Below, one piece after another: positions 1 through 24,854 of a stretch of 24,854 nt of DNA. The DNA lies in the IMG/VR virus record IMGVR_UViG_3300030450_000811, positions 1 through 24,854 of that record. One strand, given 5' to 3'. This DNA is from a virus. Each line of letters begins with the position of its first letter. Position 1 is the stretch's first letter. The notes under the pieces were generated by a model, which worked only from the letters and a program-made list of their open reading frames with translations, had not been told where the DNA came from and searched no databases. The position numbers and the translations under genes were made by a program.

Positions 1-168
1 ATAATTTACTCTTTTTCCGTCTAAATTATAGTAACCAAATACAATACTTTCTAAACTTCTATTACCATATTGGGCGATTCCTCCCTCTACCTTTAAATCT
101 TCTAGTGTTTTCGGACTGATTCCTCTCTTTGCTGCGAACTGAATCACTTTTTCTGTAGGTTTTTTCAT
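1..168 (-). CDS. Primase-helicase (T7 gp4B-like), N-terminal part, cut by window edge
   Basis: Partial gene; 56 codons are visible, running off the left edge. The start is ATG at 168, preceded at ideal spacing by AAAGGAGGAG. The product begins MKKPTEKVIQFAAKRGISP and continues with a segment ending GYYNLDGKRVNY. This resembles the start of the RNA-polymerase/TOPRIM domain of phage primase-helicases, where a helix with 'rGIs.eT...l' is followed by strands reading 'f.Y.n.dG..v'. T7 makes a comparable short form (gp4B) that starts internally after the zinc domain. The upstream zinc-domain ORF overlaps this gene by 107 nt in another frame. The expected role is fork unwinding with or without primer synthesis. 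The catalytic primase and helicase motifs lie outside the window, so the identification rests on the N-terminal pattern and the adjacent zinc domain. Confidence 0.7.
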   Translation of the reverse strand, partial: MKKPTEKVIQFAAKRGISPKTLEDLKVEGGIAQYGNRSLESIVFGYYNLDGKRVNY

Positions 169-337
169 AAAATTCTCCTCCTTTTGCGTTACAATGGTGG
201 CAATAATACACCACACCTTCTGTTTTAATCGTTACACTTAAACACCTATCGTGCTTATTCTTTCTAGTATGACTACATTCTGGACATAAATACTTTCCAG
301 AGTGTTTTCTACCTAATAGCCATTCTCTAGTTATCAT
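62..337 (-). CDS. Primase-type zinc-binding domain protein (T7 gp4A N-terminus-like)
   Basis: 91 aa. Residues 18-49 carry C18-P-E-C21, then a beta-rich stretch (LSVTI, GVVYYC) and C46-H-H-C49-N-A-K-G-G. This is the CxxC...CxxC zinc ribbon of phage and organellar primase-helicases, which recognises the template trinucleotide for priming. Normally it is fused in frame to the primase domain. Here the frame runs on for about 35 low-complexity basic residues and stops, while the primase-helicase begins at 168 in the +1 frame. The start at 337 has no clear Shine-Dalgarno and overlaps the HTH gene by 11 nt, suggesting translational coupling. The tail after residue 56 does not look like conserved protein, so the useful product may be either the short zinc protein or a frameshifted fusion. 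Confidence 0.75.
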   Translation of the reverse strand: MITREWLLGRKHSGKYLCPECSHTRKNKHDRCLSVTIKTEGVVYYCHHCNAKGGEFYEKTYRKSDSVRSKERNQSENTRRFKGRGRNRPIW

Positions 338-584
338 TATTTATTCTATCTTCTATATCCATCTGTCTTCCATCACCTTTGTAATGATATTCTGCAAAAT
401 GATTCTTTTTTACTCCATTATTTTTCATTTTAGTTTCTATGTTATGCCCTTCTTCTCTTAATGTAAAAATAATTGCTCCTAAACGAAATGAACCATATAG
501 ATTCAAGGCTTCAAGAGGATTAATTTTTTTATTTTCTTGTAGATGTGCTAATACTTTATCTTTTTGTGTCAGTTTCTTTGTCAT
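327..584 (-). CDS. Small helix-turn-helix protein (HTH_39-like)
   Basis: 85 aa. Residues 1-55 (QKDKVLAHLQ, INPLEALNLYG, FRLGAIIFTLREEGHNIET) match by eye the winged-helix/HTH family found in many phages, with the pattern 't.k.kvL.hL...g.isplEAl..ygi.RLaarI..Lr..Gh.I.t'. A DNA-binding role, perhaps regulatory or accessory to replication, is likely but unproven. The start at 584 has a good GGAGCAAC Shine-Dalgarno. The gene overlaps the upstream nuclease by 29 nt and the downstream zinc-domain gene by 11 nt, so it sits inside the replication operon. The C-terminus is acidic and polar. Confidence 0.7.
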   Translation of the reverse strand: MTKKLTQKDKVLAHLQENKKINPLEALNLYGSFRLGAIIFTLREEGHNIETKMKNNGVKKNHFAEYHYKGDGRQMDIEDRINNDN

Positions 585-945
585 TTAGTTGCTCCTTTAA
601 TTTTTGATTTTCTTCGTGTAAATATTTAATATCTTTCATAAAACTTATCATCATGTCATATTCCATATAACATTTAGGACTGCCAAAATCTTTCTCTATT
701 ACTAATAAGTCAGCAGATTGTTTAGCTTTATCTCCTGTTCTCCAACCATGCTTCCATTTTTTACACTCAATAATAAATTTTTGTCCTAAAGGTGATACTA
801 CATATACGTCATTTTTAAAGTCTTGATAGATACCACTTCCTGGTTGTTTTCTTGCAGACCAACCAGTAAGTTTGTTGATAGTGTCTACTATCTTTTTTTC
901 AAACCTACTGCCTTTCTGCTTTGCTCCTCTTGGACTAATAGCCAT
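556..945 (-). CDS. Small PD-(D/E)XK nuclease (Holliday-junction resolvase-like)
   Basis: 129 aa. The fold signature is E16 in GSRFEKKIVDTINKL, then PGSGIYQDFKNDVYV (candidate catalytic D46), then FIIECKK (E60-C-K62), the E...D...ExK arrangement of Hjc/VRR-type endonucleases. Residues about 103-125 form a short polar coiled-coil-like tail. In T7 the resolvase (gp3) lies between the ssDNA-binding protein and the primase-helicase; this gene occupies the same relative position. The likely role is resolving or debranching DNA during replication and packaging, and possibly host DNA breakdown. The start codon overlaps the upstream stop (TAATG) with no independent Shine-Dalgarno, so translation is probably coupled. 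Family assignment is fairly sure; the exact substrate is not. Confidence 0.7.
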   Translation of the reverse strand: MAISPRGAKQKGSRFEKKIVDTINKLTGWSARKQPGSGIYQDFKNDVYVVSPLGQKFIIECKKWKHGWRTGDKAKQSADLLVIEKDFGSPKCYMEYDMMISFMKDIKYLHEENQKLKEQLNDKETDTKR

Positions 946-1448
946 TAGAATTTATCGCTGCTTTCTGATAGTCTTTTATGCGTTGCTACTAATCCTGCTT
1001 TGTAGTTATCTAGGATAAACTTTAACTTTTGATCGGCAGTCATAGTGCTATCTCTATTACAACAACTTTGCAGCACTATTAAAAAATCTTTCATACTCAT
1101 ACTGCTAGTTGCTGCTTGTGGTTGTATCTGTGCATAACCATTACTAGATACTACTTTACTATCTGGAAATGCTTTTTTTATTTCTTGTGGTACTTCATTA
1201 TGTCCAGTCGGTGCAGTTACAGGTTCAAAACTTTTAATATACAAGTTACCGAATCTATCTGGATTGCCTATGGTTATAGAAATCTTGTCATTTTCTTGTA
1301 CTGAACCTATACCTATATTCGGACTAGCTAAATACTTTGTACCATCTTCAGAAAAAACCTGATAATTCTTTGTACCAGACCAGCCCTTTTCTGGATTTGC
1401 AGCTTTGGGGGCTGCCATACTTTTTACTGTTATATCTAATGTCTCCAT
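945..1448 (-). CDS. OB-fold-like protein, candidate ssDNA-binding protein
   Basis: 167 aa when started at ATG 1448, chosen because AAAGGAGAATATA precedes it; an alternative 14-residue extension would run into a hairpin leader. Residues about 1-75 (TLDITVKSM..., YQVFSEDGTKYLASP, NDKISITIG, GNLYIKSFEPV) show the short strands with turn glycines typical of an OB-fold. A helical C-terminal region follows, ending SESSDKF: a mildly acidic tail with a terminal Phe, as seen in phage SSBs such as T7 gp2.5. Position directly before the resolvase-like and primase-helicase genes also mirrors T7 gene 2.5. The SSB role is an inference from fold pattern and synteny; no specific family signature was recognised. 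Confidence 0.45.
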   Translation of the reverse strand: METLDITVKSMAAPKAANPEKGWSGTKNYQVFSEDGTKYLASPNIGIGSVQENDKISITIGNPDRFGNLYIKSFEPVTAPTGHNEVPQEIKKAFPDSKVVSSNGYAQIQPQAATSSMSMKDFLIVLQSCCNRDSTMTADQKLKFILDNYKAGLVATHKRLSESSDKF

Positions 1449-1465
1449 TATATTCTCCTTTTGGG

Positions 1466-1529
1466 TGGAGGGAAGTAGCTGGAGCAACATTCTACATTGC
1501 GTAGAAGAAATGTTACTACTAACCCTCCA
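1466..1529 (-). promoter_or_regulatory. Extended multi-tier hairpin in the leader of the OB-fold gene
   Basis: The inverted repeats are nested: TGGAGGG 1466-1472 with CCCTCCA 1523-1529; AGTAG 1474-1478 with CTACT 1516-1520; AACA 1486-1489 with TGTT 1511-1514; TTCTAC 1490-1495 with GTAGAA 1501-1506, closing a 5-nt loop. In the leftward transcript it lies after the nuclease stop (1552) and just before the Shine-Dalgarno (about 1460) of the OB-fold gene. It could be an attenuator, an mRNA-stability or processing element, or a translational operator. No long U tract follows, so a simple intrinsic terminator is less likely. Confidence 0.65.
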
Positions 1530-1551
1530 TATTTATTTATAAGTTGCTCCA

Positions 1552-2334
1552 TTACTTTTTCTTTTCATTAAGAAAAGAATATATCTGCAAATAATTTTTC
1601 CATATTTGCAAATCTCTTACATAGCTATCTACGTCATAAAGATATTCTTTTATCTCTTTTGTTTCTTTATCTATAGCTACGATTAATCTGTTAAATGGTT
1701 CTCTGCCTAATTCGTTACAAAGTGCGTACATATAACCACATAATTGTATTCGCCATAATTTAGTAACACTTTTTTTTGTAACTGTTTTCCAATCAACTAA
1801 ACATTCACCATATTTTGTATCAAGCCAAGCATCAAACTTTCCTGCATAAGGCAATATAGAATTGTCATAAACTAAATATTCTACTGCGTGTACTTTTTTA
1901 ACATTAGCATTAAGATATTCATATAAAGGATATTGCATCAATCGTATTTGATTATCTCTTTCTTCATGCCCTTTATGATAACCAGTTTCTGCCATATTAC
2001 CTCTTAAATAACTTTCAATAAAATTATGAATTATCGTTCCTAACATAGCTTGGTCAGTCCATTTTTTTTCTGCTAGTTTTTTTATGTCAAATAACTTTTC
2101 TTGTAGGTCAGTAAGGTCATTTACTCTTAATAAATTAGTATTGGGTAATTCTTCTACTAATGTTTCTAAAAAGTTTTTCCTCGCTGCTAAAGCACCCACA
2201 GTAAAACCATTATCTCCCTTAATAATTTTTGATACAGATGCAGGTCTTATCTTTTTTCCGTCATCATCTACATAGTATTGATGATTACCTTCACTAAATT
2301 TTATTTCTATATTTTTAAATTTTCTACTCTCCAT
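1552..2334 (-). CDS. RecB/Cas4-like PD-(D/E)XK exonuclease
   Basis: 260 aa. The motifs of the RecB-nuclease/PDDEXK_1 superfamily are all visible: GTIIHNFIES (H103), VEYLVY (E152), AGKFDAWLD (D168), CLVDWKT (D181 and K183) and IQLCGYMYAL (Q197, Y201). The family includes phage exonucleases that process dsDNA ends for recombination or degrade host DNA. The start ATG 2334 has AGGAGAAAAAAAG in front and overlaps the preceding small ORF by 11 nt. Placement immediately upstream of the OB-fold protein and the resolvase-like nuclease suggests a replication/recombination role comparable with T7 gp6. No helicase or iron-sulphur cysteine cluster is seen, so it is a stand-alone nuclease. Confidence 0.8.
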   Translation of the reverse strand: MESRKFKNIEIKFSEGNHQYYVDDDGKKIRPASVSKIIKGDNGFTVGALAARKNFLETLVEELPNTNLLRVNDLTDLQEKLFDIKKLAEKKWTDQAMLGTIIHNFIESYLRGNMAETGYHKGHEERDNQIRLMQYPLYEYLNANVKKVHAVEYLVYDNSILPYAGKFDAWLDTKYGECLVDWKTVTKKSVTKLWRIQLCGYMYALCNELGREPFNRLIVAIDKETKEIKEYLYDVDSYVRDLQIWKNYLQIYSFLNEKKK

Positions 2335-2479
2335 CTTTTTTTCTCCTAAAGTAATCTAATGTCAGTAATGGTATTAATTTAGTTTTTTTCTTATCAGCTT
2401 TTACACTAATAATTCTTGATATTGTATTAAGTTTACCTTCTTTTTTTGTTTCAAACTTTATTATTTTTTTTTTGGTCAT
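2324..2479 (-). CDS. Small lysine-rich protein of unknown function
   Basis: 51 aa (begins MTKKKIIKFETKKEG, ends FRRKKDGE). The start ATG 2479 is preceded by AAGGAGATGCTAG, a good Shine-Dalgarno. It overlaps the upstream coiled-coil gene by 29 nt and the downstream exonuclease by 11 nt, filling what would otherwise be a gap. The protein is strongly basic with a central hydrophobic stretch (TKLIPLLTL). No family was recognised. The overlap with the upstream gene contains a run of ten A residues (T run 2464-2473), where slippage would join this frame to the upstream protein. Confidence 0.55.
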   Translation of the reverse strand: MTKKKIIKFETKKEGKLNTISRIISVKADKKKTKLIPLLTLDYFRRKKDGE

Positions 2480-2666
2480 CTAGCATCTCCTTTTCAATGT
2501 CTTTTTCAAAGTCTGAAATAATCTTATCACACTCTTTTTTCTGCACATCTATTTTTGATAACTGCTCCTCTATTTTATTTGTAAGTTTTCTTAACTCTAT
2601 TGCTATTTCTAATAATTTAATTTCGTGGTCTTGCAATATAATTTTTTTATCAAATACTTCATTCAT
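2451..2666 (-). CDS. Small coiled-coil protein of unknown function
   Basis: 71 aa from ATG 2666, chosen for the preceding TAGGAGCAACAAAA; a longer reading from 2801 would cross a hairpin and has no Shine-Dalgarno. Residues about 18-65 form one long charged helix with heptad-like hydrophobics (IKLLEIAIELRKLTNKI, ECDKIISDFEKDIEKEM), suggesting a dimeric coiled coil. No catalytic motif or known family was recognised. It lies in the leftward operon ahead of the exonuclease, so an accessory role in replication or host takeover is possible but unsupported by sequence. Confidence 0.6.
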   Translation of the reverse strand: MNEVFDKKIILQDHEIKLLEIAIELRKLTNKIEEQLSKIDVQKKECDKIISDFEKDIEKEMLDDQKKNNKV

Positions 2667-2697
2667 TTTTGTTGCTCCTATAAGGTTAAAAGGTACA

Positions 2698-2732
2698 AGT
2701 AGCACCACAAAATAATATTTGTTAGTGCTACT
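2698..2732 (-). promoter_or_regulatory. Intergenic stem-loop
   Basis: AGTAGCAC (2698-2705) pairs with GTGCTACT (2725-2732), an 8-bp stem. The loop can close further through ACAAA/TTTGT. It lies in the 82-nt gap between two leftward genes. There is no U tract after it, so it may be an RNA processing or stability element rather than a terminator. Confidence 0.55.
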
Positions 2733-2748
2733 ATGTATACGATCTGCA

Positions 2749-2967
2749 TTATATAAACTTGCTCCAATATTCGTTAAAATATTCCTCTGCTTGATATTCA
2801 AAGTCTTTTTGAGATATATGACTAGGTCTTTTTATATCTCCGTCTTTTTCTAAAGCTGCAAATCTACCATAAAATTCTTGTATAGATTCAGATTCTTTTA
2901 TAATGTCAATACAATCAGAAAAAAACTTATCTTCTTCTTCCATTATTAAGTTTTTAACTTGTGCCAT
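2749..2967 (-). CDS. Small acidic protein of unknown function
   Basis: 72 aa from ATG 2967, chosen for the preceding TAGGAGAATAAAA; the upstream ORF extension lies inside the neighbouring gene and has no ribosome site. The protein is mainly helical and acidic (IMEEEDKFFSDCIDIIKESES), with an aromatic C-terminal stretch containing YFNEYW. No family was recognised. It sits 10 nt after the stop of the upstream small gene, so both are clearly in one operon. Confidence 0.6.
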   Translation of the reverse strand: MAQVKNLIMEEEDKFFSDCIDIIKESESIQEFYGRFAALEKDGDIKRPSHISQKDFEYQAEEYFNEYWSKFI

Positions 2968-2977
2968 TTTTATTCTC

Positions 2978-3211
2978 CTAGTAAACTTCATACTGTGTGT
3001 TAAAAGAAACTTGAATATCGTGATACCCTCTTTCGTGGCAATTTTTAATTTGCACATAAAGTTCTCCGATATCAAAACAACTGTCTTCAAATAAAACTTT
3101 CCTTGTTACTTTTGGTGTTTTATATTTTATATGTTTTTTTGTCTTATCGTCATAATAAGTTTCTTCTTTTCTTACATAAGTTATTTTTACGTCATTAAAA
3201 TATATACTCAT
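2978..3211 (-). CDS. Small beta-rich protein of unknown function
   Basis: 77 aa. The start ATG 3211 follows AGGAGCAAAAAA and overlaps the TGA of the upstream gene as ATGA. The sequence alternates charged and hydrophobic residues (VKITYVRKEETYYDD, KVTRKVLFED, HDIQVSFNTQY), suggesting a mainly beta fold. No motif or family was recognised. It is tightly linked to genes on both sides in the leftward operon. Confidence 0.65.
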   Translation of the reverse strand: MSIYFNDVKITYVRKEETYYDDKTKKHIKYKTPKVTRKVLFEDSCFDIGELYVQIKNCHERGYHDIQVSFNTQYEVY

Positions 3212-3351
3212 TTTTTTGCTCCTGTTTTTTTATTTTGATTTTTACTGCCTACGAATTTTAGTCCTTCTTTTGTCTTTTCAATATAGTTATGTTTAAGTCC
3301 ATATTGTATTAATTCTTTTTCGAATTGTTTTTTTATGTTTTTTTTAAACAT
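3208..3351 (-). CDS. Very small basic protein
   Basis: 47 aa (begins MFKKNIKKQFEKEL, ends NKKTGAKK). Support comes from the strong AAGGAGATATAGCT Shine-Dalgarno before ATG 3351, the ATGA overlap with the following gene, and tight packing after the gene ending at 3354. It is lysine-rich with a helical N-terminal half and a possible short strand (GLKFVGS). It could bind nucleic acid by charge, but no family was recognised. Confidence 0.6.
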   Translation of the reverse strand: MFKKNIKKQFEKELIQYGLKHNYIEKTKEGLKFVGSKNQNKKTGAKK

Positions 3352-3353
3352 AG

Positions 3354-3653
3354 CTATATCTCCTTCCAAAAATGGCTTTTAACATAAACAGCTTTAGCTT
3401 TTCTGTATTCGTTTAAAGCTTTGCGTATTTCTTTTATTTCATAATTAATGCTTATAAAATCCCAAGTAGTTGTCTTTAACATTTTAGAGTATTTATTATC
3501 AGACAGTTTTAATAAATTTATAAAGTAAGATAATGCGTTTTGTTCTACTTGTATTCTTTTATTATAATATTTAATACTGTATTTTTTTTCCTCTATGGGA
3601 TTAGAACCTGTATTATTATAATAGTTTTGTTGTTGTTTATTTAGTTTTGTCAT
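3354..3653 (-). CDS. Helical basic protein of unknown function
   Basis: 99 aa from ATG 3653, preceded by TTGGAGCTGATT. A TTG four codons earlier is possible but has no better ribosome site. The protein starts with a polar Asn/Gln-rich stretch (NKQQQNYYNN), then two long helices rich in Lys/Tyr/Leu (LSYFINLLKLSDNKYSKML; YEIKEIRKALNEYRKAKAVYV). No known domain was recognised. It is the first gene after the strong promoter at about 3700, so it is probably the most abundantly made early product of that operon. Confidence 0.6.
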   Translation of the reverse strand: MTKLNKQQQNYYNNTGSNPIEEKKYSIKYYNKRIQVEQNALSYFINLLKLSDNKYSKMLKTTTWDFISINYEIKEIRKALNEYRKAKAVYVKSHFWKEI

Positions 3654-3698
3654 AATCAGCTCCAATGATTAAGGTTAATAAAATCGTCATTATTTATA

Positions 3699-3727
3699 TT
3701 AATATATCACTATTAGTAAAATGTCAA
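3699..3727 (-). promoter_or_regulatory. Leftward sigma70-type promoter
   Basis: On the minus strand a perfect -35 box TTGACA (3727-3722) is followed by A/T-rich -10 candidates: TATTAA after 17 nt (3704-3699) or TATATT after 15 nt (3706-3701). It lies 46 nt upstream of ATG 3653 and directly downstream of a terminator hairpin, so it should start an independent transcript for the replication operon. A 13-bp motif copy lies 17-30 bp upstream of the -35 box. Confidence 0.7.
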
Positions 3728-3770
3728 ACACTATTTGTGAAATAATTTTAATGTCATATTTAAATATAAA

Positions 3771-3807
3771 AAAAGACTTGCAATTTTTTTAATTTTACAA
3801 GTCTTTT
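3771..3807 (-). terminator. Bidirectional-type intrinsic terminator
   Basis: A perfect 10-bp stem AAAAGACTTG (3771-3780) with CAAGTCTTTT (3798-3807) and a 17-nt loop. On the minus strand it is followed by a run of seven T, and on the plus strand by ATT and a further T run. It lies 16 nt after the stop of the leftward gene ending at 3824, so it should end that transcript just before the next promoter. Confidence 0.75.
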
Positions 3808-3823
3808 ATTTTTTTTTAACTTA

Positions 3824-4108
3824 TTATTTAAACATTTTAAATATTACTTCAAAATCACTATAAAAAATATCTTCATTAATTTTATAATCTCCATAACAAC
3901 CTATAAATTGGTTGTCATCAAGATACGATTTTATTTTCTTTAAAGTAATTTTATGTTTTCTTATTAGTGGATCAAAATTTTTTTTAATAGCTTTAAAATC
4001 TCTTTCACAATTTTTATTTGGAAAGCTGCCATCACTAAATGGCATAGTTATTATATAAGTATCCCATAAATGATATATTATATTTTCTTGTTCTTTTGTT
4101 AACGTCAT
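3824..4108 (-). CDS. Orphan early protein, unknown function
   Basis: 94 aa. The start ATG 4108 follows TTGGAGTAACAAA. The protein begins with a predicted helix (KEQENIIYHLWDTYI), has a loop (PFSDGSFPNKNCERDF), a basic helical centre (LIRKHKITLKKIKSYLDD) and an aromatic acidic end (DIFYSDFEVIFKMFK). No motif or family was recognised. Base composition is even more AT-rich than the late genes. It is the last gene before the terminator at 3807-3771. Confidence 0.6.
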   Translation of the reverse strand: MTLTKEQENIIYHLWDTYIITMPFSDGSFPNKNCERDFKAIKKNFDPLIRKHKITLKKIKSYLDDNQFIGCYGDYKINEDIFYSDFEVIFKMFK

Positions 4109-4132
4109 TTTGTTACTCCAATTTAATTATTT

Positions 4133-4288
4133 TTAGTTATTACAATATAAATTACAACCTATCTTATAAATTTCATTTTTTGTTTTATTTCTTAATAATA
4201 AACTAATTATTTTTTTATTTGTTAAAGGACTTTTTAAAAATCCATAAAATAAAAACATATTTTTTATTTCATTTACTTTTTTAATCAT
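4133..4288 (-). CDS. Very small basic protein, possible orphan
   Basis: 51 aa from ATG 4288 (MIKKVNEIKNMFLFYGF...), chosen because CTGGAGTAATATAAAA precedes it. A longer reading from 4330 would start inside the 13-bp repeats without a ribosome site. The product is basic with hydrophobic patches (MFLFYGFL, KIISLLL) and ends YKIGCNLYCNN. No family was recognised. It is the first gene after the repeat array and hairpin cluster, so its expression may be what the repeats control. Confidence 0.45.
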   Translation of the reverse strand: MIKKVNEIKNMFLFYGFLKSPLTNKKIISLLLRNKTKNEIYKIGCNLYCNN

Positions 4289-4304
4289 TTTTATATTACT
4301 CCAG

Positions 4305-4356
4305 TTTTTAATGTCATTATTTAATGTCATAATTTTATGTCATAAATTAATGTCAT
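4305..4356 (-). repeat. Four tandem 13-bp repeats (iteron or operator array)
   Basis: On the minus strand four copies of ATGACATTAAAWT-like sequence begin at 4356, 4343, 4330 and 4317, exactly 13 bp apart. The core ATGACAT is identical in all four, followed by TAA or AAA. A fifth copy, ATGACATTAAAAT, lies at 3757-3745 just upstream of the promoter at about 3700. Such phased arrays are typical binding sites of replication initiators or repressors. The array sits about 16 nt upstream of ATG 4288. Confidence 0.75.
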
Positions 4357-4371
4357 TTTTATAAGCCAGTT

Positions 4372-4439
4372 TTACTTGATAGCTATAAAACAAGTAAGTA
4401 TATGAATACTTAACAATGCACTTTAATAAAAAAGTGCAT
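4372..4439 (-). terminator. Cluster of three adjacent hairpins
   Basis: Three stems lie nearly back to back: TTACTTG 4372-4378 with CAAGTAA 4391-4397; TAAGTAT 4395-4401 with ATACTTA 4406-4412, which competes for three bases with the first; and ATGCACTTT 4416-4424 with AAAGTGCAT 4431-4439. They follow the stop of the leftward gene at 4452. The last-named stem could act as a weak terminator for that gene, but U tracts are short, so RNA processing or 3'-end protection is equally possible. Confidence 0.5.
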
Positions 4440-4451
4440 CATAAAATATTC

Positions 4452-4658
4452 TTAATCTTGATTAACAAATTGACTTAATTCTATTGCTTTTTCTTTTATA
4501 GATTTTTTAAATAACTTTCTAGCTTCTGTAAAACTATAATCGTAATATCTAATTTTAAATAATTCGTCAGTTATTGCTTCAATAGTTCCGTACATAGTGA
4601 AAGAACCATCATAATGTTTTTCTACTCCACCATGTAAATAGTAATTTAATATTTTCAT
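4452..4658 (-). CDS. Small orphan early protein
   Basis: 68 aa. The start ATG 4658 follows GGGAGTTTAAACA, which lies at the end of the upstream gene, so the two are translationally linked. The N-terminal half looks beta-hairpin-like (ILNYYLHGGVEKHYDGSFTMYGTIEAI) and the C-terminal half is a charged helix (EARKLFKKSIKEKAIELSQFV). It resembles the many small phage early proteins without named families; no function can be assigned. Confidence 0.6.
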   Translation of the reverse strand: MKILNYYLHGGVEKHYDGSFTMYGTIEAITDELFKIRYYDYSFTEARKLFKKSIKEKAIELSQFVNQD

Positions 4659-4661
4659 TGT

Positions 4662-5195
4662 TTAAACTCCCTCTTTTATTTCTATATCAAATTCGCTTGG
4701 CAAATTGTCATAGTCTTTATTAAACTCATTACATATAAATTCTAAAATATAACAGATTAAAATATTATTTTTATCATTTATAGCTTGTTCATAAGTATAA
4801 TAAGAAATATAACCATCATAAGAAATAGTATTATTTTTTAAATATTCTAAAAATTCATTATTTTTTTTAAAATATTCATTAACTATTTTTACCTGGTTGT
4901 TATCTATTTTACAGTTTATGACATCAGTTTTAAAATTGTATTCTTTAGGACTATCTAAATATATATCATTAAATTTAACATCTAATTTATATACATTTAA
5001 AAAATAGCTTTCTAAAATATTACAATAATCTTTTATATAATTATCAAAAGTTTTTTGAAAGTTTATATTATCATAATTATATTCTGGATAGTTGCCATTA
5101 TCATTGTAAGATTCTATTAAACTTTCTATATTAGAATCGTGTATAGAGTGATAAAAGCCTCCAAAATTAATAGTAGTATCTATATTTAATTGCAT
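4662..5195 (-). CDS. Asn/Tyr-rich orphan early protein
   Basis: 177 aa from ATG 5195, preceded by ATGGAGCAATAAC. A reading from 5237 would start within a hairpin cluster and lacks a ribosome site. The protein is unusually rich in Asn, Tyr, Asp and Ile (SYNDNGNYPEYNYDNINF; FNDIYLDSPKEYNF) and acidic overall. No catalytic motif, membrane segment or known domain was recognised. The largest gene of the AT-rich early block, it is followed without a gap by the 68-aa gene. The bias toward AAT/TAT codons goes with the extreme AT content here. Confidence 0.6.
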   Translation of the reverse strand: MQLNIDTTINFGGFYHSIHDSNIESLIESYNDNGNYPEYNYDNINFQKTFDNYIKDYCNILESYFLNVYKLDVKFNDIYLDSPKEYNFKTDVINCKIDNNQVKIVNEYFKKNNEFLEYLKNNTISYDGYISYYTYEQAINDKNNILICYILEFICNEFNKDYDNLPSEFDIEIKEGV

Positions 5196-5217
5196 TGTTA
5201 TTGCTCCATTTAATTTA

Positions 5218-5283
5218 CTAGGAAATTGCCTAGCCAATAAGAATCAAAATAATTCTTAATAATGGGCTTAATTAAAAGCCCAT
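5218..5283 (-). terminator. Cluster of three adjacent hairpins
   Basis: Stems are CTAGG 5218-5222 with CCTAG 5229-5233; TAAGAAT 5238-5244 with ATTCTTA 5252-5258; ATGGGCTT 5262-5269 with AAGCCCAT 5276-5283. They fill the gap between leftward genes ending at 5293 and starting at 5195. The first one met in the transcript (5283-5262) is the strongest and could end or process the upstream message. There is no long U tract. Confidence 0.55.
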
Positions 5284-5292
5284 AGTTAAAAA

Positions 5293-5637
5293 TTAATTAT
5301 CTAATTGATTATATACTTCTTCTGCATCTTTTATTAATACTTGATTAAATTCTTCTAGTTTATCTTTAAATTTACTAATAATAAATTTTCTTACTTGATA
5401 TTCTGACAAATCATAATCTAAACAATTAAACTTAACAAAAGTATTAATAACAAATGCTCTCTTATTTCTTTCAGTTTTACAATTCGCCCATAAATTATTA
5501 TTATAATTAAATACTTCTTCACCATAATCACCATTTAAATACATTTGATAATACTTTCTGATAATATGATTATCATTAATTAATAAATTATTAATATCAT
5601 TAAAATCATTATTTATTATTTCTATTGTATTAGTCAT
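5293..5637 (-). CDS. Orphan early protein, unknown function
   Basis: 114 aa. The start ATG 5637 is preceded by GGAGGTAATTTAA inside the upstream gene, which it overlaps by 8 nt, so translation is coupled. The N-terminus is Asn/Ile-rich (IEIINNDFNDINNLLIN). The middle carries an aromatic stretch (YYQMYLNGDYGEEVFNYNNNLW) and the C-terminal half is helical and basic-acidic mixed (YQVRKFIISKFKDKLEEF). No family was recognised. Confidence 0.6.
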   Translation of the reverse strand: MTNTIEIINNDFNDINNLLINDNHIIRKYYQMYLNGDYGEEVFNYNNNLWANCKTERNKRAFVINTFVKFNCLDYDLSEYQVRKFIISKFKDKLEEFNQVLIKDAEEVYNQLDN

Positions 5638-5821
5638 TTAAATTACCTCCTAAATTAATAATTTTATTTTCATAACTTTCTAATAAAGTTTTAAAATCTT
5701 CTATTAATACAGTTAATTTAATTATTTCTTGTTCTTGCATTTGATTAAGATTTTTTGATGTTATAGCATCATCAATGTTAAAATCTTTGCCTTTAAAATT
5801 TACAATTTGATAATCTTTCAT
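5630..5821 (-). CDS. Small orphan early protein
   Basis: 63 aa. The start ATG 5821 has TATGGAGCAATTAAA in front. Residues 25-57 form a probable coiled-coil helix (LNQMQEQEIIKLTVLIEDFKTLL...). No known domain was recognised. It overlaps the next gene and contains that gene's Shine-Dalgarno in its last codons, so the two proteins may act together. Confidence 0.6.
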   Translation of the reverse strand: MKDYQIVNFKGKDFNIDDAITSKNLNQMQEQEIIKLTVLIEDFKTLLESYENKIINLGGNLND

Positions 5822-5852
5822 TTTAATTGCTCCATAGTTAATTAATAAAATT

Positions 5853-5894
5853 GAAGTATATAATACTTCTCATAGTGCTAATAAATAGCACTAT
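5853..5894 (-). terminator. Pair of adjacent hairpins
   Basis: GAAGTAT 5853-5859 pairs with ATACTTC 5863-5869, and ATAGTGCTA 5872-5880 pairs with TAGCACTAT 5886-5894 (9 bp, 5-nt loop). They lie between the leftward genes ending at 5937 and starting at 5821. Further short AAGAA/TTCTT complementarity is seen up to about 5915. The same paired-hairpin design appears at the next two intergenic gaps. Confidence 0.55.
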
Positions 5895-5936
5895 AAGAAA
5901 TATTCTTTAATTCTTACTATTTTTGCATAATAGCAA

Positions 5937-6137
5937 TTAGTAAAATCCTCCATTATATGATTCTGATTCTTCATTAATCAATCTGCTTAATTGTGGTTTG
6001 TCCTTGCTATACCTCTTCTCACACTCCTCACAGTAGTCCTGTCTGCCACTAGGTAATGTTGTACCACAATCGTGATAAATAACTTTGTCGTAGTAATTAC
6101 TGTATGTACCTTGCATACCTTTTTTTTTGCATCTCAT
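5937..6137 (-). CDS. Small zinc-finger-like protein
   Basis: 66 aa. C3 and C24, then C36-E-E-C39, in the context HDCGTTLPSGRQDYCEECEKRY, resemble a treble-clef or DksA-like zinc motif (C..G...p.gR..yC..C..r). The start ATG 6137 has CTGGAGCAAATAAA in front. It is the first leftward gene after the promoter at 6198-6170, so it should be expressed immediately on infection. Small zinc proteins in this position often modify host transcription, but that is inference. The tail is acidic and ends NGGFY. Confidence 0.6.
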   Translation of the reverse strand: MRCKKKGMQGTYSNYYDKVIYHDCGTTLPSGRQDYCEECEKRYSKDKPQLSRLINEESESYNGGFY

Positions 6138-6169
6138 TTTATTTGCTCCAGTTAATTAATAATACATTT

Positions 6170-6198
6170 AGTATATAGATTAGTTTTCTATATGTAAA
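6170..6198 (-). promoter_or_regulatory. Leftward sigma70-type early promoter
   Basis: On the minus strand TTTACA (6198-6193) and TATACT (6175-6170) are separated by exactly 17 bp; each matches the consensus at five of six bases. The start point would fall near 6163, giving a leader of about 25 nt before ATG 6137 that contains the Shine-Dalgarno. This is the best candidate for the promoter of the first leftward operon. Confidence 0.7.
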
Positions 6199-6487
6199 CA
6201 TAATAATATAAATAAATGCTAATAATTATTAATAGTAAAATAGGGAATTAATCAATAGAATCTGCGACATTATAAAACAATACCTATAATAACTATATAA
6301 CAAGGCATATAATAAAAACTTAATACGCTGTAACCAATTAATTAAATAATATGTAATTCAATATTTTCTATAAAATGCTAGTAATCTAGTATTCTTATTA
6401 TACTGTAGTATATACTGAAGGCTTTCTGAATACATACTATATATTAACTATAAACTATTAACTATATAATATATATAAGGTTGCTAT

Positions 6488-6535
6488 GGTTTTAATAGGA
6501 GTTATGGCATTTTAATTAATAAAGAGATTAAAACC
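6488..6535. other. Stem-loop, 9-bp perfect stem
   Basis: GGTTTTAAT (6488-6496) pairs exactly with ATTAAAACC (6527-6535) around a 30-nt loop containing GGAG and TTAATTAAT. The arms are A/T-rich, so it could act as a duplex element in DNA or RNA. No gene is attached to it. Confidence 0.4.
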
Positions 6536-6570
6536 TTTACAAAAAAGAATAGGAGCTAGGAGCAGCTATT

Positions 6571-6785
6571 TTGTTCTCTTTATGTTCCTTATAGCACCAT
6601 AGTAGCTATATCGTAGCCGTACAGCAACGCAATTAGTATGCTTTACTTGATATCATTTTATATACTTAATGGCATTGTGTGATTACTACAGAGGATATAT
6701 TTGTTCTATATATGTTCTATTAGTAACTGTTCTCTATTTGTTCCATAATATATTTGTTCTTGCTATGTTCTAGTGTATAAGGTTC
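6571..6785 (+). repeat. Array of paired TGTTCY half-sites, 11-bp spacing
   Basis: Four direct-repeat pairs read TGTTCT-N5-TGTTCY, with the GTTC cores at 6573/6584, 6703/6714, 6729/6740 and 6756/6767, always 11 bp apart. A further GTTC stands at 6782. In the dense part (6703-6782) the spacing alternates 11, 15, 11, 16, 11, 15 bp. The pairs share flanking T-rich bases (TTTGTTCT, TATGTTC). This regularity suggests a protein bound to one face of the helix, such as a replication initiator, transcription activator or the small terminase, whose gene starts about 190 bp downstream. Confidence 0.7.
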
Positions 6786-6792
6786 ATTACAA

Positions 6793-6816
6793 AAATTTAT
6801 TTTTGAAATTTATTTT
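6793..6816. repeat. Tandem duplication of an 11-mer, 13-bp period
   Basis: AAATTTATTTT occurs at 6793-6803 and again at 6806-6816, separated by TG. It is A/T-only and lies between the TGTTCY array and a GC-richer hairpin. It could be a DNA-unwinding element next to an origin, or simple low-complexity sequence. Confidence 0.4.
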
Positions 6817-6823
6817 ACAAATC

Positions 6824-6874
6824 GGATGTGGGGTGGTACTGGTGCTAATCTAAAGGCATATATCAAACACATCC
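6824..6874. other. GC-richer inverted repeat upstream of terS promoter
   Basis: GGATGTG (6824-6830) pairs with CACATCC (6868-6874), enclosing 37 nt that begin GGGTGGTACTGGTGC. It is the most G-rich patch in an otherwise very AT-rich region and sits about 50 bp before the late promoter. A packaging-cut or recognition site is one option; a terminator against leftward readthrough is another. Confidence 0.35.
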
Positions 6875-6922
6875 CAAACACCTACTTTTAATTTTATAAA
6901 ATAGTAAAAAACAAAAAAGGTT

Positions 6923-6951
6923 TTGACATAAGGGTTTAAATTAATTATATG
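6923..6951 (+). promoter_or_regulatory. Rightward promoter for the packaging/head operon
   Basis: TTGACA (6923-6928, perfect -35) is followed after 17 bp by TATATG (6946-6951). Transcription would start near 6958, about 20 nt before the terS start. No other rightward promoter of comparable quality is seen in the window, so this may drive the entire late operon, with the upstream TGTTCY array as a possible control site. Confidence 0.6.
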
Positions 6952-6977
6952 TGGGTATAACTGTATTGGAGATATGG

Positions 6978-7352
6978 ATGAAAGGCAGACCAAAGTTTGA
7001 ACCCACAGAGGAGAATAAGAAGCAGGTAGAATTAGCTGTTGGGTTTGGATTGAATCAGGACCAGATTGCAAAGCTAATGAGCTGTGATGTTACTACCCTC
7101 AGGAAATATTTTAGGCATGAATTAGATGCTGGTAAGGAGAAGATGGTAATGTCTATTGGTAGTCAGTTGTATAAGAAGGCTATGAAGGGGGATACGATCT
7201 CGGCAATATTTTTAGCAAAGACGAAGGGTGGTTTTAGAGAAACTGTTGAGCATGAAGGACTGCCGAATAATATTACAGTTAGTTTTAATTTAGATAATAA
7301 GAAAGAGATTGATGCAGAAGTTGTGCAACACAAATTAACGCAGGGAGAATAA
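6978..7352 (+). CDS. terS: Terminase small subunit
   Basis: 124 aa from ATG 6978, chosen because TTGGAGATATGG precedes it; an upstream GTG at 6951 would place the start within the promoter. The sequence GRPKFEPTEENKKQVELAV, GLNQDQIAKLMSCDVTTLRKYFRHELDAGKEK, then KKAMKGDTISAIFLAKTKGGFRE fits by eye the common phage TerS pattern: an N-terminal helix-turn-helix DNA-binding domain (about 16-45) followed by an oligomerisation helix and a 'gdt.aaifwlKtr.gWre' motif. It recognises phage DNA and delivers it to TerL, encoded just downstream. First gene of the late operon. Confidence 0.85.
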   Translation: MKGRPKFEPTEENKKQVELAVGFGLNQDQIAKLMSCDVTTLRKYFRHELDAGKEKMVMSIGSQLYKKAMKGDTISAIFLAKTKGGFRETVEHEGLPNNITVSFNLDNKKEIDAEVVQHKLTQGE

Positions 7353-7353
7353 T

Positions 7354-7470
7354 ATGCCAGGATATGGATACGGAAAAATGAGTAAAAAAACAACTAAGAA
7401 ACCTATGAAGAAAAAAGTACGAATAGTAATGGGTAATAAAAATAAAAAAGCTAAAAAAGGAACTGCATGA
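7354..7470 (+). CDS. Tiny Lys-rich protein between terminase genes
   Basis: 38 aa: a Gly/Tyr N-terminus (MPGYGYGKM) followed by a nearly continuous run of lysines (SKKTTKKPMKKKVRIVM...). The start ATG 7354 is 1 nt after the terS stop with GGGAGAATAAT in front, and its stop overlaps the next start as ATGA, so it is a real member of the operon. Similar very basic short proteins beginning MPGY are common in marine phages. Its charge suggests binding to DNA or to acidic virion proteins, but there is no known function. Confidence 0.6.
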   Translation: MPGYGYGKMSKKTTKKPMKKKVRIVMGNKNKKAKKGTA

Positions 7471-7640
7471 TGAAAGGTGTAAAACATTATAAAAGAGATG
7501 GAACACTTTTTAAAGGCAACACACATAAGATGCCTAATGGTGATTTACACTCTGGTAAAACTCATGGCAAGACAAGTGTTAAATTATTTCATTTTAGTGA
7601 ACTTTCTAAAACTGCAAAAAATAAAGCTAAAAAAGTATGA
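7467..7640 (+). CDS. Small basic conserved-type phage protein
   Basis: 57 aa (58 codons with stop). Two adjacent ATGs (7467, 7470) are possible; 7467 overlaps the previous stop as ATGA. The protein has a His/Gly-rich core (KRDGTLFKGNTHKMPNG, SGKTHGKTSVKLFHFSEL) and ends in a lysine-rich helix (SKTAKNKAKKV). The motif 'Hkm.nG.lHsGktH...SvkLfHf.dLsk.ak.kAkk' is familiar from small proteins in phage packaging or head operons, but the function is not established. Confidence 0.6.
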   Translation: MMKGVKHYKRDGTLFKGNTHKMPNGDLHSGKTHGKTSVKLFHFSELSKTAKNKAKKV

Positions 7641-7685
7641 GTATAGCTCGATACTGGTCGTGTAAGAAATGGTGAGCAACTCCCT

Positions 7686-9020
7686 ATGCACATAACCATT
7701 CCTTACACACCAAGACCACAACAAGCAGACTTGCATAAAAATAATAAACGATTTAAAATTTGTGTATCACACAGAAGATGGGGTAAATCTGTTTATGCAA
7801 TTACAGAAATATTACGACAAGCATTACAAATAAAAACAGAAAGAAATGATGGTAGGTTTGCATACATAGCTCCTTATTATCGACAGGCAAAAGCTGTGGC
7901 TTGGGATTATTTATTATATTATACAAAAGATATTCCTGGTACTAAAGTAAATCAATCTGAACTACGAGTAGACTTATTAAATGGTAGTCGTATCCGATTG
8001 TATGGTGCAGGAGATGACCCTGATGCTTTGAGAGGAATATTTTTAGATGGATGCGTTATGGATGAGTATGCTGATATGTCTCCTAGAATGTGGAGTGAAG
8101 TGATACGACCTGCGTTAACCGATAGAAAAGGGTGGGCAATATTTATTGGTACACCAAAAGGTAGAAATCAATTCTGGCAATTATATGAAGATACAAAACA
8201 TGATAGTGAATGGCATAGAGCAATTTATCGTGCAAGTGAAACAGGTGTAGTAGACCCACAAGAATTAGAAGCAGCAAAAAAACAAATGGGTGAAGATGAA
8301 TATATGCAAGAATTTGAATGTTCTTGGGCAGCTGCCATTAAAGGTTCTTACTATGGTAATTTAATTATAGAAGCAGAACAAGAAGGACGAATTACAAAAG
8401 TAGAAAGAGACCCAGCTCTACCTGTGCATGTAGCATGGGATTTAGGAATATCGGATAGTTGTGCATTATGGTTTTTCCAAGTTACAATGGGTGAAATCAG
8501 AATATTTGATTATTATGAAAGTGCTGGAGTTGGATTAGACCACTATGTAAAAGTAATGGATGAAATGCAAATAGAATACTGGGGTGATGATTATTTACCT
8601 CATGATGCTAAAGTACGAGAACTAGGTACAGGCAGAACCAGAGCAGAAACTTTAATCAATATGGGTAGACGACCACGCATAGTTCCTAATCATAAAGTTG
8701 ATGATGGAATTAATGCTGTACGATTATTGTTGCAAAATTGTTATTTTGATGTTAAGAGATGTGAAAATGGCATTAATGCTTTGAGGAATTATCAAAGAGA
8801 ATGGGATGATGTGAAAAGAGTATTTAAAAGAAACCCTTTACATAATTGGGCATCACATGGTAGTGATAGTTTTAGGTACTTAGCTATGTCGTATAAAAAT
8901 ATAAAACCAAAAGAAAAAGAACCAGATATTATGAAAGAATTACTGCGTACTCCAACACTAGATGAAATGATGGATATGCACGACAGAGAACAACGCAACA
9001 AACCAGAGAAAAGAATTTAA
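7686..9020 (+). CDS. terL: Terminase large subunit (packaging ATPase and nuclease)
   Basis: 444 aa. ATPase domain: Walker A-like HRRWGKS (29-35), Walker B CVMDEYADM (D126, E127) and coupling motif GTPKG (155-159). Nuclease domain: three acidic sites at AWDLGISDS (D252), LPHDAK (D307) and HGSDSFRY (D394). It pumps DNA into the prohead through the portal and cuts the concatemer. The full set of motifs shows it is intact. The start ATG 7686 has only a weak ribosome site; no better in-frame start exists before the stop at 7644. The gene ends TAATG with the next one. Confidence 0.95.
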   Translation: MHITIPYTPRPQQADLHKNNKRFKICVSHRRWGKSVYAITEILRQALQIKTERNDGRFAYIAPYYRQAKAVAWDYLLYYTKDIPGTKVNQSELRVDLLNGSRIRLYGAGDDPDALRGIFLDGCVMDEYADMSPRMWSEVIRPALTDRKGWAIFIGTPKGRNQFWQLYEDTKHDSEWHRAIYRASETGVVDPQELEAAKKQMGEDEYMQEFECSWAAAIKGSYYGNLIIEAEQEGRITKVERDPALPVHVAWDLGISDSCALWFFQVTMGEIRIFDYYESAGVGLDHYVKVMDEMQIEYWGDDYLPHDAKVRELGTGRTRAETLINMGRRPRIVPNHKVDDGINAVRLLLQNCYFDVKRCENGINALRNYQREWDDVKRVFKRNPLHNWASHGSDSFRYLAMSYKNIKPKEKEPDIMKELLRTPTLDEMMDMHDREQRNKPEKRI

Positions 9021-9652
9021 TGAATGAAGAAGAAATAGTATTAAACGAAGAAAGAAAAAAAATTTTAGCAAGTATGCTTAAAAAAGATGGCAATTTAAAT
9101 GATTTAAATTATGTGTTAAATAAGATAGAAAGTACAAAAAAAGAGATTGAGCCTTATTTTTTAGGAGACCCTATAGATTTAGATAGACCAGGTTATTTAA
9201 ATGATAAAATGATAAATGAAATGAATGAAGCTAGAGTACAAGGAGGAAGACCTTTAATAACAAATGATGAAATAACTAATATTGATAGGTATATTAGTAT
9301 GACAAGAAATGAAGAAAGACAAAAAAAATCAGGAATAAAAATATTTTCAGATGATGTAAAATCTTTAATGAAAGATGTAGAATATAAAAAATTACTTGGT
9401 TTAGCTGATGCTTTAAGAAATCCACCAGAAGGAGTTTCTGGCAGGGAAGTATTAGATTTAGAATATAATATAGATAGAGAATATCCTAGTGTATCCTCTC
9501 CTATGAATTCTCAGAGATTAGAATATATTCCTGGTAGTGTAAATCAAAATAGATTAGGTATAAGAAATGTTGAAGGCAATCTACCTACAGAAATTATAAG
9601 AGATGATGAACCATTAATTAATTATTATGAAAATTTAAGAAGAATGAGATAA
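9020..9652 (+). CDS. Unknown protein between TerL and portal
   Basis: 210 aa. The start overlaps the terL stop (TAATG). It is charged and mostly helical in the first 140 residues (LNEERKKILASMLKK, LNYVLNKIESTKKEI), with a Pro-rich segment (GDPIDLDRPGYLND), then a less structured C-terminal part rich in Asn, Pro and Arg ending ENLRRMR. No known domain was recognised. Its position between packaging motor and portal genes suggests a head-assembly or packaging accessory, but nothing in the sequence proves this. Confidence 0.6.
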   Translation: MNEEEIVLNEERKKILASMLKKDGNLNDLNYVLNKIESTKKEIEPYFLGDPIDLDRPGYLNDKMINEMNEARVQGGRPLITNDEITNIDRYISMTRNEERQKKSGIKIFSDDVKSLMKDVEYKKLLGLADALRNPPEGVSGREVLDLEYNIDREYPSVSSPMNSQRLEYIPGSVNQNRLGIRNVEGNLPTEIIRDDEPLINYYENLRRMR

Positions 9653-9684
9653 AAAAAATAAAAAAAACAGGATAAGGAGATATA

Positions 9685-10080
9685 ATGGCAACAATGTATA
9701 ATAGACCTATGACAAAAGAAGAAGAAGATAGAATGATGATGGCTCAAAGTTTAAAAAATAATAATATGATGATGGCAGATAATAATACAGTAATAAGAGA
9801 ATCTGAATATCCTGCTGATTATACAACAGGTCCTACTTTAATACCACCAGATGCAGATATGTCTCAATTTAATGAAGTAACAGGAACTGGTGTAGCTGAC
9901 CCTTCATCAGTCGTTAGGGAATCAGAAATATTAAATCAAGGAATAAATTTAGACCCTAACTCAGTAGTAAGGCAAACAGAAACAATATCTCCTATGGGAA
10001 CACCTATGACACCAGAACAAATAGATGAAGAAATTATGAGATTACAGATATTAAAAAATCAAATGATGATGGGTAATTAA
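9685..10080 (+). CDS. Methionine-rich protein with three VVRESE repeats
   Basis: 131 aa. A strong ribosome site (AAGGAGATATA) precedes ATG 9685. Three copies of a nonapeptide are spaced through the protein: NNTVIRESE (33-41), PSSVVRESE (73-81) and PNSVVRQTE (91-99). Met makes up about 16 residues, with MMM at 17-19, 28-30 and 127-129, and the C-terminus is an amphipathic helix (PEQIDEEIMRLQILKNQ). It is acidic and likely disordered between repeats. Immediately before portal, it may be a virion or assembly factor that binds a repeated partner; no family was recognised. Confidence 0.6.
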   Translation: MATMYNRPMTKEEEDRMMMAQSLKNNNMMMADNNTVIRESEYPADYTTGPTLIPPDADMSQFNEVTGTGVADPSSVVRESEILNQGINLDPNSVVRQTETISPMGTPMTPEQIDEEIMRLQILKNQMMMGN

Positions 10081-12038
10081 TGGCAGAAACTAGAAAAGAA
10101 ATGGAAGTAGTGCAAGGTACTGCACAATACTGGCAAATGGAATTAGAAAGTGCTGACCAAACTGAAAAGGATTGGAGAGAAAGAGGTAGAGCTGTTGTAG
10201 CACGATACAGGGATGAAAGAAGTGCAGATAGTTTTGGTGCAGGGTTATATAAGCAGTTTAATATTCTATGGTCTAATACAGAAACTATGAAAGGTGCATT
10301 ATTTGCTCGTATGCCAAAAGCAGATGTGCGTAGAAGATATAACGATAACAACCCTATAACAAGACAAGTAGCTATCGTACTAGAAAGAGCATTACAATAC
10401 GGAAATGAGGTATATTCAGCAGATAAACCAATAAAAGCTGCATTAGAGGACTATTTACTACCAGGAAGAGGGGTAGTTTGGGTAGTTTATGAGCCTATTT
10501 TTGTAAAAGAAACCATACAAGTAGAATCTTTAGATGAATTTGGCAATATGGTAATGATAGACCAAGAAGAAGAAAGAATAGCAGATCAAAGATGTTATTT
10601 TGAGTACATAAATTGGGAAGATTACAGAGAAAGTCCTGCAAAAAGACCAGAAGATGTATATTGGAAGGCAAGAAGGCACTTACTTACAAGAGATGAATTA
10701 ATAGAAAAAGGCTTTAAAAATGCATCCAATATACCTTTAAATTGGTCTCCTGAACCTACTGAAGGCTATAATGAAGAGTATTCTGAGGTATTTTCTCGTG
10801 CAGAAGTATGGGAAATATGGGATAAATACAAAGAAAAACGATATTTTGTATCAAAAGGCTACAATGAAATACTAGCAGAAGATGATGACCCTTATGGATT
10901 AGAGAAATTTTTTCCTTGTCCTGATTCATTAGTAGCAATAAGAACCAATGAAACAAGTGTTCCTATACCAGAGTTTACATTGTATCAAGACCAAGCTGAT
11001 GAATTAGATAGAATTACAACAAGAATAAGTAATCTAATAGAAGGATTAAAAAGAAGGGGTGTATATGATGCTTCTGTGCCAGAATTATCACATTTAGCAG
11101 ATGCTGGAGATAATGATTTTGTACCTTCAGAGAATTTTGCACAATTAGCAGCAAAAGGGGGATTGCAACAAGTATTTCAGCAAGAAGATATATCGCCTAT
11201 TGCACAGGTTTTAGCTGGTTTATATCAACAAAGAAACCAAGTTTTAGACACAATATATCAAATAACAGGCATATCAGATATTATTAGAGGTTCTACAAAA
11301 GCTAGTGAAACAGCTACAGCACAGCAATTAAAGGCACAATTTGGTAGTATGCGTATGCGTAAAAAACAATCTGAAATAGCTGAATATATTAGAGATTTAT
11401 TTAGAATAAAAGCAGAAATTATAGCAGAACACTATGAACCAGAAACTTTAGCAGCTATGACAGCTCTTACTATAAGCCCAGAAATGATGCAAATAATGCG
11501 TGATGATAAATTAAGAGGATATAGTATAGATATAGAAACAGATGCTACAATTTTTACAGATGAAGAACAAGAAAAAAAGACTAGAATAGAATTTTTATCA
11601 TCTTTTGGAGGATATTTACAACAAGCTATCGGTATAGCAAATCAATCACCTGCTTTAACACCACTAGCATTTCAAGCACTACGATTTTTAATGGGTGCAT
11701 GGAAAGTAGGTAGAACTTTTGAGGATGTGATAGATAGAACAGAAGCACAACTAACACAACAAGCTCAACAAGCATTACAAGCTGGTCCACAACCTTCAGA
11801 AGCTGAAAGAATTGCTGCACAGAAGATGCAAACAGAAATGGCTAAAGAGGAATTAAAACAACAAGGTAAACTAGCAGACATACAGGCAAGGGAAAGAGCA
11901 TCTGGCAATAAAGTAATGACAGAAGCACAATCAAGCCAAGCAAGGTCTGATGCAAAGAAAGAGTTAGCATTATTAGATAGTGATATGAAAATAGCTGAAG
12001 AAATGAATAAGGAAGCAAGAGATGAGTTACAGAGATAA
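10080..12038 (+). CDS. Portal protein (head-tail connector, P22-like class)
   Basis: 652 aa, the size of podovirus portals. The N-terminal region has 'W...E....K.WreRgr.vv.rYrdeR' and NILWSNTETMKGALFARMPK, and the middle has ITGISDIIRGSTKASETATAQQLKAQF, the conserved portal segment that lines the stem and wing of the dodecamer. The C-terminal 120 residues are Gln/Lys-rich coiled coil (TQQAQQALQAGPQPSEAERIAAQK). It forms the unique vertex ring through which TerL pumps DNA. Its start overlaps the previous stop (TAATG) and its end overlaps the next gene by 17 nt. Confidence 0.88.
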   Translation: MAETRKEMEVVQGTAQYWQMELESADQTEKDWRERGRAVVARYRDERSADSFGAGLYKQFNILWSNTETMKGALFARMPKADVRRRYNDNNPITRQVAIVLERALQYGNEVYSADKPIKAALEDYLLPGRGVVWVVYEPIFVKETIQVESLDEFGNMVMIDQEEERIADQRCYFEYINWEDYRESPAKRPEDVYWKARRHLLTRDELIEKGFKNASNIPLNWSPEPTEGYNEEYSEVFSRAEVWEIWDKYKEKRYFVSKGYNEILAEDDDPYGLEKFFPCPDSLVAIRTNETSVPIPEFTLYQDQADELDRITTRISNLIEGLKRRGVYDASVPELSHLADAGDNDFVPSENFAQLAAKGGLQQVFQQEDISPIAQVLAGLYQQRNQVLDTIYQITGISDIIRGSTKASETATAQQLKAQFGSMRMRKKQSEIAEYIRDLFRIKAEIIAEHYEPETLAAMTALTISPEMMQIMRDDKLRGYSIDIETDATIFTDEEQEKKTRIEFLSSFGGYLQQAIGIANQSPALTPLAFQALRFLMGAWKVGRTFEDVIDRTEAQLTQQAQQALQAGPQPSEAERIAAQKMQTEMAKEELKQQGKLADIQARERASGNKVMTEAQSSQARSDAKKELALLDSDMKIAEEMNKEARDELQR

Positions 12039-12285
12039 TTACGATAATATAAACTGGAAAAAATGCACTTTTAAACCAGTAAAAACAACAAAAAGAACAA
12101 AATCACACCAAGTAATGAGTGATATACAAGAATTTGTGTCTCCAATCGACAAAACTGTTATAGGCAGTCGTTCTCAAATAAGAGAACATGAGAGGAAACA
12201 CAATGTTAGGCAATGTGGTAATGATTACACAAGTTCTACAAAACCTAAATTTTGGGATAATATGATTAACAATAAAAGAGGATAA
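12022..12285 (+). CDS. Small conserved phage head-region protein
   Basis: 87 aa. It contains SDIQEFVSPIDKTVIGSR, then QIREHERKHNVRQCGNDY. This 'pf.SpvdG.vI.SRsqlReHer.hgv.q.Gnd' pattern is shared by short proteins that follow portal genes in many marine podoviruses; function unknown. The pattern with paired His/Cys suggests a possible metal site (H and C in REHERKHNVRQC) but no full zinc motif is present. The start lies within the portal gene 3' end in a different frame, with AAGGAAG upstream. Confidence 0.65.
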   Translation: MSYRDNYDNINWKKCTFKPVKTTKRTKSHQVMSDIQEFVSPIDKTVIGSRSQIREHERKHNVRQCGNDYTSSTKPKFWDNMINNKRG

Positions 12286-12286
12286 T

Positions 12287-13417
12287 ATGACACAAGAAAG
12301 CACTCCTACACAGGAATCAGCACCTGAAAAAGCACCTACATTAGAAGCAGTATTAGAAGGTGCTATTAACCAAACTATAGAAAAAGAACCTGAAACACCT
12401 AACACAGAAACACCAAAGGAAGAAGTGGAAAACACCACTATTCCTGATGCTCCCAAACAAGTGGAGAATACTAATTCCGAAGAATCTGATTCTGATTCAT
12501 TAGACCAGGTAGCACCTGAAAATGAAGAAGAAACCCAAGATTCAAAAGAAGAACCTTCTGATGATGCTGTAGTGGCTCATGTTGATGGAGAGGATTCGAA
12601 AGAAACACCTTTAGAAGCTCCAAAAAACTGGTCAGAAGAAGTAAGAAGCAAGTTCAAGGATTTACCTCGTGATGCACAGGAGTATATGCTAAAGCGAGAT
12701 AAAGAAATGACTGCTGATTACACAAGAAAGACGCAAGAAGTAGCTCAACAACGCAAAAGTTTTGAATCATTAGATAAAGTTATAGCTCCAATGAGACAGC
12801 AAATTGCAGCAAGTGGTGTAGGAGAAGCAGAATATATCTCCAGATTACTTAATGCAGATATGGCACTCAGAAATAACCCAAAAATGGCAATCAAGCAATT
12901 AGCACAAGGTTATGGCATTGATCTTTCATCAATAGAAGAAAATGTGGATTGGAATGATTCTGACCCACAAATTACCCAATTACAACAACAAAATCAAGCG
13001 ATACTTGCAGAATTAAATCAGTTTAAAAAGCAAAATCTGCAATCTGCTAGACAGCAAACAGAAAATCAAATTTCTGCTTTTGCTGAATCTAAAGATGAAA
13101 AAGGTAATTTAAAATATCCTCATTTTGAACAAGTTAGAGTTAAAATGGGTAATCTAATAGATGCAGGAGAAGCAAAAGGATTAGAAGATGCTTATGCTAA
13201 ATCTATTAGATTAGATGATGATTTATACAAACAATCTTTAGATTCGCAAAGAAAAAGTGCAAAAGCCGAAGAAGATGCGAGAAGGAAAGCAGCAGTTGAA
13301 AAGGCTAAAAAAGTTAGACCTAGAACTGCAACTACTCCTCCTAGTGGTTCTGTTAAAAATAGCGATTTAGATTCTTTGCTTATGGAATCAATTAGTAGTG
13401 CAGGTATAACTAAATGA
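12287..13417 (+). CDS. Scaffolding protein
   Basis: 376 aa. The first 115 residues or so are acidic, Pro/Thr/Glu-rich and probably disordered. A helical core follows (NWSEEVRSKFKDLPRDAQEYMLKRDKEM, then a Gln-rich coiled coil about 225-260), and the C-terminus is strongly basic (RRKAAVEKAKKVRPRTATTPP). That architecture, with a basic capsid-binding tail and position just before the capsid gene, is typical of phage scaffolding proteins, which direct prohead assembly and then leave. A GAGGATAAT ribosome site lies before ATG 12287. Confidence 0.8.
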   Translation: MTQESTPTQESAPEKAPTLEAVLEGAINQTIEKEPETPNTETPKEEVENTTIPDAPKQVENTNSEESDSDSLDQVAPENEEETQDSKEEPSDDAVVAHVDGEDSKETPLEAPKNWSEEVRSKFKDLPRDAQEYMLKRDKEMTADYTRKTQEVAQQRKSFESLDKVIAPMRQQIAASGVGEAEYISRLLNADMALRNNPKMAIKQLAQGYGIDLSSIEENVDWNDSDPQITQLQQQNQAILAELNQFKKQNLQSARQQTENQISAFAESKDEKGNLKYPHFEQVRVKMGNLIDAGEAKGLEDAYAKSIRLDDDLYKQSLDSQRKSAKAEEDARRKAAVEKAKKVRPRTATTPPSGSVKNSDLDSLLMESISSAGITK

Positions 13418-13452
13418 GTTGTGGGTTCACAATAACTTAATGAGGTATAAAA

Positions 13453-14406
13453 ATGGCAAGTCCAAATAGTACATTTACCGAAATAGTTACAACTACTCTT
13501 GCAGGATATTCAAAAACTCTTGCAGATAACGTAACTAATGGTAATGCCTTACTTCGTCATATTGATGAGAAAGGCAACAAACAAATCGCCACAGGTAGAA
13601 CTATTGTGCAGGAATTAGAATACGCAACTAACTCAACTGCAAAATGGTATAGTGGCTACGAGGTTTTAGACACATCTACCAGTAATACATTCACAGCAGC
13701 TGAGTTTAATTATAAACAATTAGCTGGTAATGTGGTTATTTCTGGATTAGAACAGGTCGAAAACTCTGGTAAAGAAGCAATCTTTAACTTACTTAAATCA
13801 AGAGTAAGAAACCTAGAAAAAACTCTTAAAAATACTATGGCTACTGGCTTATATGCTGATGGCACAGGTACAGATGGAAAAGAGCTAGGTGGATTACAGT
13901 TATTAGTTCCTGGTACTGTTGGAAACACAGTTGGTGGTATTAACTCTACTACTTATAGTTTCTGGCAAAACCAAGTGTATGATTTTAGTACCGAGAGTGT
14001 AACTCCTAGTGCTACAACTATACAAACAGCTATGAACACACTTTGGTTAAGCACAGTTAGAGGTGCAGACCATCCTGATGTTATCGTAGCAGCATCTAAT
14101 TACTTTCAATTCTATTGGAGTTCTTTACAGACCAACCAAAGATTTACAAGTGATGATAATGCTAGTGCTGGATTTATGAACTTAATGTTTATGGATGCAC
14201 CAGTCTATTATGATGACCAATGTCCAACAAGCAAAATGTATATGCTTAACTCGGACTATTTATTCCTTCGACCAGCTCAAGGTAGAGAATTTTCTCCTTT
14301 GGGTGAGAAGGCTTCTGTTAACCAAGATGCTATGGTATTGCCTGTAGTATGGGCAGGAAATATGACCTGTTCAAACAGAGCAAGACAAGGCATCATACAA
14401 GCATAA
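13453..14406 (+). CDS. Major capsid protein (HK97-fold class)
   Basis: 317 aa. Starts MASPNSTFTEIVTTTLAGYSKTLADNV and continues with GRTIVQELEYA, SGLEQVENSGKEAIFNLLKSRVRNLEKTLKN (spine-helix-like segment) and AGNMTCSNRARQGII at the end. These segments fit a family of phage major capsid proteins found next to decoration-protein genes. The gene follows scaffold and has a GAGGTATAAAA ribosome site. Base composition is slightly richer in GC and in preferred codons than the early genes, as expected for the most abundant virion protein. Confidence 0.85.
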   Translation: MASPNSTFTEIVTTTLAGYSKTLADNVTNGNALLRHIDEKGNKQIATGRTIVQELEYATNSTAKWYSGYEVLDTSTSNTFTAAEFNYKQLAGNVVISGLEQVENSGKEAIFNLLKSRVRNLEKTLKNTMATGLYADGTGTDGKELGGLQLLVPGTVGNTVGGINSTTYSFWQNQVYDFSTESVTPSATTIQTAMNTLWLSTVRGADHPDVIVAASNYFQFYWSSLQTNQRFTSDDNASAGFMNLMFMDAPVYYDDQCPTSKMYMLNSDYLFLRPAQGREFSPLGEKASVNQDAMVLPVVWAGNMTCSNRARQGIIQA

Positions 14407-14421
14407 TAAGGAGAAAAAATT

Positions 14422-14886
14422 ATGGCTTATATTACTGGAATGGACAAAACTGAAGTTAGTGATACAGCTACATTTATGGTCGGTCAAAAAGGCATGGATG
14501 CAGCTGGAAACACCTTCAAGTATGTCCAATACGATACTGGTGCAGGAAGTGTTGCAGCAGTAAGTGGACAAGTTGCTTATTACTACGCACCTTCTGGTGC
14601 TTCTGCTGGTGCAGTAAATGTAGTAACAAGTGATTTATCTGATTCAGCAAATTTAGGTGCTGGTGTTTTACAATCTGCTCCAACAGACGGACAATATTGT
14701 TGGATTCAGATAGGTGGAACAGCAACTCTATCTATTGCATTAACAGCAGGTGCAGATGGTCAAGCATTAACACCTGTGGGTTCTTCTGATGGCAAATTAG
14801 ATTTAAGTAATGCTGTTACAGACCCAATATGTGCATTTGCTATAGATGCTTCAGCTAAAATAATTGCTTGTCAATTTGCTGGTTAG
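14422..14886 (+). CDS. Capsid decoration protein candidate
   Basis: 154 aa, Ala/Gly/Ser/Thr-rich and almost entirely beta (TFMVGQKGMDAAGNTFKYVQY, SVAAVSGQVAYYYAPSG, QYCWIQIGGTATLSIALTAGADGQALTPV). The last stretch resembles the beta-barrel pattern of phage head decoration and DUF2190-like proteins. It follows the capsid gene by 15 nt with a strong AAGGAGAAAAAATT ribosome site, and is followed by a GC-rich hairpin that may boost or limit the capsid-decoration message. The identification is from pattern and position, not a specific signature. Confidence 0.65.
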   Translation: MAYITGMDKTEVSDTATFMVGQKGMDAAGNTFKYVQYDTGAGSVAAVSGQVAYYYAPSGASAGAVNVVTSDLSDSANLGAGVLQSAPTDGQYCWIQIGGTATLSIALTAGADGQALTPVGSSDGKLDLSNAVTDPICAFAIDASAKIIACQFAG

Positions 14887-14898
14887 AGCATTATAATC

Positions 14899-14919
14899 GT
14901 GGGGGTGTAATTCCCCCAC
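14899..14919 (+). terminator. GC-rich hairpin after capsid-decoration genes
   Basis: GTGGGGG (14899-14905) pairs with CCCCCAC (14913-14919) around a 7-nt loop, the strongest short stem in the window. No T run follows; the next gene's AGGAGG starts 8 nt later. It may be a partial terminator that lowers downstream expression, or a 3' stabiliser of the capsid mRNA. Confidence 0.65.
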
Positions 14920-14937
14920 ACTAACAGGAGGTTAAGA

Positions 14938-15345
14938 ATGGCAGGAAACAAAAGAATAACAATTTACAGAGATGCTACAAATTCCTTTGATTTAGTAGAA
15001 ATTAAATTGATTGGCGATCCAAATACTGTAATTTACAAAATGAAAGATAAAGAAGAACAAATTAAACAAGAGTTTCCTAATGAGTACAATGCGTATTACA
15101 AAAACAAAAAACCTATTTCTAATGAAAAAAAGGAAACACCATTAACAAAATTAAAATCTTTAAATAAAGGCAAAAAAAAGTTTTTTGAAATGGAAGGAAT
15201 TACATCTGTAGAACAATTAGCAGATTTATCTGATGGTGCTTGTCATGGATTAGGTAAAGATGTATTAGATTGTAGAAAACAAGCTAGAAATTATTTAGCA
15301 CAAGAACATGATATTAAACCTCAACAAATAGTAGGTAAAGAATGA
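14938..15345 (+). CDS. Helix-hairpin-helix-like virion-operon protein
   Basis: 135 aa. N-terminal beta-hairpin part (KRITIYRDATNSFDLVEIKLIG), a lysine-rich linker, then about 65-123: LKSLNKGKKKFFEMEGITSVEQLADLSDGACHGL followed by a basic helix. This 'l.....k.f.e.GI.tveqLA.Ls....~~lg....~~r.~A..yl' segment is an HhH-type motif seen in phage proteins placed between capsid and adaptor genes. An excellent AGGAGG ribosome site precedes it, and it overlaps the next gene as ATGA. The role may be head completion; not proven. Confidence 0.55.
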   Translation: MAGNKRITIYRDATNSFDLVEIKLIGDPNTVIYKMKDKEEQIKQEFPNEYNAYYKNKKPISNEKKETPLTKLKSLNKGKKKFFEMEGITSVEQLADLSDGACHGLGKDVLDCRKQARNYLAQEHDIKPQQIVGKE

Positions 15346-16049
15346 CATTATTAACTATATGCCAAGATGCAGCAAATGAGATAGGAGTGCCATCTCCTTC
15401 TACTGTAGTAGGTAGTACCGATACTACAAACATACAATTATTAGCAGCTGCTAACAGAGAAGGTAAAAATTTAGTAGCAGGGTATGATTGGCAAACATTA
15501 ATTAAAGAAGAAGCTCATACCACATTAGCAGCAGAAAGTCAAGGAACTATGACTGCTATAGCTTCTGATTTTTTACGATTTAGTAATGATACTATGTGGA
15601 ATAGAACTACAGATAGAAAGTATTACGGACCATTAAATAATGCACAATGGCAAAGATTAAAAGCAAGTGTTAGTAGTGGGATAACTAATTATTTTAGAAT
15701 TAGAGGTAATTCGCTATTATTTCACCCAGCTCCACCAGCAGGACAAAGTGTTTATTTTGAATATGTAGGTAAAAACTGGGTTGACACTAATGGCGATGGT
15801 TCAGCTAATGCAACTAGTTATGCAGCAGATAGTAATACAACAGTATTAGATGAAGATTTAATTACACTTGGTGTAATATGGAGATTTTTAAAACAAAAGG
15901 GGTTGCCTTATGATAATCAATTTCAGGAATACCGATTAAAATTATCAGAAAAGCAATCCAAAGATGGTGCAAAGCAAATCATTCGTATGGCAGGACCAAA
16001 TAGACTATATCTACCTGTAAACGAACCAGAAGGTAACTTTTCACTATAA
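15342..16049 (+). CDS. Head-tail adaptor protein (P22 gp4-like)
   Basis: 235 aa. Starts with a helix (LLTICQDAANEIGV) followed by LLAAANREGKNLVAGYDWQTLIKE, and later a beta-rich part (FRIRGNSLLFHPAPPAGQSVYFEYVGKNWV) and a helical end (LITLGVIWRFLKQKGLPYDNQFQEYRLKLS). This order is that of the gp4-type adaptor which forms a ring below the portal in P22-like short-tailed phages. Neighbouring genes for the adaptor partner (gp10-like) support it. Start and stop overlap both neighbours (ATGA, TAATG). Confidence 0.8.
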   Translation: MTLLTICQDAANEIGVPSPSTVVGSTDTTNIQLLAAANREGKNLVAGYDWQTLIKEEAHTTLAAESQGTMTAIASDFLRFSNDTMWNRTTDRKYYGPLNNAQWQRLKASVSSGITNYFRIRGNSLLFHPAPPAGQSVYFEYVGKNWVDTNGDGSANATSYAADSNTTVLDEDLITLGVIWRFLKQKGLPYDNQFQEYRLKLSEKQSKDGAKQIIRMAGPNRLYLPVNEPEGNFSL

Positions 16050-16174
16050 TGCCTGTTAAAAAAGTAAAGGGTGGTTATAGGTTTGGAACAAAAGGAAAAG
16101 TATATAAATCAAAAGGTAAGGCTAAAAAACAAGCTAGAGCTATATATGCTTCAGGGTATAAAGGTAAAAAGTAA
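16049..16174 (+). CDS. Tiny basic protein between adaptor and hub genes
   Basis: 41 aa: MPVKKVKGGYRFGTKGKVY, then KSKGKAKKQARAIYASGYK and a basic end. The pattern 'vKkvkGGYrfGksGKvy.sk.kA..QarAIyASgyk' is a recognised kind of small protein in phage genomes, with unknown role. Both ends overlap neighbours (TAATG at start and stop), which supports it as a translated gene. It is highly basic, so it could bind DNA or an acidic virion surface. Confidence 0.7.
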   Translation: MPVKKVKGGYRFGTKGKVYKSKGKAKKQARAIYASGYKGKK

Positions 16175-17691
16175 TGGCAGTTTTTAGACCTACAGGAGAG
16201 AGTACATCTCAATCTGCACCTATTGGTGGATTAAACACAAGAGATGCTGTGGACTTAATGCCACAAACAGATGCTATTCGATTAGATAATTTCTTTCCTG
16301 GTTCTACAGATGTAAGCCTAAGAAATGGATTTACTAATCATGTTACAGGATTACCTAGTACAGTACAGAGTTTAATGTCTTACAGGTCTCCTAGTGCTAA
16401 TAAACTTTTTGCTGCTAGTAACAATGCTATTTATGATGTAACAAGTTCTGGTAGTGTAGGAAGTGCTGTAGTAACCAGTTTATCTAATGTGCAATTTCAA
16501 CATGTTAATTTTACTACATCAGGAGGTTCATTTCTATTTATAGTAAATGGTGCAGATGCTCCTAGACACTATAATGGTAGTGCATGGGCAACACCTACTT
16601 TAAATAGTATAACAGGCTCTACTATAAACAATGTAACAGTATTTAAAGAAAGATTATTTTTTATAGTAAATGATAGTTTAAGTTTTGCATACTTACCTAT
16701 TAACTCTGTAGCAGGAACAGTATCTACCTTTGCATTAGGAAGTGTATTTAACTTTGGTGGTAAATTAGTAGCTGCTGGTACACTTACAAGAGATGGTGGT
16801 TCTGGTTCAGATGATTATATAGCTTTTATAACATCAGAAGGTGAAGTAGCTGTATATCAAGGTACAGACCCAAGTGATGCTGCAAAATGGTCTTTAGTAG
16901 GAGTATTTAAAATAGCAAGACCTATAGGAAAAAGATGTTTAGTAAATGTAGGACCAGAACTTATTGTTATAACAGAATCTGGTTTTGTACCTTTAACTAA
17001 AATGTATGCAGAAGATGAAACAAACTACGCAAAAGCTATATCAGATAAGATAAGTGGTAGTATATTAAAAGCAGTAACTAATTTTAAATCTACTTTTGGT
17101 TGGGAAGCATTAATTTATCCTAAAGGACAATTTGGTTTATTTAATGTACCTAATGATGTAAGTGGTTCTTTTGTGCAGTTTGTAGTTAATTTAAATACTG
17201 GTGCATGGGGTAGATTTACAGGACAAGATGCTTACTGTTGGGGTTTATTAGAAGGTGATCTATATTTTGGTGGTAGTACCAAAGTGTATAAAGCAGATAA
17301 TGGATTAAGTGATGCAGGAGTACAAATACAAGGTAATGCAAAAACAGCATTTGTCTATTATGGTGGCAGAGGTACATCTAAAAGATTTACAGCTATACGA
17401 CCTATAGTATCATCTGATGCAGACTTACCAGTAAGCATAGGATTTGATGTAGACTTTAATGATGGTACTTCTACTTATACACCATCTAGTGCTACTACAG
17501 ATGGAGCTTCATGGGATACAGCTACATGGGATGTAGCAGAATGGGCAGGAACGATTGCATCACAATTAGTATGGAGAAGTGTTGCCGATATAGGATGGAA
17601 CGCAGCAATACGCATACAAACCAGTACACAGGCACAAAGCATTAAATGGCATAGTGTAGATATTTATTATGAAAAAGGAGTAGGTTTATGA
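16174..17691 (+). CDS. Tail hub/stabilisation protein (P22 gp10-like)
   Basis: 505 aa. Begins with SQSAPIGGLNTRDAVDLMPQTDAIRLDNFFP and continues as Ser/Gly/Thr-rich repeats of short strands (SNAIYDV-type, SFLFIVNGADAPRHYNGSAW, ERLFFIVNDS), consistent with a beta-propeller; it ends with a beta-rich domain and WHSVDIYYEKG. The 'i.GLN..d....mp...A..l.N..p' N-terminus is characteristic of the gp10-type protein that sits below the adaptor in P22-like tails and closes the channel. The start overlaps the previous stop, and the end overlaps the next start as ATGA. Confidence 0.8.
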   Translation: MAVFRPTGESTSQSAPIGGLNTRDAVDLMPQTDAIRLDNFFPGSTDVSLRNGFTNHVTGLPSTVQSLMSYRSPSANKLFAASNNAIYDVTSSGSVGSAVVTSLSNVQFQHVNFTTSGGSFLFIVNGADAPRHYNGSAWATPTLNSITGSTINNVTVFKERLFFIVNDSLSFAYLPINSVAGTVSTFALGSVFNFGGKLVAAGTLTRDGGSGSDDYIAFITSEGEVAVYQGTDPSDAAKWSLVGVFKIARPIGKRCLVNVGPELIVITESGFVPLTKMYAEDETNYAKAISDKISGSILKAVTNFKSTFGWEALIYPKGQFGLFNVPNDVSGSFVQFVVNLNTGAWGRFTGQDAYCWGLLEGDLYFGGSTKVYKADNGLSDAGVQIQGNAKTAFVYYGGRGTSKRFTAIRPIVSSDADLPVSIGFDVDFNDGTSTYTPSSATTDGASWDTATWDVAEWAGTIASQLVWRSVADIGWNAAIRIQTSTQAQSIKWHSVDIYYEKGVGL

Positions 17692-18026
17692 TACTTACAG
17701 ATAGAGTATGGAAATTATTAGAACCAGCTACTGCAATAGCAGACAATGTTACAAAACAAGAAGTAGAGCAAGGATTAAATGATGGTACATATCAAATGTT
17801 TATGGATGAAAAAAGTGTAGTTATTACAGTAGGGTATAAAGATTCTTTGCGTATAGGTTTAGCAGGTGGAGAATTAAATAGTTTGAAAAGTTTAGAAAAA
17901 AAGATTATAAAGTATGCAAAAGAAAAAAAATATAAATGTGTTGACATTTTAGGAAGAATAGGTTGGGAAAAAGAATTAGAAGGTTATAAAAGAAAAGCAG
18001 TTTTATTAAGAAAGGAAATAGCATGA
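17688..18026 (+). CDS. GNAT-fold protein, T7 gp13-like
   Basis: 112 aa. A short strand-helix-strand protein with YKDSLRIGLAGGELNSLKSLEKKIIKYAKEKKYKCVDILGRIGWEKELEGYKRKAVLLRKEI. The final 'v.i.GR.GWek.l.gy......l.k.i' is the acyltransferase-fold (GNAT) core motif seen in T7 gp13-class internal virion proteins and their relatives. The acetyl-CoA pyrophosphate-binding loop is not evident, so enzyme activity is doubtful; a structural or assembly role is more likely. Coupled to both neighbours by ATGA overlaps. Confidence 0.55.
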   Translation: MILTDRVWKLLEPATAIADNVTKQEVEQGLNDGTYQMFMDEKSVVITVGYKDSLRIGLAGGELNSLKSLEKKIIKYAKEKKYKCVDILGRIGWEKELEGYKRKAVLLRKEIA

Positions 18027-19009
18027 GTTTTATTGGCAATATATTAAGCCCTCCGAAGCCACCACCAGCACCAGATTATGCAGGTGCAGCACAGGCACAA
18101 GGAGCAGCAAATGTAGAAACTGCAAGGTTAGAGGGTAGAATGAATAGACCTGATGTTGTATCTCCTTATGATATAACTAGAGTAACAGATTTAGGTGATG
18201 ATAGATTTTTACAAACTTATTCTTTAACACCAGAGTATGAAGCACAAAGAAAAAAACAAGTAGGAATATCAGATGCGTATTTAGATACTGCTGGTAGATT
18301 ATTAGGTGGATTACCACAAGAAAGTTTTAGTTTAGCTAATCTACCATCACAACCAGGTATGATAGATAGAAGTAATTTTGCTACAGTACCTACTATGGAA
18401 AATTTAGGTGATTATGCAACTAGAGTGGAAACTGCATATTATAACAGAGCAGTAAGTAGATTACAACCACAGTTTGAAAAGCAAGGTATAGACCTTAGAA
18501 CACAATTAATTAACTCTGGAATACCAGAAGGCACTACTGCATATAATAACGCATTTGCAGAGCTTAGAATGGCTCAGAATGATACCTTACAAGGTGTAGC
18601 TGCTGATTCTATTAGAGAAGGACAAATACTAGCTGATGCTCAATTAGGCAGAGCTACAGGATTAAGAAGTTTTCAAATAAGTGATGCAGCTAGTCAAGTA
18701 GCAGAACAAGAAAGAAGGAGAGATAGACAACTTGCAGATTTATTATTACAAAGAGAAGTACCACTATCAGAGATCGCTACATTAACAGGACTACCATCTC
18801 CAACAACTAGAGGTGGACAAATAGCAACAACTGGATTAGATGTACCAGCAACAAGTATTGCACCTCCACCAATCTTTGCAGCTAGACAAGCAGAAGGATT
18901 AGATATTAACAGAAGATATGACACAGCAACAGATGCTTATGGTGCTCAAATGGCAGCATTAGGTAGTGTACTAGGTGGTGCAGCAGGTAATCCTAATGCT
19001 TTTGGATAA
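18023..19009 (+). CDS. Virion structural protein, probable ejection protein
   Basis: 328 aa. N-terminus MSFIGNILSPPKPPPAPDYAGAAQAQGAANV: a short hydrophobic start, a proline run and an Ala/Gln-rich helix, a pattern shared by a family of marine phage virion proteins. The middle is a long helical stretch (TRVETAYYNRAVSRLQPQFEKQGIDLRTQLINSG) followed by EQERRRDRQLADLLLQREVPLSEIATLTGL. The C-terminus is Gly/Ala-rich. It lies between the gp13-like gene and two large structural genes. No enzymatic domain was seen. Confidence 0.6.
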   Translation: MSFIGNILSPPKPPPAPDYAGAAQAQGAANVETARLEGRMNRPDVVSPYDITRVTDLGDDRFLQTYSLTPEYEAQRKKQVGISDAYLDTAGRLLGGLPQESFSLANLPSQPGMIDRSNFATVPTMENLGDYATRVETAYYNRAVSRLQPQFEKQGIDLRTQLINSGIPEGTTAYNNAFAELRMAQNDTLQGVAADSIREGQILADAQLGRATGLRSFQISDAASQVAEQERRRDRQLADLLLQREVPLSEIATLTGLPSPTTRGGQIATTGLDVPATSIAPPPIFAARQAEGLDINRRYDTATDAYGAQMAALGSVLGGAAGNPNAFG

Positions 19010-19024
19010 AAAGGATAAAAAAAT

Positions 19025-20785
19025 ATGGCAGTAACAAGAGTATTTCCAAAAAGACAAGAAGACCCATTAATACAACAATTATTAGAAAGGGCTAGACAAG
19101 AATATGCTAAATCTAGTGCTATAGGTTCTCCTAGTATGTATAAAGCAGCAGCTGGAGGTGGTTTTGGACCAGTAGCAACTGTTTTAGCATCTCAAATACT
19201 AGGTGGTGTTAGGTCTGGTACAGCACAAAGACAAGCACAAGAAATAGCAAATAGACAACAAAAAGCATTAAGTACAGCTGCAGAGCTACAAACTAGAGGA
19301 TATACAGATACATCACAAGGTAGAGTATTTGTAGATAATGAAGGTAGATTAATGAGAGTAGGAGATATTCCAGGACAAGAAAATACTATAGGTGATTTGA
19401 CATCAGATGTATTAAAAAATGCTAAATATAAAATTAATGAAAACCAAATGGAAGAAGTAAATAAGTTTATAGAAGAATCACAAGGTCCTTTAAATGAGAT
19501 AGCTAGAATAGCTAACCAAGAACAATTACCAGAGAGTATAGGGCAAGAAGATGATATATCTATTATAGAACCTGAAACTACGCAATCTTCTGTAGACCCT
19601 AATATTCCTAAAATACCTCCTATAGGATTAGAGTCTACAACAGTTACAGAAGGAAAAAAACCTTCAATGTTATCTAGGCTTTTAACTGGAGCAGGAGATA
19701 CAACTAAAACTTATAGAACTGTAGGAGATTATATAACAGATGCTGGTTATGACCGAATGGAATATGATTTATTTCAAGACCAATTAAAACAAAAAACAGC
19801 TCCTAAATATGATAAAATAAATACTTTTGATATTTGGGATGAAAATAACCAGAAAATAAATGTAACTAGATTTTTAAAAACAGAGAATGGAATTACTACA
19901 CCTGTTTTATTAAATAATTTAACTGGTGAAATTATTACAGATACGAAAGGATATAGTTTTAAAGAGCCAACAACATATACTTATGGCAAACCTACTACTA
20001 ATGCAAATGTGGTTTATACTAAAAATGATAAACCAGTATCTGAAACTGATGTTTTAGTACAAGTAGAGTATGCTCCTGATGGAAAAATGACAGGGTATGG
20101 TTATTATAAAGGAGAAAGAGTAAAGATTAAACCTATAGAAAAAGAAAAAGTAACTCAAGTTAAACCATCTGATTTTGAATTAGCTAACTTTGAGAAAGGT
20201 GAAAGACAAGATTTTCAAAAAGCTAAAATATATACAGCTTTTAAAGATATAAATATGCAATCTAAAAAAATAGCAGAAGTTAATAATTTAAGAAATATGC
20301 AAGATATGAACCCAGAAAAATATAAAAAAGAAGCATTAAAACTTATAGAAGGAGAAGAAAATAAAAAGAATTTTCTGAAAGCAATAGAAGATAATAGTGT
20401 TTTAAGTATAGATGGTATAGCTGATTGGGCAAGTATATTTATCTTTAATAAAATATTAGATGAGCAATCTGTAGTTAGAGACCCAGAAGTACAAGCAACA
20501 GCAAAATCCTCTGGAGCTATAAGTCAATTTTTAACTTATATTAAAAGTGTAACAGATGGAGATAAAATAGATGATAAAGCCAGAAGGGCAATATTAGTAG
20601 TATCTCGTGCATTACAAAAGCAATATGAGGATGAGTATAAAAATCACATTATTAATTATGCTGATACAATTAAAAACTGGAAAACTAATTATAATAATTT
20701 AAATAAATTAACTTATACTAATATATTAGGTAAAAATAATATGCAATTAATAGACCCAGAAGCAGTATTTTATAAATGGAAATAA
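19025..20785 (+). CDS. Large structural protein, probable internal virion protein
   Basis: 586 aa. Near the N-terminus, Gly/Ala-rich segments (AAAGGGFGPVATVLASQILGGV, about 40-60) precede a helix rich in Gln and Arg; the central part is charged with many Thr/Lys/Glu; the C-terminal 200 residues are helical (EKGERQDFQKAKIYTAFKDI, ARRAILVVSRALQKQYEDEY). The same early Gly-rich patch occurs in virion proteins of other marine phages. No lysozyme, protease or known domain is visible. The start follows AAAAGGAT. Confidence 0.55.
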   Translation: MAVTRVFPKRQEDPLIQQLLERARQEYAKSSAIGSPSMYKAAAGGGFGPVATVLASQILGGVRSGTAQRQAQEIANRQQKALSTAAELQTRGYTDTSQGRVFVDNEGRLMRVGDIPGQENTIGDLTSDVLKNAKYKINENQMEEVNKFIEESQGPLNEIARIANQEQLPESIGQEDDISIIEPETTQSSVDPNIPKIPPIGLESTTVTEGKKPSMLSRLLTGAGDTTKTYRTVGDYITDAGYDRMEYDLFQDQLKQKTAPKYDKINTFDIWDENNQKINVTRFLKTENGITTPVLLNNLTGEIITDTKGYSFKEPTTYTYGKPTTNANVVYTKNDKPVSETDVLVQVEYAPDGKMTGYGYYKGERVKIKPIEKEKVTQVKPSDFELANFEKGERQDFQKAKIYTAFKDINMQSKKIAEVNNLRNMQDMNPEKYKKEALKLIEGEENKKNFLKAIEDNSVLSIDGIADWASIFIFNKILDEQSVVRDPEVQATAKSSGAISQFLTYIKSVTDGDKIDDKARRAILVVSRALQKQYEDEYKNHIINYADTIKNWKTNYNNLNKLTYTNILGKNNMQLIDPEAVFYKWK

Positions 20786-20789
20786 TATA

Positions 20790-22991
20790 ATGGATATACA
20801 AACATATAGAAATAATAGACCTATGTATAGTAATATACCAGATGATAAACTTATTTCAAATTTAGAAAAACAATTTGGAAAATCTTTTCAAGATATAACT
20901 AATCAAGATTTAGGTATTGTTGATATTAAAGAAGAAGAAATTACAGAAATAGAACAACCTAAAGCAGTTGACACTACTGATGTATTATTAAAAATTCCTA
21001 TTCCTAGTTATCGAGGAGGTGGTAGCACAGCAGAAATAACCAAACAAGATTTAAAAGCATTTGGTAAAAGTTGGTTTAGTGAAGCACCTTTAGGAGGAGG
21101 AGATGAATTAGAAGCATTTACTAAAAGTATATTTGGCGATAATAATTATAAAAAAGAGTTAGCAGAAGTAACAAAAGAAATAGAACAATATGAACAAGCA
21201 AATCCTACTGCTGTAAAATGGGGAGAAGTAGCAGGTATGTTAACAAGTGCTGGTCCTTTAAGTATACCTTTTAAATATTTTGATAAATTACCTAAAATAC
21301 AAAAATTTTTAGCTAAAACAGGATTTTTTGGAGTTACAGGAGCTACCTATGGAGGTTTAAAAGCAAAAGAAGGAGAAGCTACAGAAAAAACTGTAACAGG
21401 TGGTGCTATAGGTACAGCTATCCAACCAGCTTTAAGTACATTAGGAATGGCAGGTAGATTAGGTGCTAATGTAATTATGAGTGCAATAAATAAAATAAGA
21501 GGTGCAAAACCTTTATCTAGTGCAGAAAAAAAATTAAGTGCTTCAATAAGTGATGATGCTCAAAATCCTAGTACAATCATGGCTAATGTATCTAAAGGAT
21601 TAGATGCAAATTCGACAATAGTAGAAGCAGCAGGAAAAAATACACAAGATATAGCTAGATTAATAGGTAAAGCATCAGGAGAAGGCAGACAAATATATAC
21701 TAAATTTTTAGAACAAAGAAATGAAAAAGTAGGAGAAAGATTATTAAATCAAGCAAAAAGATTATTTAATACTCAAGAGGGTAATGTAAAAAGTTGGACA
21801 GACGCATTAAATATACAAAAACAAAAAGCTAGTGAAGTATATAATACTTTAAATAAAAAATTAATTAGAAAAACAACAAGTATTAATGATATGTTAAATA
21901 ATAAAGCTGCACAAAAATTTATAAAAGAAGCCAGAGATATTGCAGAATTAGAAGGACAAGATTTACAAAATTTAAAATTTTTAGATGATATTTTATATAC
22001 TACCGAGCAAGGATTAGCAGGAAAGCAAAATTCTATTACTTTTAAAACAGCAGATAATATTAAAAAAGGAATAGATGAAGCTATAGAAAGTTTTAGAGAT
22101 AAAACTACTGGTAAGTTAAATAAAAGAAGTCCTAAAGTTAAGGCTTTACTAGCATATAAAGAAAGATGGACTAAATTAATTGACCAACAATTACCTGATT
22201 ATAAAAAAGCTAGAGCTATGTATCAAGGTCCTGCTGAACAATTAGAAGCACAAAAACTAGGAGAAGCATTTTTATTAGGTAAAGGAAAAACAGAACCAGA
22301 ACTATTTGAAAGTGTACTAGATGGTTTTTCTAAAGACCAACAATTAGCATTTATGAGAGGAGCTACTATAGCTATAGATAAAATGATAGCTAATAGAATG
22401 AACGCATCAGCAGTAGTAAATAAAATTTTAAAAACACCAGTTTACAGAAAAGCATTACAAACTATTTTTTCAAAAGTAAATCAAGATGGAAGTAGAAGTA
22501 TATCTCAAGGTGCTAAAAATGATTTAGATAGAATGTTTAGATACTTACAATCAGAAGCAAACAATGCTTCTCAAGCTAATAAAGTATTAGGTGGTAGCCC
22601 TACAGCAGAAATAATTAGACAAGGACAAGAATTAGGATTAGACCCAGAATTAGCTAAAAATGTGGCTTATGTATTTGGTGGTAGTGCTATAGGCAGGATT
22701 ATAGGTGCAACTGGTTTAGCTGGTACTGCTGTAGAAAAAGTAACGCAGACAGTTATAGACAAAGCTAGAAATATACCTTTAAGTGCTAATGTAAGAAAAG
22801 AATTAGCTGAAATATTTACGGAAACAGACCCTATTAAAATAAATCAAATATTAAATAGAGTTATTCCAAAAATAGATTCTAAAGATACTTTAGCTAGAAA
22901 AGAACTAATTAATTCTTTACGAAATTTAAGAGATAGTGTATTAAGTACACAAGGTACTAATAGATTATCTGATGCTTTATTAAACAGATAA
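20790..22991 (+). CDS. Large internal virion/ejection protein with Gly-rich membrane-like segments
   Basis: 733 aa. The N-terminus MDIQTYRNNRPMYSNIPDDKLISNLEKQFGKSF matches the 'Yr...P.Y.d.sD..L...l..kf' leader common to phage internal virion proteins. Small-residue hydrophobic segments lie at about 146-160 (EVAGMLTSAGPLSIP), 179-191 (FFGVTGATYGGLK) and 203-233 (TGGAIGTAI...), with another near the C-terminus (AYVFGGSAIGRIIGATGLAGT). Such glycine-zipper-like parts suit a protein that enters the host membrane during DNA ejection. The rest is helical. The assignment is by pattern; no catalytic domain was recognised. Confidence 0.6.
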   Translation: MDIQTYRNNRPMYSNIPDDKLISNLEKQFGKSFQDITNQDLGIVDIKEEEITEIEQPKAVDTTDVLLKIPIPSYRGGGSTAEITKQDLKAFGKSWFSEAPLGGGDELEAFTKSIFGDNNYKKELAEVTKEIEQYEQANPTAVKWGEVAGMLTSAGPLSIPFKYFDKLPKIQKFLAKTGFFGVTGATYGGLKAKEGEATEKTVTGGAIGTAIQPALSTLGMAGRLGANVIMSAINKIRGAKPLSSAEKKLSASISDDAQNPSTIMANVSKGLDANSTIVEAAGKNTQDIARLIGKASGEGRQIYTKFLEQRNEKVGERLLNQAKRLFNTQEGNVKSWTDALNIQKQKASEVYNTLNKKLIRKTTSINDMLNNKAAQKFIKEARDIAELEGQDLQNLKFLDDILYTTEQGLAGKQNSITFKTADNIKKGIDEAIESFRDKTTGKLNKRSPKVKALLAYKERWTKLIDQQLPDYKKARAMYQGPAEQLEAQKLGEAFLLGKGKTEPELFESVLDGFSKDQQLAFMRGATIAIDKMIANRMNASAVVNKILKTPVYRKALQTIFSKVNQDGSRSISQGAKNDLDRMFRYLQSEANNASQANKVLGGSPTAEIIRQGQELGLDPELAKNVAYVFGGSAIGRIIGATGLAGTAVEKVTQTVIDKARNIPLSANVRKELAEIFTETDPIKINQILNRVIPKIDSKDTLARKELINSLRNLRDSVLSTQGTNRLSDALLNR

Positions 22992-23006
22992 AAAAGGAGA
23001 ACAATT

Positions 23007-24038
23007 ATGGGTTGGTCAGGAGGAACATACACAAGGTCAGATGGAGTATTTACAGGTACATCTATTTGGCAAAGTAACAGAGATGCAGGAACAAAGATTG
23101 TTGCAGACAGACACGATACCCACGACCAAGATTTAGCAACAGGTATTAATTCTTGTATAAATAAAGATGGCTCTAATGCTATGACAGGTGCTATGAATAT
23201 GGGTAGCCAAAAGATTAGTTCTCTTGCAGATGGTACAGCACACACAGATGGTATAAACGCAGGACAAATACAAGATGGTGGATTAATATTCCAAGCATCT
23301 GATACAGGAAGTGCTAATACTTATGCTATAGCCTTAACACCAGCAGTAACTGCGTATGTAGCAGGACAAGTATTTCATTTTAAAGCAGCTAACGCATCTA
23401 GTGGTGCATCAACCTTAAATGTAAATGCACTTGGTGCAAAAAACATAAAAAAGAAAAATGACCAAGATATTGCAGCTGGTGATATAGAACAAAATGCAAT
23501 CGTATCTGTGATCTATGATGGTACATCTTTTCAAATGTTATCACAGTTAGGTACATCAGCAGGTTCTATGAGTTCTTGGACATTATCTGGTGATAGTGGT
23601 TCTAATCAAACTATTAATGATGGTAACACAGTAGATATAGCTGGAGGTACTGGTATTGATACAGTGGCAGGTTCTACAGATACAGTAACAGTATCTATAG
23701 ATTCTACAGTACCACAATTAGCTACTACTAACGCATTTACTGGTGTAAATAGAAATGCTTTAACAGTAGATAATGATGGTAGTTTTGATATGAACGCAAA
23801 TAATAATTTTAAATGTACTCCTAGTGGTAACTTTGCCTTGACATTTACTAATTTTGCTGATGGACAGTCTGGATACATACTACTGATTAATAGTGGTGGG
23901 CATACTGTATCATTACACGCAAATAGTAAAGGCGATGCAAATATAGCTACTACAGTATCAAGTGCTGGTACATACTTAATATCCTATTTATCAGATGGTA
24001 CAAATGCGTACTTAACTAACTCTGCTGTATTTGCCTAA
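23007..24038 (+). CDS. Tail fibre protein
   Basis: 343 aa. It begins MGWSGGTYTRSDGVFTG, then DRHDTHDQDLATGINSCINKDG, then SNAMTGAMNMGSQKISSLADGTAHTDGIN, the signature series of short-tail fibres of marine and enterobacterial phages ('N.DGsn.mtG.l.mgg.kI.nla.gta.tDa.n'). The rest is a Ser/Thr/Gly/Asn-rich beta region ending in a compact domain (KCTPSGNFALTFTNFADGQSGYILLINSGGH). An AAAGGAGAACAATT ribosome site precedes it. The protein is expected to trimerise and attach by its N-terminus to the tail hub. Confidence 0.8.
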   Translation: MGWSGGTYTRSDGVFTGTSIWQSNRDAGTKIVADRHDTHDQDLATGINSCINKDGSNAMTGAMNMGSQKISSLADGTAHTDGINAGQIQDGGLIFQASDTGSANTYAIALTPAVTAYVAGQVFHFKAANASSGASTLNVNALGAKNIKKKNDQDIAAGDIEQNAIVSVIYDGTSFQMLSQLGTSAGSMSSWTLSGDSGSNQTINDGNTVDIAGGTGIDTVAGSTDTVTVSIDSTVPQLATTNAFTGVNRNALTVDNDGSFDMNANNNFKCTPSGNFALTFTNFADGQSGYILLINSGGHTVSLHANSKGDANIATTVSSAGTYLISYLSDGTNAYLTNSAVFA

Positions 24039-24763
24039 TGGGTATTCTCCAAAATGAAAATGCAATACCAGTAGCTAGTGCTGGTGGATTTTATTCACAC
24101 CAGATAGAACATTCAGCTAGATTTGATAGAGCAGACCAAAGCTATTTAACACAAGATTTTGGAACTTTAACTGCTGCTAAATGGACAGTATCGTTATGGT
24201 TTAAAAGAGCAGAATTAGGGTATGCATATTCTACATTAATAGGTAGAACAGATGGAGGAGCCCAACTTTACTTTAATTCTAGTAATGCTCTTATTAATGA
24301 CAGTCAATATACTAATACAGTACCAGGACTTTTTCGTGATAATAATGGGTGGACAAATTTAGTATACAATCAAAAATCAGTAAATACTGCTGCTGCATGG
24401 ATAAATGGAGTAGCAAGAACTGTAGCTGTTACTGGTAGTGGTTCTTTTTTAATACCTTGGCATACTACTTCAGCTATAGGAAATATAAGTGGAACTGGTA
24501 ATACAAGATTTTTTGATGGTTATATGGCAGAAATAGTAGGAGTGTATAATCAAGATTTAAGTAATACAAATTTTGGTGAATTTAAAAATGGTGTCTGGAT
24601 TCCAATATCACCTAATGTAACATTCGGTAGTAATGATTATTATTTAAAATTTGAAAATGCAAGTGATTTAGGAAATGATTCAAGTGGAAACAATAACGAT
24701 TGGACAGTAAATAATATGGGTACAGACCATCAAGTTCTTGATAGTCCAACATTTGGGAGTTAA
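24038..24763 (+). CDS. LamG/concanavalin-like receptor-binding protein
   Basis: 241 aa. The core reads KWTVSLWFKRAELGYAYST, LIGRTDGGAQLYFNSSN, GWTNLVYNQKSVNTAAAWINGV and FFDGYMAEIVGVYNQDLSN. It has the jelly-roll beta-sandwich pattern of LamG/concanavalin domains ('w.v..W.kr......~l...~g....~~f~~~~~l.....~.W.h~v........~~yvnG..'). These occur in phage tail-tip proteins that bind glycans on the host surface. The start overlaps the tail-fibre stop (TAATG), so the two are co-translated. The C-terminal part (YYLKFENASDLGNDSSGNNNDW) is a common companion motif of this family. Confidence 0.75.
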   Translation: MGILQNENAIPVASAGGFYSHQIEHSARFDRADQSYLTQDFGTLTAAKWTVSLWFKRAELGYAYSTLIGRTDGGAQLYFNSSNALINDSQYTNTVPGLFRDNNGWTNLVYNQKSVNTAAAWINGVARTVAVTGSGSFLIPWHTTSAIGNISGTGNTRFFDGYMAEIVGVYNQDLSNTNFGEFKNGVWIPISPNVTFGSNDYYLKFENASDLGNDSSGNNNDWTVNNMGTDHQVLDSPTFGS

Positions 24764-24768
24764 TTAAT

Positions 24769-24854
24769 ATGGCAAGTAGTGGAAATTTACCAACAATAGG
24801 TGGTTTAGAAAAACAAACAAATTTTACTTTTAGTCAAGGTAATTTAAAATATTC
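24769..24854 (+). CDS. Tail-associated protein, start only
   Basis: The first 28 codons of a gene running off the right edge (begins MASSGNLPTIGGLEKQTNFT). The start ATG 24769 follows the previous stop by 5 nt with GGGAGTTAATTAAT upstream. Short proteins or domains starting 'MasSGNl.t.n.l......~~fs.GN...' commonly follow LamG-type genes in phage tail-tip clusters, so it probably belongs to the same receptor-binding unit. Too little is visible to name a function. Confidence 0.5.
   Translation, partial: MASSGNLPTIGGLEKQTNFTFSQGNLKY

Follow-up and report, generated by a model that had tools for sequence, protein, structure and literature searches.

Primase-helicases of the T7 type are textbook fusions that join a zinc ribbon, a Toprim primase and a DnaB-like helicase. 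In gene 4 of T7 a short form, 4B, is made from an internal start just after the zinc domain, and it shares one frame with the longer form, 4A, which carries the zinc domain covalently. The fused primase-helicases of the phrog_239 family, such as those of Cellulophaga phi19:1, Synechococcus phage MinM2 and the Flavobacterium elemo phages, have a zinc domain and a helicase homologous to the one described here (about 25-33% identity), and they are encoded in one continuous ORF with an ordinary density of stops in the other frame. How tightly the zinc domain has to be tethered is a question for all DnaG-type primases. Corn et al. in 2005 reportedly found the zinc-binding domain (ZBD) of DnaG acting in trans between primase subunits, which is a precedent for a zinc domain serving the polymerase domain of another subunit, although in DnaG the zinc domain is still a covalent part of each subunit.

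The locus analysed here has the parts of T7 gp4 and Twinkle, i.e. zinc ribbon, Toprim primase and DnaB-like helicase, and its short form likewise starts just after the zinc domain. It differs from T7 in that the zinc domain is out of frame and its tail is dual-coded, and a fused form is not predicted. We consider it quite likely that this is a split enzyme of the T7-gp4/Twinkle type, consisting of a 4B-like primase-helicase and a free ZBD whose disordered tail is dual-coded, the two acting in trans. It is a known enzyme in a new form, a primase split long ago whose out-of-frame overlap is under selection, and we found no published description of such a split in the open-access literature, which speaks only weakly for novelty. 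As the window is a complete IMG/VR record of 24,854 bases, the helicase is cut after 56 aa (Table 1).

Table 1. Features of the split primase locus in the window.
Feature	Position	Strand	Remarks
Standalone primase zinc-binding protein (ZBD ORF)	62..337	minus	91 aa; CPEC/CHHC ribbon; same ORF in related loci
Zinc-ribbon core, residues 1-57	167..337	minus	Conserved columns; helicase ATG at the end of the last predicted strand (52-56)
ZBD tail, residues 58-91	65..166	minus	Dual-coded with helicase codons 1-35; predicted disordered, hydrophilic
ZBD stop codon, TAA	62..64	minus	At +104 from the helicase ATG in the window and most relatives
Shine-Dalgarno, AGGAGG	177..182	minus	8 nt before ATG 168; SD-like sequence in nearly all marine relatives
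TTTT, proposed slip site in the SD-ATG spacer	169..172	minus	TATT, TTCT, TACT, AACT, AATT or CATT in relatives
Primase-helicase N-terminus, first 56 aa	1..168	minus	Cut by the record end; Toprim and DnaB-like in relatives

The ZBD and helicase ORFs share 107 nt, with the helicase frame offset by +1 from that of the ZBD. Read along the minus strand, the junction runs AGGAGG (182-177), AGAA (176-173), TTT (172-170), T (169) and ATG (168-166). The preliminary description had given the same offset of one frame, with AGGAGG ending 4 nt before TTT and the ATG at 168, and direct reading of the letters and coordinates agrees with it on both points. The cysteine motifs of the ZBD ORF occupy residues 18-21 (CPEC) and 46-49 (CHHC). 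Directly upstream is a winged-helix gene (327-584, minus; Pfam HTH_39, E 3e-12), the end of which overlaps the start of the zinc ORF by 11 nt. It is preceded by a PDDEXK/RusA-like nuclease and a PD-(D/E)XK exonuclease (556-945 and 1552-2334, both minus); these nucleases are a recombination-replication module upstream of the primase.

As the window itself holds only 56 aa of the helicase, its identity is taken from the relatives. Two of these (L055 and L036) match Pfam Toprim_2 and DnaB_C above the cut-off, the complete helicase relatives match phrog_239 'DNA primase/helicase' with E values of 1e-67 or better, and the catalytic EGE and DxD residues of Toprim are invariant in nine split helicases. 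No named relative of the helicase exceeds about 30% identity; the terminase of the window is about 46% identical to that of cultured pelagiphages such as HTVC035P. The profile matches of the ZBD ORF are weak and fall on the primase zinc regions of phrog_47, phrog_2304 and phrog_239 (best primase-family E 0.004-0.006). A tblastn search with the zinc protein leads to the zinc regions of fused primases in named phages, and the CxxC...CxxC pattern is invariant in an alignment of 19 ZBDs. In L036 the zinc protein is placed on positions 37-95 of phrog_239 (a weak match, E 0.004) and the helicase on positions 119-609 of the same profile, while in the fused relative L115 positions 43-597 are covered by one chain. 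Because the two ORFs of L036 match complementary parts of phrog_239 and the zinc protein matches the zinc regions of fused primases, homology identifies the two ORFs as the pieces of a single T7-gp4/Twinkle-like enzyme that is divided directly behind the zinc ribbon. An AlphaFold model of the ZBD has a mean pLDDT of only 58; it contains a helix (residues 4-9) and three strands (33-37, 41-46 and 52-56), and residues 1-58 form a zinc-ribbon-like core of modest confidence. From residue 60 onward no secondary structure is predicted in the tail and its pLDDT stays below 50. Neither a search of solved structures with the ZBD sequence nor a fold search with this low-confidence model gave a significant match.

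Relatives from many metagenomes were gathered by scans that took the zinc protein, the helicase and the neighbouring nuclease as queries; pooled, these scans yielded 185 loci, many of them overlapping, with 36 distinct zinc-to-stop sequences, which are marine. In the marine relatives with a complete junction and a helicase identity of at least about 60%, the frame break is kept in the same +1 sense and the ZBD ORF ends at +104 from the helicase ATG, or near that position where short indels occur. The persistent feature of the junction is an ATG that immediately follows the zinc ribbon, and in the marine set it nearly always comes with a Shine-Dalgarno. Some relatives (L077, L088 and L090) have a stop in the helicase frame just 15 nt upstream of this ATG, so the ATG is the likely helicase start there.

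A few individual loci deserve mention. L070, with its zinc ORF from 1008 and its helicase ATG at 1189, is a chimera of an L085-type zinc core with an L060-type helicase and tail, and the crossover falls at the Shine-Dalgarno/ATG of the helicase; this would fit interchangeable zinc and helicase partners. A similar exchange, within the zinc core, is seen between L107 and L096. The 62.9-kb contig IMGVR_UViG_3300030116_002682 carries two different split primase loci (L080 and L084) about 36 kb apart; chimeric assembly or the joining of two phages may account for this.

The same +1 overlap is present in seven deeply diverged alphaproteobacterial phages or prophages that are about 27-40% identical: L150/L274 (a Ponticaulis MAG), L278/L166, L279 (phage BDU-MI-1), L281, L282, L286 and L287. 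A first scan of genome contigs with a marine helicase as query gave no relative; L281, L282, L286 and L287 were found by searching genomes of the same class and order. L150 and L166/L278, at 54% and 62% G+C respectively, have the same out-of-frame overlap at about 30% helicase identity. Some of the alphaproteobacterial starts have a Shine-Dalgarno that is weak or not clear (L279 and L286). The cultured Bradyrhizobium phage BDU-MI-1 (KY940711) has the overlap too; its helicase is annotated from 17744, and its zinc ORF, ending at about position 17871 of the record, is unannotated. Among the remaining distant relatives that were examined, named phages included, most have a single-frame fusion, in several cases with a DnaG-like CHC2 region. 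In a quick, unrooted tree with several long branches, the split helicases lie on one side of a branch with an SH-aLRT of 97 and the fused homologues on the other. The split arrangement looks old and maintained, and the constant +1 phase in all split lineages is likely to reflect one ancestral split, with the phase subsequently locked by the overlap. L283 (genome G281; the open helicase frame runs from about 1264 on the reverse strand) falls among the split helicases in the tree and has no zinc domain directly upstream; its zinc domain may have been lost or may be located elsewhere.

The part of the ZBD frame that lies within the helicase gene is under selection. We kept the helicase protein fixed and redrew its codons from each gene's own usage over a fixed region of 33 codons, leaving out the lineage of the window, which had defined the region. 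The ZBD frame is open through the 33 codons in all nine marine lineages tested (per-lineage P 0.0002-0.09); treating the lineages as independent, the combined values are 7e-12 by Fisher's method and 1e-20 for the product, and shared ancestry among the lineages makes them approximate. Later 33-codon segments of the same frame are never open (0 of 119), and 3-7 stops interrupt the third frame over the fixed region. The G+C-rich alphaproteobacterial lineages are open in 7 of 7 cases, which is weak evidence on its own (product 1e-4, Fisher 0.20). Conditional on an open frame, the tail is also poorer in hydrophobic and aromatic residues than the synonymous redraws, with a Stouffer z of -9.5 in the marine set (without L088, which could not be simulated) and -5.5 in the alphaproteobacterial set.

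Codon bias at the 5' end of the gene was considered as a cause of the hydrophilic open frame and rejected on two control sets. In 19 other genes of the window the mean z over the first 33 codons is +0.13; in 40 fused relatives the homologous stretch has a z of +0.03, with 3.7 stops observed against 3.8 expected. Since both control sets are flat, neither codon bias in the start region nor the helicase sequence explains the tail. Positive charge, examined as a possible selected trait of the tail, gave no consistent signal. We set aside the absence of T-ending codons before AA, AG or GA (0 of 76 marine, 0 of 68 alphaproteobacterial), which is circular as evidence since the region is defined by its first stop. 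Openness and composition of the tail are thus under selection; its exact sequence is not conserved, since codon identity at the synonymous sites of the overlap amounts to 0.97 of the expected value, compared with 1.00 ± 0.05 elsewhere, i.e. there is no excess.

We propose that one mRNA gives two proteins, the 91-aa ZBD and a primase-helicase without a ZBD, which would be separate polypeptides. Initiation of the helicase would be independent, at ATG 168 behind a Shine-Dalgarno of its own and roughly where T7 begins its short 4B form. Past the zinc ribbon the ZBD gene continues for 34 codons inside the helicase gene, in the other frame, and this stretch is a hydrophilic tail predicted to be flexible. 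The ZBD would recognise the template in trans for the helicase that lacks it, and the tail would stand in for the lost covalent linker. Action in trans is the most likely mode of the ZBD, and the tail may bind the helicase ring, bind DNA, or merely put some distance between the ZBD stop and the start of the helicase. For human Twinkle, the N-terminal domain on its own failed to support rolling-circle synthesis in trans (PMC9860392); this counts against the proposal, but both the domain and the activity are different.

Going further, we speculate that the loci represent an old class of alphaproteobacterial and marine phages in which the replicative primase is permanently split and a free, template-reading zinc domain is recruited to the primase-helicase ring by a disordered tail that arose out of frame within the helicase gene, with a variable stoichiometry and with zinc domains that can be swapped between phages (compare L070). 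This wider proposal is tentative, and we hold it to be possible rather than probable. A lineage in which the zinc domain has apparently been separate for a very long time is a natural test of trans action. A disordered out-of-frame tail that selection holds open while its sequence drifts is likewise useful for the study of overlapping-gene evolution. There is a practical side as well: annotation misses the zinc gene, none being listed in BDU-MI-1, and genome scans that call such frame breaks slips or errors would be wrong at this locus.

An alternative that keeps the two proteins separate is that the tail has no function. A stop placed about 100 nt past the helicase start would keep terminating ribosomes off that start or weaken the coupling between the genes, and the tail would be hydrophilic merely to be harmless. 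The constraint on openness and composition rather than on exact sequence agrees with this, as does the predicted disorder of the tail. However, termination close by usually helps re-initiation, most phage gene pairs overlap by only a few bases, and the constant position of the stop in the marine lineages is not explained by the alternative itself. We regard a functionless tail as unlikely.

Somewhat less probable still is the mechanism suggested in the preliminary description, a prfB-like programmed +1 frameshift at TTT_T that would join ZBD and helicase into a 4A-like full-length protein besides the short form. The window has what such an event would use, namely the Shine-Dalgarno, TTT_T and an exact entry into the helicase frame, and every split lineage is in the +1 phase that the mechanism needs; the same phase is, however, also expected from one ancestral split locked by the overlap. 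In prfB the Shine-Dalgarno lies 3 nt before CTTT and a stop codon occupies the A site, both almost universally conserved, and TTTTTGA variants of the site occur in low-G+C bacteria (PMC12421855). Our locus resembles prfB in that an internal Shine-Dalgarno precedes four consecutive pyrimidines by a few bases, but its spacing is 4 nt (AGAA), the TTT is followed by TAT so that the A site holds no stop, and conservation of the slip codon is lacking.

Directly ahead of the ATG stands TTTT in the lineages of the window, L060, L082, L083, L084, L089, L094 and L110, TATT in L073, L088, L096 and L100, TTCT in L079 and L090, TACT in L036, AACT in L085 and AATT in L070. Altogether TTTT precedes the true ATG in about 18 of 36 distinct marine junctions, counting seven sequences that were first scored from an earlier ATG and were assigned to TTTT because they belong to TTTT lineages, and in none of the seven alphaproteobacterial lineages. 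About half of the marine sequences have TAT, TTC, TAC, AAC or AAT in place of the TTT at -4, and on most of these codons (TAT, TAC, AAC and AAT) the P-site tRNA is unable to re-pair after a +1 move. TTTT is not unusual in an A+T-rich spacer. A slip at TTTT would free the 34 downstream ZBD codons, yet these are constrained, and the synonymous identity in the overlap gives no sign of a conserved recoding signal. A list of codons with three identical bases in the overlap of every lineage held none common to all.

A slip on TTT_T as a general mechanism is rejected on the unconserved slip codon, the missing A-site stop and the lack of raised synonymous conservation, and the frameshift reading is probably wrong. 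Of the features expected to recur in related phages, the frame break is conserved and the Shine-Dalgarno is nearly always kept in the marine set, while TTTT is not conserved. The suggestion that one site yields two forms holds in part: the Shine-Dalgarno and ATG 168 are the conserved start of a short 4B-like form, whereas the long fused form is unsupported, and a covalent 4A form with the ZBD is not predicted, the ZBD being in a different frame in all split relatives.

The remaining alternative, which had earlier been named as the main one, is a sequencing error, or a recent frameshift mutation that killed a fused gene; one base in TTTT would join both frames, but with the same break in about 35 distinct marine sequences from independent metagenomes, in the seven diverged alphaproteobacterial lineages, the cultured phage BDU-MI-1 among them, and in bacterial genomes, and with the Toprim catalytic residues intact, it is hardly credible and an error is excluded.

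A small-scale variation adjoins the junction of the split enzyme. The three codons after the last zinc cysteine (190-182 of the window) vary among the near-identical sequences of the window, L007 and L008, encoding NAK, NQH or GIS, and they lie next to a Shine-Dalgarno that is constant in all three.

Follow-up and report, generated by a model that had tools for sequence, protein, structure and literature searches.

Tandem LexA-type boxes upstream of terS in a marine phage, probable operators for the SOS repressor of the host

The window, i.e. the whole stretch of DNA analysed here, is a 24,854-base IMG/VR virus record. Its divergent intergenic region carries four TGTTCY-N5-TGTTCY pairs, which are probably operators through which the LexA protein of the host blocks a rightward promoter until the SOS response is induced. 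What we observe is the motif itself, its conservation among relatives, its identity with SOS boxes of SAR11 bacteria and its independence from the small terminase subunit TerS.

Nine GTTC cores are present in the region, at 6573, 6584, 6703, 6714, 6729, 6740, 6756, 6767 and 6782. The steps between them (11, then 119, then 11, 15, 11, 16, 11 and 15 bp) agree with the alternating spacing described in the first-pass annotation. Eight of the cores make up the four exact pairs, which start at 6572, 6702, 6728 and 6755. In other words, there are four exact GTTC-N7-GTTC direct repeats (6573, 6703, 6729 and 6756), the arrangement that characterizes the alphaproteobacterial LexA operator. All four lie on the plus strand: a distal LexA-type box, TGTTCTCTTTATGTTCC (6572-6588, core 6573-6587), which is an exact match and is retained in most relatives; box 1, TGTTCTATATATGTTCT (6702-6718, core 6703-6717); box 2, TGTTCTCTATTTGTTCC (6728-6744, core 6729-6743); and box 3, TGTTCTTGCTATGTTCT (6755-6771, core 6756-6770). 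The ninth core at 6782 had been counted with the others, but it falls outside the array and is not conserved among the relatives. The pair-to-pair distance of 26-27 bp stands as described; it corresponds to about 2.5 helical turns, so adjacent pairs would lie on opposite faces of the DNA. The number of pairs greatly exceeds the chance expectation, and the array is real. In dinucleotide-preserving shuffles of positions 6139-6977 (n=3000) the mean was 0.001 pairs and four pairs were never reached, and in shuffles of the whole window (n=300, both strands) the mean was 0.33 pairs with a maximum of 3, three pairs within 85 bp never being reached.

The earlier suggestion that paired direct half-sites in a transcription-control region are bound by a protein is supported by conservation, whereas the motif itself had gone unrecognized: GTTC-N7-GTTC is the LexA box of the alphaproteobacteria (PMC3323433; PMC12700426). 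SAR11 genomes were reached with a 16S probe. One lexA gene each was found in 15 of 18 of them, and GTTCTAYAAAAGTTC is located at the start of lexA in all 15. The phage-like form TGTTCT-N5-TGTTC was searched in ten of the genomes that had yielded lexA. The umuDC genes of SAR11 are preceded by the exact 16-mer TGTTCTTGTTTTGTTC, which is identical to box 3 of one relative of the window (L009), and the ribonucleotide reductase gene is preceded by TGTTCTATAAATGTTC and variants thereof. The form of box 1 in the window, TGTTCTATATATGTTC, also occurs upstream of ribonucleotide reductase in a SAR11-type genome from Baikal (G033). At the recA loci of SAR11, by contrast with these genes, an exact box was not seen. 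The phage array and the alphaproteobacterial boxes (Caulobacter, SAR11) thus share the half-site, the 7-base spacing and the direct repeat, and some 16-mers are identical to SAR11 boxes. They differ in arrangement: in the phage, three boxes follow one another at 26-27 bp and a further box lies about 130 bp upstream, whereas the host boxes that we saw are single. As a separate observation, the LexA-type box at the SAR11 ribonucleotide reductase gene lies about 100 bp upstream of it (e.g. L255, L256, L260 and L264), which suggests that dNTP supply is under SOS control in SAR11.

Relatives of the window were collected via terS, and their terS identity defines the types used here. Three forward boxes, always in steps of 26 and 27 bp, are found in 15 of 19 type-A sequences (window included); in most of these a fourth box lies about 130 bp upstream of the triple array. 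The cores of boxes 1 and 2 are invariant in 13 distinct relatives, and so are those of box 3 among the relatives. Over the 13 distinct phage arrays, none of the 24 core bases varies, as against 19 of the 44 other columns (P 4e-5, random placement), i.e. flanks and spacers drift while the box cores stay fixed. Boxes occur in both orientations among the relatives; for instance, the distal box is replaced by a reversed one at a similar position in L001, L008, L015 and L017. Every relative with the triple array has an open frame running through it. A coding explanation was nevertheless rejected: the eight third-codon positions within the cores are invariant too, and synonymous and non-synonymous counts were no better than in another frame. 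On both grounds the constraint acts on the DNA. Two full-length relatives measure 32.9 and 33.8 kb, and each is a circular permutation of the other.

The genes on the two sides of the region run in opposite directions. Those left of about 6138 are leftward (an exonuclease, a resolvase-like nuclease and an HTH_39 protein), and those from terS on are rightward (terS, terL, portal and the capsid region). The terS gene (6978-7352, plus strand; PHROG terminase small subunit, E 9e-9) more likely starts at the ATG at 6978 behind a GGAG than at the GTG at 6951. The terL gene (7686-9020, plus strand; PHROG terminase large subunit, E 2e-44) is the first large late gene downstream. A well-conserved terS promoter, TTGACA-N17-TATATG (6923-6951, plus strand), is situated about 150 bp beyond the last box; it is retained in type A and has the form TTTACA-N17-TATATG in type B. 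A candidate promoter nested in the array (6721-6749, plus strand) was identified by consensus match alone, with a weak -35 TAGTAA (6721-6726) between boxes 1 and 2 and a -10 CATAAT (6744-6749) between boxes 2 and 3, and it aims rightward at terS. When both strands of about 590 bp were scored in 15 relatives, this site had the highest median sigma-70 score. Its -10 is TATAAT in the relatives and CATAAT in the window; its -35 is not conserved. We also note two features in the early region of relatives. L282 has an insertion that encodes two DNA methylases, N6/N4 and C5 (7924-9997), and that the window lacks at that place, and both L282 (4938-5237) and L281 (13132-13431) encode a small SET-domain protein (Pfam SET, E 1e-10).

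From these elements we infer both the binding of LexA and the promoter that it controls. Host LexA would bind the three tandem boxes around the nested promoter; its occupancy of boxes 2 and 3 would cover that promoter and block RNA polymerase. Rightward transcription toward terS and the late genes would be held back as long as LexA is bound. Phage replication or damage to the host would then load RecA filaments, LexA would cleave itself and the promoter would open. It has been reported that infection by the pelagiphage HTVC027P raises recA, lexA and umuDC of its SAR11 host (PMC12753301), which implies that the SOS system is present and responsive in that infection. Against the operator reading stand the missing conservation of the -35 of the nested promoter and its CATAAT -10 in the window, the distance of about 150 bp between the last box and the well-conserved terS promoter, and the existence of a relative, L011, with zero boxes upstream of its terS. 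The lack of an exact box at SAR11 recA, and of a comparable array in the cultured pelagiphage sequences examined (see below), weighs against it as well.

Similar arrays lie close to the terminase genes of several further TerL lineages. Paired boxes of the SAR11 type occur in at least 119 IMG/VR stretches, some of which are low-complexity tandem repeats without regulatory meaning, as compared to 21 for the reversed control. An earlier scan for three GTTC pairs was swamped by 11-bp tandem repeats with both the real and the reversed pattern, and the paired-box pattern was used instead. Among the matches listed, a terL is found at a distance of up to 3 kb for 36 of 117 real loci as opposed to 1 of 21 control loci. 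The terL queries here were the window and four cultured pelagiphages; they replaced queries taken from array loci, with which an earlier enrichment had been biased. About 10 of the 36 listed loci near terL belong to the lineage of the window, and the others are similar to those of HTVC027P, HTVC023P or Baldr or to terminases that are more distant. No array comparable to that of the window was seen in cultured HTVC010P or in the stretches of HTVC023P and HTVC027P that were examined. In the latter two, other direct repeats are arrayed close to terS: HTVC023P has four copies of ACTAGGAAAA (L527 378-454) and HTVC027P has four of GCTTGTGGCTT (L526 1976-2083). Clusters of other motifs, i.e. the DnaA-box-like TGTGGATAA as well as CTGCACAG, TACTAAGG and CAAGTATTC, were noted upstream of terL in L083, L105, L106, L086, L091, L110 and L459. 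In a set of other marine phages, clustered repeats of different motifs were found upstream of terL in 10 of 45 cases and downstream in 0 of 45. This points to a general control region for which LexA would be one input.

The position of the array just upstream of terS had raised the possibility of a TerS recognition site (pac or cosB), and the clustered repeats upstream, and not downstream, of terL in other marine phages would speak for it too. The R sites of lambda cosB are bound by TerS, and they resemble the array in being repeated sites near terS. Unlike lambda cosB, however, the array is absent, reduced or reversed in relatives whose TerS is 98-100% identical: there are three forward boxes in L013, two reversed ones in L015 and L017 and none in L011 (TerS identity 99% in the last three). 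In L016, with 100% identity over 121 aligned residues, the contig begins 285 bp upstream and one reversed box is visible. The TerS idea fails since relatives that share the same TerS do not all have the array, and an unrelated TerS (L304) is the neighbour of an array with this motif; we consider it very improbable. The constant neighbour of type-A terS is instead a strongly conserved G-rich block, CGGATGTGGGGTGGTACTGGTGCTAATCTAAAGGCATATA (6823-6863, plus strand). Every type-A relative has it, whether boxes are present or not, and type B has a variant of it. If a packaging site (cos or pac) is nearby, this block is more likely to be it than the array. A structured RNA downstream of the array was considered and rejected (fold z -1.4), and no Rfam family matched the 6823-6863 block.

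The main rival use of the same LexA sites is a sponge. Here, the boxes would titrate host LexA as phage genomes multiply, and SOS genes including ribonucleotide reductase, hence dNTP supply, would be derepressed. The four boxes per genome, the larger numbers in other phages, the mixed orientations and the LexA-type box at SAR11 ribonucleotide reductase would all suit this, as would the host SOS induction and nrd upregulation described in phage infection (PMC12753301). But the 26 and 27 bp spacing and the internal promoter-like sequence occur in all relatives with a triple array, and a pure sponge needs neither. Because the spacing is fixed and the promoter is nested, these sequence features lean to repression, and we consider titration unlikely. 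It is less likely still that a regulator encoded by the phage recognizes GTTC half-sites by coincidence and has the boxes as its operators. Many of the early proteins of the phage lack annotation and arrays of different short motifs occupy the same place in other marine phages, yet the motif, the N7 spacing and even entire 16-mers match host LexA boxes, and the same motif is found in phages with unrelated terminases. Moreover, the sole recognized early HTH protein, HTH_39, does not track the array, being 95% identical in L011 and 79% identical in a type-C genome, both of which lack boxes. It had also been proposed that the repeats are origin iterons for a replication initiator. The region is AT-rich, divergent and located at the cumulative GC skew minimum, but the skew goes with the direction of the genes, no initiator was found to track the array and the half-sites are LexA-type. 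Nothing specific speaks for such an array, and its probability seems to us as slight as that of the TerS site.

The LexA operator reading calls for a host whose LexA reads GTTC-N7-GTTC, and the identity of the host is likewise inferred: SAR11 is favoured. The best cultured relatives of TerL are Pelagibacter phages (45-47%). No close terL was found in 397 SAR11 genomes, where the relatives reach 29-48% only, and the portal resembles that of Mx8-type phages and is not pelagiphage-like. The head module (7686-12038) is a mosaic, with a terL like that of HTVC010P-type pelagiphages (45-47%) and a portal like that of Myxococcus Mx8-type phages (about 32%).

Phages that co-opt LexA have been described. 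GIL01, CTX phage and SPC32H, as cited in PMC9437464, have LexA-type sites in a phage control region like the window does. They are temperate or SOS-inducible, whereas the array of the window faces the late operon. No integrase, plasmid-maintenance gene or lysogeny repressor was found among the ORFs listed or scanned, which are part of the ORFs of the window and of the two full-length relatives. Sites for the host regulator CtrA in alphaproteobacterial phages have been proposed to defer the lytic cycle (PMC9437464). The array is similar in that it consists of host-regulator sites, but the regulator is different, with an SOS rather than a cell-cycle input. We found no publication that describes LexA boxes in pelagiphages or the titration of LexA by a phage.

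It is conceivable, though we hold it only tentatively, that marine phages which appear lytic, belong to several unrelated terminase lineages and in many cases possibly infect SAR11 have independently placed tandem operators for host LexA before their late genes, and that they use SOS without lysogeny, either as a timer that senses replication or through a LexA sponge. If this is true, the lytic programme of abundant marine phages would be tied to the SOS state of the host, and tandem GTTC-N7-GTTC would be a sequence signature of alphaproteobacterial hosts. It would also make testable why pelagiphage infection induces recA, lexA, umuDC and nrd of SAR11.
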